Shown here one piece after another: positions 1 to 64,000 of a stretch of DNA of 64,000 nucleotides. Source of the DNA: Bacteroidia bacterium (GTDB taxonomy: Bacteria > Bacteroidota > Bacteroidia > SpSt-205). Made by a program: the position numbers and the translations under genes. The notes beneath the pieces are model-generated. The model searched no databases, was not told the DNA's origin, and worked only from the letters and a program-made list of their open reading frames with translations. The stretch is taken from assembly GCA_026003215.1 (NCBI GenBank), contig BPGV01000001.1, positions 1,889,729-1,953,728 on the forward strand, read 5' to 3'. Each line of letters opens with the position of its first letter. Position 1 is the stretch's first letter.

Positions 1-3000
1 CTTTACTATCAATAACGGGGCCGGCGGCTTTGTGATAGACTGTCGCTTTACCAGTGGAGGGGGTGGAACCGGGGGAAACGGGGGGTTAGGGGGTAATGGG
101 GCTGGCGGTGGAGGAGGTGGTGCAGGTGGGGGAGCCATACAGCAAGGGGGCCTTGGGGCAAACGGTGCCAGTGGAGGGGCAGGCGCCCGAGGCGGCGATG
201 GCGGTCGTGGCTTAGATGGCCCCACTTACGCCATCGCCAACGTGGGCGGACTTACTCCGGCTTTCACTGCTACAGGCGCCCCTACCATCAGTGGCTTTGG
301 CTGTACGCTTAATAGCGATCCTTCTTGCGGCACCGTGCCTAACCCGCCTTACGTCTTCAATGTGGAACTTTTGGAAGGCTGTACAAACTCCGAGATTACC
401 ATTTCCCAGACTGTCGGCCCTGCGGCAAACTGGGTCACGCCCGGCGCAGAAAGACTGGATAGTGCCGGCGGGAATAGTGTCTTGGTCGTGTCCTACCCGA
501 ACCAAGGTTGGCATACTATCACACGAGACGGGCCACCCGCCGGCGCAGGCGGAACCGATGTCACCTATTCGGAGTTTATTAATATCTTTACCAATCGCCT
601 CTTGCCGGGGATACGCACCCTTTACAATGGTGTCCCGAGTAAGCGCATGTGTGCGGGCGAGTTTATGGTATTTGAGCATGTGCCGGCGCTGGGACGTTTC
701 GGCGATGCCAATACCACGGACTGGTTATGGGATTTCCCCGGCGGGTCTATCAATGCTTCTGGGGCGCCGGTACCGCCATCGGTTCGCTCGCAGGCGGACC
801 CGGGGGCTATCTATTTCCTTACGCCGGGCACGTATGTCGTCACCCTCAGGGCCAAACATGACTGTTGCGGCTGGTCTAAGCCTATCCGCGACACCATCTA
901 CGTGCTCCCTAAACCGCAGGTGACCATCCTCGGCCCGAATGAGGTCTGCGCCACAGGCCCCATGCCCACCTATCAAGCAGTACCCGCTATACCGCTTTCC
1001 ATAGACCCTGACCCCGAGTTCCGCTGGTATATCAACGGCATACCGCAAACTTTCAACTGGATACCGTATAGCGCTAATGGGCACCTCTTCACGCCCTCCA
1101 GCTTGAATAATGGCGATGTCATCAAGGTGGAGATTCGCTCTACGGCGCCGCTGCGCTGCTTTGATCCGGCTATATCCTTTGCCACAAAGACCATCACGGT
1201 TAGTGCGCCTTCTCAAGGGGGCTTTGCCTATATCAATGCCCCAGGTATCACGCAGCTCAATGTCTGCCCCGGCGAACAGCATACCGTAGGCGTAGTCGGC
1301 CAATCTGTTGGTTCATACGCCTCCTATCAGTGGCAAGTCAGTACGGACGGTGGCGTAACATGGACAAATGTACTCAGTGGGGTAACCCAAAGCATCCTCA
1401 CCGCGCCCATTACAGTGAATGGCATCATGTATCGGGTGCAAGTGACCAATGGCTCGTGTGCACCGGCCTACTCTACGCCTGTGACCTTTTACCTGAATGC
1501 AGGAGCTAATCCGGGGGTAGCTTCCGTAGACCCCAATACCGATACGATTTGTGCCGGCCAGTCGGCTAACCTCTCCGTGACAGGCTTCTCCGGTTCTATT
1601 GTGTGGCAATATACTACCACCCCCTGGATAGTCACCTCCTGGGTGACGACAAGCTATACTTCCCCAAATATTACCTTCCCGAATATCACCCAGACGACGT
1701 ACTTCCGAGTACGAGCGTATATTCCGGGCGGGGGGCCATGCTCCGAAGCCTTCTCTAATATCGTGCAGGTTACGGTCATCCCCAGTCCGGTGGCGGGCAC
1801 CATCTTGGTGGATCCTAATCCGGCCTGTAGCGGTTCTAATGTGCTCCTCACGCTTACGGGCTATACCGGCGACTCTATCCGGTGGCAGCAGCTGGTAGGA
1901 GGCGTCTGGACCAATGTCGGACCGAACTCCGATAGTTGGCTGGCGGGCCCCATCACTGGGACAACCTTCTACCGAGCTTTGGTATATAATAAAGGCTGCG
2001 GACCCGCTATCACCGCTGTGGCAACGGTAAATATCGTACCCGGTACCAACTACTCGGTCAACCTCGCCGTCTCTCAAAACCCCATCTGTCAAGGGGATGC
2101 GGTGACCTTCACCGCGATACCGGTGGGTGCACCGCCTTCGCCTACCTTCCAGTTCTATGTGAATGGTACCCCGGTGATTGGCGCAGGCAATACCTATACC
2201 ACCACCACGCTCAATAACGGCGACCAAGTGCATGTGGAAATGCAGGTGACCTCCACTTGTGGCTCAGGTACTTTTGTCTCCAATACTATCACGATGACGG
2301 TCAATCCTCGGCCGACTGTCACTATCAGCGGGCCGAGTGGGTCTATCTGCCAGGGGGCCAATGCTACCTTCACCGCTACCCCTAACCCCGCCACCGCTAC
2401 CGTCCAGTGGTATGTCAATGGCACCTTCACTGGTGCTACGGGTACCACCTTTACCACAAACTCGCTCAACGATGGCGACCAAGTCTATGCGGTGGCAATC
2501 CAAGGCACATGCAGTAGCGCACCTTCCAATACCATCACGGTAGATGTAGACCCCGCGCCTATTATCGTCATCTCGGCAGACCGAACCACTATCTGTGCCA
2601 ATGAGCCTGTCACCTTCACGGCTGTAACGTACAACGCAGGGGCTTTCCCTACCTTCCAATGGCAGATAGATAACGGGGCGGGCTGGACCAATATCCCGGG
2701 CGCAACCGGTAGCACCTATACCTCTTCTACCCTTACAAATGGGAGTGTCATTCGTTGTCTGGTAAGTCCTTCGGGTACAGGCTGCTCCGGTACCTTCGCC
2801 TCCAATCCTATCACCATTACGGTGCATCCTATCCCGACTGTGACGATTACCGCCAGCGCTACGACTATCTGCGCTGGGCAAACCGTGACCTTTACCGCTA
2901 CGCCCAATAACGCCGGCCCGAACCCCCAATACCAATGGTATATCAACAATACCCCCGTGGGACCGAATAACCCCGTCTTCACCACCAGCTCCTTGAATAG

Positions 3001-6000
3001 TGGCGACATTGTAAGTTGTGTCATCACCTCTACGTACGGCTGCTCGGATGCTACCCTTTCCCGTTCCAATCTGATTACAATGACCGTCAACCCCATCCCG
3101 AATGTGCTTATCTCGCCTCAAAACCCTCGGGTATGCGCGGGCGATCCGGTGACATTTACGGCGATTGTAACGAACGGTACGCCCACCCCGCTCACTTATG
3201 AGTGGTATGTGAATGGGGTGCCTCAGGGGGTAAATAACAGCACCTTTGGGCCCGTAGTGCTGAATAACGGCGACCAAGTGACCGCGCAGGTTATCACGGC
3301 GGCGGGCTGTACGAGTGCTGTCTCTGCCCCGAGCACCGTGCAAGCGGTACCGCTGCCGGTGGTCACTATCTCGGCTTCCGCTACGACGGTATGCGCTGGC
3401 CAAAGCGTGACCTTTACGGCGTCTGTAGTCAATGGCAGCCCTAACTCCACCTACGATTGGCAAGTCAATGGCACCTCCCAAGGCGTCAATAGCCCCGTCT
3501 TTACTTATGCGCCGGCGAATGGTGATGTCGTGCGGTGCATTGTCACGACGGACTACGGCTGCCAAAGCGCTCCTTCTAATAGCATCACGCTTACGGTCAA
3601 TCCTATACCTACGGTGACAGTCAGCGCGGCGCCAGGTACCACTGTCTGCGCGGGTACAGCTATTACCTTCACGGCTACCCCTACAGGTGCCGGCCCTACC
3701 CCCACTTATCAATGGTACCTGAATGGCAATCCTGTGGGCACTAACGCCCCGACCTTCATCCTCAGTAACCCGCAAAACGGCGATGTGGTGACGGTGCGGG
3801 TAACGTCTACGGCGGGTTGTACGGGGCCGGCGTCGGTAAGTGCGCCGCTCACCCTGACGGTCAATCCTGCCCCTACCGTTACCCTCACGGCGGTACCGTC
3901 AGGGCCTATTTGCGCGGGGCAAACGGTGACCTTCTCCGCTACGGCTATCCCCGGCGCTACCTATAACTGGTACCTGAATGGCGTCGTCGTACAAAGTGGG
4001 GCTTCGGCTTCCTACACCACCAGCACCTTGGCGAACGGCGATCAAGTCTGGGTGCGAGCCACTTCTGCGGTGGGGTGTCTCGGGCCAGCCTCCGCTATCT
4101 ATACCGCTATTGTCAATCCTATCCCTTCGGTGAGCATCACCGCTACGCCTAATCCGACTTGTCCCGGTACAGCCATCACCTTCACCGCCCTCCCCACGAA
4201 CGCGGGCCCTACCCCCACCTACAACTGGTATGTGAATGGTAACCTCGTGCAATCAGGGCCTTCTTCCACTTATACTTCTTCCTCTCTGGCCAATGGCGAC
4301 CAAGTCCATGCCACCGTACAATCGTCTGCGGGCTGTCTGAGTGCTGCCTCTAATACAATAACGGTGTCGCTGTATGCGGTGCCTACGGTTTCGGTGTCGG
4401 TGGCACCGGGCACTACGGTATGCCAAGGGACAGCGGTGACCTTTACCGCTACGGTCACCAACGGCGGCGCCTCCCCGACCTACCAATGGTACCTCAACGG
4501 TAACCCCGTAGGCGCAAATAGCCCCACCTTCATTCTCTCCAATCCGGCCAACGGCGACCAAGTATATGTGCGGGTCACTTCTACCAACGGGTGTACGGGG
4601 CCCACAGCCGTGAGTACGCCTATCACCCTCACGGTCAATCCTCAGCCGGTGGCTACGCTTACCGCTATCCCTTCGGGACCTATCTGCGGGGGACAAACTG
4701 TGAACTTCACCGCTACGACCTTTGCGGGGGCCACCTACACCTGGTATGTAAATGGCAACATTGTCCAAACGGGAACCTCTTCGGCGTACAGCACCAACAC
4801 CTTGGCGGATGGCGACCAAGTCTGGGTACAAGTGACCTCGGCAGCAGGCTGCACCGGGCCTATCTCCAACATCTATACCGCTACGGTCCTCCCCGTGCCT
4901 TCGGTGAGTATCACCATTTCTCAAAATCCGGTATGCCCTACGCAGCCTGTCACCTTCACGGCTATCCCCACCAACGCCGGCTCTAACCCCACCTACAACT
5001 GGTACGTCAACGGTACCCTCGTGGCCAGTGGTACGACCCCGACCTATACTACCGCTTCTTTAGCCAACGGTGACCAAGTGCATGCTACGGTTGTTTCTTC
5101 GGGCGGCTGCTTGAGTGCGCCTTCCAATACCATCACTGTCACGGTATCGCCTATTCCTACGGTCACGCTTTCGGCTTCGGCCAGTAGTGTATGCCAGGGC
5201 ACGAGTGTTACCTTTACCGCTACGCCTACCAATGCGGGGCCTACCCCGACCTATAACTGGTATGTGAATAGCCTACTGGTGGCCTCTACCCCTTCGCCTA
5301 CTTATACCACCAGCAACCTCCCCCCAGGCAATAACACCGTGTATGTGCAGGTAATCTCCTCGGCGGGCTGTACGGGTCCTGCCTCCCAGTCCAACGCCGT
5401 CAACGTCTTGGTAGAAGCCACGCCGAATGTAGCTATCACGGCTTCGGCTACCACTATATGCCCTGGGCAATCGGTGCAGTTTATCGCGACGGCTTCTGCG
5501 CCTGTTACCTACCAGTGGTACCTCAATGGCAATCCTATCCCCGGGGCCACGGCTAATACCTACACCTCCAGCACCCTCAACAACGGCGATGTGGTATATG
5601 TGCAAGTGACCACTCCGGGCGGCTGTGTCGCTAACTCTAACTCTATCGCTATCACTGTCCAAGGCCAGCCTACCGTCACCGTCTCCGTGAATCCCAACCC
5701 TCCTGCGGTATGCCAAGGGCAAACGATTGTCTTTACCGCCACGGCTGCCAATGCGGGGCCTTCGCCGTCCTTCCAGTGGTATGTCAATAATGTAGCGGTA
5801 GGCACCAATAGCCCGGTCTTTTCCAGCAGCACCCTCCAAAATGGTGATGTGGTTACGGTGCGGGTTACCTCTTCGGGTGGGTGTACGGGGGCCAGTTCGC
5901 TCTCGGCGCCTGTGCTGGTGACGGTCTATCCTAACCCGAGTGTGCAAATCCAGGCCTCCGCTAACCCTATCTGTGCAGGCCAGACGGTGATATTCACCTC

Positions 6001-8449
6001 CACGGTACAAAATGCAGGTCCTAATCCTACGTATCAATGGCAAGTCAATGGCGTGAATGTCCCGGGGGCTAATGGTCCCAGCTTCCTGACCTCTACCCTC
6101 AATCATGGCGATGTGGTCCAGCTCTTGGTTACCTCCTCGCAGGGATGCCCGGCGGGTGGCCAGCCTTCTAACCAAATCCTTATGACGGTCCACCCTGTCC
6201 CGAGCATAACGTTGACCCAGACGCCGGCCGGTACCGTATGCCGGGGTAGCCAGGTAACCTTCACGGTGGGAGGTGCTCCTGCAGGTGCCTCCTACAGCTG
6301 GACGCTCAACGGGAATCCCCTCCCCGGCGTTACCACCGGCACTTATATCACCGACTCTCTGCGAAATGGCGATGTCGTAGCGGTCACGGTCACCTCTGCC
6401 CAAGGCTGTGTGTCTAATACCGCTTCTATCACGGCGTCTGTCATCAATGGTCCGTTGGCCGACTTTACGCCGCCCGCGCCTAAATGCGTGTATGAGACTT
6501 TTGACTTCCAGAATGGCGGTTCTACGGGGGCCGGGCTGCTCTATCTGTGGGATTTTGGCACTTCGGCTACCCCGCAAACCTCCAACCTGGAAAACCCCAC
6601 GGGTATCCGCTTCTCTACTCCTGGCAATAAGTCGGTTACCCTCACCATTACAGACCCTGCCACAGGCTGTTCGCATAGTGTGACCAAGACGGTCTATGTC
6701 AAGCCGCAGCCCACAGCTGCTATCGGCCCTGTGCCTAACCTGTGCTACGGTCTGCCGTATAACTTCACGCAGGTAGGTACGAATGACCCCACGGCGCTAT
6801 TTGTATGGAGTTTCTTACCCGATGGGCAGCCGGGTACTTCACTTAGTGCTAATCCGGTGGGTATTACCTTCCCGACCCCCGGCCAAAAGACGGCCCAGCT
6901 CATCGTGATAGTAGATGGCTGTGCAGATACCGCCCAAGTGACCTTTACGGTAGATAGTGCTTTGCGGGTGGACCTCGGGCCGGATAGGGTGCTCTGTACT
7001 TCTGACCTGCCGATAACCTTAGATGCAGGGCCGGGCGGCCAGACCTACGAATGGACCCTCAATGGACAACCAATTGGCGGCAATACCCAGACGCTCACGG
7101 TGACCCAAGGCGGAATCTATGCTGTGCGTGTCACCACCGCCACCGGCTGCGTCGGCCAAGACGCCGTCAATATCCAAGTCTCCAGCCAAATCCCGGTGGA
7201 TTTAGGTCCGGATGTGACCCTCTGCGCCAGCGGGGGTACGTCTGTGACCCTATACAGCGGGTATCCGGGTGCTACGCACACCTGGACGAAGGACGGACAG
7301 GTCATCCCAGGGGCTACAGCGGATAGCCTGGTAGTGACCCAACCGGGCGTCTATGGCGTGACGGTGCAACCGGCCGGTTCCTCTTGCATAGGCCAGGACT
7401 TCGTGGTCGTGCGCTTTGACTCAACGATTACGGTCAATCTCGGGCCGGATGTCTTTTACTGCACCAGCGATCCGATTCAGCCGTTGGTGGCTCCTACGGT
7501 CGGAGGCGCTACCTATGTGTGGTACCACAATGGACTCACCGTGCCCGGCGCCAATGGCCCTACCCTCACGCCGAGCGGTTCCGGTACATATGTAGTGGTG
7601 GTGCTGGCCGGCGCTTGCATCGGCACCGATACAGTGGAGGTGACCATCACGCCTTCCGTGCAGGTGAATCTGCCCGATACGATTCGTTTCTGCCCGTCTA
7701 ATCCGCTCGTAGAACTGGAAGCCCCTTACTACCCTGGCGCTACATACCTCTGGACCCTCAACGGTACCCAAGTCGCTCAAGGGGTGGGCCTGTACCGCCT
7801 CGTAGATACGCGGGCCGGTGTATGGCGGGTCTCTATCACTACGGCCAGTGGCTGTTCGGGTTCGGATGTGACGGTGGCACAGCCAGTGCCAGCCCCTCGC
7901 CCGGATTTTGAAACTGAACCGCCGCTCCCCGCACGCCTCGCTTCTTCAAACCCCGTCGTGCGCTTCATCAACACCTCGCAAAACATTACGCCCGGTACCT
8001 TCTTCCGCTGGGACTTCGGCGATAGTACTACCTCCACCGAAAAAGACCCCGTGCATCGCTTCCCCACAGCGGGAACCTTCTATGTCACCCTCTACATGTA
8101 CAACGGTAACTGCGTGGACTCCATCCGCAAAGGCCCTATTATCATTACGCCCGTGGATGCCTCCTTCATCCCCAGTGCTTTTTCGCCTAACGGCGACGGC
8201 GTGAATGACCAACTGGTCTTCCCGGCCTTAGGCTATCGGGATTATGAGTTTACGGTGTATAACCGCTGGGGACAAGTAATCTTCCAAAAGAAACTGGGGC
8301 AAGCGGTCCAGTACTGGGACGGCAACGAATACGAAGGGGGCATGCGCAAGCCCGCACCCGAAGGAGTCTACGTGTGGCGCTTCCGCGGTATCAAAGATAC
8401 TACCGGCGAAGAAGAAACCTTTACCGGCACGATCACCCTCATGCGCTAA
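1..8449 (+). CDS. Giant Ig/PKD-repeat surface protein with CHU_C (T9SS type B) C-terminus, 5' partial
   Basis: The frame is open to the left edge, so the true start lies outside; the GTG at 32 is only the first in-window start-like codon. From the visible N-terminus: a glycine-rich stretch (about residues 8-62, GGx and GGGG runs), a Cys-containing segment, a PKD-like unit, then about 20 Ig-like units of 75-90 residues. Each Ig unit opens with [VI]C-x-G, continues with TFTA, then Y-x-W-Y-V/L-N-G, and ends with N-G-D-x-V and G-C, suggesting one disulfide per unit. Two PKD units follow near 2143-2310, four short units beginning L-G-P-D, one more PKD near 2624, and a C-terminal domain from about 2711 (FSPNGDGVND, YNRWGQVIF, PEGVYVWRFRG). 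That last domain is the gliding-motility CHU_C family, so T9SS export and surface attachment are expected. Probable adhesin or matrix protein; ligand unknown. Confidence 0.9.
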   Translation, partial: FTINNGAGGFVIDCRFTSGGGGTGGNGGLGGNGAGGGGGGAGGGAIQQGGLGANGASGGAGARGGDGGRGLDGPTYAIANVGGLTPAFTATGAPTISGFGCTLNSDPSCGTVPNPPYVFNVELLEGCTNSEITISQTVGPAANWVTPGAERLDSAGGNSVLVVSYPNQGWHTITRDGPPAGAGGTDVTYSEFINIFTNRLLPGIRTLYNGVPSKRMCAGEFMVFEHVPALGRFGDANTTDWLWDFPGGSINASGAPVPPSVRSQADPGAIYFLTPGTYVVTLRAKHDCCGWSKPIRDTIYVLPKPQVTILGPNEVCATGPMPTYQAVPAIPLSIDPDPEFRWYINGIPQTFNWIPYSANGHLFTPSSLNNGDVIKVEIRSTAPLRCFDPAISFATKTITVSAPSQGGFAYINAPGITQLNVCPGEQHTVGVVGQSVGSYASYQWQVSTDGGVTWTNVLSGVTQSILTAPITVNGIMYRVQVTNGSCAPAYSTPVTFYLNAGANPGVASVDPNTDTICAGQSANLSVTGFSGSIVWQYTTTPWIVTSWVTTSYTSPNITFPNITQTTYFRVRAYIPGGGPCSEAFSNIVQVTVIPSPVAGTILVDPNPACSGSNVLLTLTGYTGDSIRWQQLVGGVWTNVGPNSDSWLAGPITGTTFYRALVYNKGCGPAITAVATVNIVPGTNYSVNLAVSQNPICQGDAVTFTAIPVGAPPSPTFQFYVNGTPVIGAGNTYTTTTLNNGDQVHVEMQVTSTCGSGTFVSNTITMTVNPRPTVTISGPSGSICQGANATFTATPNPATATVQWYVNGTFTGATGTTFTTNSLNDGDQVYAVAIQGTCSSAPSNTITVDVDPAPIIVISADRTTICANEPVTFTAVTYNAGAFPTFQWQIDNGAGWTNIPGATGSTYTSSTLTNGSVIRCLVSPSGTGCSGTFASNPITITVHPIPTVTITASATTICAGQTVTFTATPNNAGPNPQYQWYINNTPVGPNNPVFTTSSLNSGDIVSCVITSTYGCSDATLSRSNLITMTVNPIPNVLISPQNPRVCAGDPVTFTAIVTNGTPTPLTYEWYVNGVPQGVNNSTFGPVVLNNGDQVTAQVITAAGCTSAVSAPSTVQAVPLPVVTISASATTVCAGQSVTFTASVVNGSPNSTYDWQVNGTSQGVNSPVFTYAPANGDVVRCIVTTDYGCQSAPSNSITLTVNPIPTVTVSAAPGTTVCAGTAITFTATPTGAGPTPTYQWYLNGNPVGTNAPTFILSNPQNGDVVTVRVTSTAGCTGPASVSAPLTLTVNPAPTVTLTAVPSGPICAGQTVTFSATAIPGATYNWYLNGVVVQSGASASYTTSTLANGDQVWVRATSAVGCLGPASAIYTAIVNPIPSVSITATPNPTCPGTAITFTALPTNAGPTPTYNWYVNGNLVQSGPSSTYTSSSLANGDQVHATVQSSAGCLSAASNTITVSLYAVPTVSVSVAPGTTVCQGTAVTFTATVTNGGASPTYQWYLNGNPVGANSPTFILSNPANGDQVYVRVTSTNGCTGPTAVSTPITLTVNPQPVATLTAIPSGPICGGQTVNFTATTFAGATYTWYVNGNIVQTGTSSAYSTNTLADGDQVWVQVTSAAGCTGPISNIYTATVLPVPSVSITISQNPVCPTQPVTFTAIPTNAGSNPTYNWYVNGTLVASGTTPTYTTASLANGDQVHATVVSSGGCLSAPSNTITVTVSPIPTVTLSASASSVCQGTSVTFTATPTNAGPTPTYNWYVNSLLVASTPSPTYTTSNLPPGNNTVYVQVISSAGCTGPASQSNAVNVLVEATPNVAITASATTICPGQSVQFIATASAPVTYQWYLNGNPIPGATANTYTSSTLNNGDVVYVQVTTPGGCVANSNSIAITVQGQPTVTVSVNPNPPAVCQGQTIVFTATAANAGPSPSFQWYVNNVAVGTNSPVFSSSTLQNGDVVTVRVTSSGGCTGASSLSAPVLVTVYPNPSVQIQASANPICAGQTVIFTSTVQNAGPNPTYQWQVNGVNVPGANGPSFLTSTLNHGDVVQLLVTSSQGCPAGGQPSNQILMTVHPVPSITLTQTPAGTVCRGSQVTFTVGGAPAGASYSWTLNGNPLPGVTTGTYITDSLRNGDVVAVTVTSAQGCVSNTASITASVINGPLADFTPPAPKCVYETFDFQNGGSTGAGLLYLWDFGTSATPQTSNLENPTGIRFSTPGNKSVTLTITDPATGCSHSVTKTVYVKPQPTAAIGPVPNLCYGLPYNFTQVGTNDPTALFVWSFLPDGQPGTSLSANPVGITFPTPGQKTAQLIVIVDGCADTAQVTFTVDSALRVDLGPDRVLCTSDLPITLDAGPGGQTYEWTLNGQPIGGNTQTLTVTQGGIYAVRVTTATGCVGQDAVNIQVSSQIPVDLGPDVTLCASGGTSVTLYSGYPGATHTWTKDGQVIPGATADSLVVTQPGVYGVTVQPAGSSCIGQDFVVVRFDSTITVNLGPDVFYCTSDPIQPLVAPTVGGATYVWYHNGLTVPGANGPTLTPSGSGTYVVVVLAGACIGTDTVEVTITPSVQVNLPDTIRFCPSNPLVELEAPYYPGATYLWTLNGTQVAQGVGLYRLVDTRAGVWRVSITTASGCSGSDVTVAQPVPAPRPDFETEPPLPARLASSNPVVRFINTSQNITPGTFFRWDFGDSTTSTEKDPVHRFPTAGTFYVTLYMYNGNCVDSIRKGPIIITPVDASFIPSAFSPNGDGVNDQLVFPALGYRDYEFTVYNRWGQVIFQKKLGQAVQYWDGNEYEGGMRKPAPEGVYVWRFRGIKDTTGEEETFTGTITLMR

Positions 8450-8465
8450 GCATAGCACACAATCC

Positions 8466-8501
8466 CCCCGCTCAGCCTCTGGCTGGGCGGGGTTTTTCTT
8501 T
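8466..8501 (+). terminator. Rho-independent terminator of the giant surface protein gene
   Basis: A 12-bp GC-rich stem (8466-8477 with 8481-8492, one G-T wobble) with a 3-base loop is followed by a T-rich tract at 8493-8501. It begins 16 bases after the stop codon. The T tract abuts the promoter box of the next gene. Confidence 0.9.
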
Positions 8502-8509
8502 TATGTTTG
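8502..8509 (+). promoter_or_regulatory. -7 box TATGTTTG of the radical SAM gene
   Basis: Exact match to the Bacteroidota -7 consensus TAnnTTTG. It ends 4 bases before the ATG at 8514, predicting a transcript that starts at the start codon. Confidence 0.7.
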
Positions 8510-8513
8510 GGGT

Positions 8514-9539
8514 ATGCGCCGTGGCGCCAGACATAATCCCGATTCCCGTTTTGACCCCCTTGCCTACGAATACGAGGTACCCCTTAGCCCAGATACCGCA
8601 CGCGTCCAATACATCCACATCCATCCCCGTTCTATCGTCAATAAAATAGACAGCCCCGACCTTCCTCTGGTCTATTCTATGAACCCTTATGCCGGCTGCG
8701 AACACGGCTGCATTTACTGCTATGCCCGCAATAGCCATGAGTATTGGGGCTACTCGGCGGGGATTGAGTTTGAAACGCGTATTCTGGTCAAGACGAATGC
8801 TCCTGCACTCTTGCGGCAGACGCTGGCCCATCCGCGTTGGCAACCCCACCCTATCATGCTTGCAGGCAATACGGATTGTTACCAGCCCATAGAAAGAGAG
8901 TATCGCCTCACTCTACAGCTCTTAGAAGTACTTTTAGAGTTTCGGCATCCGGTCAGCATAATCACAAAGAATGCGCTCATTTTGCGGGATATAGATATTT
9001 TGCAAGAGCTGGCCCGCTATCGGCTCGTGCATGTGTATATTACGGTGACGACGCTGAGGGAGGAGCTGCGGCAGCACCTTGAACCCCGTACGGCGGCGGG
9101 CTTCCGCCGGATAGAGGTTATACGGCGCCTAAGAGCGGCCGGAATCCCCACCGGCGTGATGGTAGCGCCTATTATCCCCGGCCTGAATGACGATGAGATC
9201 TTACCCATTTTGCAAGCGGCAAGTGAAGCAGGGGCCCAAGCCGCAGCTTATACTATCGTCCGGCTGAATGGCGCCCTGGCTGAGCTATTTGAGACCTGGC
9301 TCCGGGAGAAGTTTCCCGACAGGGCCGAGAAGGTCCTCCACTTGATTGCCCAGTGCCACGAAGGTTCCCTCAATGATAGTCAGTGGAACCGACGCATCCA
9401 AGGTGCAGGCCCCGTAGCCCTCACCATAGAACGCACCTTCCAGATGGGCCTTGCCCGCTACTTCCGCCAAGCACCGCCTATGCCTGCTTATGATATGACC
9501 CTTTTTCGCCGAGGGGGGCAGCCTTCGCTCTTTGAGTAG
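8514..9539 (+). CDS. PA0069-family radical SAM protein
   Basis: 341 residues with the radical SAM [4Fe-4S] motif C62-x3-C66-x2-C69 (CEHGCIYCY), preceded by MNPYAGC as in the SplB-like/PA0069 (Rv2578c) family. The N-terminal RRGARHNP matches the usual RGRGATxNP opening of that family, which supports the ATG at 8514. Later motifs include LAGNTDCYQPIE and VMVAPIIPGLND. The family cleaves S-adenosylmethionine to a 5'-deoxyadenosyl radical; its substrate is not established. Cytoplasmic, single gene. The end faces the next gene with a 3-base gap. Confidence 0.88.
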   Translation: MRRGARHNPDSRFDPLAYEYEVPLSPDTARVQYIHIHPRSIVNKIDSPDLPLVYSMNPYAGCEHGCIYCYARNSHEYWGYSAGIEFETRILVKTNAPALLRQTLAHPRWQPHPIMLAGNTDCYQPIEREYRLTLQLLEVLLEFRHPVSIITKNALILRDIDILQELARYRLVHVYITVTTLREELRQHLEPRTAAGFRRIEVIRRLRAAGIPTGVMVAPIIPGLNDDEILPILQAASEAGAQAAAYTIVRLNGALAELFETWLREKFPDRAEKVLHLIAQCHEGSLNDSQWNRRIQGAGPVALTIERTFQMGLARYFRQAPPMPAYDMTLFRRGGQPSLFE

Positions 9540-9542
9540 GGA

Positions 9543-10376
9543 TTACTTGGGCGGGGGAGTTTTCTTCTTAGGGGGAGGAGGCCCGTCCAAGTCTTCTAAA
9601 CCTAAGTCATCCCCTAAGTCCAGCTCTTCCAGGCCTAAGTCACCGCCAAGGTCATCCCCTAAGTCCAGCTCCTCTAATCCCCCTAAGTCCTCTTCTAAGT
9701 TCAGTTCTGCCTCTAAGCTCACGCCGGGATCTGGGGCAATCTCGGCCTCTAACTCCTGCTCCAAAAGAGTCATCCCTTCTTGGATTTCTTCACTGGAAGG
9801 TCCGCTGAGGAGGAACTCACCTGTGGGAGAAGGCGCTGAGGCCACTACACAGCACGGCGAGAGGATAGGATCAAAAGGAAACTCCTCGTTCACCTCATAT
9901 CCATACGCCAAAAGAACCTGTCGCAGGGAGTCTACTTTGACATGCTGGCTATCTACATCTATCAGCACTTGGTGTTGGGTACTGTCATACTGCACCCCTA
10001 CAAAGCCTGTGGGGAAAAACACCCGCAGAAGCGAGTCCATGCGACTTACGGGACAAGTGGCGCAGTCCCCGCTGTAATCTAAACGAATCCGCAGGTTAGC
10101 TTCTGGCCCCCTGGCGCACGAAAGCATAAAGCTTAGCAGTGCTGCAAGGGTGGAAAGCCGCTTTATTTGCCGTTTATTTAGGAAACGGTGACGAAAAAGC
10201 TGATATATACTTAGCCCAACGCGAAATCCGCCGTAGATTATCATGAAAGTAGGGAGCCCCTTTGCAGCCCACTCAGGTAGACTTCCATTAAGGGGATTTA
10301 TGAGCAGGTACCCTCCTATCCCTGCGATAAGGGTGCCTGTAAAGAGGCCGATATAAGCACTTAGGTTGGGGAACAT
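9543..10376 (-). CDS. Membrane-anchored HMA-like protein with acidic repeat tail
   Basis: 277 residues of mixed character. Residues 8-60 hold two hydrophobic helices resembling small Bacteroidota membrane proteins. Residues 74-89 hold a third, ending in a lipobox-like L-S-C87. Residues 95-165 have the size and pattern of a heavy-metal-associated domain with C105-x2-C108. A C175-C176 pair follows, then an acidic tail with repeated LEELDLGDDLGG units (about 213-262) and a Pro/Lys end. The ATG overlaps the stop of the dehydrogenase gene as TGATG, so it is translationally coupled. Function is not recognised; periplasmic metal binding is an inference. A natural fusion of a membrane protein and a lipoprotein is possible. 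Confidence 0.7.
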   Translation of the reverse strand: MFPNLSAYIGLFTGTLIAGIGGYLLINPLNGSLPEWAAKGLPTFMIIYGGFRVGLSIYQLFRHRFLNKRQIKRLSTLAALLSFMLSCARGPEANLRIRLDYSGDCATCPVSRMDSLLRVFFPTGFVGVQYDSTQHQVLIDVDSQHVKVDSLRQVLLAYGYEVNEEFPFDPILSPCCVVASAPSPTGEFLLSGPSSEEIQEGMTLLEQELEAEIAPDPGVSLEAELNLEEDLGGLEELDLGDDLGGDLGLEELDLGDDLGLEDLDGPPPPKKKTPPPK

Positions 10377-12388
10377 CAGTAGGCGAGCAGTTTACGGAGG
10401 GCGTCGGGGAGCCGCTTCCATGGCAGGAAGGCCGCCTCCAAGGTTAAGCTAAAAGGTACAGGGGTATCTAAGGAAGCTACCCGCATGACAGGCGCATCTA
10501 ACCACTCAAAAAGATATTCTGCAATCCAGGCGGCTATCTCTGCCCCAGGACCTGCGGTATAGGTACCTTCATAGAGCACAAGCACACGATGGGTCTTTCG
10601 GACAGAAGCGGCTACAGTTTCTTTATCCCAAGGAAGGAGCGTGCGTAAATCTATGATTTCAGCGTCTATATCAGGCATTTTTTCTAAGGTTCTGAGGGCC
10701 TCCACTACCCCTAAGCCATACGTTATGAGGGTGAGTGCCTCGCCAGGGCGCGCAATCCGCGCAGGACCAATCGGGATGTTGTAATACGCTTGCGGTACGG
10801 CATCTTGCAAGCTCCGATAGAGGGCTTTATGTTCAAAGAAAAGCACGGGATTAGGGTCGCGCAGGGCAGTGGTGAGCAGGCCTTTGGCATCGTAAGCCGT
10901 AGAAGGATATACAATCTTCAGGCCGGGGACCTGCATGAATACCCCTTCTAAACTCTGCGAATGGAAAGGGCCTGCACCTACACCCGCGCCGGTAGGCAAC
11001 CGTACGACGACTTTGGGCGCTACCCCCCAGCGGTAATAGTTTTTAGCCAAGTTATTGACAATCTGGGTAAAGCCATAACTCACAAAATCCGCAAACTGCA
11101 TCTCTACCATGCTGGGAAAACCCCGTAGCCCCAGTCCCAGGCTCATACCTAAGATGGCCGACTCGCAGAGTGGGGTATTTCGGACGCGCTCGGGACCAAA
11201 CTTTTCTAAAAACCCTTCCGTAACCTTGAAGACTCCGCCATATTCGGCGATGTCTTGCCCCATGAGTATGAGCTTGGGGTCGTATTCCATGGCTTGGCGT
11301 AAGCCTTCCGAGATAGCATCCACAAAGCGCAGAATGCGGTTTCCCGGCTCTGGGGGCGGGGGCGTGAGCGCTTCCGAAAAAGGCGCATGTACGTTGGCTT
11401 CTTCGTAGGCTGGTTCAGGGGTCGGTTCTGGCTCTTCCAAGACAGGACGAATCTCTTTCTCAATATGGGCTTTGAGTTCTTTCCGCAGGGCTGCCATCTC
11501 CGTCTCGGTGAGGTAGCCTTCTGCTAAGAGGAATCGTTCGTAGTTTAGGATAGGGTCTTTTTGGCCCCATTCTTCAAAGAGTTTCTTAGGCACGTATTTG
11601 GTGCCTGAGGCTTCTTCATGGCCTCGCATGCGGAAGGTGATAGCTTCAATCAGGCGAGGCTGTCTGTCTTGTCGAGCTTTTGCGGCGAGGGTGTAGATAG
11701 TGCGATATACTTCTAAGACATTGTTGCCTTCTATGGTATAGCCTTCAATGCCGTAGGCTATAGCTCTATCTGAGAGGTGCGCACAGCGGTACTGCTCGGA
11801 AGTGGGGGTAGAGAGTCCATAGCCGTTATTTTCAATCAGAAAGAGTACGGGGAGGTTCCACACGCTGGCGACGTTGAGGGCTTCGTGGAAGTCGCCTTCG
11901 CTGGTACCCCCATCGCCGATGAAAGCCAGAGCGATATAGTCGGCTTTTTCCAAGTTACTGGCCAAGGCTATGCCATCCGCTACGGGGAGCATAGCGGCCA
12001 AGTGCGAGATCATGCCAATCACCCGGTACTCGGGTGCGCCAAAGTGAAACGACCGCTCGCGTCCCTGCGTGAAACCCGAAGCCTTGCCTTGCCACTGCGC
12101 AAAGAGCTTCTGCAGCGGCATCCCCCGACTGGTGAATACACCTAAGTTTCGGTGCAAAGGGAAGATATAATCCTCCGGCCGAAGGGCGAGGGTGGCCCCC
12201 ACGGCAATAGCTTCTTGTCCTATGCCGGAAAACCACTTGCTTACTTTGCCCTGGCGGAGGAGAGAGAGCATTTTCTCCTCAATCAGACGGGCATAGAGCA
12301 TTTCTCTATAAAGACGCAATAAAAGCTCTGGGGAAAGCCCAGACGCATCGTAGGAAAAGGCCGGAGCCTCTCGGACTGAGGTGGCCAT
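10376..12388 (-). CDS. 2-oxo acid dehydrogenase E1, fused alpha and beta subunits
   Basis: 670 residues. Residues 15-310 are the thiamine-diphosphate E1 alpha half, with the TPP motif G158-D-G ending in N187-N188. A Pro/Glu-rich linker covers about 315-345. Residues 350-670 are the transketolase-like beta half (ILMGQDIAEYGGVFK, GVGAGPFHSQSLE, VLYEGTYTAGPG). The enzyme decarboxylates pyruvate or branched-chain 2-oxo acids and passes the acyl group to lipoyl-E2; sequence alone does not fix which substrate. Such fusions are common in Bacteroidota. It starts 7 bases after secG and overlaps the next gene by one base. No E2 or E3 gene is in the window. Confidence 0.92.
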   Translation of the reverse strand: MATSVREAPAFSYDASGLSPELLLRLYREMLYARLIEEKMLSLLRQGKVSKWFSGIGQEAIAVGATLALRPEDYIFPLHRNLGVFTSRGMPLQKLFAQWQGKASGFTQGRERSFHFGAPEYRVIGMISHLAAMLPVADGIALASNLEKADYIALAFIGDGGTSEGDFHEALNVASVWNLPVLFLIENNGYGLSTPTSEQYRCAHLSDRAIAYGIEGYTIEGNNVLEVYRTIYTLAAKARQDRQPRLIEAITFRMRGHEEASGTKYVPKKLFEEWGQKDPILNYERFLLAEGYLTETEMAALRKELKAHIEKEIRPVLEEPEPTPEPAYEEANVHAPFSEALTPPPPEPGNRILRFVDAISEGLRQAMEYDPKLILMGQDIAEYGGVFKVTEGFLEKFGPERVRNTPLCESAILGMSLGLGLRGFPSMVEMQFADFVSYGFTQIVNNLAKNYYRWGVAPKVVVRLPTGAGVGAGPFHSQSLEGVFMQVPGLKIVYPSTAYDAKGLLTTALRDPNPVLFFEHKALYRSLQDAVPQAYYNIPIGPARIARPGEALTLITYGLGVVEALRTLEKMPDIDAEIIDLRTLLPWDKETVAASVRKTHRVLVLYEGTYTAGPGAEIAAWIAEYLFEWLDAPVMRVASLDTPVPFSLTLEAAFLPWKRLPDALRKLLAY

Positions 12389-12395
12389 AAAAAAT

Positions 12396-12734
12396 TTAGG
12401 GCTGGGTGGGCGGCTGAGGCGTAGGAGCAGGCGAAATAGGTTGTGACTCCACTACGCCAGCGGTGCGAGTAGTAGGGGTTCCTTCTGCGCGTGTGCCACT
12501 GTGCACCGCATGAATAAGCAGCGTAAGCCCTACTAAGACCCCGAAAAGTGTCCAGGTCGCCTTCTCCGCAAAGTCAGCCGCATGGCGTACCCCTAAGATC
12601 TGGGAAGCTTGAGCTACGCCTTGTATATCCGTGGCTAACCCACCGCCCTTTCCGTGCTGGATAAGCACCAATAATGTCAGCAATAAAGCATCTACTACCA
12701 GTAGGAATATCAATAACCCCAGTATCCAAGCCAT
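12396..12734 (-). CDS. secG: Preprotein translocase subunit SecG
   Basis: 112 residues from the ATG at 12734. A hydrophobic helix (about 2-24), the conserved Q-H/x-G-K-G-G-G loop (LIQHGKGGGLAT), and a second helix (about 58-80) are typical of SecG, the small SecYEG subunit. The tail is Pro/Thr-rich. The reading frame could extend 24 codons upstream, but the -7 box sits 4 bases before this ATG and the family begins at the first helix. First gene of a three-gene run with the E1 dehydrogenase and the HMA-like protein. Confidence 0.9.
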   Translation of the reverse strand: MAWILGLLIFLLVVDALLLTLLVLIQHGKGGGLATDIQGVAQASQILGVRHAADFAEKATWTLFGVLVGLTLLIHAVHSGTRAEGTPTTRTAGVVESQPISPAPTPQPPTQP

Positions 12735-12738
12735 GCGA

Positions 12739-12746
12739 CAAAGGTA
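12739..12746 (-). promoter_or_regulatory. -7 box TACCTTTG of secG
   Basis: Exact TAnnTTTG, ending 4 bases before the secG ATG. It decides the start over longer upstream reading. Confidence 0.75.
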
Positions 12747-12777
12747 ACGAAAAGGATAGGGTTTCTCTGAAAGAAGG

Positions 12778-12785
12778 TAGTTTTG
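12778..12785 (+). promoter_or_regulatory. -7 box TAGTTTTG of the ridA-like gene
   Basis: Exact consensus, 4 bases before the ATG at 12790. It supports the upstream start and therefore the signal-peptide form of the protein. Confidence 0.75.
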
Positions 12786-12789
12786 AGGT

Positions 12790-13257
12790 ATGTCGGTGGT
12801 GCGCATACTACTGGGTGTTGTCTTGGGGATAAGCGGGGGGTGGGGCCAAGAGGTGCCTGAAAAAAGCTATACTCGCGCCATGCAGCGGATTACTCCCCCT
12901 TCTGTCACGCCGGTGGGGCCTTACAGCCCTGCTGTCCGGGTAGGGCCGTGGTTGTTTATATCAGGACAGATTGCCCTCAAGCCAGATGGTAGCATAGAAA
13001 AAAGCTCCATAGAGCAAGAAACCGAGCAAGTTCTCGCTAATCTTCGCGTTATTTTGGAGGCGGCTGGGGCTAAACCCGAGCAGATGGTTAAGGTGACGAT
13101 ATTTCTCACGGACATGGCTTTTTTTGCACAGGTCAATAGCGTATATGAGCGATTTTTCCCGGCGGGGGCCTATCCCGCCCGGGAGACGGTGGCGGTAGCG
13201 GCCCTTCCTCGGGGTGCTCGAATAGAAATCTCAGCCATAGCTTACCTGGGCGAATGA
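12790..13257 (+). CDS. RidA-family protein with N-terminal signal peptide
   Basis: 155 residues. Residues 1-20 form a hydrophobic signal peptide ending in GWGQ, followed by VPEKS and, from residue 31, a full RidA/YjgF domain (PVGPYSPAV, FISGQIAL, the Arg-containing YPARETVAV, and the final IEISAIAYL). RidA proteins hydrolyse reactive 2-aminoacrylate imines and are normally cytoplasmic; here the upstream ATG is backed by a -7 box 4 bases away, so export is likely. An internal ATG at residue 31 would give a normal cytoplasmic RidA. The stop overlaps the next start as ATGA. Confidence 0.85.
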   Translation: MSVVRILLGVVLGISGGWGQEVPEKSYTRAMQRITPPSVTPVGPYSPAVRVGPWLFISGQIALKPDGSIEKSSIEQETEQVLANLRVILEAAGAKPEQMVKVTIFLTDMAFFAQVNSVYERFFPAGAYPARETVAVAALPRGARIEISAIAYLGE

Positions 13258-14982
13258 TGCGATGGCTGGGGTGGAGTGTGGCGCTTTTCTGTGGGGCTTG
13301 CTGGGGCCAGCCTCCCCCAGAAAAAAGCCGATGGGCTATCCCTGATACCGTAGAAGCATACACAAGGTTAGATACGGTGTATGGTTTTTTGCAGGTGGAC
13401 AGTAGTAAGCTATTTCTGGCCGGACACCTGCGAGCGGTGTGGGAGCTGCTTCGGGCGAATACCCGTAAAGTACGGGTCCTCCACATAGGCGACTCCCATT
13501 TACAAGGAGAGGTCCAAGGTCGGGAGATTCGCAAGCGGCTCTATGCGCTCTGGGGAGAAGGCGGCAGGGGCTACGTGTTTCCGTATGCCATTGCGCATAC
13601 CAGCTCAGCCTATGACTATGTAAGCCTGGGCCGGGGGCAATGGCTCTCGGCGCGGAGCGCGCATTTTCAACCGGCGCTTCCGCTCAGTGTGACGGGCATG
13701 GCCATAGGTACATATGACTCGCAGGCAGAGTGGCAGATACGCTGGGCCCCTGCCTACACCCCGGTAACCCGAGGCCAGGCTACCCTTACCTTGCTGACCC
13801 GTACCCTGCGTCCCGGTATCCGAGTTCAGCTTCAAGTCGATTCGCTGCCAGCGGTTTCGCGGGAGCTGCCCGTGGGACTCAGTCGTACAGACTTTGCGAT
13901 AGGAAACCTTGCTTCCTTGCTACGAGGAGGATTCCGCTGGAATGGCGAAGACTCTTTAGCCTACGGCGAGCTCCATGGGATTTTTATTGAAGAGGGCCTG
14001 CAAGGTATTACTTGGTACAGCATGGGGGGTGAACGGCGCTCGCCTTTCGGACTGGGCCACCCTCCCGCTTCTCAAAGAGAGCTTGCAGCTGTTGGCGCCA
14101 GACCTTGTGGTGATAGATTTAGGAACGAACGACCTATATGCAGCTGAGGCGTCCTTAGGGGCGTTTCGGCAAGCGTTGGAGGCGGCCATAGATACGATTC
14201 GGGCTGTTTTGCCGGGCGCCGCTATCTTGGTGACAACCCCGCAAGACTTTTATCGGCGCATGCGGCCTATCCCCGTAGTGGCGCAAGCCCCCCACTTGAT
14301 AAAATGGATAGCGGCCCAAAAACGAGTAGCTGTCTGGGATGCTTATACGGCGCTCGGGTCTATGCGGGACTGGCGCTTAGCGGGGCTTGCTCTTCCTGAT
14401 ATGGTACATTTGACGCCCGCTGGCTATGCCCTAAAAGGACAAATGCTGGCCCGTGCTTTCTTGCGCGCCTATGCCGCTTTTTTGCGGGATAGTTTAGTGG
14501 ATCCGATGGTAGAGGCACTTACCGTTCCAGCCCTCCCGGAGTCGCTTTTTCGCCCACCCCCTCGTCCAGTCCCCCTCACGCCTTCTATCACGCAGTTTGG
14601 CAGGAATAACTCCTCTACGGCGGCGACCTATGCGCCGCCACGCCCAGCTTATATCTATCACAAGGTACGCCCGGGCGAAACCCTAAGTGAAATCGCTCAA
14701 CGCTATCGTACTTCGGTGCGGACCATCCAACGAGCGAATGGGCTGCGGGGTACTTTCCTCCGAGCAGGTCAGACCTTACGCATCCCTACCACAGGCGGTG
14801 CTGGCGGCTCCTCAGCCCCTAAAAGTTCATCAGCTACTGCACGAACCCACGTGGTTCGATCTGGGGAGTCGCTTTGGAGTATCGCGCAGAAGTATGGGGT
14901 CTCCGTGGAGGCGCTTTGCCGGGCTAATGGTCTCACCCTCAGAAGCGCCATTCACCCCGGCCAGCGCCTCCGAATCCCCTAA
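13254..14982 (+). pseudogene. SGNH/GDSL hydrolase with two LysM domains, split by a one-base frameshift
   Basis: Two frames read as one protein. The first (13254-about 14028) has a signal peptide ending in CWGQ, PPPEKS, then an SGNH hydrolase start (VLHIGDSHLQGE). The second carries VNGARLSDW, the DLGTNDLY block, the DMVHLTPAGY block with the catalytic Asp/His, and two LysM domains (about the last 110 residues: VRPGETLSEIAQRY and VRSGESLWSIAQKYG). Removing one G from the six-G run at 14024-14029 joins them as WYSM-G-VNGA. The family includes periplasmic esterases; LysM binds peptidoglycan. Either a base-calling error, a real mutation or a programmed shift. It overlaps the ridA-like gene by 4 bases and abuts the next convergent gene with no gap. 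Confidence 0.8.
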
Positions 14983-15477
14983 TCACTCCTTCTCCCTGCG
15001 CTTCTGCTTCCCAAAGAGCGCTTCTATCTGCCGACTGCGGAAGTTAAAGATATATTCCAGCCGCGGACGAATAAGGTAGGGGTGCAGCCACTGACCTACA
15101 AGCCCTCCTGGTAGTTTATAATGCACCAGGTCTTTCATCCATACGCCTTCTTCAGTGGGCCAAAACTCGTGGCGATGATGCCAAAAGCGGTACGGGCCGA
15201 AGCGCTGTTCATCCACAAAGAAATAGGGCGGGGACCCTTGTCCCGGCCCATGGAGGTGCGTAATCTCGGTGACCCATCGCACCGGAATGCCCCACAAAGG
15301 CCGCACCCGATATTCTATAATAAGACCTGCCTGCATTTCTGGGGGTACTTCTCTCAGGATCTCAAAACGCATATCAGGCGGCGTGATACGGTTTAGGTTT
15401 TCTGGACGAGAAAAAAAGTCCCATACTTCAGTAACCGGTGCTGGTATAAAGGTTTCCCGTGCCAGCCGGTACAACAT
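14983..15477 (-). CDS. SRPBCC (START-like) ligand-binding protein
   Basis: 164 residues from the ATG at 15477. The opening (ETFIPAPVTEVWDFFSRPENLNRITPP) and the later RFWHHRHEF and KDLVHYKLPGG blocks are typical of the SRPBCC family of cup-shaped hydrophobic-ligand binders, the type often annotated as cell-division-inhibitor-like or cyclase-like. The ligand is unknown. A TTG three codons upstream is less likely than the ATG, which has a near-consensus box (CTGTTTTG, 15484-15491) six bases before it. The stop codon directly abuts that of the convergent SGNH gene. Confidence 0.8.
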   Translation of the reverse strand: MLYRLARETFIPAPVTEVWDFFSRPENLNRITPPDMRFEILREVPPEMQAGLIIEYRVRPLWGIPVRWVTEITHLHGPGQGSPPYFFVDEQRFGPYRFWHHRHEFWPTEEGVWMKDLVHYKLPGGLVGQWLHPYLIRPRLEYIFNFRSRQIEALFGKQKRREKE

Positions 15478-15530
15478 ATCCCTCAAAACAGAATACCGCT
15501 TCCTCCTGTCGGTATTTGGGGCGAAGGGCG

Positions 15531-15538
15531 TATATTTA
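15531..15538 (+). promoter_or_regulatory. -7 box TATATTTA, GTG start follows
   Basis: Matches TAnnTTTG at 7 of 8 positions and ends 4 bases before the GTG at 15543. It is the reason for choosing that GTG. Confidence 0.55.
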
Positions 15539-15542
15539 CCGG

Positions 15543-15914
15543 GTGCGCATTCTTTTGTATAGCCCGTATGTCTATGCGTTGGTGCTGGTCGTCCTGGGCT
15601 TTATCGCCAGCCGGCGGGCAGGAAAAAGCGCTTATTTCTGGGGGGCTCTGCTCCTGGCAGAAGTAGCGCGCGGGGGATTGGTGCTTTTTCTGGTGGAGAA
15701 CTTCGGGCATCCCATATACCTCATGGAGATTCGGGGGCAGGTGGTGCCGTTGCGGTATCCTGGCTTATACATAGCCGGCGGAGCAGCCTTAGCCGCCGGC
15801 CTGATAGGTCTGGGGATGTATTTAGCCCAGCGCAAGGCTTTCCCTGGGCTCTGGGTAGCCTTACTCTCCTTCGTGCAGGTGCTTTTATTAGCCATAGTCT
15901 GGATGGCGCTATAA
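15543..15914 (+). CDS. Small membrane protein, about four helices
   Basis: 123 residues from the GTG. Four hydrophobic segments are visible (about residues 8-24, 30-47, 66-90, 100-122), with positive residues between (ASRRAGKSA). No family was recognised. The frame stays open further upstream, but that part is polar and overlaps the neighbour's promoter, and the box at 15531 points to this start. It stands alone between the SRPBCC gene and the ABC1 kinase gene. Confidence 0.65.
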   Translation: MRILLYSPYVYALVLVVLGFIASRRAGKSAYFWGALLLAEVARGGLVLFLVENFGHPIYLMEIRGQVVPLRYPGLYIAGGAALAAGLIGLGMYLAQRKAFPGLWVALLSFVQVLLLAIVWMAL

Positions 15915-15943
15915 CCCCGCTTTTTCCGGTAGGTATTCTTTCT

Positions 15944-15951
15944 TACCTTTG
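15944..15951 (+). promoter_or_regulatory. -7 box TACCTTTG of the ABC1 kinase gene
   Basis: Exact consensus, 6 bases before the ATG at 15958. Confidence 0.7.
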
Positions 15952-15957
15952 TAGCCC

Positions 15958-17295
15958 ATGGCAAAGGGTGAAGAACAAGAGAAGCTGCCCACAGGGAAAA
16001 TAGCTCGGGCTTCGCAGTTTCTCAAAGGGGGGCTCAAAGTCGGCGCCAACGTCGTCAAGCACCAAGCGAAAAAACTCTTGGGCCAAGAGGTCTCAGAAGA
16101 AGAGTTAGACCGCGAAAATGCTGAGGACTTGCTTAAGACCTTTACCCAGCTGCGGGGCTCTGCGCTAAAAGTAGCCCAAACCATCTCGCTGGATACTATC
16201 AACTTTTCCAAGAGCTTTGTGGAGGTGATGCAGAATGCTCAGTATAGCGTTCCGCCGATGAGTGGGCCGCTGGTGGTGCAGGTATTCAAGCGCAGCATTG
16301 GGCAGCCACCGGAGAAAGTCTTTGATAAGTTCCATATTCATGCGGTGCGGGCTGCTTCCTTAGGACAGGTGCACGAAGCCTGGAAAGATGGCAAAAAACT
16401 CGCCGTCAAAATCCAATATCCGGGCGTAGCGGAGTCTATTCAGTCGGATATGAAAATCTTCCGCACTTTCGCCCCGAAGATTACCCGTATCCCCTTAGAA
16501 GAGCTGGAACCTTATATCCAGGAAATGGAAGAAAAGTTTTTGGAAGAGGCAGATTACCGCAAGGAGCTGGCCAACTCCCTTGCCTTTAAAGAGCTATGTA
16601 AAGACCTCCCTGGGCTACGGTTTCCCGAGTATTATCCTGACCTGTGTGGGGATAAGGTGCTTACGATGGAATGGCTGGATGGCCTCCATCTGCGAGAATA
16701 CCTGGCCCAAAACCCCTCGTATGAAGAAAAACAGCGGTTTGGGCAGATGATTTGGGACTTTTATAACTTTCAAATCCACCAGCTGCGCCAAGTGAATGCT
16801 GACCCCCACCCAGGAAACTTTCTCTTCCGAGGCGATGGGACCTTAGGGGTGATTGACTTTGGCTGCACGAAGAAAATATCCAATGACCTGTACGAGGCCT
16901 ACTTTGCTTTAGGGGACCCAGCTATCTACCAACCCAAGAACCGTAAGAAGTTGGATGCCCTTTTTGAGAAGTTAGCCATATATCGGCCCACTGATACGCC
17001 GGAGAAGCGGGAATATGTGCGGGATTTATTTAGTCGGTTTGCGCAGATACTGGCTACGCCGTATCGGCTGGGGCAGATGGACTTTCGGCAGACCGAGTAC
17101 TTTGAATCGCTCAATGCCATAGGAGAAGAGATTGCCCGCACGCGGGAGCTGCGAGGGCTACGGGATTTTCTTTTCCTTAATCGGACCTTCCTGGGCCTCT
17201 TTAATCTTTTTCATCAGCTGGGGGTGGAGCTGGATACGCGGTGTACGTACTTACCCTTTTACGATTACAGCCACCTGGAGGCACAACGCGCGTAG
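15958..17295 (+). CDS. ABC1/UbiB (AarF) atypical kinase
   Basis: 445 residues. The COQ8-like N-terminal signature is present as GSALKVAQTISLD, where the usual K-x-G-Q reads K-V-A-Q. The Ala-rich nucleotide loop (RAASLGQVHEA), the ATP Lys (LAVKIQYPG), catalytic NADPHPGNFL and the D-F-G metal site (VIDFGCTKK) are intact. ABC1 proteins are ATPases/kinases that support quinone biosynthesis; in a menaquinone organism the exact target is unknown. No membrane helix is visible at the C-terminus, unlike E. coli UbiB. Single gene. Confidence 0.87.
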   Translation: MAKGEEQEKLPTGKIARASQFLKGGLKVGANVVKHQAKKLLGQEVSEEELDRENAEDLLKTFTQLRGSALKVAQTISLDTINFSKSFVEVMQNAQYSVPPMSGPLVVQVFKRSIGQPPEKVFDKFHIHAVRAASLGQVHEAWKDGKKLAVKIQYPGVAESIQSDMKIFRTFAPKITRIPLEELEPYIQEMEEKFLEEADYRKELANSLAFKELCKDLPGLRFPEYYPDLCGDKVLTMEWLDGLHLREYLAQNPSYEEKQRFGQMIWDFYNFQIHQLRQVNADPHPGNFLFRGDGTLGVIDFGCTKKISNDLYEAYFALGDPAIYQPKNRKKLDALFEKLAIYRPTDTPEKREYVRDLFSRFAQILATPYRLGQMDFRQTEYFESLNAIGEEIARTRELRGLRDFLFLNRTFLGLFNLFHQLGVELDTRCTYLPFYDYSHLEAQRA

Positions 17296-17330
17296 GGAAG
17301 GCGACTTGCATATTTCCGGAAAAAGTTTAG

Positions 17331-17338
17331 TACCTTTG
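17331..17338 (+). promoter_or_regulatory. -7 box TACCTTTG, with a TTG about 22 bases upstream
   Basis: Exact consensus, 8 bases before the ATG at 17347. A TTG at 17306-17308 could be the -33 element. Confidence 0.7.
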
Positions 17339-17346
17339 ATTTGAGT

Positions 17347-18219
17347 ATGAAACTGCGTGCGTACCTTTGGCTTGCAAGCATCGGTGCCCTCTGGGCACAA
17401 AATGTCGGTATTGGAACGGCGACCCCGCAGGCCAGACTTCATGTGTTTGACCCGATGAATGGGGAGATCCGGTTAGAAGGTACCAATAAAGCCCGCTTTT
17501 TGGCTTATAGCGGCGGACAGCTGTGGATTCAATCTGGTGCTGCCTGGACGGCCGGCTCCACTGCGGATATCCTATTTAGTGGTATGATGGGTACACCTGT
17601 ACACATGGCCATCCAGGGGAGTACAGGCAATGTAGGCATAGGCACCACCACCCCTGCTCAGCGATTGCATGTAAATGGAGGCACTATTCGGGTAAGTGCC
17701 CTTAGTCACACCGATCCCTTCAACCGGATGGTCGTGGCTAACAGTAATGGCGACCTGGCTTTAGGCGATGCCCCGTATGGCTACAATGTCCAGAGCGCCA
17801 CGCTTACTACGACCCAGACTAAAACTACCACGGGCTGGGCAAACCTCCTCTCCGTTACTTTTACGCCGCGGCATAATAGAGTTTTTGTATTTGCCTCCTT
17901 CACGGCTCGGCTTACCAATAATGCTGGTAATGCGCAATTTGGCCAGGCTCTCGTCCTGGGGCGCATCGTGGCTGGGGGTACCCCCATGGCTCAGGCGGCC
18001 CAGGTGATTACGGACTACGACTATGATGGATGGGGAGATTACATAGTGACTTCTGGGGGTGTGGCTTTTAGCGGGATCCCCGTAAACGTCACACCAGGCA
18101 CCCCAGTTACGGTTACCTTGCAGTGGGATATCGTTGTCAACTGGGCTGATACTCCCTGGCAGGTGCGGATTGCGCCTGGGACCGGAGGCGATCATGCGGT
18201 ACTTACAATCCTTGACTGA
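17347..18219 (+). CDS. Secreted protein with two NVGIGT tail-fibre-like repeats
   Basis: 290 residues. A signal peptide (1-19) ends in LWAQ. Two copies of the motif NVGIGT-x-T-P-x-x-R-L-H-V occur at about residues 20-37 and 97-114; this motif is common in Bacteroidota secreted proteins related to phage tail-fibre head regions. The rest (about 150-290) is beta-rich, Thr/Val-rich and lacks a recognisable T9SS tail. Function unknown, probably a surface or extracellular structural protein. A TTG two codons upstream is ignored in favour of the ATG. The next small gene starts 3 bases after the stop, so they form an operon. Confidence 0.75.
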   Translation: MKLRAYLWLASIGALWAQNVGIGTATPQARLHVFDPMNGEIRLEGTNKARFLAYSGGQLWIQSGAAWTAGSTADILFSGMMGTPVHMAIQGSTGNVGIGTTTPAQRLHVNGGTIRVSALSHTDPFNRMVVANSNGDLALGDAPYGYNVQSATLTTTQTKTTTGWANLLSVTFTPRHNRVFVFASFTARLTNNAGNAQFGQALVLGRIVAGGTPMAQAAQVITDYDYDGWGDYIVTSGGVAFSGIPVNVTPGTPVTVTLQWDIVVNWADTPWQVRIAPGTGGDHAVLTILD

Positions 18220-18222
18220 GCT

Positions 18223-18525
18223 ATGCGTTGGTGGAGTGTCTTAGTAGGCGCCGGCTTGTGGGCACAGACCCAAGCGGTGGCGCCGGTCCTCCCAGAGAAA
18301 TCCATCTCTGGCACGGAAGTACCTCCGGAACTGGGCGCGGTGCGCCGTCGTACGGCTACAGGTATGGGAGAACGGGACACGACAATGGCTGTGGCGCCGG
18401 AGCTGGGCAAACGCGCAAGGCAAACGACTTCCACCCAGCGGGAGACGCTTGGACCGGCCGATTCGCCTTATGCTCGGCGGGGGCGGGTGCGACGCGCTGC
18501 TTCCCAGATTAAGCCGGAGGAGTAA
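18223..18525 (+). CDS. Small secreted Arg/Pro-rich protein, unknown function
   Basis: 100 residues. A short signal peptide ends in LWAQ (about residue 15) and is followed by LPEKS. The mature part is polar, rich in Arg, Thr and Pro (GAVRRRTATGMGERD, ARRGRVRRAASQ), with no predicted domain and likely disordered. It follows the preceding gene by 3 bases and ends 3 bases before the convergent tamB stop. Not recognised; the signal peptide and the operon position are the reasons to accept it. Confidence 0.6.
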   Translation: MRWWSVLVGAGLWAQTQAVAPVLPEKSISGTEVPPELGAVRRRTATGMGERDTTMAVAPELGKRARQTTSTQRETLGPADSPYARRGRVRRAASQIKPEE

Positions 18526-18528
18526 GCC

Positions 18529-21500
18529 TTAGGGGGTAGAAGGGGGCAGAAGCTTTTTTCTGCGCTCGGGTAGGTAGAAGCCTTTTCGGAGGCGAAGGCC
18601 GGCGCCTTGGCTGGAGGCGCCAGCAAGGCCCCAGTGGAAAGTCTGCCGGCTAAAGCCCTCTACCTCTACCTGCCATTGGGTGGGGCTGGTGAGACGCTGC
18701 GGCAGGAGCCTATACCGCGCCGAGAGGTTGCCCAGGGAGGCAGTGCTCTGCCCAGGGGCCACCAAGACCCCATCCCGCTCCAAGGTGAAGCGCTGTCCCA
18801 AGGAAAGCCGCAATTGCGCCGAGAGTTCGTTCCACTGGCCGAGGGTGAAGGCCACGCCGAGCTGGTGGCCTAAGCTCTGACCGAGCCAGCCGGCGAGCTG
18901 CGCCGAGAGAAACTCCGCTAAGGTGGAACTGACTCCTGAGCTGACCTGCTGGGTGCCCAGTCCCTGTTCCATCGGCACGAAGGTGCCCAGCACCATCAGC
19001 GCAAAGACCTGGCGATTGCGCTCTTGCTCATCAGTACTCAGCCGCTGAAGAAAAAGGTTCACCATGGGCGAGGTATTTCCCCCAACGGAAGGAATGTCTA
19101 TTTGGAAGCTCATTTGGGGGGAGAGGAGGCTCCCCCGCAGGAGCACGCGCACATCCACCGGCACTGTGTACGTGAAGCTGGTGTCAATCATGCGTAAGGA
19201 AGTGAAAGTGCGGTAGGTAGCGGTGAGGTTCATCTGGCCGGCGTAGAGGTCGCCGTCCCAGGTGATGAGACCGCCCGCCTCCAGGGCAAGTTTTTTAGCG
19301 GCGATGCCTTGGAGGTTGATACGGTATTCGCCGCCTTGGACTTCGTAGGAGCCGGAGAGGGCGACAGCGCCTTCTGGATCTATGGAGAGGAGGAGGTTAG
19401 CCGAGCCTTGCGCTACAATCTCATCGCCGGTGCGTTCGTCAAAGAGGAGGCGGAAGCGAGTCAGCGGCGCCGATCGTAGCGCTATACGCATATCTACGCC
19501 GGCAGGGACAGGGAGGGGGGATAGGGTGTCTCTTTCCGTGCCGGCGGAAATGAAATGCACGTGGGGGGTACTCAGGGTGCGTTCGTAGGTTTGGAGGGGG
19601 AGGGTGAGGTCGGTGGTTTCGGAGAAGCGCAGCGTTCCACGGAGGGTGGGTTTGTTCCAGGGGCCGGTAAGGGTAAGATTGCCCTCTTCCAGCTCGGCTC
19701 GGCCATAGAGGTAGGCATCGGCTGTAGAGGGTGTGGCTGCCAGGAGGAAAGGGCGGTCTTGGAGGCGAAAGCGCAGGTCCAAATAAGGCGTGTGCCCCCC
19801 TTTCCAGGTTAGGGAGCCGGTCAAGAAGGCGCGTTTGCCCTGCAGCTCGCGTACCTCTACATCCGGAAAAATCAACGTATCGCCGCGCAGACGTGTGATG
19901 CCCTCTACCGTATAGCGTATGCGCGTGAAGGGTACATAAAAGCTCACGTTATCGCAGAAGACCTCGCCAAATAGGGCGGGTTCTCGCCAGGTGCCTCGTA
20001 CGATGAGACGGGCGCTGCGGAGGCTCCCTTGCGGATTTTGGATGTATTCGCCTAAGAAGGGGGCGAGCCAGGCGGCAGGTAGGTTTAGGTGAGAGACTTC
20101 GGCAAAGAGGGGACTGAGGGTGTCTGAGAGCAGGTAGTAGCCTTTGCCGATGAGGTATTGGGCGGGTTTTTGGCCTATGCCGAGGCGGAAAGGCAGCGAA
20201 TCGCCGATGGTTTTGCCGTCGGCCCAGAGGAGGGGGTAGCTTTGTCCTTCGTAGCGCAGGGAGTCTATGCGCAGGGAAAAGGTAGGGAAGTCGCCTTGCT
20301 GCTGCCAGCTGAGCCAGAGGAGGCCTTCTACGGGGAGGGCTTCACCCAAGAGGCTGAGGGGTTCGGCTAAGGGAAGGGCCTCCACTTGCAGGGTTAGACG
20401 GCTGGTATCTCCGGCAAAAATGACCCGCGAACGCGCACTGTGGGCAGAGAGCTCTTGTATGCGCCATGCGCCGCTGGTAGATAGCAGAAGCGGCTTCGCT
20501 GTCAGCTGCCAGCGTCGCTGGTAGCTGGTGAGGTAAGTTTCCTCCGGTTGGAGAAGAAAGCGGATGGGTTCGTTGCCTCGGGCCCATTGCCACGCTAAGG
20601 CTATGGTGAGGGAATCGTAGCGATCTCCAATATGCCCGTGCAGGTGTATTTCGCCGGCGTGGAGGTTTCCTCTGATCGAGAGTTCAGCGTCTTGGTAAAG
20701 GAGGTAGACTTTCCCTCCGCCAAGGGTGCCTTCTATTTCCCAGTGAGGAAGCGAATCCTGCACGAAATGCAGAGTCAGGTCGGCCCTTTTGAGGTGGATA
20801 GCCGAGAAGGCTAAACTGTCAAAACTGAGCTGAAGGCGGCCGCTAAGCTGCCCCGGCGTTTGCTTGACTTCTGCATGGAATGCTGTACCATATACCATGG
20901 GGAAGGGGTGTAGCCCGGCCAAGGGCCACCAGACAGGATTTTGGATGTACCCTTGGGCTTTTATAGTCCAAGGGGAAGAGAAGGTGTCGGGGTTCCATGT
21001 GCCTTCGGTGAGCCAGTGCGCCCAGGGATAGGCGAGGTGGCTCAAGCCCACTATCCACAAGGAATCTCCCGTGAGAGCGAGAGAGAGGCCTCGGCCGCGC
21101 AGGGAGTAGGTGCGCCCTTGCTCCACAGAAAGTTGGAGGGGCCCCAGCCCATATAGCGTATCCTCTGTGGTCCAGAGCAGAGAGTCTAAGGTAAGGGTGG
21201 CTGTGCCTTCCGCCCAAGGAAGGCCCTTCCCATGTAAGGCAAAGGAACTGGTCAAACCGCCATAACTTCCCCAAAGCTGGGCTTGGAGATGGGAAAAGTA
21301 CCCTTGGCCTGTGTATATACCCTTTTCGGTGAGGGGTAAGCGGCCTACATAAGTCATCGTCCCCTGAGGACTTGAGAAGAGGAACTCCCCTTGTAGGGCC
21401 TGAGCAGCAATCTCGCCTTGGCTGCGGAGGTGTAGCTCCCCATACGCCGGAGAGCTGCCCCGCAGATCCACTTGTAGGTGGGCGGTAAGGTCGGGCAGGG

Positions 21501-22824
21501 TAAAGTGTATACCTTCTATGGTAGCCTTGCCGGAGAGAGTCGTGAGGGGACTTTGCGGCCAGAGGGTGCGAGGATCCCAGTTTGTGCAATAAAACTGCCC
21601 GCGGTAGTGCCAAGCGGTATCTTGCCGGAGGATGCTCTGTACGGCAAGGGAGGGCGTTTCGAGGGTGCTTTCATAGGCTCGGAGCGAACCCCGATGCACT
21701 GCCTGAAAGTGCCATACATACTGGGTATCTAATGCCTCAGGGAAGGTCACCACGGGAATGTTTCGCTGGATGTCGGCCAGACTTAAGGAGGCCTCTTCCA
21801 GGCGGGCTTGCCAGTGCATGAGGGCCGGCTTAGCATAGCGGAAGATGGCCCCCTCTCCCCGGAGAAAGCGCCCCGGCGCTACCTCTATCCGAAAGCGCTG
21901 GGCTTGGAAGTGGTACAGGTCGCCTGCTACCTCTAAGCGTACCTGCCAGGTACCAGCCACAGGCACGGAATCCCCGATGAAGGCGTAAAGCTCTCTCCAG
22001 CAGAGCTGCCCGGTGAGTGTGGCATTAAAGGTTTTGGTATCGGTATTGGAAAAGAGCTCATCTAAGCCTTCTTGGTGAAACTTACCGTGGCCATGGAGGT
22101 GGGACGTAGGAAGTTGCACGGCTAAGGCGGGTATGACCGTGCTATCTGGGTAGGCTTGCAGGATGAGGCTCAGATGCGGCAAGCGGAGGAGGCTATGGGT
22201 CTCCTTTAAGGAGAGGTGGCGGATGTGCGCAAATAGGCGTCCTTGACCGAGCCATTCTATGGCGGCATTGAGCGAGAGGGAGTCAAAGGCCAAGTGGGCA
22301 TAGTTGAGAAAAGGCGGTTTCGGTCGGAGTAGGGAGTCCGCTTGCGTTGAGTCGCACCAGCGGAAGCGTCCCTCCTGAATACGAAAGAAGGGAAGGCTTA
22401 CTTGCCATTTGCTCGAAGAAGTATCCGTGGTATCCGGCGGAAAAAGGCGATCTACGTTGGTGAGGCCGGACTGGCGTTCTACATAGATAAAGACCTCTGG
22501 GCGGTACAAGGTGAGCGCGGAGAGGGGTAGGCGTAGGTGTCCTTTCCAGAAACCGCGCCAAAAAGCGGAGATACTCCAGCCGAGCTGGGCTTCTTGCACG
22601 CGCACGAAGGGCTGACAAGCTTTGTCGTAAATCGTGAGCCCCTCTATGGAAAGGTGCGCAGGGCCGCTGAGTTTGAGGTTTTGTAGCTCTACGTCCGTCT
22701 CCAAGGCCGCTTCTAAGAGAAGCAGCACCTGGTGTCGCAAGGAACGCTGCCCTGCAGGCAGGCTAAGGGTTACCTGGAGGGCTATGAGGAGTATGAGCCA
22801 CAGGAGGAGGAGGCCCCCCACCAC
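18529..22824 (-). CDS. tamB: TamB-like translocation/assembly module (DUF490 C-terminus)
   Basis: About 1,432 residues from the GTG at 22824. A membrane helix (about 3-22) is followed by P-A-G-Q and a very long beta-rich region with AsmA/TamB-type strands, ending in a DUF490 domain in the last ~400 residues (MVNLFLQRLSTDEQERNRQ, FALMVLGTF, GWLGQSLGHQLGVAF). TamB-type proteins bridge inner and outer membranes and carry phospholipids or assist outer-membrane protein insertion. The start is unclear: the frame stays open back through the tRNA gene, and the first codon after the tRNA 3' end is an in-frame CTG (22857), so initiation between 22857 and 22821 is possible. Its only visible promoter is that of the tRNA. 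Confidence 0.85.
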   Translation of the reverse strand: MVGGLLLLWLILLIALQVTLSLPAGQRSLRHQVLLLLEAALETDVELQNLKLSGPAHLSIEGLTIYDKACQPFVRVQEAQLGWSISAFWRGFWKGHLRLPLSALTLYRPEVFIYVERQSGLTNVDRLFPPDTTDTSSSKWQVSLPFFRIQEGRFRWCDSTQADSLLRPKPPFLNYAHLAFDSLSLNAAIEWLGQGRLFAHIRHLSLKETHSLLRLPHLSLILQAYPDSTVIPALAVQLPTSHLHGHGKFHQEGLDELFSNTDTKTFNATLTGQLCWRELYAFIGDSVPVAGTWQVRLEVAGDLYHFQAQRFRIEVAPGRFLRGEGAIFRYAKPALMHWQARLEEASLSLADIQRNIPVVTFPEALDTQYVWHFQAVHRGSLRAYESTLETPSLAVQSILRQDTAWHYRGQFYCTNWDPRTLWPQSPLTTLSGKATIEGIHFTLPDLTAHLQVDLRGSSPAYGELHLRSQGEIAAQALQGEFLFSSPQGTMTYVGRLPLTEKGIYTGQGYFSHLQAQLWGSYGGLTSSFALHGKGLPWAEGTATLTLDSLLWTTEDTLYGLGPLQLSVEQGRTYSLRGRGLSLALTGDSLWIVGLSHLAYPWAHWLTEGTWNPDTFSSPWTIKAQGYIQNPVWWPLAGLHPFPMVYGTAFHAEVKQTPGQLSGRLQLSFDSLAFSAIHLKRADLTLHFVQDSLPHWEIEGTLGGGKVYLLYQDAELSIRGNLHAGEIHLHGHIGDRYDSLTIALAWQWARGNEPIRFLLQPEETYLTSYQRRWQLTAKPLLLSTSGAWRIQELSAHSARSRVIFAGDTSRLTLQVEALPLAEPLSLLGEALPVEGLLWLSWQQQGDFPTFSLRIDSLRYEGQSYPLLWADGKTIGDSLPFRLGIGQKPAQYLIGKGYYLLSDTLSPLFAEVSHLNLPAAWLAPFLGEYIQNPQGSLRSARLIVRGTWREPALFGEVFCDNVSFYVPFTRIRYTVEGITRLRGDTLIFPDVEVRELQGKRAFLTGSLTWKGGHTPYLDLRFRLQDRPFLLAATPSTADAYLYGRAELEEGNLTLTGPWNKPTLRGTLRFSETTDLTLPLQTYERTLSTPHVHFISAGTERDTLSPLPVPAGVDMRIALRSAPLTRFRLLFDERTGDEIVAQGSANLLLSIDPEGAVALSGSYEVQGGEYRINLQGIAAKKLALEAGGLITWDGDLYAGQMNLTATYRTFTSLRMIDTSFTYTVPVDVRVLLRGSLLSPQMSFQIDIPSVGGNTSPMVNLFLQRLSTDEQERNRQVFALMVLGTFVPMEQGLGTQQVSSGVSSTLAEFLSAQLAGWLGQSLGHQLGVAFTLGQWNELSAQLRLSLGQRFTLERDGVLVAPGQSTASLGNLSARYRLLPQRLTSPTQWQVEVEGFSRQTFHWGLAGASSQGAGLRLRKGFYLPERRKKLLPPSTP

Positions 22825-22857
22825 GTAGCCCCCCCAGCGTAGCAGCCTGCGAATCAG

Positions 22858-22941
22858 TGCCCAGAGCCGGACTCGAACCGGCACGGAGTTGCCTCCACCA
22901 GTTTTTGAGACTGGCGCGTCTACCGATTCCGCCATCTGGGC
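22858..22941 (-). tRNA. tRNA-Leu (anticodon CAA)
   Basis: 84 bases with a 7-bp acceptor stem (GCCCAGA with TCTGGGC), discriminator A, anticodon stem CCAGT/ACTGG around loop CTCAAAA, a long class II variable arm (GGAG/CTCC) and a T arm containing GGTTCGAGTCC. The 3' CCA is not encoded. It lies 33 bases upstream of the chosen tamB start on the same strand. The D, anticodon and T regions happen to be open in the tamB frame, which makes the protein ORF look longer than it is. Confidence 0.95.
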
Positions 22942-22956
22942 CGCATAATAGCCCCA

Positions 22957-22964
22957 CAAAGGTA
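22957..22964 (-). promoter_or_regulatory. -7 box TACCTTTG of tRNA-Leu and tamB
   Basis: Exact consensus, 15 bases before the first base of the tRNA, leaving a 5' leader of roughly 10 bases for RNase P. It is 25 bases from the divergent ccmE box. Confidence 0.7.
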
Positions 22965-22989
22965 CAAACTCCCCCGGCAAAAATGTTCC

Positions 22990-22997
22990 TACCTTTG
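22990..22997 (+). promoter_or_regulatory. -7 box TACCTTTG of ccmE
   Basis: Exact consensus, 5 bases before the ATG at 23003. Confidence 0.7.
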
Positions 22998-23002
22998 CTT
23001 GT

Positions 23003-23383
23003 ATGAGGCTGCTAACGGGTGCGGTAGCAGTAGGCCTACTCCTGGCCCTACTTCTATGGAATCTCAGCGGGGAGCTTACGATATATGCGGACTTTCAGAC
23101 TGCAGCGGCTAATCCCGGCAAAACCTACCATGTTGTAGCCGAATGGATAGACCGAGAGCAGAGTTATTACGACCCCGCTCAGGATGCCTTTTGGTTCAAG
23201 GCGCAGGACAGCGTGGGACACACGAGCTGGGTACGGTATCCTGACCCTAAGCCCATTAACTTTGATGCGGCGCATAAAGTCGTTTTGATTGGGCACCAGC
23301 AGGATACGGTGTTTTATGCCGAGAAGATCCTCATGAAATGCCCTTCTAAGTACAAAGAGGAGGGTTCGTCGGCGAGCCTGTGA
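23003..23383 (+). CDS. ccmE: Cytochrome c maturation protein CcmE, CxxxY type
   Basis: 126 residues: one N-terminal membrane helix (about 3-20) and an OB-fold-like periplasmic domain (TYHVVAEW, FWFKAQDS, KVVLIG, VFYAEKILMKCPSKY). CcmE carries haem to apocytochrome c. In E. coli a His binds haem; this protein has C113-P-S-K-Y117, the C-x3-Y variant known from Desulfovibrio and archaea. The partner ccmF lies downstream after an SDR gene and nuoC. The stop overlaps the next GTG start by 3 bases. Confidence 0.85.
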   Translation: MRLLTGAVAVGLLLALLLWNLSGELTIYADFQTAAANPGKTYHVVAEWIDREQSYYDPAQDAFWFKAQDSVGHTSWVRYPDPKPINFDAAHKVVLIGHQQDTVFYAEKILMKCPSKYKEEGSSASL

Positions 23384-24171
23384 GGGCTGTATGGATTACG
23401 GGGGCCTCTTCGGGGATTGGGGAGGCCTTGGCGCGTCTTTTTGCCGAGAAAGGGTGGCGGGTATTGGCTCAAGCGCGCCGAGCCGAACGCTTGGAGGCCT
23501 TGCGTGAAGCTTATCCCGAAAAGATAGTGCCTTTTGTGGGCGATGTGCGCGATTTTGCCGTCTGCCAAGCAGCGGTAGCACAGGCACGCCAGCACTTTGG
23601 GGGGCTGCACGCCGTCATAGCGAATGCCGGCATTTCTCACCGTGCTACCGTAGAAGCGGTTTCCTTGCAAGTGCTACGCGAAGTGATGGAGGTGAACTTC
23701 TGGGGAGCGGTGCATGCTATCAAGGCGGCCCTGCCTCTTGTAAAAGAGACTCGGGGTTGGATAGTAGGGGTTTCTTCTATTGCGGGATTTCGGGGGCTCC
23801 CGGCGCGAAGTGGATACAGTGCCTCTAAGTTTGCGTTGAATGGATTCTTAGAAGCGCTGCGGACGGAGTTGTATGGCACGGGGGTTTCGGTGCTTATTGC
23901 CGCACCAGGCTTTACCCGAAGTGAGATACGGCAGAGAGCCCTTACGGCCGAGGGCCTTCCCCAGGGCGAGAGCCCCCTTCCAGAAGGTACCCTCATGTCT
24001 GCCGAAGAAGTGGCACAAAGGATTTACCAGGCCATGGTACGGCGCCGCAAGTACCTCGTTCTCACTACCCAAGGCCGCCTCACGGTGTGGCTTAGTCGCT
24101 TGTGGCCGGGCCTACTGGATGGCTTGGTGTATCGCCATTTCAAAAACGAAGCAGACTCTCCGCTCGCCTAA
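23380..24171 (+). CDS. Short-chain dehydrogenase/reductase
   Basis: 263 residues with the Rossmann motif T7-G-A-S-S-G-I-G14, N-A-G at 82-84, the active-site Ser near 132, and Y146-S-A-S-K150. It is a classical SDR with NAD(P)-dependent oxidoreductase activity; the substrate cannot be told. The GTG start (GTGA) overlaps the ccmE stop and the Rossmann strand begins at residue 3, so no upstream start is needed. Cytoplasmic. Read through from the ccmE promoter. Confidence 0.88.
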   Translation: MRAVWITGASSGIGEALARLFAEKGWRVLAQARRAERLEALREAYPEKIVPFVGDVRDFAVCQAAVAQARQHFGGLHAVIANAGISHRATVEAVSLQVLREVMEVNFWGAVHAIKAALPLVKETRGWIVGVSSIAGFRGLPARSGYSASKFALNGFLEALRTELYGTGVSVLIAAPGFTRSEIRQRALTAEGLPQGESPLPEGTLMSAEEVAQRIYQAMVRRRKYLVLTTQGRLTVWLSRLWPGLLDGLVYRHFKNEADSPLA

Positions 24172-24177
24172 AAACCG

Positions 24178-24185
24178 TACTTTTA
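24178..24185 (+). promoter_or_regulatory. -7 box TACTTTTA of nuoC
   Basis: Matches TAnnTTTG except for the last base; ends 4 bases before the ATG at 24190. Confidence 0.55.
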
Positions 24186-24189
24186 CTGC

Positions 24190-24681
24190 ATGCAAGCGCT
24201 CACCCAACTGCGGGAGGCCCTGGCTGGAAAGGCCTTAGAAGCCCGCATGCATGCGGGCGAGCTTACCTTCCTCGTCAGCCGAGAAAATCATAAGCCCTTC
24301 CTCCATATCCTCAAGGAGAAGTACGGTTTTGATTACCTCGTGGATATAGGGGCGACAGATCACTTTGAGGAAGGCCTGCGGTTTGAGATTTTTTATAACC
24401 TCGTCAATCTCAAGGAGCGGCTGCGGGTACGGGTCAAGGTGCGTGTGCCCGAAGGTGACCCTACATTGCAGACAGTAGCAGATTTGTGGCCGGGGGCCGC
24501 CTGGCATGAACGAGAAGCCTACGATATGATGGGCATTCGGTTCTTGGGGCATCCGGACCTGCGGCGTATCTACCTGCCGGAGGATTTCTCTTATCATCCG
24601 CTGCGGAAGGAGTTTCCGCTGCTGGGGATACCGGGGACTTTACCATTGCCTCCAAAAGACCCGCCTAAGCCGTATAACTGA
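24190..24681 (+). CDS. nuoC: NADH-quinone oxidoreductase subunit C
   Basis: 163 residues matching the 30-kDa complex I subunit: VDIGATDHFEE, then the family signature WHEREAYDMMGIRFLGHPDLRRIYLP split as WHEREAYDMMG and HPDLRRIYLPEDF, and HPLRKEFPL. It is part of the hydrophilic arm. It is not fused to NuoD and stands alone between an SDR and ccmF; nuoH and nuoA are 10 and 17 kb away. The ATG has its own -7-like box. Confidence 0.93.
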   Translation: MQALTQLREALAGKALEARMHAGELTFLVSRENHKPFLHILKEKYGFDYLVDIGATDHFEEGLRFEIFYNLVNLKERLRVRVKVRVPEGDPTLQTVADLWPGAAWHEREAYDMMGIRFLGHPDLRRIYLPEDFSYHPLRKEFPLLGIPGTLPLPPKDPPKPYN

Positions 24682-24713
24682 GCTTCTACGAAGCGGTTTT
24701 GTTTTAGGAAGCG

Positions 24714-27467
24714 ATGCAGCCAGTAGGGAGCCTTTTGGTGACGACCTTATGGGTGAGTGGGGTGTGGGGGGCCTTTGCCGCTGCAGAGGCTGCCGCCGGC
24801 CAGCGGCTCTGGCAAAGGACCACATGGGGTGTGTGGGTCTTGCATTCCTTAGCCCTTTTAGGGACAGTAGGGCTGCTCTTGTATCTGCTTTTGGCTCACC
24901 GGTATGAGTTTTACTATGCGTGGGCGCATGGGTCGCGCCTTTTACCCACAGCGTATGTGACAGCGGCCTTGTGGGAAGGGCAAGAAGGGAGCTTCCTCTT
25001 GTGGATGTTGTGGCATTGTGTATTTGGGTGGGCGCTTATTCTCGCCAGAGATAAGAATAGGTGGCCTTTGCTGGCAGGTATTTTAGGGATAAATGGGTTT
25101 TTGGCGGTATTTCTTTTAGGCCTTACGGTGCCAACGTGGACGGTTGTAACGGTAGCAGCCTTACTGTGGGCAAGCATGGTGGGGCGCATAGCGCTTCCTT
25201 GGTGGGGGGCTGGCTTAGGACTTTTGGTCGTTGGTCTTTTGTGGCTACCGCAGGGTATGCGTTTTATGGTGGCTGGGGGGGGAGTAGGGGCCTTTTTCTT
25301 TTGGCGAAAAGAACCGCTCTGGCCGGCCTTGCTTTGGGCTATCTTGATGGTCCTCCCTGTCGGTGAGTCGTGGGGCAGCTTCCCTTTCCTCTACTTATGG
25401 GAAGTAAAGCCCGAAGTCTCCCCGGCTACCCTGCCCGCCGATGGAAATGGCCTCAATCCCCTTTTGCAAAGCTTCTGGATGGTGGTGCATCCGCCGGTGC
25501 TTTTCGGAGGGTATGCGGCGGCATCGCTACCCTTTTTAGAAGGGCTTCTTATGCTGCGGCAAGGAGGCCTCACCGTAGAAGGTAGTCGCCGCCTCTTACG
25601 CTTCTTGTGGTTTGCCGTGGCCTTCTTAGGATTAGGGATAGCCCTGGGCGCCTACTGGGCTTACGAAACCCTCAACTTTGGCGGCTACTGGAACTGGGAC
25701 CCAGTGGAGAATGCTTCTTTCGCGCCGTGGCTGGTTCTGGTTGCGGCTGCTCACCTCTTGTGGGTGTGGCGCCGCCAGCGCAGATATGAAGCTTCGGCCT
25801 TTGTAGGAACGCTTTTGGGCTTCCCCTTGGTGCTCTACAGCGCCTACCTTACGCGGAGTGGGGTGCTGGCGGATAGTTCGGTGCATAGCTTTACGGATTT
25901 GGGCTTGGGCGAATGGCTCTGGTGGGGCGTGCAAAGTAGCCTTTTGGTTACCGGCTTAGCCGCGGGGTATCTGTATGTACAGAAGCGGCAGGTCAGGCCA
26001 GTGGTAAGAGTGCCAGCTTTGTGGGTAGGAGCTTTGCTTCTAATAACCATAGCGGGCGTGCTGCTCCTCCTTACGTCCCTGCCTGTGCTGAATAAGTTTT
26101 TGGGTCTCCAGCTGGCCTTGGGAGCGAATGCCCTACAAGTGTATTACGAGTGGATGGGCCTTTTAGCTGTGCCGGTGTTGGGGCTGATGGGCTATGCCCT
26201 TATCCGAGCATATAAGGCAAAAGGTTGGGAGGCGGTAGGGTGGGCAGCTGGGGCCCTCTTAGCGGGGGGGGTGGGCCTCCTCTGGTGGATAGGGTGGGAC
26301 TTTGTCTATCATGAGGCGTACCGGGCCTTACTGCAAGGCGATATAATCAACCGCTTCCGGGCAGCGGTATTTCTCCTTTTGGACGACCTTTTGTGGGGGA
26401 GCGCCTTGGTAGCGATAGGCGCAGCGATAGCGGTGGGGTTCCAGCGGCCTTTGCGGGTAGTGGGGGCTGCAGTGCTGGCCCATGCCGGGTTTGGGCTCAT
26501 GCTCATAGGCGCTCTCCTTTCCAGCGGGTATCAGCAGGTGCTTAGCCAAAACTTCAATCCACGCAGTCCCAGTAGCGCAGATAATCTTTTTCTACCCCTC
26601 GGCGGTGAAGCACTCGCTGTAGGGTACAAGGTGCGCTATGAAGGGCTCCTCTTACCTGTGCCTCCGTTACGCCAGCTACGGCCTCTCCTCCGCGAAAGCG
26701 GACAAACCCTGTGGCGCTTCACCGATAGCTTGGGCTATGCGTATCAGGTCTGGCTGCCCGACAACCTCTTGGCCACTGCCAAAGAACCCTTCTCCCTGGT
26801 GCGCATACCCCCTGTTCAGCAGTTTTTAGAAGCCAACTTAGCCCTCCTCCCCGTAGAACCCGCCGACCGACGCTTTCGGTACAAGGTACAGCTTACCCAC
26901 TTAGAGAAGGGCCAGACCTATCCCCTGCTCTTGGAAGCAGACCTCAGCGAAAGCTCGGGCCTTTTGGCTCATCCTGCCCACATACGGCTGTGGCATGGCG
27001 ATATGTATATTCACCTCACCAGCCTACCCAAGGTGGAGGGGAGCTTCCTCACGCAGGGGATAGTGGATATAGGGCTGCGGGACACAGTGCAGTGGGGCGA
27101 GCTAACCTTTTTGTTAGAGCGGCTGACCGAGGTGGAAGGGGCGTCGCATCCTACGTTTCGGGCGTGGCTGGCCGTGTGGAAAGGCCTTCCAGAGCTGATG
27201 CAGCGCTTCCCCGTCCAGTTTGCCATCCAGGAAAAGGCCCTACAAGTTTTTCCGGCCCGTGTGCCTGCGCTGGGCCTTTCGGTGCAGTTAGAGGGGTTTT
27301 CTATGGCGGAAAAGAAGCTGCGGTTTCGGATAGCGGTGCGGCAGCAGCCGGACGCCTTCGTCACGGTCAAGATTCTGTATAAGCCGTTTATTGGGCTTTT
27401 TTGGGGGGGGATTGGGCTGGTGCTCTTAGGGGCGCTATGGGCTTCCTGGCGGCACCGTCGGGCCTGA
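24714..27467 (+). CDS. ccmF: CcmF-type cytochrome c haem lyase
   Basis: 917 residues with many hydrophobic helices. The haem-handling WWD motif is present as GGYWNWDPVENASF (about 322-335), followed by FAPWLVLVAAAHLLW, and conserved His residues occur in adjacent loops (MVVHPPVLFGGYA). A soluble region (about 630-870) precedes a final helix, as in large Bacteroidota CcmF/CcsA proteins. It ligates haem to apocytochrome c outside the cytoplasmic membrane. The ATG is 32 bases after nuoC. Unusually for this window an AGGA precedes it closely, a possible weak ribosome-binding site. Confidence 0.88.
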   Translation: MQPVGSLLVTTLWVSGVWGAFAAAEAAAGQRLWQRTTWGVWVLHSLALLGTVGLLLYLLLAHRYEFYYAWAHGSRLLPTAYVTAALWEGQEGSFLLWMLWHCVFGWALILARDKNRWPLLAGILGINGFLAVFLLGLTVPTWTVVTVAALLWASMVGRIALPWWGAGLGLLVVGLLWLPQGMRFMVAGGGVGAFFFWRKEPLWPALLWAILMVLPVGESWGSFPFLYLWEVKPEVSPATLPADGNGLNPLLQSFWMVVHPPVLFGGYAAASLPFLEGLLMLRQGGLTVEGSRRLLRFLWFAVAFLGLGIALGAYWAYETLNFGGYWNWDPVENASFAPWLVLVAAAHLLWVWRRQRRYEASAFVGTLLGFPLVLYSAYLTRSGVLADSSVHSFTDLGLGEWLWWGVQSSLLVTGLAAGYLYVQKRQVRPVVRVPALWVGALLLITIAGVLLLLTSLPVLNKFLGLQLALGANALQVYYEWMGLLAVPVLGLMGYALIRAYKAKGWEAVGWAAGALLAGGVGLLWWIGWDFVYHEAYRALLQGDIINRFRAAVFLLLDDLLWGSALVAIGAAIAVGFQRPLRVVGAAVLAHAGFGLMLIGALLSSGYQQVLSQNFNPRSPSSADNLFLPLGGEALAVGYKVRYEGLLLPVPPLRQLRPLLRESGQTLWRFTDSLGYAYQVWLPDNLLATAKEPFSLVRIPPVQQFLEANLALLPVEPADRRFRYKVQLTHLEKGQTYPLLLEADLSESSGLLAHPAHIRLWHGDMYIHLTSLPKVEGSFLTQGIVDIGLRDTVQWGELTFLLERLTEVEGASHPTFRAWLAVWKGLPELMQRFPVQFAIQEKALQVFPARVPALGLSVQLEGFSMAEKKLRFRIAVRQQPDAFVTVKILYKPFIGLFWGGIGLVLLGALWASWRHRRA

Positions 27468-27475
27468 CTTTGCGC

Positions 27476-27483
27476 TATTTTTG
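27476..27483 (+). promoter_or_regulatory. -7 box TATTTTTG of the aminopeptidase P gene
   Basis: Exact consensus, 5 bases before the ATG at 27489. It follows the ccmF stop by 8 bases. Confidence 0.7.
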
Positions 27484-27488
27484 GCGCC

Positions 27489-28739
27489 ATGTTTCGGCAT
27501 CCTGCACCGCCACCGGCTTTTTTTGCGCGTAACCGCGCGCAGCTCGCAGCGGCTTTACCGCCGGGCACTGCCGCTATCGTCTTTGCTAACGAGCCGGTGC
27601 CCAGTGAGGCAGACACTACCTTTCCTTTCCAGCAAAATAGCAACTATTACTATCTGACGGGCATAGAGACGCCGGGGGGGGTATTGTGGCTTTTTCCGGA
27701 AGCACCCTTAGAGGAGCAGCGGGAGGTGTTGTTTATCCAGCCGCCTTCGCCGGAGCGGAAGCTGTGGGAGGGATGGAGCTACGGTATAGAAGAGGCACAG
27801 GCGCGCAGTGGGGTGGCCGTGGTGCGCCCGCTTGCTGAGTGGCCGGCTTTTTGGCGGCGCATGCTCGGACGCATACAAGGGGTAGCGTTGGACTTCAACG
27901 AGCATGACCGGCAGACCCATGGTTTTCTCCCAACCCCGGCGCACCGCTTCGCGCAGCGGTTGCGGCAAGAGCTGCCGGCCCATTCCCTGCATCGCCTCTG
28001 GCCTATCTTGGCTCGGCTGCGCCAAATCAAAGCCCCAGAAGAGCTCCAGCTGATTCGCGAAGCTGTACAACTCACCATTCAGGCCTATCAAGCTATCCTG
28101 CCTCTCCTGCGGGAAGGGGTAATGGAGTTTGAAATAGAGGCCGAGATACAACGGGTGTTTCTGCGCGGGCGAGGAAGTACGGCCTTCTCTCCGATTATTG
28201 CGGGTGGAGAGCGGGCCTGCGTGCTACATTATACCTTCAATAGCCAGCCGCTGCGGGCCGGACAGCTCGTCCTCATAGATATAGGCGCGCGGTTGGGGTA
28301 TTATTGTGCGGACCTCACTCGGACGCTGCCCGTGGGAACGCTTTCCCCGCAGGCTGAAAAGTATCTCCGCTGGGTAGCTTCTGTACAGGCGTATGCCCAG
28401 TCGGTGCTTCGGCCGGGGATTAGTTTAGAAACCTGGCACCAATCCGTGGGCGCCTACATGCAAGAAGGCCTCAAAGAGCTGGGCCTCCTGCCCCTCGATG
28501 CGGAACCCCAAGCCTATAAGCGGTTCTTTCCCCACGGCTTGGGTCACTTCCTGGGGATTGATGTGCATGACATAGGGTCTCGGTACGATCCCCTACCTGT
28601 GGGTGCCGTGGTAACGTGCGAACCAGGGCTATACCTGCCTGCTGAAGGGATGGGCATTCGCATAGAAAACGACCTTTTGGTGACCGAAAATGGCTGCGAG
28701 AATCTCAGTGCTGCTCTCCCTGATGTGGTGGGGGTGTAA
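27489..28739 (+). CDS. pepP: Xaa-Pro aminopeptidase (M24B)
   Basis: 416 residues. The N-terminal creatinase-like domain (FPFQQNSNYYYLTGIE) precedes the M24 pita-bread domain with metal ligands in LIDIGARLGYYCADLTRT, HGLGHFLGIDVHD, and CEPGLYLP plus IRIENDLLVTENG. The enzyme removes N-terminal residues preceding proline, using two metal ions. The domain layout is complete, so it should be active. Its last 50 bases also encode the start of gldH in another frame. Confidence 0.9.
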   Translation: MFRHPAPPPAFFARNRAQLAAALPPGTAAIVFANEPVPSEADTTFPFQQNSNYYYLTGIETPGGVLWLFPEAPLEEQREVLFIQPPSPERKLWEGWSYGIEEAQARSGVAVVRPLAEWPAFWRRMLGRIQGVALDFNEHDRQTHGFLPTPAHRFAQRLRQELPAHSLHRLWPILARLRQIKAPEELQLIREAVQLTIQAYQAILPLLREGVMEFEIEAEIQRVFLRGRGSTAFSPIIAGGERACVLHYTFNSQPLRAGQLVLIDIGARLGYYCADLTRTLPVGTLSPQAEKYLRWVASVQAYAQSVLRPGISLETWHQSVGAYMQEGLKELGLLPLDAEPQAYKRFFPHGLGHFLGIDVHDIGSRYDPLPVGAVVTCEPGLYLPAEGMGIRIENDLLVTENGCENLSAALPDVVGV

Positions 28740-29136
28740 TCCGACAGCCCAAGAGGTTCTGGAAAGAACCTTTCTTCAGCAGAGATGGGTCTTTCCCGAT
28801 ACGGTGTGGGGGGAGGTAGTTTTCCCAGAACCGGACCCTTGTCGGCAGGTGGAGCTGCGCATAGACTTGGAGGAAGCATACCCTTGGCGTAATCTGTACC
28901 TGCTGCTCTGGGTGGAGCATCCCGATGGCCATAAGACCTCTTCTCGGCTGGAACTGGTTTTTACGGACTCCTTGGGAAACTGGTATAAACCTAATCGGAA
29001 ATTTCGTACTTTTGTGGCGCGCCGGGCTTCCTTTACTCAAGCAGGCAGGTATCGGTTGGGCCTCCTCCCGTACATTCGGCAGGATACGGTGGTAGGGGTC
29101 AAACGGGTGGGGCTGTATCTCTATCCCTGTCCTTGA
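28690..29136 (+). CDS. gldH: Gliding motility lipoprotein GldH
   Basis: 148 residues. The signal sequence (MAARISVLLSLMWWGC) ends in a lipobox Cys at 16, so this is a lipoprotein. The mature part matches GldH: VFPDTVWGE, YPWRNLYLLLWVEHPDG, LEFT/LVFTDSLGNWYK, FTQAGRYRLGLLPYIRQD, VGLYLYP. GldH belongs to the Bacteroidota gliding/T9SS-associated lipoproteins. The start lies inside pepP (50-base overlap): the alternative ATG at 28720 would remove nearly all of the signal peptide, so the overlapping start is needed. No separate promoter box was found. Confidence 0.83.
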   Translation: MAARISVLLSLMWWGCNPTAQEVLERTFLQQRWVFPDTVWGEVVFPEPDPCRQVELRIDLEEAYPWRNLYLLLWVEHPDGHKTSSRLELVFTDSLGNWYKPNRKFRTFVARRASFTQAGRYRLGLLPYIRQDTVVGVKRVGLYLYPCP

Positions 29137-29164
29137 GCAGGAAGTGGCGCGATTTTTGTTAGCT

Positions 29165-29172
29165 TAGTATTG
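29165..29172 (+). promoter_or_regulatory. -7 box TAGTATTG before the mini sorting-domain gene
   Basis: Seven of eight consensus positions, 3 bases before the ATG at 29176. Confidence 0.5.
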
Positions 29173-29175
29173 GCT

Positions 29176-29496
29176 ATGCGGAAGTGGCTTATCTTTTTGG
29201 GCTTAGGGCTTGCTGTGTGGGCGCAGTTGCCCCTCCCTGAGCGTTCCTCGGCGATGCATTACGATGCGTCTCGTAATGTCCTTATACTTGTGGTGGGAGA
29301 AGAGCGCATAGAAGGAGACCGGATAGAAGTGGTAGATCTGATTGGGCGGCGGGTTTTTAGCCAGGGCGTCTCGGTGTCGGGGGGGGAGGCTGTGAGTGTG
29401 CCTTTACCTTCCTTGCCGGAAGGGCTGTATTATGCGCGATGGGTCAGCGAGAATGGCCGTGTGCGGGCGGTACGCCGCTTTGCGGTGCCTCGCTGA
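29176..29496 (+). CDS. Small secreted protein consisting of a T9SS type A-like tail
   Basis: 106 residues. A signal peptide ends in VWAQ (about residue 17) and is followed by LPLPERSS. The remaining ~85 residues read like a stand-alone Por-secretion C-terminal domain: IEVVDLIGRRVFSQ, a strand-turn-strand, LPSLPEGLYYARW, and a final VRRFAVPR. No cargo domain precedes it. Such tails normally guide proteins through the T9SS. Function of a free tail is unknown. It could also be a small unrelated beta-sandwich. The TTG two codons upstream is not used because the box overlaps it. Confidence 0.65.
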   Translation: MRKWLIFLGLGLAVWAQLPLPERSSAMHYDASRNVLILVVGEERIEGDRIEVVDLIGRRVFSQGVSVSGGEAVSVPLPSLPEGLYYARWVSENGRVRAVRRFAVPR

Positions 29497-29503
29497 GCCG
29501 TCG

Positions 29504-29511
29504 TAGCTTTG
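29504..29511 (+). promoter_or_regulatory. -7 box TAGCTTTG of the tetR-like gene, with TTTG 21 bases upstream
   Basis: Exact consensus 4 bases before the ATG at 29516; a TTTG near 29479-29482 is at a plausible -33 distance. Confidence 0.72.
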
Positions 29512-29515
29512 CTCC

Positions 29516-30088
29516 ATGAACCAAAAAGAGCGAATCTTAGCGGCGACGTTGCAGCTATTTGCTCGTCATGGATACGAGCGCGTGAGCCTGCGGCAAATCG
29601 CCCAAGCTGTGGGACTTACCCCACCCACCCTCTACCACTACTTCCCGACAAAGGAAGCCCTGTTGGAGACCTTGGCGCATGCGGTAGCCGAACGCTTTGA
29701 ACAAGCTACGGTAGGCATAGCCGAGAGCGACTGGGAGGTCACCCATAAGCTGGAGCAGTTTTGTGTGGCGCACTTACAGGCGCTTTTGGCCCAGCCCGAG
29801 CAGGCCGCTATTTTCTTACGCGAAGCCCCGCAGCATCTCTCGGAACCCCAGCGTTCCGCCTTCTTAGAGCGTCAGCGCCAGTACGAGGCCCGGTTTGAAC
29901 GGATACTCCGAGAAGGGCTGGAAAAAAACCTTTTCCGCGAGATAGAGCCGCGCTTTATGACAGTATCCCTACTGGCTGCGCTCAATGCTACTGCTGCCTG
30001 GTATCAACCCACGGGGGGGCTCTCCCCCAAAGAGATTGGCTATAAACTGGCGGAGGTTTTCCTGCGGGGGCTCATTCGCACCTGGTAA
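29516..30088 (+). CDS. TetR/AcrR-family transcriptional regulator
   Basis: 190 residues. The N-terminal helix-turn-helix is clear (RILAATLQLFARHGYERVS, LRQIAQAVGLTPPTLYHYF, PTKEALLETL, residues 5-55). The rest is helical with a possible ligand pocket. TetR-type repressors bind small molecules and usually control neighbouring genes; the downstream neighbour is the M1 peptidase. No palindromic operator was obvious near the start. With the -7 box 4 bases before the ATG, an autoregulatory operator would have to lie at or upstream of it. Confidence 0.88.
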   Translation: MNQKERILAATLQLFARHGYERVSLRQIAQAVGLTPPTLYHYFPTKEALLETLAHAVAERFEQATVGIAESDWEVTHKLEQFCVAHLQALLAQPEQAAIFLREAPQHLSEPQRSAFLERQRQYEARFERILREGLEKNLFREIEPRFMTVSLLAALNATAAWYQPTGGLSPKEIGYKLAEVFLRGLIRTW

Positions 30089-30111
30089 CTGCGCCTTTGC
30101 CTAAAAACCCC

Positions 30112-30119
30112 TACTTTTA
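30112..30119 (+). promoter_or_regulatory. -7 box TACTTTTA of the M1 peptidase gene
   Basis: Consensus except the last base; 5 bases before the ATG at 30125. Confidence 0.55.
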
Positions 30120-30124
30120 CCCCT

Positions 30125-32002
30125 ATGCGTAAGCTTCTCTGGCTGGGCATAGCTTGGCTATGGGCGCAACAAGACCCCGCTACGCGGGCTTTACTGCTCA
30201 AATACGATGCCCTCTTCTGGTGGCTAAATCTGCAGGTGTCGCATACCTCGGTACAGCTGGGGCCGTCGTGGGTGCTTACGCGCCTGCGGGTTACCGCTCC
30301 CAGCTTGGATACCTTGGCTTTTGAACTACACAGCGCGCTGACGGTAGACTCGGTCATGGTCAATGGGCAACGACTGAGTTTCTTGCGGCGCGGTCATACC
30401 GTACGGATACCGCTCGCCCCACAGCCCACCCAGGGTACCGTGCTGGAAGCTATCGTGTATTACCGAGGCACCCCGCCTACCACAGGCGGTACAGGTATTT
30501 TCAATAGACAATCGCCTTCCTGGGGGAATCAAGTCACTTGGACCCTTACGCAGCCCTTTTATGCGCATACGTGGTGGCCTTGTAAGCAAATCCTGCCCGA
30601 TAAAGCCGATTCGGTGTGGGTATTTCTTACGGTGCCGATGGGCACGCGTGCGGGCTCTAATGGAGTCTTGGAGGGGATAGATACCCTTTCCGCGCAATCG
30701 GTTCGCTTCCGTTGGAAGAGCCGTTATCCGATAGCGTACTACTTGGTGGCTTTTGCCGTAGCCGAGTACGTAGATTATAGCTTTTATGCGGCTATACCGG
30801 GGGTTCTTCAGCCGGTGCTCGTCCAAAACTACATTTACAACAATCCCCAAACGCTACCCTACTTCCAGGACCAAATAGATACCACGGCGGCGCTATTGCG
30901 GGAGTTTTCGCAGCGGTATGGGCCGTATCCCTTCTGGCGGGAAAAGTACGGTCATATGATGGCACCGTTTTCTGGGGGCATGGAGCACCAGACCATGACC
31001 ACGCAGGGCTTTTTTACTTTCACCCTCACGGCGCATGAGCTGGCTCACCAGTGGTTTGGGGACTGGGTCACTTGTGGGAGCTGGCAGGATATCTGGCTGA
31101 ATGAAGGCTTCGCCAGCTATAGTGAATATGTGGCTTTGCAGGCTCTAAGTACCGCAGCTGATGCCCGAAACTGGCTTGTCTCCACCCATGATAATGTTGT
31201 AAGCGATAGCCGCGGTAGCGTGTGGGTAGCCGATACCCTCAACGATGCCCGCATCTTTGATAGTCGCCTCTCCTATGACAAGGGCGCCTATCTCCTACAC
31301 ATGATTCGCTTCCGTCTGGCGAATGACTCGATTTTCTGGGCTATTTTGCGGTCTTACTTGACGGCGTATGGCGGAGAGGTGGGTTGGGCAGCAAACCTCC
31401 AGCAGGTGCTTGAGCAAGCTACGGGTCAGAGCTGGAGTACTTTCTTTCAGCAGTGGTATTATGGGGAGGGGCATCCTATTTTCTCGGCTCGGTGGAATGA
31501 AGCTGGGGGGAATGCCTGGATAGAGCTTTCACAGCAGGGGAGCTGGTCGGCCAGTGTGCCTTTCTTTGAGACGCCTGTGGAAGTGCGTCTCCTGCGTCAA
31601 GGGCGACCTGATACCACTGTACGCTTCTTTTCTGCCCAGTCCGTGCAGATATTTTCGCTACCGGGCGTAGGTACTGTGACAGACATACAAATAGACCCAG
31701 ACTATTGGATTTTGCGGCAGGTGGCCAGTATTACGCGCGATGTGACCATGGGGATAGAGCAGGAGGAACATGCTTTTTGGGTGGGGCCGGTGCCGGTGCG
31801 GGTAGGGGAGCAGCTTACCGCTCAGCTACCCAGTCCCGGTAGGGTGCAGGTGCAAGACATGCAGGGCCGGGTACTATGGGAAGGGGCGGCTCCGCAGACA
31901 ACTTGGGTTTGGCAAGTGGCGGTTCCGGCGGGGCTATATCTCCTGCGATGGGAAGGAGCGGGGGGCCGTCAGCACCGGCAGAAGTTTGTGGTGTATCCCT
32001 GA
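30125..32002 (+). CDS. Secreted M1-family metallopeptidase with T9SS type A tail
   Basis: 625 residues. A signal peptide ends in LWAQ (about 16). The N-terminal beta domain precedes the catalytic domain with GGMEHQTMT (the GxMEN exopeptidase position reads GGMEH) and the zinc site HELAHQWFGDW near residue 303, with the third ligand in WLNEGFASYSEY. A C-terminal tail (about 555-625: VQVQDMQGRVLWEG, VPAGLYLLRWEG, HRQKFVVYP) fits the Por-secretion domain, so export by the T9SS is expected. It probably feeds on peptides outside the cell. It is shorter than aminopeptidase N of E. coli, as typical for Bacteroidota members. Confidence 0.9.
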   Translation: MRKLLWLGIAWLWAQQDPATRALLLKYDALFWWLNLQVSHTSVQLGPSWVLTRLRVTAPSLDTLAFELHSALTVDSVMVNGQRLSFLRRGHTVRIPLAPQPTQGTVLEAIVYYRGTPPTTGGTGIFNRQSPSWGNQVTWTLTQPFYAHTWWPCKQILPDKADSVWVFLTVPMGTRAGSNGVLEGIDTLSAQSVRFRWKSRYPIAYYLVAFAVAEYVDYSFYAAIPGVLQPVLVQNYIYNNPQTLPYFQDQIDTTAALLREFSQRYGPYPFWREKYGHMMAPFSGGMEHQTMTTQGFFTFTLTAHELAHQWFGDWVTCGSWQDIWLNEGFASYSEYVALQALSTAADARNWLVSTHDNVVSDSRGSVWVADTLNDARIFDSRLSYDKGAYLLHMIRFRLANDSIFWAILRSYLTAYGGEVGWAANLQQVLEQATGQSWSTFFQQWYYGEGHPIFSARWNEAGGNAWIELSQQGSWSASVPFFETPVEVRLLRQGRPDTTVRFFSAQSVQIFSLPGVGTVTDIQIDPDYWILRQVASITRDVTMGIEQEEHAFWVGPVPVRVGEQLTAQLPSPGRVQVQDMQGRVLWEGAAPQTTWVWQVAVPAGLYLLRWEGAGGRQHRQKFVVYP

Positions 32003-32020
32003 GGAGCTGCGGAAAATCCG

Positions 32021-32028
32021 TATCTTAG
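32021..32028 (+). promoter_or_regulatory. -7 box TATCTTAG before the TPR gene
   Basis: Seven of eight positions; 4 bases before the ATG at 32033. Confidence 0.5.
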
Positions 32029-32032
32029 CCGT

Positions 32033-33475
32033 ATGTTCTGGCAGGAAGGGGATGAAGTAGATGTGGAGGGGCTGCGGGCACGCTTTGAAGCGCAGCAAGA
32101 GGCCGGCGCCTTAGGCTATTACAGCGAGGCGGAGGTGGAGCAGCTCTTGGAGTTGTACTTAGAGGAGGAGAAATGGGGCCAAGCCCGCCAGGTCTTAGAA
32201 CATGCGCGCTATCTTTATCCGGACTCGGGGCGCCTTCCGCTCTGGCAAAGTCGCCTTCTTTATGAGGGGGGGCGGCATTGGGAGGCCTATATCCAGGCCA
32301 TAGAGGCGTTTGAGCGCATACAACTCTCGCCAGAGGTGTATGAATACTTGATCGAGGTATGTTTGCAGGTAGATCGGGTTGACTCTGCTATGCAGGTGTG
32401 GGAGGCATGGTGGGAGGAGGCTACCCAGCCCGATCTGCGTGGCCACGGGGCTGCATTCTTAGCGGAGGCCCTCCTGCAGCGCCAGGCTTGGCCCCAAGCT
32501 ATCGCTGTCCTTTGGCGGGGCTGGCAAAGTGCTCCCCAAAAAGCGCTCTACTTTGTCGCCCAACTGGTAAAAGCCTATCGTCGTGCCGCAAACCTCACCG
32601 AAGGTCTTCATACCTTTCACCAGTATTTGTGGAAAGACCCTCAGGATATTTCTCTATGGATAGGGTTAGCGCAGCTTTACTTGTACAAGCATGCGTATGC
32701 GCAGGCGGCGCAGGCCCTTCAGCAAGCAGAAGCTCTCTTACAAGCCTCCGACACCGAGAGCCCGGCTTTGTGGGCGGCTCTTTATCGCTTGTGGGCGCGG
32801 TGGTATCAAGCCCATGGCCACACCTTTGAAGCCTTCCGGGCATGGCTCCAAGCCCGTCATTTCCAGCCAAACCACCCCCATACCCTGCGGGCCCTCCTCT
32901 CTTATTATCAAGCCCAACAAGAATACGAAGCCGCAGAACCCTATCTCCGAAAGTTAGCCCAAAACTGGATACATGTTCCCGCTGTGCGGAAAGAGATAGC
33001 GGATTTCCGGTGGGAGCAGGGCCACGTAGAAGAGGCTTTATTGTACTATCGGACCCTTTCAGGTAAAAGTAAGTATGCCTCCCAAGCGATAATCCGTCTC
33101 TTGGTAGGCTATTTTTGGCAAAAGAAAGTCAAGTCCCTGTATAAGCTCCTACGGTATATAGGGCGGCGCTTCGTGGGACAGAAGAAGGTATGGTTAGCGT
33201 GGATACAGGAAGCCTACGGCATGCGGGCATTGCCGCTTGCGCTTCTATTGTCTGAGGAGGCCCTGCGCTTACACAAGGGGAAGCTGCCAGCGGAGTTTTA
33301 TTATCTGCGGGCTGCCGTGGCTCTGCGCCTGGGAGACCTCCAAAAAGCCGCCCACGCCTTGGAGTCGGCCCTGCTTATGAAGCCTGAAAAAGTTTCTTTC
33401 TTTTACTCGGCCTTTTCCGAAGAGAAGCCTTTGCCTCTCGTTATCCGACACCTACTCGCCCGATATGTACGGTAA
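32033..33475 (+). CDS. Tetratricopeptide-repeat protein
   Basis: 480 residues, almost wholly alpha-helical, with repeated TPR-like pairs (for example EEEKWGQARQVLEHARYLYP, HAYAQAAQALQQAEALLQ, LGDLQKAAHALESALLMKP). There is no signal peptide, so it is cytoplasmic. Trp, Gln and Ala are abundant. TPRs mediate protein-protein contacts; the partner is unknown. It overlaps the phosphosulfolactate synthase gene by 11 bases, so both are made from one transcript. Confidence 0.75.
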   Translation: MFWQEGDEVDVEGLRARFEAQQEAGALGYYSEAEVEQLLELYLEEEKWGQARQVLEHARYLYPDSGRLPLWQSRLLYEGGRHWEAYIQAIEAFERIQLSPEVYEYLIEVCLQVDRVDSAMQVWEAWWEEATQPDLRGHGAAFLAEALLQRQAWPQAIAVLWRGWQSAPQKALYFVAQLVKAYRRAANLTEGLHTFHQYLWKDPQDISLWIGLAQLYLYKHAYAQAAQALQQAEALLQASDTESPALWAALYRLWARWYQAHGHTFEAFRAWLQARHFQPNHPHTLRALLSYYQAQQEYEAAEPYLRKLAQNWIHVPAVRKEIADFRWEQGHVEEALLYYRTLSGKSKYASQAIIRLLVGYFWQKKVKSLYKLLRYIGRRFVGQKKVWLAWIQEAYGMRALPLALLLSEEALRLHKGKLPAEFYYLRAAVALRLGDLQKAAHALESALLMKPEKVSFFYSAFSEEKPLPLVIRHLLARYVR

Positions 33476-34235
33476 CTTTTTCTTTCCTAATCTACCGGAA
33501 CGGACGCAAAAGCCCCGTAAGGCAGGCCTTACGATGGTGATGGACAAGGGGTTAGGCCGTCGTGCTGCCGAGGATCTGGCGGAAAATGCCGCGCCTTACA
33601 TAGATTTCATCAAGTTAGGCTGGACCACCGCTTATCTGGTGCGAAGCTTAGAAGATAAACTGCGTATTTATCGGGAAGCAGGCATAGAGCCCTATTTTGG
33701 GGGTACATTGTGGGAAGCTTTTTACATTCGCAAAGCAGAGGTAGAGTTTTATCGGATTTTAGACAGATATCAAATGCGGGTAGTAGAGGTTTCTGATGGA
33801 AGCGTGGAGGTTCCTCACGAAGAGAAGCTGCGGTGGATAGATAGTTTCAAGAGCCGGGGGTATATGGTGCTTTCTGAGGTGGGGAGCAAGGATGCGACCA
33901 AGGTGCTGCCCCCTTTTCGGTGGATAGAGCTTATACAAGCGGAGCTGGCGGCGGGGTCCTCCTGGGTGATTGCCGAGGCCCGAGAAAGTGGGACAGTAGG
34001 CATGTACCGTTCTACGGGTGAGGTGCGAGAGGGATTGGTAGAAGAGGTCGTGCATGCGATACCGGGGGAGAAGCTCATTTTTGAGGCGCCGCAGCGAGCC
34101 CAGCAAGCCTGGTTTATCCGCCGCTTCGGCACCAACGTCAATCTGGGCAATATTGCGCCAGAAGACAGTATTAGCGTAGAAACGATGCGGTTAGGCTTGC
34201 GGGGCGATACTTTCTGGAGCTTTTTGGAGCGGTGA
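33465..34235 (+). CDS. comA: Phosphosulfolactate synthase (ComA family)
   Basis: 256 residues matching the (2R)-phospho-3-sulfolactate synthase family, a TIM barrel: GLTMVMDKGLG, YIDFIKLGWTTAYL, EPYFGGTLWEAF, VVEVSDGSVE, SEVGSKD, VIAEARESGTVG, IFEAPQRAQQAWFI and NVNLGNIAPED. The family adds sulfite to phosphoenolpyruvate, the first step of coenzyme M synthesis in methanogens; homologues occur in bacteria that make sulfolactate or other sulfonates. The comB/comC follow-on genes are not in the window. It lies between the TPR gene (11-base overlap) and nuoH (4-base GTGA overlap). Confidence 0.88.
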   Translation: MYGNFFFPNLPERTQKPRKAGLTMVMDKGLGRRAAEDLAENAAPYIDFIKLGWTTAYLVRSLEDKLRIYREAGIEPYFGGTLWEAFYIRKAEVEFYRILDRYQMRVVEVSDGSVEVPHEEKLRWIDSFKSRGYMVLSEVGSKDATKVLPPFRWIELIQAELAAGSSWVIAEARESGTVGMYRSTGEVREGLVEEVVHAIPGEKLIFEAPQRAQQAWFIRRFGTNVNLGNIAPEDSISVETMRLGLRGDTFWSFLER

Positions 34236-35125
34236 ATGCGGTCTTAGCCGTAGGCGGTGTGCTATTGTACGCGCTCGTAGCGGTGTATGTAGAAAGGAAG
34301 CTGGCAGCCTGGATCCAAGACCGGCAGGGGCCCATGGAAACAGGCCCTTATGGGTTATGGCAGACTTTCGCCGATATTCTAAAACTCTTGCGCAAACAGG
34401 AAGGGGTTCCTGTATGGGCGGTGCGTCCTATGTTTCTTTTTGCGCCCTTTTTAGCGCTCACGGCGGTAGTGGGAGCGCTTGCGTGGATACCCCTGCTCAG
34501 GCCTTCGGTGGACTCGCCGTATGGGTTATGGTTAGCGGTATCCGTCCTTTCCTTAGAAGCAGTGGCGCTTTTTTTAGGGGGCTGGGCCAGCGGCAGTAAG
34601 TACGCGCTCTTAGGCGCTTATCGGCTGCTGGCGCTTTTGGTGGCTTATGAGCTGGTGTTGGGACTACTCCTCTTGACCATAGTGGCCCATTATGGCACGC
34701 TAAGCTTAGGGGAGATAGCTCAGGCCCAAACGGACTTATGGGGGGTTTTTCAAAGCCCATTCCTGTTTATGGCGGCGCTTACCTGGCTGGGGATAGGGCT
34801 TATGGTGTCTCACCGTGCCCCGTTTGACCTCCCCGAAACGGAATCGGAACTGGTAGCGGGCTTTCTGACGGAGTACAGCGGGTTTCGGTTTGCGCTTTTC
34901 ATGCTGGCCGAATACGCCTTGATGCTTTTGCAGGCGATATGGGTGTCGTATGTGTTTTTGGGGGGATGGGTAGGGGTGTGGGCACCGGTATTGGTGGTAG
35001 TCCAAATGGTGGTGCGGTGGGCTTGGCCACGGTGGCGGCCAGACCAAGTTCTTGATTTGGCTTGGCGCAAAGGTATCCCTTGGGCTTTCTTCTTGTGGAT
35101 AGGGGAGATGCTCTGGCATATCTGA
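34232..35125 (+). CDS. nuoH: NADH-quinone oxidoreductase subunit H
   Basis: 297 residues with about eight membrane helices. Family signatures are clear: YVERKLAAWIQDRQGP, GLWQTFADILKLLRKQ, and SHRAPFDLPETESELVAGF with YSGFRFALFMLAEY. NuoH forms part of the quinone-binding site of complex I. The GTG start overlaps the comA stop (GTGA), so it depends on an unrelated upstream transcript. The first conserved helix starts within a few residues. It is isolated from nuoC and nuoA. Confidence 0.93.
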   Translation: MNAVLAVGGVLLYALVAVYVERKLAAWIQDRQGPMETGPYGLWQTFADILKLLRKQEGVPVWAVRPMFLFAPFLALTAVVGALAWIPLLRPSVDSPYGLWLAVSVLSLEAVALFLGGWASGSKYALLGAYRLLALLVAYELVLGLLLLTIVAHYGTLSLGEIAQAQTDLWGVFQSPFLFMAALTWLGIGLMVSHRAPFDLPETESELVAGFLTEYSGFRFALFMLAEYALMLLQAIWVSYVFLGGWVGVWAPVLVVVQMVVRWAWPRWRPDQVLDLAWRKGIPWAFFLWIGEMLWHI

Positions 35126-35140
35126 GGGCCTTAGGGTTTG

Positions 35141-35148
35141 TACTTTTG
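35141..35148 (+). promoter_or_regulatory. -7 box TACTTTTG of the TrkA-C gene
   Basis: Exact consensus, 4 bases before the ATG at 35153; it decides against a start five codons upstream. Confidence 0.72.
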
Positions 35149-35152
35149 CTCA

Positions 35153-35641
35153 ATGGAACTGCGGGAGGCCCATCTGCCAGGGGCGGGGCGCAAATATACC
35201 CTTACCCTCCAGCAGGGCGGCAGACTCGTCTTAATTTTATATACCACCGGCCAACGGGAGCTTTTCTGGATAGCGCCCGACGAAGATGATCCCGCTTTTA
35301 GCGTAAAGCTCACCGAAGAGGAAGCGCGCGAAGTGGCCTTTATTCTTGGTGGGGTGCGGTATCAGCCGCTTTCTGCCGATAAAATGACCCTTCTTCTACA
35401 AGAAGTCGTTATGGAGTGGATCCCTGTGGAAGAAGGGTGCCCCATAATAGGGAAGACCTTGGCCGACTTGGAGCTGCGGCGCAAGACCGGCGTCTCCATA
35501 ATCGCCATAATCCGAGAAGGGAAAACCCTCCCCAGTCCTGACCCTTATACGGAACGGATTCAGGCGGGCGATGTGGTCGTGGCGGTGGGTACCCGCACCC
35601 AGATAGACAGGGTCTTACCGCTGTGCCGCCGCCATGGCTGA
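35153..35641 (+). CDS. KhtT-like regulatory subunit with TrkA-C domain
   Basis: 162 residues. The C-terminal RCK/TrkA-C domain (about 85-158) has EEGCPIIGKTLADLELRRKTGVS, IIAIIREGKTLPSP and IQAGDVVVAVGTRTQIDRV. TrkA-C domains sense ligands such as nucleotides and gate ion transport. The gene overlaps the following CPA2 antiporter by 8 bases, the same order as khtT-khtU, so it should regulate that antiporter in the cytoplasm. Confidence 0.85.
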   Translation: MELREAHLPGAGRKYTLTLQQGGRLVLILYTTGQRELFWIAPDEDDPAFSVKLTEEEAREVAFILGGVRYQPLSADKMTLLLQEVVMEWIPVEEGCPIIGKTLADLELRRKTGVSIIAIIREGKTLPSPDPYTERIQAGDVVVAVGTRTQIDRVLPLCRRHG

Positions 35642-36797
35642 TACCCTGCATCAGGTAGGTCTCATAGGCCTGCTCTTTATCGGGCTTTTTGGCGGAGCTT
35701 GGCTTTTCCAGCGGTGGAAGCTTCCCTCTATGCTCGCCTTCATGATAGCAGGCATAGCTTTCCAGCGCTTTACGCCGCCACTCCTTGCCCCGATATTTCC
35801 GATTATTGGCGAGATAGCGATATGGCTTCTCTTCTTTTTTATTGGATTGGAGTATTCCCCAGAAAACCTTTCGCGGCTCAGCCGGAGCATCCTAAAGCCG
35901 GGTTTGATAGATTTTTTTCTAAACTTTGGGGTCATAGCTGCTACAGCTGCTTTTTGGGTGCCTTCTCAAGAGGCTATTCTCTTAGGGGCGGCGTTGTATC
36001 CCAGTAGTACGGCTATTGTGGCCCGCCTTCTTTTAGAGTACGGCCGGTTGGCCAGTGCAGAGGCAGAGCTTCTTTTAGGGCTCTTGATATTTGAAGATAT
36101 CGTGGGGGTAGGGCTTTTGGGAGGGCTGACACCGCTTGTGCAGGAAGGAACCTTCACGGGGGGGCTGCTGGCCAAGGTAATAGGAGCTTTGGTAGGTCTT
36201 GTGGCGCTATTCTGGGGGTTACATCGCTGGATAGTCCCATGGGTTACGCGGCGCTTCCCCCCGATAGGCGAGGAGCCGGTATCGGTGTTTCTTACGTTGG
36301 GGTTGGTGCTCGGCGTAGGCGCTGGGGGGCATAGGGTGGGACTTTCTGGAGCGCTTACGGCTTTTCTCTTAGGCGTACTTATTCCGGAGGGCAGTAGCTT
36401 GTACCAAGCAGCCGAAAAATCCCTCCTCTCTATCCGAGAACTGAGTATAGGGCTTTTCTTTTTTGCGTTGAGCTATACGATAGATCTGGAGCGCTTGCCA
36501 GGGGCGGAGGTTCTTTTATGGCTGGGGCTAAGTTTTTTGCTTAAGGGCATCTCTACTTTTTGGGCGGGTCGGGTATGGGGCCTTCGGCCGCGCACTGCTT
36601 TACGGGCGGCGTTGAGTTTCTTACCTAAGGGGGAGTTTTCGCTGTTATTTGGGGCGCTTTCGGCGTGGTGGCGGGAGGTGATTGTAGCCGTCGTTGTTGG
36701 CTCTGCTATCGGGGGTACTGCCGGCTTTGCTTGGGCAGATAGGGTAGCGGCGAAGGTCTTCCCCCGCCGGAAAAAGCCTAAGGCTACGCTTCCCTGA
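35634..36797 (+). CDS. CPA2-family cation:proton antiporter (KhtU-like)
   Basis: 387 residues with about 12 membrane helices. The family signature in FFIGLEYSPENL, the ion-site FEDIVGVGLLG, and RAALSFLPKGEFSLL near the C-terminus are seen. It likely exchanges K+ (or Na+) for H+ for pH and K+ balance. It lacks a fused soluble C-terminal domain; that role is played by the TrkA-C protein encoded just upstream. Its last 14 bases overlap the end of the convergent lolD-like gene. Confidence 0.88.
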   Translation: MADTLHQVGLIGLLFIGLFGGAWLFQRWKLPSMLAFMIAGIAFQRFTPPLLAPIFPIIGEIAIWLLFFFIGLEYSPENLSRLSRSILKPGLIDFFLNFGVIAATAAFWVPSQEAILLGAALYPSSTAIVARLLLEYGRLASAEAELLLGLLIFEDIVGVGLLGGLTPLVQEGTFTGGLLAKVIGALVGLVALFWGLHRWIVPWVTRRFPPIGEEPVSVFLTLGLVLGVGAGGHRVGLSGALTAFLLGVLIPEGSSLYQAAEKSLLSIRELSIGLFFFALSYTIDLERLPGAEVLLWLGLSFLLKGISTFWAGRVWGLRPRTALRAALSFLPKGEFSLLFGALSAWWREVIVAVVVGSAIGGTAGFAWADRVAAKVFPRRKKPKATLP

Positions 36798-37455
36798 CCA
36801 AGCGTCCCTGGGTGAGCCGGAGCCGTATGTCGGCATCTTGGGCTAAGGTGAGATTGTGGGTAGCAACGAGGATGGTTTTGCTTTTTTCGCGGGTAAGCTT
36901 GAGAAAAAGCTCCCACACTTGGCGGGCTTGTTCAGCATCTAAGTTGCCCGTAGGTTCATCGGCCAGGAGGAGGGGCGGGTCTTGAAAGAGTGCTCGCGCG
37001 ATAGCGACGCGCTGCTGCTCGCCACCCGACAGACGTGTAGGCCAATCATTCGCTCGGGCGTGCAGCCCTACGCGTTCAAGCCATTCGTAGGCTTGATTCC
37101 GTACAGAACGAAAGGCCTTACCTGCCAGTACAGCCGGTAGCGCCACGTTTTCCCATACCCGCAGCTCCGCAATAAGGTGGAAAAACTGAAACACAAATCC
37201 AATATTTTTATTACGCCATGTGGCTTTTTCTGTAGCAGAGCGCGTACGGAGGGCTGTTCCTTGCCAGAAAATCTCGCCTTCGTCGGGCTCCTCTAAAAGA
37301 GCTAAGAGATAGAGCAGGGTAGTTTTGCCTGAGCCAGAGTGTCCTACCAACGCATAAAATCGCCCTTGTTCCAGCTCAAGGTCTATACCCTCCAATATGC
37401 AGCGACCCTGATAGGCTTTCCGTAGCTTTGTGGCGTGCAGGAGTATCTCCGCCAT
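36784..37455 (-). CDS. LolD-like ABC transporter ATPase
   Basis: 223 residues with Walker A G38-H-S-G-S-G-K-T45, signature LSGGEQQRVAIARAL (near 143), Walker B LLLADEPTGNLD and switch His (LVATHN). The MacB/LolD subfamily of lipoprotein-sorting or effector exporters fits best; the membrane partner is not adjacent. The 5' end overlaps gtrA head to head (37435-37455), and its own -7 box lies within gtrA. Confidence 0.9.
   Translation of the reverse strand: MAEILLHATKLRKAYQGRCILEGIDLELEQGRFYALVGHSGSGKTTLLYLLALLEEPDEGEIFWQGTALRTRSATEKATWRNKNIGFVFQFFHLIAELRVWENVALPAVLAGKAFRSVRNQAYEWLERVGLHARANDWPTRLSGGEQQRVAIARALFQDPPLLLADEPTGNLDAEQARQVWELFLKLTREKSKTILVATHNLTLAQDADIRLRLTQGRLVREA
37423..37430 (+). 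promoter_or_regulatory. -7 box TAGCTTTG of gtrA, inside the lolD-like gene
   Basis: Exact consensus 4 bases before the GTG at 37435. It lies entirely within the 5' coding part of the opposite-strand gene. Confidence 0.72.
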
Positions 37456-37839
37456 CTGCGTTCAAATGTACAGTTTTGGCGGTATGTCGTGGTAGGCGGC
37501 GTAGGAACCCTCCTGGATATGGGCCTGTACGCGGGGCTGCGGAATCTTGGCGTGTGGCACTGGCCGGCTTTAGCCTTAAGCTTTGGCACAGGGGTCGCTG
37601 TGGGTTTTTACCTTACGCGCCGGTGGGTCTTTGACCAAAAGGGAAACGGCTGGCAAAGGCATTTTGTTCGCTTTATAGCCGTAATCCTGGTAATGTATTT
37701 CGTGAATGGGCTGGTTATCGAAGGTATTTATAAGCTTTTACCTCTGAGGATGGGCAGAAATATCATAGCTCGGGGGTTAGCCGCAGTAGGAACTTTCCCC
37801 CTGAGTTTTTACCTCCATCGCCGGATTTCTTTTTCGTAA
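37435..37839 (+). CDS. GtrA-family membrane protein
   Basis: 134 residues with four membrane helices: VQFWRYVVVGGVGTLLDMGLY, a second helix, VGFYLTRRWVF and a fourth ending SFYLHRRISFS. GtrA proteins are thought to move lipid-linked sugars across the membrane for glycan modification. The conserved first helix begins at about residue 12 and no ATG precedes it, so the GTG at 37435 is required. It overlaps the divergent lolD-like gene by 21 bases. Confidence 0.83.
   Translation: MQEYLRHLRSNVQFWRYVVVGGVGTLLDMGLYAGLRNLGVWHWPALALSFGTGVAVGFYLTRRWVFDQKGNGWQRHFVRFIAVILVMYFVNGLVIEGIYKLLPLRMGRNIIARGLAAVGTFPLSFYLHRRISFS
37463..37470 (-). promoter_or_regulatory. -7 box TACATTTG of the lolD-like gene, inside gtrA
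   Basis: Exact consensus on the minus strand, 7 bases before the ATG at 37455, embedded in gtrA coding sequence. Confidence 0.7.
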
Positions 37840-37844
37840 CTTTG
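37837..37844 (+). promoter_or_regulatory. -7 box TAACTTTG of accD, overlapping the gtrA stop
   Basis: Exact consensus, 8 bases before the ATG at 37853. Its TAA is the stop codon of gtrA. Confidence 0.7.
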
Positions 37845-37852
37845 ATTGAACG

Positions 37853-38698
37853 ATGACCTGGTACCTGCGTAAGGAAGAAGGGATTCGGACTTCCCCTACT
37901 GAGAAGTTGGGGGCGCCGGATGGCTTATGGGTGAAGTGCCCTTCCTGCAATAAGCCACTCCACATCAAAGAACTCATGCAATCCCATTACGTCTGTCCGC
38001 ACTGTAGCTACCATTTCCCCATCGGAAGCAAAGAATATTTCCGTTTTTTATTTGAAGGGGGGCAATATGAGGTGCTTTTCGAAGAGATACTGCCGGTGGA
38101 TGCCTTGGGATTTATAGATAGCAAGCCGTATCCGGCCCGCTTGGCTGAGGCTCAGCGAAAGACCGGCCTCACCGAGGCCGTACGCTGTGCCGTAGGGAAA
38201 ATAGGTTCTCATACGGTGGCGGCAGCGGTGATGGACTTTGGGTTTATTGGCGGGAGCATGGGTAGTGTAGTAGGGGAAAGAATAGCTCGGACGATACGCT
38301 ATGCTATGGAGCGTAAGCTTCCCCTGCTGATTATTTCTCGTAGTGGTGGGGCGCGTATGATGGAGGGTTCGTTGAGTTTGGTACAGATGGCTAAAACGGC
38401 GGCTTGGCTTGCCCAATATGCGAAGGCAGGCCTTCCGTATATCTCGGTGATGACGGACCCGACGATGGGGGGGGTGACCGCCAGCTTTGCGATGCTGGGC
38501 GATATTCATATTGCTGAGCCGGGGGCACTCATTGGCTTTGCAGGGCCGCGGGTTATCCGCGAAGCCACGGGCAAGGACCTTCCGCCGGGCTTCCAGCAGG
38601 CGGAGTTTCAGTTAGAACATGGCTTTGTGGATATGATTGTAGATAGGCGGGAGCTGAAACCGACCTTGATACGGCTCTGGGATATCCTCTGCGGGTAG
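37853..38698 (+). CDS. accD: Acetyl-CoA carboxylase carboxyltransferase subunit beta
   Basis: 281 residues. A zinc ribbon (C29-x2-C32-x15-C48-x2-C51) precedes the carboxyltransferase core (GFIGGSMGSVVGERI, IISRSGGARMMEGSLSL, MTDPTMGGVTASFAMLGD, GFAGPRVIREATGKDLP). With AccA it transfers CO2 from carboxybiotin to acetyl-CoA for fatty acid synthesis. AccA and biotin subunits are not in the window. Single gene, ending 2 bases before convergent panB. Confidence 0.95.
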   Translation: MTWYLRKEEGIRTSPTEKLGAPDGLWVKCPSCNKPLHIKELMQSHYVCPHCSYHFPIGSKEYFRFLFEGGQYEVLFEEILPVDALGFIDSKPYPARLAEAQRKTGLTEAVRCAVGKIGSHTVAAAVMDFGFIGGSMGSVVGERIARTIRYAMERKLPLLIISRSGGARMMEGSLSLVQMAKTAAWLAQYAKAGLPYISVMTDPTMGGVTASFAMLGDIHIAEPGALIGFAGPRVIREATGKDLPPGFQQAEFQLEHGFVDMIVDRRELKPTLIRLWDILCG

Positions 38699-38700
38699 CG

Positions 38701-39513
38701 TTATTCGTAGCTCTCGACCAGCGAAGGGAAGTCTCGCTGCTTGACATCTTGCACGTAGCGTGTGCAGGCTTCTTTTACGACCGTAGCCAGATCTGCATAG
38801 CGGCGCAGAAAGCGTGGCGAAAACTCCTTGTTCAGCCCCAGCATATCGTGAAGTACAAGGACTTGTCCATCGCAGTAGGGGCCGGCCCCAATCCCGATAG
38901 TGGGGATGGGTAAGCTCTCCGTCACTTCTTGGGCGAGGGGCGCCGGGATCTTTTCTAAGACGAGGGCGAAGGCACCGGCCGCAGCTAAGAGCTGGGCATC
39001 GCGCCGCAGTTTTTCGGCTTCGGGGGGTTCTTTGGCACGCACCCGATAGCCCCCAAACTGATAAATGGACTGTGGCGTCAGCCCTAAATGCCCCATTACG
39101 GGGATGCCCGCAGAGACAATGCGTCGGACCGACTCTACGACGGCTTCGCCGCCTTCCAGCTTCACGGCGTGGGCGCCGCTTTCTTTCATGATGCGTATGG
39201 CGGCGTGGAGGGCGGCCTTAGAATCGCCTTGATACGACCCAAAAGGCATATCTACCACGACCATGGCGCGTCGAGCTGCTCGTACTACCGCCCCGCCGTG
39301 GTAGATCATTTGGTCTAAGGTGATGGGAATAGTGGTCTCATGCCCGGCAATCACATTAGAAGCCGAGTCGCCTACCAGCAGCACATCTATTCCTGCTTCA
39401 TCCAAGAGACGGGCGAAGGTGTAATCGTAGGCTGTGAGCATAGCGATGGGTTCTTTGCGGGCTTTCATCTCCGCCAGGGTGCGAGTAGTTACGCGCTTAA
39501 CTTTGCCCTCCAC
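38701..39513 (-). CDS. panB: 3-methyl-2-oxobutanoate hydroxymethyltransferase
   Basis: 270 residues matching Pan[90 protein letters not shown]. It adds a hydroxymethyl group from methylene-tetrahydrofolate to 2-oxoisovalerate, the first step to pantothenate. The GTG start is supported by a -7 box 4 bases away. Only 11 bases separate it from divergent menG/ubiE. Confidence 0.95.
39498..39505 (+). promoter_or_regulatory. Possible -7 box TAACTTTG of menG/ubiE, inside panB
   Basis: Exact consensus but 19 bases before the ATG at 39525, so the mRNA would carry a leader of about 15 bases. It lies in the panB coding start on the opposite strand. Confidence 0.45.
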
Positions 39514-39517
39514 CCTT

Positions 39518-39525
39518 CAAAAGTA
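39518..39525 (-). promoter_or_regulatory. -7 box TACTTTTG of panB
   Basis: Exact consensus, 4 bases before the panB GTG; it reaches the first base of the divergent menG/ubiE ATG. Confidence 0.72.
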
Positions 39526-40226
39526 TGCAAAATCCTTCGGCGGTGGCGGCGCTCTTTCAGCGCATAGCCCCCCACTATGACCGGATGAATCGCCTCATGA
39601 CCTTGGGGCAAGATAGAAAATGGCGGCGCTACGCCGTAAAGCGGCTCTTGCCCTATCAGCCTAAGCGGCTTTTAGACCTGGCGGCAGGCACCGGGGACTT
39701 TGCCCGGGAAGCTTCGCTTCTGCTCCCCTCCGTGGAAGCCATCTATCTCGTAGACAGGGTCCCCGAAATGTTGGCTTTAGCACCCCCCAAAAAGCCCAAT
39801 CGTTCTGGTTTAGAATGGCACTTTCATGTGGCGGATGCGCATCAGCTCCCCTTCCCGGCGAGCTACTTTGATGCTATCACGGTGGGCTATGGCGTGCGCA
39901 ACTTCGCTAATCGACTCCAAGCTTTGCGCGAGATGAATCGGGTGCTTCGCCCCGGGGGTATAGCCCTGGTATTGGAGACAGGCCTACCTACGCATCCGCT
40001 GTGGAAAACCCTCTTTTGGCTGTACTTCCGGTTCTATGTGCCCTTCTTAGGTGCGCTTTTCGCTCGGGATAAAGCCGCCTACACTTACCTGCCCGAGTCT
40101 ACCGCTGCTTTTCCGCATAGAGAGGCTTTTCTTTACCTTTGTCAGCAAGCAGGGTTTGTCCCTGGTTCGTATAAACTCTTTTGGGGTGGTGCTTCTATCT
40201 TATATGAGCTACATAAACAGGCGTAG
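39525..40226 (+). CDS. ubiE: Demethylmenaquinone methyltransferase (MenG/UbiE)
   Basis: 233 residues. UbiE signatures: FQRIAPHYDRMNRLMTLGQDRKWRR (opening, given in parts), the SAM-binding LLDLAAGTGDFA, YFDAITVGYGVRNFANRLQAL, EMNRVLRPGG and KLFWGGASILYELHKQ. It methylates demethylmenaquinone to menaquinone with S-adenosylmethionine. The 3' end overlaps the PorT-like gene by 23 bases, so both share a transcript. Confidence 0.93.
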   Translation: MQNPSAVAALFQRIAPHYDRMNRLMTLGQDRKWRRYAVKRLLPYQPKRLLDLAAGTGDFAREASLLLPSVEAIYLVDRVPEMLALAPPKKPNRSGLEWHFHVADAHQLPFPASYFDAITVGYGVRNFANRLQALREMNRVLRPGGIALVLETGLPTHPLWKTLFWLYFRFYVPFLGALFARDKAAYTYLPESTAAFPHREAFLYLCQQAGFVPGSYKLFWGGASILYELHKQA

Positions 40227-40887
40227 GGGCTTTATTTTTTGGCTCGCCCCCAGTGCTTTATGGGCACAGTACAACCTCTACTATGACCTGCGGGAGTTTA
40301 ACCTCGGCTTCAATATGGGGGCGAACTATAGCCAGGTAAAAATCCATTATACCCAACTGCAGTACAATAACCCTGCCGATAATACCCCTTCTATGGTAAA
40401 AATAGAAGGGGTGCCGGGCATTAACCTCGGCCTAATCCTAAACAAAAAGCTGCATAAATACTTTGATGTGCGAAGTGTGGTGTCGGTGTCTCTCCAGCAG
40501 CGCAATATTTATTTTATTTTGCGGGATACCACAGTCAAAAGGCGTTTAGAGTCTTCGTATCTGTATATCCCCATCCTGCTCAAATACAAATCGCAGTTCT
40601 ACAAAGGGTATCGGGTGTATGTGCTTGGGGGCGGACAGCTGGGCATCAACTTGGCCAGTGATAAACGCATGCGGGATAACCCGGAGCTTATCCGTACCGA
40701 ACGCGTAGATTGGCAGTGGGTGGCCGGTGTAGGCATGGATATTTACGGAGACAAAGTCAAACTCTCGCCAGAGCTCACCTACTCGTTGGGTTTCCGCAAT
40801 ATTTATGACCCTACGGGTACTCGCTTTGGCTATGTCATAAAGTCCCTTCACATGCAGACGATTACTTTCAATCTGAACTTTGAATAG
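40204..40887 (+). CDS. PorT/SprT-like outer-membrane beta-barrel protein of the T9SS
   Basis: 227 residues. The signal peptide (FIFWLAPSALWAQ) ends near residue 22 in the W-A-Q pattern. The rest shows alternating beta-barrel strands (DLREFNLGFNMGANYSQVKI, DVRSVVSVSLQQRNIYF, SSYLYIPILLKYKSQ, YRVYVLGGGQLGINLA, TITFNLNFE) and resembles the PorT/SprT family of T9SS components. The ATG inside the end of ubiE gives a proper signal peptide, whereas the longer frame does not. General porin-like barrels are an alternative. Confidence 0.75.
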   Translation: MSYINRRRGFIFWLAPSALWAQYNLYYDLREFNLGFNMGANYSQVKIHYTQLQYNNPADNTPSMVKIEGVPGINLGLILNKKLHKYFDVRSVVSVSLQQRNIYFILRDTTVKRRLESSYLYIPILLKYKSQFYKGYRVYVLGGGQLGINLASDKRMRDNPELIRTERVDWQWVAGVGMDIYGDKVKLSPELTYSLGFRNIYDPTGTRFGYVIKSLHMQTITFNLNFE

Positions 40888-40944
40888 TAGTAAGTGGAGC
40901 GGGGAGTATGCCCCAAAGAGACCCAAGACATAAAGGCTTTTTTG

Positions 40945-40952
40945 TAAGTTTG
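40945..40952 (+). promoter_or_regulatory. -7 box TAAGTTTG of the gamma-carbonic anhydrase gene
   Basis: Exact consensus, 4 bases before the ATG at 40957. Confidence 0.72.
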
Positions 40953-40956
40953 CTTT

Positions 40957-41493
40957 ATGGCTATTGTGCGTCCGCTTTTGGGCAAGGTTCCGCAGATTGG
41001 CGAGGGTACTTTCTTGGCGGAGACGGCGGTGATTATTGGGGATGTAGTGATAGGGCGGGCATGTAGCGTGTGGTACCATGTGGTGATACGCGGCGATGTG
41101 CATTATATCCGCATCGGCGACCGAACCAACATTCAAGACGGGGCTATACTCCACTGCACTTACCAAAAAGCCCCCTTAGAAATAGGCAATGAAGTCACGA
41201 TTGGACATGGGGCGATTGTGCATGGCTGCCGGATAGGAAACCGTGTGCTTGTGGGGATGGGGGCGATCGTTTTGGACCACGCAGAGATTCCGGATGAAGT
41301 GCTCATTGCTGCGGGGGCGCTTGTGCCCCAAGGCGCTAAGCTGGAGTCGGGCTTCCTGTATGCGGGGGTGCCTGCCCGGCCTATCAAACCCCTTTCGCCC
41401 GAGCAGCTTAGCAGCCTGGCCGAATACGCCAGCCGCTACGTGATGTACAAAGAGTGGTATAAAGAGGTGCCCCTGCCTACGCAGGGGTCTTAA
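40957..41493 (+). CDS. Gamma-class carbonic anhydrase-like hexapeptide protein
   Basis: 178 residues of left-handed beta-helix repeats (IGDVVIGRACSVWYHVVIRGD, IRIGDRTNIQDGAILHC, VTIGHGAIVHGCRIG, VLVGMGAIVLDHAEI, LIAAGALVPQG), with the three metal His positions in ILHC, TIGHG and IVHGC. The family binds zinc or iron and may hydrate CO2; some members form a complex I subcomplex in plants. It lies 17 bases before nuoA. Whether it is a true anhydrase cannot be decided from sequence. Confidence 0.88.
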   Translation: MAIVRPLLGKVPQIGEGTFLAETAVIIGDVVIGRACSVWYHVVIRGDVHYIRIGDRTNIQDGAILHCTYQKAPLEIGNEVTIGHGAIVHGCRIGNRVLVGMGAIVLDHAEIPDEVLIAAGALVPQGAKLESGFLYAGVPARPIKPLSPEQLSSLAEYASRYVMYKEWYKEVPLPTQGS

Positions 41494-41497
41494 GGCG

Positions 41498-41505
41498 TAT
41501 TTTTG
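41498..41505 (+). promoter_or_regulatory. -7 box TATTTTTG of nuoA
   Basis: Exact consensus, 5 bases before the ATG at 41511. Confidence 0.72.
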
Positions 41506-41510
41506 CCCGT

Positions 41511-41879
41511 ATGCTGGAAAAGTACCTTGGGGCGATTATCCTGTTAGGCTTAGGAGCAGGGATAGGCCTTCTTTTGATTTATGCGCCTATCTTGTTAGCG
41601 CCTCGCCGAAACCTCCCTTTCAAAAGGACTCCCTACGAAAGTGGCATGGACCCTGTAGGGACCACTCGCCAACGCTTCTCCGTACATTATTACAAGGTGG
41701 CTATGCTCTTTACGGTCTTTGATGTAGAGCTGGCCCTTATGTATCCGTGGGTGACCTTTTTTCGCGAAAATCCACCTTGGGCGTTGGGCCTCTTGATATC
41801 TTTTACGCTTATTCTGGCGGTAGGGTATATCTATCTCCTGCGGATGGGGGTCTTTGATTGGAGTCGAAAGGAACTCTAA
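41511..41879 (+). CDS. nuoA: NADH-quinone oxidoreductase subunit A
   Basis: 122 residues with three membrane helices and the NuoA signature (PYESGMDPVGTTRQRFSVHYYKVAMLF, in parts) followed by FDVELALMYPW. It is part of the membrane arm of complex I near the quinone channel. In most genomes it opens the nuoA-N operon; here nuoB does not follow and an aldehyde dehydrogenase starts 2 bases after the stop. Confidence 0.95.
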   Translation: MLEKYLGAIILLGLGAGIGLLLIYAPILLAPRRNLPFKRTPYESGMDPVGTTRQRFSVHYYKVAMLFTVFDVELALMYPWVTFFRENPPWALGLLISFTLILAVGYIYLLRMGVFDWSRKEL

Positions 41880-41881
41880 AC

Positions 41882-43297
41882 ATGTTCCAACCCCTTCTCC
41901 TGGTAGGCCGCTGGACACCTTCGTCGGATATCCGTCCGCTCTATGCTCCGTATTCCGGAGAAGAGATAGCGCAGGTAGCGTATGCTTCGGCAGACCATAT
42001 TGAAGTGGTCATAGAGAGCCTGCCGGCGGGTCAGCGGGCTGCCGCGGCGCTACCCACGCATAAACGCTATGCTATTTTAGAGGCGTTGGTACGATGGTTG
42101 GCGCAAGAGGGGGAAGCCATAGCGCGCCTTATTGCCACAGAAGCCGCTAAGCCCTTGCGCTATGCCCGCGCTGAAGTCCAGCGAGGCTTGGTTACCCTCT
42201 CTATAGGCAGGGACCTGGTGCGTACCTTAGAAGGCGAGATATTGCCCGGCGATCTCAGCCCATCTACCGACGGGCGTTGGGTGCTTGTGCATCGGGTGCC
42301 TGCCGGCCCCGTCTTGGCGATCACCCCCTTCAACTTCCCGCTCAATCTGGTCTTGCATAAGGTAGTACCTGCGATAGTGGCCGGGTGTGCGATTACCCTT
42401 AAGCCGGCGCCGCAGGCTCCGCTTACGGCGTACCGGCTGGCTGAGGCGATGCTGGCGGCGGGCTGGCCCCCCGAAGCGCTCTCCGTACTCCTGGCTGACC
42501 CCCCGCTGGCCGAAACCTTAGTGCGTTCCCCGCAGTACCGCATTTTGTCCTTTACGGGTAGTGCGGCCGTGGGATGGCACCTCCAGAGCATAGCTGCGCG
42601 TAAAAAAGTGCTCTTAGAGCTGGGCGGTAGTGCAGCGGTGGTTGTGCATGACCCTCCTTCGCTGGAAGCGGCAGCAGCCGCCATCGCCGAAGCCGCCTAT
42701 CTCTACGCCGGACAAGTCTGCATTTCTGTCCAGCGCATCTTTGTACCAGAGCCGTTGTATGAAGGCTTCTTGGCGGCCTATCGGCAAGCCGTGAGCCAGC
42801 TCAAGGTAGGCGATCCCCTTGCGGAGGATACGCATCTCAGCAGCTTAATAGAGGAAAAAAGCTTTTCTCGGGTGCAGAGCTGGCTTACCGAGGCACGCTT
42901 GGGCGGGGCCCAAGAACTCATAGCTCCCACCATAGCTCCAGAAAAGCGGGTGGTAACACCTGTGCTTATGGCAGACTTGCCGACGGGATCTCATTTAGCC
43001 CAAGAAGAGGCCTTCGCGCCCTTTGCCGAGCTGCGCACCTACGGCACCTTTGACGAGGCGCTCCAAGTCGTCAATGCTTCTCCCTACGGCTTACAAGCGG
43101 GTGTATATACCCAGTCGGAGGCCCTCCTCAAAAAAGCTTACCTGACCTTGGAAGTGGGGGGCGTGGTGCATAATGCGCCGCCTACTTTGCGATTAGATAC
43201 GATGCCCTATGGCGGCGTAAAAGGCTCTGGCTTAGGGCGGGAAGGCGTGAAATATGCCTACTTAGAATACACCGAACCCAAGACCCTTTTATGGTAG
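41882..43297 (+). CDS. NAD(P)-dependent aldehyde dehydrogenase
   Basis: 471 residues from the ATG at 41882. ALDH motifs: PFNFPLNLVLHKVVPAIVAG, KPAPQAPLTA, FTGSAAVGWHL, the catalytic Glu in LLELGGSAA, the nucleophile Cys in YAGQVCISVQRIF, and PYGGVKGSGLGREG. It oxidises an aldehyde to an acid; the substrate is unclear, with lactaldehyde- or glyceraldehyde-3-phosphate-type enzymes possible. It starts 2 bases after nuoA and overlaps thiG by 7 bases. Confidence 0.9.
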   Translation: MFQPLLLVGRWTPSSDIRPLYAPYSGEEIAQVAYASADHIEVVIESLPAGQRAAAALPTHKRYAILEALVRWLAQEGEAIARLIATEAAKPLRYARAEVQRGLVTLSIGRDLVRTLEGEILPGDLSPSTDGRWVLVHRVPAGPVLAITPFNFPLNLVLHKVVPAIVAGCAITLKPAPQAPLTAYRLAEAMLAAGWPPEALSVLLADPPLAETLVRSPQYRILSFTGSAAVGWHLQSIAARKKVLLELGGSAAVVVHDPPSLEAAAAAIAEAAYLYAGQVCISVQRIFVPEPLYEGFLAAYRQAVSQLKVGDPLAEDTHLSSLIEEKSFSRVQSWLTEARLGGAQELIAPTIAPEKRVVTPVLMADLPTGSHLAQEEAFAPFAELRTYGTFDEALQVVNASPYGLQAGVYTQSEALLKKAYLTLEVGGVVHNAPPTLRLDTMPYGGVKGSGLGREGVKYAYLEYTEPKTLLW

Positions 43298-44070
43298 AGC
43301 CCGATGTTTTACGAATAGCCGGAGAAGTACTCTCCAGTCGGCTGTGGGTAGGGACGGCGCGCTATCCTTCGCCGGAGATACTTATCCAGGCGTTGGAGAA
43401 AGCGCAGCCCGGCCTGGTGACGGTGTCGGTGCGGCGGCTCAATCTACAGGCTCCCCAGGAGACTTTTTTAGACCTGCTTTTGGGGCGGTTTCGGCTGCTT
43501 CCTAACACAGCGGGATGCTTTACAGCCGAGGAGGCCATTTTCCTGGCGCAGTTGGCGCGGGAGGCCCTCCAAACAAACTGGATTAAGCTGGAAGTGGTGG
43601 GAGATGAAGTGATCCTTTGGCCTGAGGCGGAGGAGCTGTTGCGGGCGGCCCGGGAGCTGGTGCGTATGGGCTTTGTGGTGCTGGCATATGCGCCAGATGA
43701 CCCAATTGTGTGCCAACGTTTGGCGGATATAGGGTGTGCGGCGGTGATGCCCTTGGCGGCCCCTATCGGGAGCGGCCAAGGCCTCCGCGACCCCGAACGG
43801 CTCCTCCTACTGCGGCATAAGCTGGCCGGAATCCCCCTCGTCATAGATGCGGGTATCGGCAGCCCCGCTGACGCCTGCCTCGCTATGGAACTCGGCTTTG
43901 ATGCTGTGCTCGTCAATACCGCTATTGCCGAGGCTCAGCATCCGGTCCTTATGGCCGAGGCGATGCGCCTGGCCGTAGACGCCGGCCGTAAAGCGCTCTT
44001 AGCTGGGCGTATTCCTCGGGTATCCTACGCCCGCCCCAGTAGCCCTATGGAAGGTCTCCCTTTCTCGTAG
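43291..44070 (+). CDS. thiG: Thiazole synthase ThiG
   Basis: 259 residues, TIM barrel. Seen are LWVGTARYPSPE, VTVSVRRLN, the Schiff-base Lys in NWIKLEVVGD, GCAAVMPLAAPIGSGQGL, and VIDAGIGSPADACLAMELGFDAVLVNTAIA (in parts). ThiG forms the thiazole phosphate of thiamine from DXP, a dehydroglycine and ThiS-bound sulfur. No thiS, thiH or thiO gene is adjacent. It shares 7 bases with the ALDH gene. Confidence 0.93.
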   Translation: MVEPDVLRIAGEVLSSRLWVGTARYPSPEILIQALEKAQPGLVTVSVRRLNLQAPQETFLDLLLGRFRLLPNTAGCFTAEEAIFLAQLAREALQTNWIKLEVVGDEVILWPEAEELLRAARELVRMGFVVLAYAPDDPIVCQRLADIGCAAVMPLAAPIGSGQGLRDPERLLLLRHKLAGIPLVIDAGIGSPADACLAMELGFDAVLVNTAIAEAQHPVLMAEAMRLAVDAGRKALLAGRIPRVSYARPSSPMEGLPFS

Positions 44071-44098
44071 AGCGCTTCTTTTTGGCGTGTTTTTTGCT

Positions 44099-44106
44099 TA
44101 TCTTCG
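44099..44106 (+). promoter_or_regulatory. -7 box TATCTTCG of the DUF3108 gene
   Basis: Seven of eight positions; 4 bases before the ATG at 44111, favouring it over the frame's upstream ATG at 44087. Confidence 0.5.
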
Positions 44107-44110
44107 CCAC

Positions 44111-44953
44111 ATGCGCCTAAGGTCATGGTGGCCCCTTATAGCTACATTCTCTTTTAGCTTTGCGCCGCTATCTTTCGAGCAAAAAACTTCACGACTCAGC
44201 TTTTGCTCCGATACCTCGCATAAAAATCCTTTCCTTCCACGGGTTTTTACCAAGCCGGTGCCTTTCCAGCCTGGGGAGAAGCTCGTCTTCCGCGTGCATT
44301 ATGGTTGGCTCACCGCCGGTGAAGCTACCTTCGAAGTTTACCCTAAGATTTATACCGTCTTTGGTTATCCAGCGTATGTATTTCGGGGAAGTGGCAAAAC
44401 CGCTTCTACTTTTGAATGGTTCTATAAAGTTCGGGATTACATGGATGCCTATGTAGATACCACTCAGATGCGTTCGCTTTTGTACTATCGCTGGGTAAAT
44501 GAAGGAGATTTTCATTTTGTGGATACAGTGTATTTTGATTATAATCGGCGACAGATACGGGGGCGCAAGGGGGTTTTCCCAATGGAAACTTGGGTGATGG
44601 ATATGCTGGGGGCTTTTTACTATGCCCGTCGCCTGGATGTGCGTAACATGCCGCCCGGGACGGTGGTAGAGATACCCGTTTTTCTGGATGATAAAGTGTA
44701 CGACCTGGGTATGAAGGTGCTCGGACGGGAAACGATAAAGACAGACCTGGGGACCTTCCGCTGCATCAAGATTACGCCGCTGGTGGTGGCTGACCGAGTC
44801 TTTCGCGGTAGAGAAGAAATGCTTATGTGGGTCACCGATGATGAAAATCTCATTCCTGTCAAGATTACCTCCCCGGTGATTGTAGGCAGTGTCTCCGCCA
44901 CGCTCAAACACTACGAAAACCTCAAGTATCCTTTGACTGCTCGGGTACGGTGA
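44111..44953 (+). CDS. DUF3108 domain protein
   Basis: 280 residues. A short N-terminal hydrophobic segment (about 5-20) resembles a signal peptide, with the region after it poorly conserved. The DUF3108 pattern follows: FQPGEKLVFRVHYGWLTAGEAT, GSGKTASTFEWFYKVRDYMDAYVD (in parts), YYRWVNEGDFHFVDTVYFDY, FYYARRLDV, and LGRETIKTDLGTFRCIKITP. DUF3108 proteins are secreted and of unknown function, seen often in Bacteroidota. It overlaps the HMA protein gene by 4 bases (GTGA). Confidence 0.78.
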   Translation: MRLRSWWPLIATFSFSFAPLSFEQKTSRLSFCSDTSHKNPFLPRVFTKPVPFQPGEKLVFRVHYGWLTAGEATFEVYPKIYTVFGYPAYVFRGSGKTASTFEWFYKVRDYMDAYVDTTQMRSLLYYRWVNEGDFHFVDTVYFDYNRRQIRGRKGVFPMETWVMDMLGAFYYARRLDVRNMPPGTVVEIPVFLDDKVYDLGMKVLGRETIKTDLGTFRCIKITPLVVADRVFRGREEMLMWVTDDENLIPVKITSPVIVGSVSATLKHYENLKYPLTARVR

Positions 44954-45291
44954 AATATGTACTTTTGGCTATGCGGGTAAGTCTATTTTTAGTGGGAGCC
45001 CTTTTATGGGCGCAGAAGGTAGATACCCTCTGGGTGAAAAGCGCCAATATTGTGTGTCAAACCTGCCGTCGGACCCTCATCAAGGGGTTATCTACGCAAA
45101 GAGGCATCCGGGCTGTAGAGGTTTATGTGCCAGAAAAGACCATACGGGTGGTGTATCGGCCGGACAAGACTACGCCAGATCGGATTCGGCAGGCGATTGC
45201 TCGGTTAGGGTACGATGCGGATGGGGTTTCGCGGGACTGGAAGGCCTACGAGCGGCTACCTGCCTGCTGCAAGGCCGATAAGCCCCACTAA
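44950..45291 (+). CDS. Secreted heavy-metal-associated (HMA) domain protein
   Basis: 113 residues. A signal peptide ends in LWAQ (about residue 22). The HMA domain follows (VKSANIVCQTCRRTLIK with C36-x2-C39, then VEVYVPEKTIRVVYRPDKTTPDRIRQAI, given in parts). A Cys pair C106-C107 sits near the C-terminus (ERLPACCKADKPH). It probably binds copper or another soft metal in the periplasm. The GTG start overlaps the previous stop; an in-frame ATG seven codons later (44971) would also leave a signal peptide. Confidence 0.8.
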   Translation: MKYVLLAMRVSLFLVGALLWAQKVDTLWVKSANIVCQTCRRTLIKGLSTQRGIRAVEVYVPEKTIRVVYRPDKTTPDRIRQAIARLGYDADGVSRDWKAYERLPACCKADKPH

Positions 45292-45337
45292 TGGATAAGA
45301 GAAGGGGCGAGCCACATGAAGTAGGAAAAAGAATCGC

Positions 45338-46549
45338 TTACAAGATAGGCACTTGTTCGCGGGCGTAGATATTGAGGGCGGCTCGCAGGATCTCCACGGC
45401 CTGCTCTAAGTAGGGTTCGTCCAGCACGTAGGCGATGCGCACCAGCGAACGGCCCTTTTCTGGCTGGGTGAAGAAGCCGGTGCCGGGGGCTACCATGACG
45501 GTCGTACCCCCGATATCAAACCGCTCTAAGAGCCACTGGGCGAAGGCATCGCTATCCGGGATGGGGAGCTTGGGCATGAGATAAAAAGCACCCTGCACGG
45601 TGGGGCAGGTCACCCCTGCAATGCTGCGCAGTCCCTCTAAGAGCACATCTCGCCGCCGCTGAAAGGTCTCGCGTACATGCGTATAATGGCTTTCAGGCAG
45701 GGAAAGCAGCGCCAAACCGGCAATCTGGCCTAAGGTAGGCGGGGCCAACCGCGCTTGGGCCCACTTGAGCGCAGCACCGATGATATCGGTATTTCGGGAG
45801 ATGAGTGCCCCGACACGGGCCCCACACGCCGAATAGCGTTTAGAGAGCGTGTCTATCACCACGACAAAGTCCGCTCCCCCTTCTATCTCCAAGGCAGAGA
45901 AGAACCTTTCTCCATCGTAGCAGTAGTCTCGATACGACTCGTCACTGAGCAAGAAGAGGTTATGGCGGCGGCAGATATCGCCGATTTGGCGTACTTCTTT
46001 TTCGGAGTAGAGTTTGCCGGTGGGGTTAGAGGGGTTGCACAGGAGGATGGCGCGGGTGCGTTCGGTGAGGGCCGTCTCCAGGGTCTCTGGCGCAGGCAGG
46101 GCGAAGTCTTCTTCTATGTGGCTTTCTACGGCTCTGAGGTGGATGCCGGTGGCTTGGCCTAAGCCGATGTAGTTGGCATAGGTGGGTTCAATCACGAGGA
46201 CTTCATCGCCGGGGTCAAAGAGGGTGAGAAAGGCAAAGAGGAGGGCTTCGGAGCCGCCTGTGGTGGTGAGCACATGTTGGGCTTCTAAGGGGATATGATA
46301 AACTTCGGTATAGAAGCGGGCGTAGGCTTCTCGGAAGGCGGGCATGCCACCGGACTCGGTATAGTCTAAGACTTTGATTTGGGCTTTGTGGAGGGTTTCC
46401 CAAAAGGCAGGGGGGGTAGGCAGGTCAGGTTGGCCTATGTTGAGGTGAAGGACTTTTTTGCCTCGGGCTTTGGCGGCGTTGGCGTAGGGTACTAACTTAC
46501 GGATGGGTGAAGCGGGCACCTGCTGGGCCCGCTGCGAGAGAGCTGGCAT
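45338..46549 (-). CDS. PLP-dependent class I/II aminotransferase
   Basis: 403 residues from the ATG at 46549. Motifs: LNIGQPDLPTPPAF, TTGGSEALLFAF, VIEPTYANY, CNPSNPTGKLYSEKEV, LLSDESYRDY and the PLP Lys in TLSKRYSACGARVG (about residue 236). It is an aspartate/aromatic-type aminotransferase; specificity is unclear. The -7 box is 4 bases from the ATG. It lies downstream of mpl with a 22-base gap but has its own promoter. Confidence 0.92.
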   Translation of the reverse strand: MPALSQRAQQVPASPIRKLVPYANAAKARGKKVLHLNIGQPDLPTPPAFWETLHKAQIKVLDYTESGGMPAFREAYARFYTEVYHIPLEAQHVLTTTGGSEALLFAFLTLFDPGDEVLVIEPTYANYIGLGQATGIHLRAVESHIEEDFALPAPETLETALTERTRAILLCNPSNPTGKLYSEKEVRQIGDICRRHNLFLLSDESYRDYCYDGERFFSALEIEGGADFVVVIDTLSKRYSACGARVGALISRNTDIIGAALKWAQARLAPPTLGQIAGLALLSLPESHYTHVRETFQRRRDVLLEGLRSIAGVTCPTVQGAFYLMPKLPIPDSDAFAQWLLERFDIGGTTVMVAPGTGFFTQPEKGRSLVRIAYVLDEPYLEQAVEILRAALNIYAREQVPIL

Positions 46550-46553
46550 AAAA

Positions 46554-46561
46554 CAAAGGTA
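46554..46561 (-). promoter_or_regulatory. -7 box TACCTTTG of the aminotransferase gene
   Basis: Exact consensus, 4 bases before the ATG at 46549. It decides against the start five codons upstream. Confidence 0.75.
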
Positions 46562-46571
46562 CAAAACTTCC

Positions 46572-47921
46572 CTAAGGGGATAGCCTCAGGTCTTGGGGGG
46601 TAAAGCCCGAGAAGGTGCCGGAAGAGAGGAGCGCGATAGCGTAAGGGGGCCGTTTCATGCGTTCTTGGAGGGCAGCGATAAGTGGCTCCTTTCGGGAAAA
46701 CCATCGGTAGCCTTTACCCAAGGCGGATTGGAGGGCAGCAGGGTCTGTCCCCTTAGTTTGAGCGGTGTGTTCATCCAGGTAAATCCAAGCTTCTTTGGCG
46801 AGGCGGAGGGCTTGGCGGTACTGAGCAGCGTAAGCCGGCTGCAAGCTGCTATAAGTATGGAGTTCCAGCACAGCCAGCAGGGGTAAGCGTGGGAAAGTTT
46901 CCCGCAAAGCTTGGAGGGTAGCTTCTACCTTACTGGGGGCGTGGGCAAAATCGCGCACTATTATGCCTTCCTCTCCTTGGTACCAAATCGTCTGGCGGTT
47001 TTCGGGGAGCCTAAAGCTTTGGAGGATCTCGGCGAAGTCCTTGTCTTCTACATAAAACTCTTGTAGGAGGCGCCACACCGCGGAGGCATTGAGCACATTG
47101 TGGCGGCCCCAGAAAGGCAGCGGCACCACCCGCCGGCCTAACCGCATAAACCAGGTATGCCCTTTGCGGAAGTGCGGCAGCTCGGTGTAGGGAATCAGGT
47201 AATGCCAGCCGGGGCGTAGATGCTTTTCTACGAGAGTTTTTACAGTGGGGTCTGTTGCATTGTAAAAGCAATAGCCGCCTTTGGGTAGATTTTGGAGGAT
47301 GTGTTCAAAGGTTCTTTCATAGCTTTGGGGGGTAGGATATACATTAGCGTGGTCCCAGGCGATTCCGGTGAGGATGAGCCAGTGAGGGCGATAGACGGCG
47401 GCCTTAGGTTGGGGGTTCCAGGGGGAAGTGGGGTATTCGTCGCCTTCTAAGATGAAGGTAGGGGCATCACTGAGGTGGAAGGTGGAGGGGAGGGTAGGCG
47501 TGCGTGCCCCGATAAGCCAATCGGTAGGGATGTCCAAGCGTTGGAAGGCATAGAGCAGCAGGGCAGTGGTGGTGGTCTTGCCGTGGCTACCGGCTACTAC
47601 GATTCGATGCTTGTGCTGGGCTACCTGCGCTACATACGAAGGCATATCCCATATTCGCAGGTTTAGGGCTTGGGCCCGCAGAAGCTCGGGATTGTCTGCG
47701 CGCGCATGCATACCGACCAAGAGGAAGGCGATGTCTTCTGTGATTTTTTCGGGGAACCAGCCTTCTTGGGGGGGGAGGAGGCCAGCGGCGTGGAGCGCAC
47801 TACGGGCCGGCTCTTCTATGCGATCATCAGAGCCGGTCACGGCGTAACCTTCTTTTTGCAGGTGTAAAGCGAGGGCATGCATCACACTGCCCCCTATACC
47901 GATAACATGGACTTTGGGCAC
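46572..47921 (-). CDS. mpl: Mpl/MurC-type murein peptide ligase
   Basis: 449 residues. N-terminal IGIGGSVMHALALHL, ATP site VAGSHGKTTTTAL (111-118), ILEGDEYPTS, ILTGIAWDHANVYPT, and the Mur ligase C domain (DFAHAPSKVEATLQALRE). Mpl attaches a recycled tripeptide to UDP-MurNAc, while MurC adds alanine; the WNPQPKAAVYRPHWLI region and gene lengths fit Mpl. Cytoplasmic. A GTG start with a -7 box 7 bases away; divergent from the rmlD-like gene. Confidence 0.85.
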   Translation of the reverse strand: MPKVHVIGIGGSVMHALALHLQKEGYAVTGSDDRIEEPARSALHAAGLLPPQEGWFPEKITEDIAFLLVGMHARADNPELLRAQALNLRIWDMPSYVAQVAQHKHRIVVAGSHGKTTTTALLLYAFQRLDIPTDWLIGARTPTLPSTFHLSDAPTFILEGDEYPTSPWNPQPKAAVYRPHWLILTGIAWDHANVYPTPQSYERTFEHILQNLPKGGYCFYNATDPTVKTLVEKHLRPGWHYLIPYTELPHFRKGHTWFMRLGRRVVPLPFWGRHNVLNASAVWRLLQEFYVEDKDFAEILQSFRLPENRQTIWYQGEEGIIVRDFAHAPSKVEATLQALRETFPRLPLLAVLELHTYSSLQPAYAAQYRQALRLAKEAWIYLDEHTAQTKGTDPAALQSALGKGYRWFSRKEPLIAALQERMKRPPYAIALLSSGTFSGFTPQDLRLSP

Positions 47922-47928
47922 GCGCAGG

Positions 47929-47936
47929 CAAAGTTA
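47929..47936 (-). promoter_or_regulatory. -7 box TAACTTTG of mpl
   Basis: Exact consensus, 7 bases before the GTG at 47921. Only 10 bases lie between it and the divergent box of the reductase gene. Confidence 0.7.
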
Positions 47937-47946
47937 TCGGATGTCG

Positions 47947-47954
47947 TAAGTTTG
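47947..47954 (+). promoter_or_regulatory. -7 box TAAGTTTG of the rmlD-like gene
   Basis: Exact consensus, 4 bases before the ATG at 47959. Confidence 0.72.
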
Positions 47955-47958
47955 CCCG

Positions 47959-48855
47959 ATGCGGGTCTTAGTGACAGGCAGCCGGGGGCTGGTGGGCTAT
48001 CATGTGGCCGAAGCTTTCCGGGAGAGCCCTTCGTATCAAGTTTTTCTTACGGGTCGAGGAGAAGCTCCTATACCTGACCTCCCCTATCGGTCGGCTGACC
48101 TGACCGATCGTACGGAGGTACGAGCGCTCCTGGCGTGGGCGCAGCCCGACGCCGTCATCCACAGTGCCGCCATGACCCTCGTAGATGCCTGCCAAGAAAA
48201 TCCCGCCCTCTGCTGGCAGCACAATGTATATGCTACCTATCTCCTCGTGCAAAGCCTCACAGAGATGGGGGCTAAAGCCCAACTTGTGTTTGTTTCTACG
48301 GACTTTGTGTATGATGGGTATCCCATAGAAAAGCGCCCCTACGTAGAGGGAGATTATGAGGCCCCGGTTTCTATTTACGGCGCCACCAAGCTGGCGGCAG
48401 AGGCCTGGGTAAAAACGTATCCTGGTCCTTGGGCTATTGCCCGTACGGCTTTGGTGTATGGATGGGCGCCTACTTTGCCGCGGGACAATATCCTCCTACG
48501 GGTGCTCAAGCAGCTGCGGCAAGGGCAGCCTATCTCGCTCTTTGCGGACCAGGTGCGCACGCCGTCTTGGGCAGGTGATGTTGCTCAAGGACTACGCTTG
48601 CTCGTAGAAAAGCGCGCCCAAGACCTGTATCATATCGCCGGGCCGGACATAGAGTCGCCATTCTCTTTTGGACAGAAAGTTGCTCGGGTGTGGGGCCTCC
48701 CCACCGAACTGGTAGTGGGGATTACGGAGGAGGATTTGCGGCTTACGGCGCCCCGGCCGCCGTATAGCCCCCTCTCCATAGAGAAGGCGCGCGCCTTAGG
48801 CTATGCGCCCCACGATACCGAAACCGTCTTGCAAAGGCTCCGCTCTCAGGTATGA
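47959..48855 (+). CDS. dTDP-4-dehydrorhamnose reductase-like SDR
   Basis: 298 residues. Rossmann motif VTGSRGLVGYHV at the N-terminus, IHSAAMTLVDACQENP, FVSTDFVYDG, and the YxxxK site in YGATKLAAEAWV. This is the RmlD/extended-SDR type that reduces dTDP-4-keto-6-deoxy sugars; no rml genes are nearby, so the sugar is uncertain. It overlaps the helicase gene by 4 bases (ATGA). Confidence 0.85.
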   Translation: MRVLVTGSRGLVGYHVAEAFRESPSYQVFLTGRGEAPIPDLPYRSADLTDRTEVRALLAWAQPDAVIHSAAMTLVDACQENPALCWQHNVYATYLLVQSLTEMGAKAQLVFVSTDFVYDGYPIEKRPYVEGDYEAPVSIYGATKLAAEAWVKTYPGPWAIARTALVYGWAPTLPRDNILLRVLKQLRQGQPISLFADQVRTPSWAGDVAQGLRLLVEKRAQDLYHIAGPDIESPFSFGQKVARVWGLPTELVVGITEEDLRLTAPRPPYSPLSIEKARALGYAPHDTETVLQRLRSQV

Positions 48856-51029
48856 GCCGGACAATACCGGGCCTGAAAGTGGTCTTAGCCTCTGCGGGGG
48901 CCGGCAAGACCCAGTACCTGGCAGAAGCGACCTTGAAAGCGCTCTCAGCGGAGAAGCGGGTCTTAGCCATTACCTTTACCCGGAATGCGGCCGCTGAGCT
49001 ACGCGAACGTATCTTGAAGCTCACACACCAGCAAGGCCGCGTAAGCCTTTTACGGAGGCTTATTCTCGAGCAGGCGCCGTTGGATACCAGCACCATAGAT
49101 GCCTTAGTACGAGAGGTGTATTATCACTTAGCTCCGCTCTTAGGACTGCCGGCCTATGAAGCCCTTATCGTAGAAGAAGAAGACCAGATAGAGGTGCGCT
49201 TTCACTTGCTGGGGGAAGTTTTGCGGAAGCTCCAGCAGCCTGCTTTATGGCGGGCCTTTCGGCGGGCCTTGGAAGCAGAGGTAAAAGAAGCCAATCGCCG
49301 CCTCTCTATAGAACGCTATATCGCGCGCAGGATAGAAGAGGTCCTCCAAGAAGGGCTTCTACGGGCGTATATCCGCGAAAAAATCCTCTCTTGGGCGCTG
49401 GACGAAGGCACGCCCATGGCAGAAAAAACCCTGTGGCTCACGGCTATGGCTATCCGCCCCACCGATAAGGTCCTCTATGAAGTGATCCAAGAAAGTCTGC
49501 GTGCCTATCGCCAAGAGGCCCAGCGACTTTTTCTCTCGGACTTGGTCGCTGTGGTGCAGCTTATTGCTGCTGCTTATCCCGATCTCCTTGCCGGCAAGGC
49601 AGGATACTATGACGCTCTCTTCGTAGATGAAGCCCAGGATACTTCGCCGGAGCAGTGGCGCATTTTGCGACCCTTCATGGACGAGATTAGGGGAAAAGGT
49701 GGACGGGTGTGCCTTATCGGGGACCCCAAGCAGTCTATTTATGCCTGGCGGGGGGCTGATTATAAACCCCTTATGGCATTTCATGAAGAAGCTCCTGATG
49801 ATGAAAAACACACCTTATCCGAAAACTATCGTAGCCACCCAAAGATAGTAGCGTTTAATAATCAGCTGTACGGCCTTCTGCCTTACTTGCTTCGGACTTT
49901 TTACCATAACCGTCGTAAGATTTCCCCGCATGTAGGGAATGCCATAGAAAACATAGATGTAGTTTATGCCAAAGCTCAGCAAAATGCAGCTAACCATGCC
50001 CTTTCTCCTAAGGACGCCGCAGTAGAGGTTATTCCTCTGCCTGAAAACATGCGCGAGGAGCTTCGAGGGGAGCATCTGCGCCGTATCTTAGAAGACCTTG
50101 AGCGTAAAGGCGTGCCGCCTGAAGAGACAGCCTTCTTGGTACGGAGGAATGATGATATAGATCGGCTCTTAGGCCTTCTGCCTGAGTATCCGCTCCAGGT
50201 GCAAGAGATTGCCTTAGGCACTTGTACTTCCTTGGTGCTTACGTGGCGGTATTTGCAAGGAATGACCGCCGTAGAAAAAGCTTTTTTAGACGGTATGCCG
50301 GAAGAAAAGCGAAAAGCCTGGGAGGAAGCTTTACAGGCCCTGCGTGCTGCGCTGGAGGGTTCCAATCCTACTTTGCAGAAGTGGGAGGCCTTTTATAGGG
50401 TATGGTCGGTCGTACAGGAGATATTCCCCACACACAGGCTGTTTTGGATGGTATTTCTTGAGCGGATGTATCTTTTACTTGAAAAACATCCCTTTTATGG
50501 TCTTGACCCTCTTCTGCGGTGGTGGGAAAGCAAAGGCCAATATATCTCGCTAAGAATCCCTCCAGCTCAAGGGGTATACCCTGTCACAACTATTCATAAA
50601 GCGAAGGGCTTAGCGTGGGAAGCCGTTATTATACCCTTTGGGGAGTGGGACTTTATGACCACACGATGGGCGCAGCCGCGCTGGCGCAAAGTGCCTGCTT
50701 TGCTGCTGCCTGAGACGCTTACGGAGAAGCTTAACCCTTTGGAAATGTTTGTTTCGTCCTCAAGCTCGGAGACGGAACAGACGTGGGAGCTTCCTCTGAA
50801 AGTAAGCAGTCAAGAGGAAGGCCCGCTGGCGCTTGTGTATCGGGACTACTTTGTAGAGCAGGTCTTAGAGAACACCAACCTCCACTATGTAGCCACCACG
50901 CGGCCGCGCCGATACCTATATATTTTGGCCGCACTCCCTGCAGGGAATGCCCAAAAAGGCCCTAATACTTGGGCAGGCTTTTGGAATGACCCCAAGCTTG
51001 GCCAAAAGATTATAAATCAAGATGCATAA
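48852..51029 (+). CDS. UvrD/AddA-like helicase without a nuclease domain
   Basis: 725 residues. Superfamily 1 motifs are complete: Walker A A13-S-A-G-A-G-K-T20, ITFTRNAAAELRERI, FVDEAQD (about 258), IGDPKQSIYAWRGAD (about 290), NYRSHP, VTTIHKAKGLAWE (about 579), and VATTRPRRYLY. It resembles AddA/RecB-type recombination helicases of Bacteroidota, but those usually exceed 1,000 residues and end in a PD-(D/E)XK nuclease; this protein stops shortly after motif VI. It overlaps kup by 8 bases. A natural short form or a truncation are both possible. Confidence 0.82.
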   Translation: MSRTIPGLKVVLASAGAGKTQYLAEATLKALSAEKRVLAITFTRNAAAELRERILKLTHQQGRVSLLRRLILEQAPLDTSTIDALVREVYYHLAPLLGLPAYEALIVEEEDQIEVRFHLLGEVLRKLQQPALWRAFRRALEAEVKEANRRLSIERYIARRIEEVLQEGLLRAYIREKILSWALDEGTPMAEKTLWLTAMAIRPTDKVLYEVIQESLRAYRQEAQRLFLSDLVAVVQLIAAAYPDLLAGKAGYYDALFVDEAQDTSPEQWRILRPFMDEIRGKGGRVCLIGDPKQSIYAWRGADYKPLMAFHEEAPDDEKHTLSENYRSHPKIVAFNNQLYGLLPYLLRTFYHNRRKISPHVGNAIENIDVVYAKAQQNAANHALSPKDAAVEVIPLPENMREELRGEHLRRILEDLERKGVPPEETAFLVRRNDDIDRLLGLLPEYPLQVQEIALGTCTSLVLTWRYLQGMTAVEKAFLDGMPEEKRKAWEEALQALRAALEGSNPTLQKWEAFYRVWSVVQEIFPTHRLFWMVFLERMYLLLEKHPFYGLDPLLRWWESKGQYISLRIPPAQGVYPVTTIHKAKGLAWEAVIIPFGEWDFMTTRWAQPRWRKVPALLLPETLTEKLNPLEMFVSSSSSETEQTWELPLKVSSQEEGPLALVYRDYFVEQVLENTNLHYVATTRPRRYLYILAALPAGNAQKGPNTWAGFWNDPKLGQKIINQDA

Positions 51030-52965
51030 GCCTACTACACCTACTGGATGGCGGGGGATCCTCCTGGCTTTGGGGATTGTATTTGGAGATATTGGGACGT
51101 CGCCGTTGTATGCCTTAGATGCGCTGGTCCGGGGCAAGCCCATTAATGAATCCCTGGTGCTTGGGGGGCTTTCGCTCATCTTTTGGGCGCTGACGCTGAT
51201 TGTATCGGTGAAGTACATTTTTCTGGTTATGCGGGCAGATAACGATGGGGAAGGGGGGATTTTTGCGATGTATTCGCTTTTGCGGCGGTTTTTCCCGTGG
51301 ATTACGCCGCTGGTGATTATAGGTGCGGCGATGTCATTTGCTGATTCGATTTTTACGCCGGCGATATCGGTTTCCTCTGCGATAGAAGGGATTCAACTGC
51401 ATGTGCCTACTTTACGGACGGTGCCGATTGTGGTGGGGATTCTTGTGGGGTTATTTTTTATTCAACAGTTTGGCACGGAGTGGGTAGGTCGGCTTTTTGG
51501 GCCGCTTATGTTTCTCTGGTTTAGCTTTATAGGGGGGATAGGGGCTTGGCGTCTCATAGAAGCGCCGTCCGTTTTGGCTGCTCTTAATCCGCGATACGCC
51601 TGGGATTTTCTCATGGATAATCCGGAGGGATTTTTGGTCTTAGGGGCGGTATTTTTAGCGGTGACGGGGGTAGAAGCGCTATATGCCGACATGGGGCATG
51701 TAGGACGGGGTTCCATTCGGCTCTCTTGGTTGTTTGTGAAGGTAGCTTTGATACTCTGTTATTTTGGGCAGGGGGCGTGGATGCTCACCTACCGAAAAGG
51801 GCAGGTCTTAGGCGAGGTAGAAAAGCCGTTTTTTGCGATGCTCCCGTCCGGCTGGCTTTTTATTGGGGTGGGCATTGCTACGATAGCTACCGTGATCGCC
51901 AGTCAAGCCCTGATTACCGGCGCCTATACCATCTTCAGTGAAGCCAATCGGCTGGGCTTCTGGCCCCGGCTGCGGGTGCTTTATCCGGCCACGACCCGCT
52001 CGCAGATGTATGTGCCTTTCATCAACTGGCTTTTGCTGGGATTGGTGCTCCTGATTGTAATTATCATGCAGCGTTCCAGCGCCATGGAAGCTGCTTATGG
52101 CCTTTCTATCAATGTTACTCTCCTGATTACCACTACGCTACTCATCCTCTTTTATGGGAAGCGCCCCCAAGGTATCGGGTGGGTAGCCCTCCTCTTGCCG
52201 CTGGTGTATTATCCTATTGAGCTGGCTTTTCTTTTGGCCAATCTGCATAAAGTCCCTGAGGGGGGCTGGATAGCCTTAGCCTTAGGGGGAGGGGTAGCGG
52301 TGGTTATGAGCTTGTGGGTGTGGGGGGAGCGGGTGAAAAAGCGCTTTAGCGACCAGATAGACTTTGCGCCCTATGTAGAACGCCTTTTAGCGCTTTCCGA
52401 AGAAGAAAAACTCCCGTACTTCGCTACACACTTAGTAAGTCTCTCCACTACAGAGGACCCAGCTAAAATAGAACATCGGCTTATCTATGCTATCCTCAAT
52501 CGCCGGCCTAAGAAAGCCCGTACCTATTGGTTTATTCATGTGGCGGTGAGTGATCAACCCTACGAAGCCACTTACCGGACCCATACCTATGTCCCCGGGC
52601 GCGTGTATCGGGTGGATTTCTATTTAGGCTTTAAGCTGCAGCCGAGGGTGAGCTTACTCTTGCGTCAGGTGGTAGAGTCGTTGGCTGCTCGGGGTGAGAT
52701 AGATCTGCTTAGTCCGTATGAGTCGCTGCGTAAGTATGGACAAGCGGGTGACTTTCGGTTTTTGGTGGTACGACGGGTGATTAACTTTGATGCGCGTTTT
52801 TCGCCGCGTGAACGCTTGGCTTTGCAGGTGTATCAGTTTTTAGACAAGCTTTCCCTATCTGTAGAAAGTGCTTATGGCTTAGAAGTAGCGGCACTTACGC
52901 AGGAGCAAGTGCCCCTTACTACGCCCCAGATACCGCCTGAGCTTCGGGTACGGCCCCGAGGCTAA
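51022..52965 (+). CDS. kup: KUP-family potassium transporter
   Basis: 647 residues, about 12 membrane helices. The N-terminal signature GIVFGDIGTSPLYALDALV and FVMRADNDGEGGIFAMYSL (read as VMRADNDGEGG), ISVSSAIEGIQL, and TGVEALYADMGH are typical of Kup/HAK, a K+:H+ symporter. A cytoplasmic C-terminal domain follows the last helix (about 450-647). With the KhtTU-like pair elsewhere it would balance K+ uptake and efflux. Its start overlaps the helicase gene. Confidence 0.92.
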   Translation: MHKPTTPTGWRGILLALGIVFGDIGTSPLYALDALVRGKPINESLVLGGLSLIFWALTLIVSVKYIFLVMRADNDGEGGIFAMYSLLRRFFPWITPLVIIGAAMSFADSIFTPAISVSSAIEGIQLHVPTLRTVPIVVGILVGLFFIQQFGTEWVGRLFGPLMFLWFSFIGGIGAWRLIEAPSVLAALNPRYAWDFLMDNPEGFLVLGAVFLAVTGVEALYADMGHVGRGSIRLSWLFVKVALILCYFGQGAWMLTYRKGQVLGEVEKPFFAMLPSGWLFIGVGIATIATVIASQALITGAYTIFSEANRLGFWPRLRVLYPATTRSQMYVPFINWLLLGLVLLIVIIMQRSSAMEAAYGLSINVTLLITTTLLILFYGKRPQGIGWVALLLPLVYYPIELAFLLANLHKVPEGGWIALALGGGVAVVMSLWVWGERVKKRFSDQIDFAPYVERLLALSEEEKLPYFATHLVSLSTTEDPAKIEHRLIYAILNRRPKKARTYWFIHVAVSDQPYEATYRTHTYVPGRVYRVDFYLGFKLQPRVSLLLRQVVESLAARGEIDLLSPYESLRKYGQAGDFRFLVVRRVINFDARFSPRERLALQVYQFLDKLSLSVESAYGLEVAALTQEQVPLTTPQIPPELRVRPRG

Positions 52966-52973
52966 GCCTTGCG

Positions 52974-52981
52974 TATTTTTG
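52974..52981 (+). promoter_or_regulatory. -7 box TATTTTTG of the PorE-like gene
   Basis: Exact consensus, 5 bases before the ATG at 52987. Confidence 0.72.
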
Positions 52982-52986
52982 TCTAA

Positions 52987-55185
52987 ATGCGCTTTTTGCG
53001 GTGCTTTTCGCTATGCGTAGGTATAGTTCTTTGGGATATAGGCTATGCGCAGCCCCGTTTGCGCCTGCTTGCGGGCACCTATTTGCGTCCTACTGAAGGA
53101 GAGGTGGTCACCCCTCCGCCTGTATCCTTCCCCAACCTTGGGGCGTTAAAGCCCTATCGTAATTCCCGCTTAGACAAGGCCCTCGCCCGCGCAGAAGCCC
53201 AAGAAGACCTCCGCGTGGTGGATAGCCTCCTCCGCCAGTATGTGACCCAGTATTCGGTGTATAACTTTCGGGATACGGTTTCCTTAGAGCGGCTTTTGCG
53301 GTGGGCCCAAGTGCGAGAGCTATTGGGCGATACCCTCCTTAGCGCTTACTTGTACGGGTTAGTGATACGCAACATGCACCACGCCCCGTCGGAAGTACGG
53401 TTAGCCTACCAACGATTGCGAGAGCGCTGGAGAAGTGAATGGGTTCCCCTGGACTACTATCGTAAGATAGTACGGCTCCGCCAGAAAATAGACACCCTTG
53501 CGCCGCCGCGTGGCGTGCTGCTCAGCTTGGGTCCTCATATCAACTCCCCTTATCCGGATTATGCGCCGTACATGCACCCCTCTGGACAAGTGCTGCTTTT
53601 TACTTCTCGTCGGGAGCAAATGCTTACGGCGCTGGACCCAGACCAGCTTAGGAATGAAGACCTCTATTACAGCCAGCGTGACTTTGTTCGAGGGGGGTTT
53701 AAGCCCGCAGAAAAGTTCCGCGATGTTATCAATAGCCCGTACAACGAGGGTTCGGCCTGCCTCAACTCCGATGGGACGGTGCTCATCCTGGCGCGCTGTG
53801 ATGCCCCAGATGGGTACGGTTCCTGCGATTTGTACCTATCCCGCTATGAAAATGGCCGATGGCAAGAGCCGAAAAACTTGGGGCCTACTCTCAACTCGCC
53901 GTACTGGGACTCGCACCCTTTTTTGGTAGGAGATACGTTGTTATTTTTTGCCTCTAATCGTCCGCAGGGTTTGGGCCAAAGTGATATTTATGTCAGCCGC
54001 TTAGGTCCTGATGGGGAGTGGCTTCCACCGGAAAACCTCGGCCCCCTTATCAATACCTTAGGGGATGAAGTGACCCCTTACTTCTACGAACCGTACCAGA
54101 CCTTGTATTTTAGTTCTACGGGGCAGCCTTTTGGCTATGGAGGCTATGACATTTATAAGAGCCGTTGGCTTAATAGCTTTTGGGAAGAGCCGCGCAACTT
54201 AGGTCCCTTGGTCAATACCGATGGCGATGAGTACTACTTTACCATAGATGGCCGAGGGAGTAAGATTTACTACGCCCGGGCTACCCGAAAAGACCCCCGA
54301 AACTTTGACCTGTACTCTTTTGAGCTGCCCATGGAGGCCCGCCCTGATGCTATTACCAGGCTGGCTGGTTACCTCATTGACTCGGTGAGTGGCCGACCTT
54401 TGGTAAGCATCGTAATAGCCATAGACCTTACCGAAGGCACTGAGATTACGCCCGTATTTTCTAATAAGTATGGCTACTTTGAGTTCCAGCTCGTGCAAAA
54501 TCGGCAATATCAGCTCATGCTGTTGGATACCCACCTTATACGGATTCCGGATACGGTGGCGCTCTTAGATGACCAGACTTATTCTCTTTTCCTTACGACA
54601 GCGGAGCTACAACGGCCCTACGTACTGGAAAATATTGAGTTTCCTACCAATAGCGCTGAAATCACCCCCGAAGCCTATCCACGGCTGGATTATATCGCTG
54701 GTTTTTTAGCGAAATATCCTTTTGTACGACTGAGGATAGAAGGGCATACAGATGCTGTCGGTGACCCTGAATACAATCGCAAGCTCTCGCAGCAAAGGGC
54801 CGAAAATATTCGGAAGTATCTTTTGCAGGTAACGGGGCTGCCGCCCGACCAAATACAAGCGCGTGGCTACGGGCCCGACAGACCCCTTTTCCCCAACACC
54901 ACAGAGGAAAATCGGGCACGCAATAGGCGCGTGGAGTTTATCTTAGAAGTTCCCCCCGAAAAGCTCATGCTTATGCGCTTAGACTATCTTTTTGGGGAGG
55001 ATTGGGACTTACCTCCTGCTGGGGAGACCGACGAGGAGCCCGAAGAAATCCCGTTGGATCCGGAATTTCAGCTGCCGGAGATAGAGCTTCCGGATTCGGG
55101 GGAGGATTTTGAGGAACCCATAAGCCGGGATTTTGACCCACCCCTGATAGAGGAGGAAGAAGGCCTATCCAAAGACGAGGACTAA
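52987..55185 (+). CDS. PorE-like OmpA-family protein of the T9SS
   Basis: 732 residues. A signal peptide ends in GYAQ (about 22). A helical region (about 45-160) is followed by a PD40/WD40-like propeller (about 180-455: repeated LGP-x-(I/L)N(S/T), ASNRPQGLGQSDIYVS), a carboxypeptidase-regulatory-like domain (LAGYLIDSVSGRPLVS), an OmpA C-like domain (about 548-660: IEGHTDAVGDPEYNRKLSQQRA in parts, NRARNRRVEF), and an acidic Glu/Asp/Pro tail. This order (helical/TPR, propeller, CRD, OmpA) is that of PorE, which anchors the T9SS to peptidoglycan. Other OmpA-PD40 proteins share it in part. Confidence 0.83.
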   Translation: MRFLRCFSLCVGIVLWDIGYAQPRLRLLAGTYLRPTEGEVVTPPPVSFPNLGALKPYRNSRLDKALARAEAQEDLRVVDSLLRQYVTQYSVYNFRDTVSLERLLRWAQVRELLGDTLLSAYLYGLVIRNMHHAPSEVRLAYQRLRERWRSEWVPLDYYRKIVRLRQKIDTLAPPRGVLLSLGPHINSPYPDYAPYMHPSGQVLLFTSRREQMLTALDPDQLRNEDLYYSQRDFVRGGFKPAEKFRDVINSPYNEGSACLNSDGTVLILARCDAPDGYGSCDLYLSRYENGRWQEPKNLGPTLNSPYWDSHPFLVGDTLLFFASNRPQGLGQSDIYVSRLGPDGEWLPPENLGPLINTLGDEVTPYFYEPYQTLYFSSTGQPFGYGGYDIYKSRWLNSFWEEPRNLGPLVNTDGDEYYFTIDGRGSKIYYARATRKDPRNFDLYSFELPMEARPDAITRLAGYLIDSVSGRPLVSIVIAIDLTEGTEITPVFSNKYGYFEFQLVQNRQYQLMLLDTHLIRIPDTVALLDDQTYSLFLTTAELQRPYVLENIEFPTNSAEITPEAYPRLDYIAGFLAKYPFVRLRIEGHTDAVGDPEYNRKLSQQRAENIRKYLLQVTGLPPDQIQARGYGPDRPLFPNTTEENRARNRRVEFILEVPPEKLMLMRLDYLFGEDWDLPPAGETDEEPEEIPLDPEFQLPEIELPDSGEDFEEPISRDFDPPLIEEEEGLSKDED

Positions 55186-55190
55186 GCCGA

Positions 55191-56654
55191 TTAGGCGGAG
55201 ACGGTATAAGTGCGTTGGGTAGCTGTCAGCTGGCCAATCGTCTGGGCTAAGCGGGTCATCAGCCCCTCTATCTGGGGTAGGGCTTCTTCTTCGGGTAAGG
55301 CAAGGGTGTTTTCTATATCGGGGAGGAGGGACGGGTCTACGGCCGAGAGATCCCAAAGGGTCGGGAGGGTAGCATGCAGGTGGAAGCGTTTGAGGACTTC
55401 CCAGCCGTCTAAGAGGTGGCGATGGCGGGTTCCCTCCCAGATGTCGGTAATCAACAGCTCTCGTAGGAAGCGCTCTGCGGGAAACTCCGCCAAGATGCCT
55501 AAGCCGCCCCATATCTCGATGCCCCAGTGGGCGGCGTCCAGGGCTACTTTAGCGGTCCAGAACTTAGCTAAGTGGGAGAGGAGTCGGAAAAGGGCATAGC
55601 GTTCGGAGTAGGGGGGCCTTTCCAGCCATACGGTTTCCAGCCACTGCTCGGTTAGCCAGGCTAAAGCACCAGCCCATCGCAGCCGTTCGTATTGGCGACT
55701 AAGCTCGTGCCGGAAAAGGGGCTGCTCCGCCAAAAAACGTCCAAAGAGCCGCCGTTGCTGGGCAAACTTATACGCTTGGGCTAAGGCATGCAGGCCATGG
55801 GCCACGACGCCTATGGCGTTTGCTACCCGGGAGAAGTTGAGCACCTCCATAATGTAGTAGATGCCTTGGTGGGCTTCGCCGACGAGGTAGGCTTCACTGT
55901 GGCGCAGTTCTACCTCGCCGGTGGGGACGCTGCGGGTGCCAATCTTGTCTTTGAGGCGCCGAATGTAATAGTTTCGCCCAGGGGACAAGAGCCGTTCGCG
56001 AGGCACCACAAAAAGCGCTACGCCTTTGAGTCCCGGGGGGGCGCCCTCTGGCCGAGCGGCTACCACCGCTACTTCTGCGCCTACATTGCTGGCAAAGTAC
56101 TTGTCCCCTTCTAAAAACCATAGCTCGCCTTCGCCTCGGTAGGCGACCGTCTGGACGTGCGTACCTAAGTCGGAGCCGCCTCCAATCTCGGTCATCCAAG
56201 TGGCCCCTTGCCCAAAAGGCGGCTCCGTGCGTTCTAAAAGCCCTAAAAACTCCTCTCGCCGCTGCCCCTGGAAATACTTATACAACGGCACCCATGTAGA
56301 AAGCGTCACCGTATAAGGGCAATACAAGCCCGGATCATAATAAGCCGTAATGAACCCCAAGAGGTAGCTTAGCCGCAGGTCATGCCGTTGGGCTACTTCG
56401 GCGATGATGCCTGCGCTGTAGCCGGCATTGAGGAGGTAGGTGTAGCTGGGCGGGTACCCAATTTCGTCTATGCGTTCTCCCGCGGCGCTAAACTGCTTGA
56501 GGTGGGGGGTGCCCAAGCGGTCAATCGCCAAGGAGATAGGGAAGCCTTCGGTTTCCCACCAGGCTTGATAGGCCAGTAGCCGTTCAGACGGTAAGAAGCC
56601 TAACTCTTCTGAGAGAAACGCCACTGGCCCCCCTAAAAGTATATCTTCCCGCAT
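55191..56654 (-). CDS. Acyl-CoA dehydrogenase family protein (AidB-like)
   Basis: 487 residues. The FAD-binding motif GATWMTEIGGGSDLG, a substrate/FAD domain (GDKYFASNVGAEVAVVAARPEG in parts), KDKIGTRSVPTGEVEL, and a helical C-terminal domain with WGIEIWGGLGILAEFP and ITDIWEGTRH are seen. This matches the AidB/acyl-CoA dehydrogenase superfamily; AidB-like proteins also bind DNA, others oxidise acyl-CoA. The substrate is unknown. Its stop is 5 bases from the convergent PorE-like stop. Confidence 0.85.
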   Translation of the reverse strand: MREDILLGGPVAFLSEELGFLPSERLLAYQAWWETEGFPISLAIDRLGTPHLKQFSAAGERIDEIGYPPSYTYLLNAGYSAGIIAEVAQRHDLRLSYLLGFITAYYDPGLYCPYTVTLSTWVPLYKYFQGQRREEFLGLLERTEPPFGQGATWMTEIGGGSDLGTHVQTVAYRGEGELWFLEGDKYFASNVGAEVAVVAARPEGAPPGLKGVALFVVPRERLLSPGRNYYIRRLKDKIGTRSVPTGEVELRHSEAYLVGEAHQGIYYIMEVLNFSRVANAIGVVAHGLHALAQAYKFAQQRRLFGRFLAEQPLFRHELSRQYERLRWAGALAWLTEQWLETVWLERPPYSERYALFRLLSHLAKFWTAKVALDAAHWGIEIWGGLGILAEFPAERFLRELLITDIWEGTRHRHLLDGWEVLKRFHLHATLPTLWDLSAVDPSLLPDIENTLALPEEEALPQIEGLMTRLAQTIGQLTATQRTYTVSA

Positions 56655-56658
56655 GGGC

Positions 56659-56666
56659 GAAAGATA
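56659..56666 (-). promoter_or_regulatory. -7 box TATCTTTC of the acyl-CoA dehydrogenase gene
   Basis: Seven of eight positions; 4 bases before the ATG at 56654. Confidence 0.5.
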
Positions 56667-56700
56667 CGCAAAAACGGTCGGTGGTGTAGGAGAGGCGTTG

Positions 56701-56708
56701 TATCTTCG
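56701..56708 (+). promoter_or_regulatory. -7 box TATCTTCG of the AlbA_2 gene
   Basis: Seven of eight positions; 2 bases before the ATG at 56711 and 5 before the ATG at 56714. Confidence 0.5.
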
Positions 56709-56710
56709 CT

Positions 56711-57382
56711 ATGATGGCGGGGTGGGAGTCGTCCCCCCTTTTGGCGCGTATTGCGGCGGGTGAGGGGCTGCATTTAGATTTCAAACAGCGGATTGAAAGT
56801 GCGCGCAAGATTGCCCGTACGCTTTCCGCTTTTGCTAACACCGAAGGCGGTCATTTGTTGATTGGCGTCAAGGATAATGGCCGTATCTGTGGGGCAGACC
56901 CTGAGCAGGAGTATTACATGATAGAGCTGGCGGCTGAGCGCTACACGCGCCCTAAGGTGGCTTTCTCCGCAGAGGTGCTGGTGTGGGAAGATAAAGCCGT
57001 CTTAGATGTGCATGTGCCCGCGCAGCCAGAAGGACGCCCTTTCTTGGTAGAGGAAGAGGACGGTGTCCTCCGAGCGTATGTGCGCGTAGGGGATAAGAGC
57101 CGATTGGCCGGCGGCCTCTTGGAGGCCTTATGGCGAGCGGAAAAACAGCCCCAACACATCCTGTACCGACGCGCCGAAGCCCACCTCTTTGCGTACCTCA
57201 AGGAACACCCCTTCATTGATGAAGCGACCTACCGTAAGCTCCTCCCGCCCCGAGAAGCCTGGAAAGCCCGCAAAATCCTCATCAAATACACGCTTATCGG
57301 GGTTTTGCGCATAGAGATCCTACCGGAGAGCGAGCGGTTTTTCCTCCAGTCCGAGATACCGGCAGTGTATAGGCGCCCATAA
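56711..57382 (+). CDS. Schlafen AlbA_2-type protein
   Basis: 223 residues. The AlbA_2 domain is clear in the first half (LHLDFKQRI, ARTLSAFANTEGGHLLIGVKDNG, GADPEQE, RPFLVEEEDGVLRAYVRVGDKS in parts); the C-terminal part looks like a winged-helix fragment. AlbA_2 domains bind nucleic acid and are found in regulators and some defence proteins. There is no adjacent effector. Two ATGs in a row (56711, 56714) make the start uncertain by one codon. Confidence 0.82.
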   Translation: MMAGWESSPLLARIAAGEGLHLDFKQRIESARKIARTLSAFANTEGGHLLIGVKDNGRICGADPEQEYYMIELAAERYTRPKVAFSAEVLVWEDKAVLDVHVPAQPEGRPFLVEEEDGVLRAYVRVGDKSRLAGGLLEALWRAEKQPQHILYRRAEAHLFAYLKEHPFIDEATYRKLLPPREAWKARKILIKYTLIGVLRIEILPESERFFLQSEIPAVYRRP

Positions 57383-57394
57383 GCCCCATCCCCT

Positions 57395-57402
57395 TATCTT
57401 TG
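57395..57402 (+). promoter_or_regulatory. -7 box TATCTTTG of the thiolase gene
   Basis: Exact consensus, 4 bases before the ATG at 57407. Confidence 0.74.
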
Positions 57403-57406
57403 CGCT

Positions 57407-58585
57407 ATGCAAGAAGCGTACATCGTGGCGGGCTTTCGCACGGCTGTGGGCAAAGCCCCCCGAGGCAAACTTCGTACTGTACGGCCCGACGATATGGCTG
57501 TGGCTGTGATTGAAAAAATCAAAGAAACCTTGCCGCAAATAGACTTTTCTCAGGAGATTGACGATCTTATTTGTGGAAATGCCATTCCTGAAGCCGAACA
57601 AGGCTTGAACATGGCGCGATATATAGCACTGCGAGCCTTGGGAAAGGAAGTGCCGGCCACCACTATCAACCGCTACTGCGCCTCAGGGCTGGAAGCTATC
57701 GCCATGGCGGTCTCTAAGATTCGTACTGGCCATGCCGATGCTATCCTGGCGGGCGGTACTGAGACCATGTCCTTGGTGCCCATGGGCGGCTATAAAATCG
57801 TGCCTAACTATGAATATGCCCTGCATGCCCCGCAGTGGTATTACGGCATGGGCATGACCGCCGAAGAGGTGGCTAAAAAATACGGCATCACCCGCGAGGA
57901 GGCGGATGCTTTTGCGTTGCGTTCGCACCAAAACGCCTTAGCCGCTATTGCTGCGGGCAAGTTCAAAGAAGAGATCGTGCCGCTCAAGGTGCTGGATGTG
58001 AGCGTGGTAAATGGAAAAAGGCAGCAGCGGGAATATATACACGATACCGACGAGGGCCCCCGAGCTGACACGAGCATGGAAGCGCTGGCTAAGCTCAAGC
58101 CGGTCTTTGCTGCAAATGGCCAAGTTACGGCCGGAAACTCCTCGCAGACCTCGGATGGCGCTGCCTTTGTGCTGGTGGTGAGCGAGCCCTTCCTCAAGCG
58201 GCATAACCTCACGCCTATTGCGGTGTTGCGGGGCTATGCGGTGGCTGGCGTAGAACCGGAGATTATGGGGATTGGCCCGGTCAAAGCTATCCCTAAGGCC
58301 CTCCAGCGAGCAGGCCTTTCCCTCGCCGATATAGACCTTATCGAGCTGAATGAGGCTTTTGCGGCGCAGTCCCTCGCTGTGATCAAAGTGGCGGAGCTCC
58401 CCATGGACAAGCTCAATGTAAATGGCGGGGCGATTGCCTTAGGGCATCCGTTAGGGTGTAGTGGGGCCAAGCTTACGGTGCAGATTCTAAATGAACTGCG
58501 CCGCCGCGGCGGGAAGTATGGCCTCGTCACCGCTTGTGTGGGGGGCGGACAGGGCATCGCAGGCATATTTGAGCGGCTCAACTGA
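57407..58585 (+). CDS. Acetyl-CoA C-acyltransferase (thiolase)
   Basis: 392 residues. Thiolase motifs: nucleophile Cys in [15 protein letters not shown] (about residue 89), [15 protein letters not shown] and the second Cys in [10 protein letters not shown]. It either condenses two acetyl-CoA or cleaves 3-ketoacyl-CoA. The acyl-CoA dehydrogenase gene is close by on the other strand, consistent with fatty-acid breakdown. The acylphosphatase start overlaps its stop by one base (TGATG). Confidence 0.94.
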
Positions 58586-58863
58586 TGGAGCTGGCGCGCT
58601 GGCGCGTCCAAGTCTTCGGCAAAGTACAAGGTGTATTCTTCCGGAAGTATGCCCAGATGACGGCCCAGTCCTTAGGGCTGGTGGGGTTTGTGCGCAATCA
58701 GCCCGACGGCTCCGTCTTGGCTGAGGTCCAAGGCCCGCCGGAGAAGCTGGAGCTTTTTGTGCAGTGGACGCATCGGGGTTCCCCCGCCGCACGAGTGGAA
58801 AAGGTAGAAGTGGAAAAAAATCTCCCTCTGGGCAGTGAAAAGGAGTTTTTAGTAACCGGCTGA
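58585..58863 (+). CDS. acyP: Acylphosphatase
   Basis: 92 residues. The active-site Arg R20 (GVFFRKYAQ) and Asn N38 ([11 protein letters not shown]) are both present, with the alpha/beta sandwich pattern of acylphosphatase. It hydrolyses carboxyl-phosphate bonds such as acetyl phosphate. Translationally coupled to the thiolase gene. The end faces comEC with a 17-base gap. Confidence 0.93.
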
Positions 58864-58880
58864 GGCTTTCCGCAATATTT

Positions 58881-60398
58881 CTACACCAGCCACGGGGTTT
58901 CTTGGGCTTTTTTGTAGCGGTGGTGAAGGTAGGCACCCATCCCCAAAGCCGCAAGCGTAAGCGGCACACCCGCCCATGGTGAAAGAGGCGGTAGGCTTAG
59001 CGAGGCCCCCGGCAATAGCGAGAGGCCCTTCACACTGGTTATAAGGGCATACGCCAGTCCATACACTGCCCAACCTATCCCTTCGCGCAGGACAGGTACC
59101 CATAGGAGCGCTACCCACCCCACCGCCGCAAAAGTAAGCGCCGTAGAGAGCGGCACCGCGACGAGGTTAGCCAAGAGAAAATACGCTGGGAACTTCCCAA
59201 AGTAGCTCCAGCTGAGGAAGAGCGTCCCTATTTGTGCCGCTAAGGAGATGGCGATGAGGTCTTTGAGGTAGGCTACCCAGGCCTTTTCTTTTTTCCTGCG
59301 GGGCTGATGGCCTGAAAGAAGCGCCCGAAATAGCCCGAAGTACGCCATAATCCCGCCGACGGCCGCATACGAGAGCAAAAAGCCTAAGTTAAAAAGCACC
59401 TGAGGATCGACCGAGAGCTGTACGAAGGCCGCAAATCCCAAGGCATTTAGGGGGAAGTAAGGCTTGTGGAACATACGGGCCAGGATAGCGACACTGCCCA
59501 TCAGTACGGCGCGCATGGCCGAGGGCGCCGCCCCCGTCAAAAACCCATAAAACACAATCAGCCCAATCAGGACACTTTGGCTTATCGGGTGGAAGCTCCA
59601 CCGGGGGGGCAGCTGCCGAAGGAGAAAAAGCCACAGCATCAGGACTAAGCTCACATGCATGCCCGAGACGGCCAGGATATGCGCTGTACCCGACAGCTGG
59701 AAGGCCGCCCGCGTCTCCGGGTCCAATCCTCGCGTGTATCCCAAGAGGAGAGCTTCTATAAGAGCTAAGGGGCTGCCCTCCCCCGGGAAGTGGGCCTCTA
59801 TCGCCTGAATAAGCCTCTGACGCAACCGCTTTATGTATCCTGCCCCATAGCCCCATGCTATCCCTGCTGACGCCACCGAGTCCGCAAAGGCCGAGACCGT
59901 TATCCCTTGCCGCTGCCAGTAAGAAGCATTATACCGCACGCTATCCAAGCGCACTATGGCCCTAATCCGTGTGCCTATCGGCAAAGTAGCTACGGTGGAG
60001 TCCCGTACGTACAAGAGGAGCGTTCCTGTGACGGGGAAGGCTTGCTGATAGAAAAAGGCGTAGGCGCTTTCGGCTTCTACCACGAGGCGGTAGGTCTTCC
60101 GGCTGCGGAAGGGCGCCTCCGTCGTGTATCCTGTCAGCCGAACCAAATGCCCGCGCAGGTGCTTGATAGGGGACCCCGGCTCCAAAGAAGCGGTATAGCT
60201 GCGCAAATACCCCAAGCTTCCCATGAGGGGCAAGGTCCATGCCAGCCGAGCATACCCTATCCGCTTGTCTATCCACCACGCTATGGGGACTAAGGCTACC
60301 AGTCCCGCTACTCCGCCTATTCCCAAGGTGGCTTCCAGCCAAATCCCTACCGCCAAGCCAGCGGCTGCCCACAGAAGGGGATAGCGCCACGGAGCCAC
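58881..60398 (-). CDS. comEC: ComEC/Rec2-family membrane protein
   Basis: 505 residues with many membrane helices. The ComEC competence core is visible: LIEALLLGYTRGLD, SGTAHILAVSGMHVSLVLML, FLTGAAPSAMRAVLM, NLGFLLSYAAVGGIM, and QIGTLFLSWSYFGKFPAYFLLANLVAVPL (in parts). ComEC forms the channel for DNA uptake. The metallo-beta-lactamase domain that many family members carry at the C-terminus is absent; the protein ends after the last helix. The GTG start lies 14 bases after glmS, so it is read from the glmS promoter. Confidence 0.83.
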   Translation of the reverse strand: MAPWRYPLLWAAAGLAVGIWLEATLGIGGVAGLVALVPIAWWIDKRIGYARLAWTLPLMGSLGYLRSYTASLEPGSPIKHLRGHLVRLTGYTTEAPFRSRKTYRLVVEAESAYAFFYQQAFPVTGTLLLYVRDSTVATLPIGTRIRAIVRLDSVRYNASYWQRQGITVSAFADSVASAGIAWGYGAGYIKRLRQRLIQAIEAHFPGEGSPLALIEALLLGYTRGLDPETRAAFQLSGTAHILAVSGMHVSLVLMLWLFLLRQLPPRWSFHPISQSVLIGLIVFYGFLTGAAPSAMRAVLMGSVAILARMFHKPYFPLNALGFAAFVQLSVDPQVLFNLGFLLSYAAVGGIMAYFGLFRALLSGHQPRRKKEKAWVAYLKDLIAISLAAQIGTLFLSWSYFGKFPAYFLLANLVAVPLSTALTFAAVGWVALLWVPVLREGIGWAVYGLAYALITSVKGLSLLPGASLSLPPLSPWAGVPLTLAALGMGAYLHHRYKKAQETPWLV

Positions 60399-60412
60399 TG
60401 GCAGGAAAAAGG

Positions 60413-62260
60413 CTACTCTACCGTCACCGACTTAGCTAAGTTGCGGGGCTGATCTACATCGCATCCCCGCAAGACAGCGGTATGGTAGGCCAGCAGTTGG
60501 AGAGGGAGTACCGTGAGGATAGGCGAGAGGGGCTCCGGCACCGCCGGCACATACAAAACCGCTTCCGCATACCGTTGGATGTCGGTATCGCCTTCTGTGG
60601 CCACGGCTATAATGCGGCCGCCGCGCGCCCGCACCTCCTGAATGTTGCTCAGGACCTTTTCGTACAAGCTGTCGCGCAGGGCAATCACCACCACCGGCAT
60701 CCCCTCGTCAATCAGCGCAATAGGGCCGTGCTTCATCTCGGCGGCGGGATACCCTTCGGCGTGGATATACGAGATTTCTTTGAGCTTCAGGGCCCCTTCT
60801 AAGGCCACGGGGAAGTTATACCCTCGCCCTAAGTACAGGGCATTGGTAGCCGCCGCGAGGGTCTGGGCCAGCTCCTTAGTGGGTTCATTTAGGGCTTCTA
60901 AGGTGGCTTGCACCTGGTCAGGCAGACGAAGCAGGGCTTCCATCAAGGTGTCGTGGAGGGTGCGGTCTATCGTGTAGCGCGCCGCGCCAATATGCAACGC
61001 AAAGAGCGTAAGCGCTGTAAGCTGCGCCGTAAAAGCCTTTGTAGAAGCCACCCCTATCTCGGGTCCGGCGTGGATGTATATCCCGGCGTGGGTTTCCCGC
61101 GGGATGCTGGACCCCACCACATTGGTAATCCCCAGCACCAAGGCGCCCTTTTCCTTAGCTAACCGTAGGGCGGCCAGGGTATCGGCTGTTTCCCCACTTT
61201 GGCTAATCCCCATCACCACATCATTCGGGCCAATCACAGGGTCCCGATACCGAAACTCCGAGGCGTACTCTACTTCTACGGGCAGGCGGGCCAGGTGTTC
61301 AATCAGGTACTCGCCCACGAGGGCTGCATGCCAACTGGTGCCACAGCCTACGAGGGTGAGCCGCTGCGCAGCTAAGAGCTTATCCATCACGGCGCTGATG
61401 CCGCCCAGCCGCACTTCTAAGGGTTCTTGGCGGATGCGGCCCCGCATGCAATCCCGCAGGGCGTTCGGCTGCTCAAATATCTCTTTCAGCATGTAGTGGG
61501 GGTAGCCGCCGCGTTCTATGGCGGCGATGTCCCAGTCTATGTACTCCACCTTAGGGGTGCGGGTTTGGGCCCGCAGGCCGAAGATATGCGGCGGGGCCTC
61601 GGGGAGGAGGATAGCCGCTTCGTCCTCCTCTAAATGGATCACTTGGCGGGTGTAGGGGACGATGGCCGTGGCATCCGAGGCCGCTATCAGTTCGCCTTCG
61701 CCGATGCCAATCAGGAGAGGACTAAACCGCCGCACGAGGATGACCATTTGCGGGGCCGAACGCACCAGCATAGCTATGCCGAAGGTCCCTTCCACCGCGG
61801 CGAAGGCTTCCCGCACTACCTCTTCCCAAGAGGCCGTAGGCGCCTGCTGCCGCACCCACGCTATCCAGTGCGCTAAGGCCTCCGTATCGGTCTCACTTCG
61901 GAAGGTGATACCTTTTTCTATCAAGTGCTCCCGTAAAGCAGCATAGTTTTCAATAATGCCGTTGTGCACCAGTACAATCTCGCCATCAAAGCTGAGGTGG
62001 GGGTGGGCATTGGCGTCGGTAGGGGCGCCGTGGGTAGCCCAGCGGGTGTGGGCAATGCCTGTGGTAGCGCTGGGGGAGCGGCCTTGGAGGGTTTGGGCCA
62101 GAGCAGAGACCTTACCCGCCTGCTTGAAGATACGGAAGCCCTCCGCCGTCGGAATGGCTATGCCGGCCGAGTCGTAGCCGCGGTATTCGAGCCGTTTGAG
62201 CCCTTCCATGAGGAGGGGGATAGCGGAGCGGTAGCCGGTGTAAGCTACAATGCCGCACAT
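60413..62260 (-). CDS. glmS: Glutamine-fructose-6-phosphate aminotransferase (isomerizing)
   Basis: 615 residues from the ATG at 62260. The N-terminal nucleophile follows Met directly (MCGIVAYTG), as needed for the glutaminase; the rest has the glutaminase (THGAPTDANAHPH, LVHNGIIENY) and two SIS domains (VGCGTSWHAALVGEYLIE, GISQSGETADTLAALRLAKEKG in parts, AEMKHGPIALID) ending in KSVTVE. It makes glucosamine-6-phosphate for peptidoglycan and lipopolysaccharide. A longer frame start is rejected because Cys must follow Met. Confidence 0.96.
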   Translation of the reverse strand: MCGIVAYTGYRSAIPLLMEGLKRLEYRGYDSAGIAIPTAEGFRIFKQAGKVSALAQTLQGRSPSATTGIAHTRWATHGAPTDANAHPHLSFDGEIVLVHNGIIENYAALREHLIEKGITFRSETDTEALAHWIAWVRQQAPTASWEEVVREAFAAVEGTFGIAMLVRSAPQMVILVRRFSPLLIGIGEGELIAASDATAIVPYTRQVIHLEEDEAAILLPEAPPHIFGLRAQTRTPKVEYIDWDIAAIERGGYPHYMLKEIFEQPNALRDCMRGRIRQEPLEVRLGGISAVMDKLLAAQRLTLVGCGTSWHAALVGEYLIEHLARLPVEVEYASEFRYRDPVIGPNDVVMGISQSGETADTLAALRLAKEKGALVLGITNVVGSSIPRETHAGIYIHAGPEIGVASTKAFTAQLTALTLFALHIGAARYTIDRTLHDTLMEALLRLPDQVQATLEALNEPTKELAQTLAAATNALYLGRGYNFPVALEGALKLKEISYIHAEGYPAAEMKHGPIALIDEGMPVVVIALRDSLYEKVLSNIQEVRARGGRIIAVATEGDTDIQRYAEAVLYVPAVPEPLSPILTVLPLQLLAYHTAVLRGCDVDQPRNLAKSVTVE

Positions 62261-62265
62261 AAGTG

Positions 62266-62273
62266 CAATATTA
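62266..62273 (-). promoter_or_regulatory. -7 box TAATATTG of glmS
   Basis: Seven of eight positions; 5 bases before the ATG at 62260. Confidence 0.5.
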
Positions 62274-62290
62274 CGGTTTTTCAAACATAA

Positions 62291-62317
62291 GGGGCGCCTG
62301 CCGCAGGCAGGCGCCCC
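62291..62317 (-). terminator. Perfect 12-bp hairpin between the SBBP gene and glmS
   Basis: Left arm 62291-62302, 3-base loop, right arm 62306-62317, all pairing. On the minus strand it is followed by TTATGTTTG, so the T tract is short; it may end the SBBP-protein transcript. It lies 18 bases upstream of the glmS box. Confidence 0.55.
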
Positions 62318-62440
62318 CACACAATCAGCGAGCCGATATACCGCTTACGGCTGTATGAGGAGTTGGAGGTAGCGCCGCTGCGGGTCTCGTGGATGAGGGA
62401 CGGCATAAGCGGTCTTCTGCCTCGCTGGCGGTAGGGCGGG

Positions 62441-64000
62441 CTATTTGCCAGGAGTGAGACAGAGCTTGGTGACAAAGACATCGTAGTTTCCATTATGCGA
62501 TGTGTCGTAGGCGCCTGGGGTGGTGGGGAAGTCAGAGGAGCCTGTCCCGCCGGTGATGTAAGCGCAGCCGCTGCCATCTACAGCGATGGCGATGCCTTCA
62601 TCTTTCTCCCTTCCCCCGAGGAAGGTAGAATAGAGGAGGGTGCTACCATCAGAGGAGAGCTTGGTGACAAAGGCGTTCCAGAATCCACCATTATGCGATG
62701 AGTCGTAAGCGCCGGGGGTCGTGGGGAAATCGGTGGAGTCTGTGCTGCCGGTGATGTAAGCGCAGTCGCTCCCATCTATGGCGATGGCGGAGCCATGGTC
62801 AAGCCTGCTTCCGCCGATGAGGGTGGAGTAGACGAGGTTATCGCCGTTGGGAGAGAGCTTGGTGACAAAGACATCGTCGCTTCCATTATGCGATGGGTCG
62901 TAGGCGTTGGAGGTCGTGGGAAAGTCGGAGGATAATGTCGTGCCGGTGATATAAGCGCTACCGCTGGCATCTATGGCGATGGCGTAGCCCCCTTCAGCGC
63001 TACTACCGCCGAGGAAGGTGGAATAGAGGAGGGTGCTGCCATCGGGGGAGAGCTTGGTGACAAAGGCATCATGCGGGTAGGCCCCACCTCCATTATACGA
63101 TGTGTCGTAGGCGCCGGGGGTGGTGGGGAAGTCGGGGGAATATGTGGAGCCGGTGATGTAAGCGTAGCCGCTGGCATCTACGGCGATGGCGTAGCCCACA
63201 TCCGCCTGAATACCGCCGAGGAAGGTAGAATAGATGAGCGCATTGCCAGTGGGGGAGAGCTTGGTAACAAAGGCATCGTAGGGGCCATAGGAGGGGCCTC
63301 CACTGTGCGATAGGTCGTAGGCGCCGGGGGTGGTGGGGAAGTTGAGGGATTCTGTCCAGCCGGTGATGTAAGCGCAGCCGCTGGCATCTATGGCGATGGC
63401 TTGGGCCCCCTCCCCATTCCCACCGCCGAGGAAGGTGGAATAGATGAGCGCATTGCCAGTGGGGGAGAGCTTGGTAACAAAGGCATCAACTCCACTAAAT
63501 GATTGGTCGTAGGCGCTTGGGGTCGTGGGGAAATCGGTGGAGCCTGTCCCGCCGGTGATGTAAGCGTAGCCGCTGGCATCTACGGCGATGGCTTTGCCCA
63601 CATCCCCATGACTACCGCCGAGGAAGGTGGAATAGATGAGCGCATTGCCATCGGGGGAGAGCTTGGTGACAAAAACATCGGTGTGTCCGTTATGCGATGT
63701 GTCATAGGCGCCGGTGGTGGTGGGGAAGTCGGGGGATTTTGTCCAGCCTGTGATGTAAGCGCAGCCGCTGGCATCTACGGCGATGGCGGAGCCCCTATCG
63801 TCCCCACTTCCGCCAAGGAAGGTAGAATAGACGAGGGCATCGCCGCCAGGGGAGAGCTTGGTGACAAAGGCGTCTTCCCCTCCCCCATTATACGATGGGT
63901 CGTAGGCGCCGGGGGTGGTGGGGAAGTCGGGGGATTTTGTCACGCCTGTGATGTAAGCGCAGCCGCTGGCATCTACGACGATGGCGTGACCCTGATCCAG
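62441..64000 (-). CDS. SBBP-repeat (beta-propeller) protein, 5' partial
   Basis: The frame is open to the right edge, so the start is outside. About seven full tandem units of 64-70 residues are visible, each with A-Y-I-T-G, S-x-D-F-P-T-T-x-x-A-Y-D, N-G-x-D-V/A-F-V-T-K-L-S-P and L-I/V-Y-S-T-F-L-G-G. These are SBBP repeats, which fold into beta-propellers on secreted proteins. The DNA repeats are 192-210 bp and highly alike. The last unit breaks off after VTKL and ends CLTPGK, with no sorting domain, so the C-terminus may be truncated. Confidence 0.82.
   Translation of the reverse strand: MDQGHAIVVDASGCAYITGVTKSPDFPTTPGAYDPSYNGGGEDAFVTKLSPGGDALVYSTFLGGSGDDRGSAIAVDASGCAYITGWTKSPDFPTTTGAYDTSHNGHTDVFVTKLSPDGNALIYSTFLGGSHGDVGKAIAVDASGYAYITGGTGSTDFPTTPSAYDQSFSGVDAFVTKLSPTGNALIYSTFLGGGNGEGAQAIAIDASGCAYITGWTESLNFPTTPGAYDLSHSGGPSYGPYDAFVTKLSPTGNALIYSTFLGGIQADVGYAIAVDASGYAYITGSTYSPDFPTTPGAYDTSYNGGGAYPHDAFVTKLSPDGSTLLYSTFLGGSSAEGGYAIAIDASGSAYITGTTLSSDFPTTSNAYDPSHNGSDDVFVTKLSPNGDNLVYSTLIGGSRLDHGSAIAIDGSDCAYITGSTDSTDFPTTPGAYDSSHNGGFWNAFVTKLSSDGSTLLYSTFLGGREKDEGIAIAVDGSGCAYITGGTGSSDFPTTPGAYDTSHNGNYDVFVTKLCLTPGK

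Follow-up and report, generated by a model that had tools for sequence, protein, structure and literature searches.

In animal mitochondria, tRNA genes abut protein genes and excision of the tRNAs sets the ends of the mRNAs, an arrangement known as tRNA punctuation. Bacteria have tRNA-mRNA operons; E. coli examples are tyrT-tpr and the tRNA genes clustered before tufB. We analyzed a 64,000-nt stretch (the window) of a 2.27-Mb single-contig genome of a Bacteroidia bacterium, in which the gene for tRNA-Leu(CAA) runs into tamB. Our preferred reading of the sequence, to which we give a probability of roughly 0.56, is that tamB overlaps the tRNA gene and that the two share one transcript, for which tRNA maturation and TamB synthesis would compete. 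The features of the locus, in window coordinates, are as follows.

22990..22997, plus strand: -7 box TACCTTTG of a divergent CcmE-like gene, five bases upstream of the ATG at 23003, a leaderless-type spacing
22957..22964, minus strand: Bacteroidota -7 box TACCTTTG (TAnnTTTG motif) upstream of the tRNA
22858..22941, minus strand: tRNA-Leu(CAA), 84 nt by Infernal (genome positions 1912586-1912669), with no encoded CCA
22933..22935, minus strand: ATG at tRNA nt 7-9, in-frame candidate start of tamB, giving MAESVDAPVSKTGGG...
22882..22884, minus strand: GTG at tRNA nt 58-60, in-frame candidate start of tamB, giving MPVRVRLWA-LIRRLLRWGG...
22855..22857, minus strand: in-frame CTG previously proposed as the start, not conserved
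22825..22857, minus strand: eleven codons from the tRNA to the first canonical start, encoding the cationic anchor flank LIRRLLRWGGY
22822..22824, minus strand: GTG, first canonical in-frame start past the tRNA, 33 bases on, at the helix edge
22768..22824, minus strand: likely membrane anchor, the 19 residues of highest hydrophobicity (Kyte-Doolittle mean 2.52)
18529..22857, minus strand: tamB coding sequence past the tRNA, with PF04357 at residues 1006-1425 of this part

ARAGORN placed the tRNA at 22857-22941 on the minus strand, one C more than Infernal, and we preferred the 84-nt Infernal boundary because it fits the acceptor stem and the discriminator A. The last base called by ARAGORN was a C in 40 of the genome's own 44 tRNAs and in 24 of the 25 examined in the related genome G012, though CCA is mostly unencoded. 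Only one of the genome's 44 tRNA matches carries the CAA anticodon (ARAGORN read 44 tRNAs at those loci). The same-strand ORF ending at 18529 matched the TamB domain PF04357 at 123 bits against a cut-off of 22.4, and it has both parts that define the TamB class, a C-terminal TamB domain (Pfam) and an N-terminal membrane anchor (Kyte-Doolittle helix). The initial annotation of this DNA had described tRNA-Leu(CAA) leading directly into tamB, and the arrangement is as it said: the two lie on the same strand, with the first canonical start, GTG 22824-22822, 33 bases past the tRNA. Its statement that the tamB frame stays open through the whole tRNA also held, across all 28 triplets, and the same frame is found in 10 of 12 genomes.

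Elsewhere in the window, two overlapping plus-strand ORFs (13254-14147 and 13975-14982) resemble a single GDSL/SGNH hydrolase with LysM repeats that has been split by a frameshift. Pfam found the GDSL and LysM domains only in the 13975-14982 ORF and returned no match for the 13254-14147 ORF.

The order comprises 13 genomes, and tamB was found in 12 of them. In all 12, tRNA-Leu(CAA) lies directly 5′ of tamB on the same strand. Nine relatives gave a full-length TamB match, at 41-53% identity. The remaining member, G012 (77% complete), had no tamB match; there, tRNA-Leu(CAA) precedes a gene whose ATG lies nine bases past the discriminator. We rejected the idea that this gene is a diverged tamB, as it encodes a thiolase. 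Beyond the order we searched 47 genomes of the class and counted the 29 that had a tRNA match at E 1e-8, leaving the other 18 uncounted. All 29 have tamB, and adjacency by coordinates was seen in none of them: three had the pair on one contig, far apart, and 26 had it on different contigs, where a contig break is possible. The initial annotation had asked whether tRNA-Leu always precedes tamB in relatives, which is so within the order (12/12) and not in the wider class (0/29 adjacent), and we do not treat the arrangement as a class-wide trait. A scan of genome contigs for related loci returned one locus, from the MAG SKYB7.

TamB is highly diverged within the genus, with a median end branch of 0.88 changes per column in the N-terminal half, and the junction has therefore had time to drift. 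Judged from this gene order, the tRNA-Leu(CAA)-tamB neighborhood is old. The tamB tree that we built to count frame changes was mostly unresolved, and G007 was not separated on it from the genomes that share the frame of our window.

In those ten genomes (hereafter, read-through genomes) tamB is in frame 1 of the tRNA, and in all ten that frame has no stop and contains AUG at nt 7-9 and GUG at nt 58-60. Both codons are fixed by tRNA function, so that their presence in 10/10 is not independent evidence, and the genomes are related, so that they do not represent ten independent events. Frame 2 of the tRNA has a stop followed by GUG at nt 44-46, and frame 3 is open without a canonical start. With a start available in two of the three tRNA frames, little can be concluded from the matching frame by itself.

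In 10 of the 12 genomes, the stretch that leads from the tRNA to the membrane helix is free of canonical starts. The first canonical start is reached after 11 codons here and after 13 to 40 codons in the other nine, and it falls at the helix edge in one genome, inside the helix in seven and beyond it in two. Over the 210 codons that separate the tRNA end from the first canonical start in these ten genomes there are no stops, whereas one of the remaining frames has 20 and the other 4. An untranslated stretch could freely gather stops, and because this one has none it looks coding. Within the first nine codons, 27 of 90 residues are lysine or arginine and none is aspartate or glutamate (6/10 and 10/7, respectively, in the other frames). 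A cationic stretch of this kind is the usual flank of a membrane anchor under the positive-inside rule. Purifying selection on the first eight codons was weak and not significant (pN/pS of 0.82, column-shuffle mean of 0.99, 44 of 500 shuffles as low). We consider that there is good sequence support for a coding stretch from the tRNA edge to the helix.

Because that coding stretch holds no canonical start before the helix, the AUG and GUG of the tRNA are left as the canonical candidates, and the most likely place for the tamB start is within the tRNA, either the AUG of nt 7-9 or the GUG of nt 58-60. In G006 and G004 an in-frame stop lies one codon and two codons before the tRNA, respectively, so translation cannot enter from upstream there. 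The leader that would precede the AUG, estimated from box spacing only, is 8-11 nt in nine of the ten read-through genomes and 17 nt here. The predicted fold of the tRNA was not a cloverleaf and is uninformative on access to either start codon.

G007 and G011 are arranged differently. Their tamB is in frame 2, with a canonical start past the tRNA (ATG at +20 in G007; TTG at +2 in G011), and the tRNA of G011 has a stop in frame 1. In these two genomes the coding sequence starts after the tRNA, as in a tRNA-mRNA operon. In the other 10 of 12 it appears not to, nor does tamB seem to have its start codon at the tRNA 3′ end as tRNA punctuation would have it. The number of residues ahead of the helix is 14 in G007 and 9 in G011; in the read-through genomes it would be 10-22 from the GUG and 27-39 from the AUG. 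The tamB gene of G007 is in three pieces in the assembly, and the G007 dxr gene (L089) has four in-frame stops. The G007 assembly may contain frame errors.

The initial annotation had offered another route, in which processing at the tRNA 3′ end frees a leaderless or near-leaderless tamB mRNA that is translated from the CTG at 22857-22855. This CTG does stand directly after the tRNA and in frame. We rejected it as the tamB start because it is not conserved: it is present in one of the ten read-through genomes, ours, and the others have CGA (four), CGG (three), CAG (one) or CTA (one). A more general form of the same idea lets translation begin at whichever non-canonical codon comes first (CTG here; CGA, CGG, CAG or CTA in relatives). 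It would give an N-terminal length like that of G007 and G011, and it suits a genome that has leaderless-type promoter spacing, encodes a candidate RNase Z and has other genes starting right after tRNAs. Against it are the lack of conservation of that first codon in nine of ten genomes and the use of TTG, GTG or ATG as the start near the tRNA at the four other junctions that we followed. Moreover, cleavage at the 3′ end of the tRNA would leave tamB without the only canonical starts that lie upstream of its helix. On this sequence evidence we think the 3′-processing route unlikely for tamB in the read-through genomes. G007 and G011 could use it, and release of a leaderless mRNA in this way is plausible at other genes, such as dxr and L25.

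Alternatively, translation of tamB on a shared transcript could begin only at the next canonical start past the tRNA (here GTG 22824), with the stretch before it untranslated. In this genome a GTG GTG pair at 22824-22819 adjoins the helix edge, and gene callers that do not let coding sequences overlap tRNAs would presumably choose GTG 22824. The complete lack of stops and the charge pattern described above both speak against an untranslated stretch, and a start at 22822-22824 would cost the membrane anchor its positive flank. In the nine other genomes, the corresponding codon lies inside the helix (seven) or after it (two). We consider this reading improbable as well, and a start within the tRNA remains the one we favor.

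In the Bacteroidota studied so far, the -7 box, TAnnTTTG, occupies -12 to -5 and transcription begins 4-5 nt downstream of it, according to excerpts of PMC6847099 and PMC9723704. By this spacing, transcription would start at about 22952, 11 nt before the tRNA. The initial annotation had stated that the only box upstream is that of the tRNA, which our search bore out: 22964-22957 is the sole minus-strand TAnnTTTG between 18529 and 23200, and none lies inside the tRNA or tamB. No sigma-70-type promoter was found in 22500-23500. A separate tamB promoter inside or just after the tRNA, which had been named as the finding that would count against a link between the two genes, did not appear as either a TAnnTTTG or a sigma-70-type site. 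TAnnTTTG occurs 50 times in the window, against a mean of 25.4 in shuffled sequence, and none of 100 shuffles reached 50. A -7 box precedes tRNA-Leu(CAA) in all 12 order genomes with tamB. The locus thus has the layout of a tRNA-mRNA operon, with tRNA and coding sequence on the same strand (12/12) and no TAnnTTTG between them (in the window). Because the box stands before the tRNA in 12/12 genomes and no other was found on the minus strand within the window's tamB, tamB likely shares transcription from the tRNA's promoter. A promoter for another sigma factor in or just past the tRNA, with the overlap being incidental, is very unlikely. In its favor, 7% of the start sites mapped with high confidence in F. 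psychrophilum have alternative sigma motifs (excerpts of PMC9723704). Against it, no sigma-70-type or TAnnTTTG site lies within the tRNA, and the position of the start codon would still have to be explained. On the other side of the locus, the CcmE-like gene diverges from the tRNA, and the two boxes (22990-22997, plus strand; 22964-22957, minus strand) are 25 bases apart.

Under our preferred reading, the tamB coding sequence would overlap the same-strand tRNA-Leu(CAA) gene throughout this genus, and a single promoter before the tRNA would produce a joint tRNA-tamB RNA. Processing by RNase P and RNase Z would yield tRNA-Leu(CAA) and leave a tamB fragment that has no usable start. If instead a ribosome initiated first, at the in-frame GUG or AUG of an unprocessed or unfolded tRNA, TamB would be made. 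The two fates would be exclusive, with tRNA maturation and TamB synthesis competing for each transcript. The neighborhood, the frame, the coding character up to the tRNA edge, the lack of a canonical start in between and the lack of another -7 box come from the sequence; from these we infer co-transcription, processing at the discriminator, the choice of start codon and competition. The genome's candidate RNase Z scored 284 bits over residues 2-301 of 302, against a curated cut-off of 293, and scored 23 bits with the tRNase Z Pfam model, against a cut-off of 27. Cleavage at the 3′ end of the tRNA would detach tamB from its upstream canonical starts, so maturation would lower tamB output. The earlier suggestion that tRNA maturation sets tamB expression therefore survives in part: a shared transcript is likely, and the sign would be the opposite of the one proposed, since a start is removed rather than created. 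If this reading is right, a start codon within the gene for the sole CAA tRNA couples tRNA maturation to synthesis of an envelope-assembly factor, and start sites assigned by rules that bar overlap of coding sequences with tRNAs are wrong here.

Box spacing in the window bears on how common leaderless starts might be. For 22 of the 50 TAnnTTTG boxes, a start codon (ORF of at least 100 codons) lies 2-8 bases on, and in 11 cases the gap is exactly 4. Among 29 permuted motifs, a start codon stood at the same spacing in 60 of 639 cases (Fisher 2e-9 against TAnnTTTG). The leaderless spacing of 4 bases is the commonest box-to-start gap in the window, on both strands. We repeated the count under a stricter box definition, accepting ATG as the sole start codon, and compared gaps of 3-6 with gaps of 7-60. 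This gave 10/11 in the window, 15/4 at other loci of the same genome and 28/20 in genus relatives, whose loci are homologous and not independent. The corresponding counts were 4/16 in G047, 5/12 in G012 and 0/8 at 18 class loci (mostly inside tamB), and G012 has no such excess of leaderless-type spacing. Excerpts of published work put 5′ UTRs of <10 nt at ~3.7% in B. thetaiotaomicron (PMC7366714) and leaderless mRNAs at 5.5% in F. psychrophilum (PMC9723704), and report that in F. johnsoniae 87% of the predicted leaders are longer than 10 nt (among PMC6847099, PMC7366714 and PMC9723704). Judged by box spacing only, leaderless starts look common in this genome.

We also examined other tRNAs for genes that begin at their ends. 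With tamB excluded, an ORF of 130 codons or more began between -3 and +12, relative to the tRNA end, at 7 of 34 tRNAs in the same genome; these 34 had enough downstream sequence, and 10 of the 44 were omitted for a short flank. The class control G047 had no such ORF at 33 tRNAs (Fisher p 0.011), which were read at the loci of the best 30 of 41 matches in this one genome serving as the negative control. The pairs, with partners named by Pfam, were as follows.

tRNA-Val(cac): DXR
tRNA-Asp: LigA
tRNA-Arg(tcg): ribosomal protein L25/TL5
tRNA-His: DUF2480
tRNA-Met: OsmC
tRNA-Phe: PhoD-like phosphatase
tRNA-Thr(cgt): weak cytochrome and TPR model matches

We followed four of these junctions through the order (dxr, L25, ligA and DUF2480), leaving out OsmC, PhoD and the Thr partner. 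The start codon sits at the tRNA 3′ end, as in tRNA punctuation, for three of them. In 10/10 genus genomes with dxr, its TTG lies one base past the discriminator; in 11/11 genus genomes the L25 ATG is at one fixed place relative to the tRNA; and DUF2480 abuts tRNA-His in 8/9 genus genomes with a match, with no tRNA found beside it in G006. The fourth, ligA, follows tRNA-Asp in 10/10. Its spacing and frame vary, and in two genomes in-frame stops immediately precede its start, which makes ligA a useful contrast to tamB. G012 kept none of the three testable pairs (dxr, ligA, L25). It had close starts at 6 of 25 examined tRNAs, with other partners.

tRNA-Leu(CAA): thiolase
tRNA-His: histidyl-tRNA synthetase
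tRNA-Leu(tag): trigger-factor domain
tRNA-Gln: ribose-phosphate pyrophosphokinase
tRNA-Thr(cgt): TrkA/ion-channel protein
tRNA-Ser(gct): ORF without a Pfam match

The GTG of the histidyl-tRNA synthetase gene (L158) is three bases past the ARAGORN end of tRNA-His, and this tRNA and its own synthetase may share one transcript in G012. From these junctions, tamB would be one case of a wider habit of the order, in which start codons are placed directly after tRNAs. If so, the conserved dxr, L25, ligA and DUF2480 starts, which lie only a few bases from tRNA 3′ ends across the genus, would be a bacterial counterpart of mitochondrial tRNA punctuation. A bolder proposal, which we hold only tentatively and at somewhat less than even odds, is that the order uses tRNAs as detachable mRNA 5′ ends at many loci, with tamB as a one-RNA, two-fates switch that reads out tRNA maturation.

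As in animal mitochondria, genes here abut tRNAs, and mitochondrial mRNAs that follow tRNAs have little or no leader. Unlike mitochondria, this is a bacterial chromosome on which many tRNAs have their own -7 box and genes follow no more than a subset of the tRNAs. In addition, the start of tamB appears to lie within the tRNA rather than after it. As in the E. coli tufB and tyrT-tpr operons, a tRNA and a protein gene would be on one transcript; the E. coli genes have a leader and a start after the tRNA, whereas the starts here are inside the tRNA or within a few bases of it. Leaderless mRNAs of actinobacteria likewise have their start at or near the RNA 5′ end and allow GUG and UUG (excerpts of PMC3848588 and PMC4681348). 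Their 5′ ends come from transcription starts, however, and tRNA-derived ends are not mentioned in those excerpts. The locus shares the TAnnTTTG box at -12 to -5 with the Bacteroidota studied so far, which translate without Shine-Dalgarno sequences, and differs from them in that the leaderless box-to-start gap is the commonest here, while short leaders make up a far smaller share in the published data (excerpts of PMC6847099, PMC7366714 and PMC9723704). Judged by titles, the openings of abstracts and such excerpts, our searches of the open-licence literature turned up no paper on translation starts within bacterial tRNAs, and none on leaderless bacterial mRNAs released from tRNAs. Mitochondrial tRNA punctuation and bacterial tRNA-mRNA operons are known arrangements, and what appears to be new at this locus is the probable tamB start inside a tRNA.
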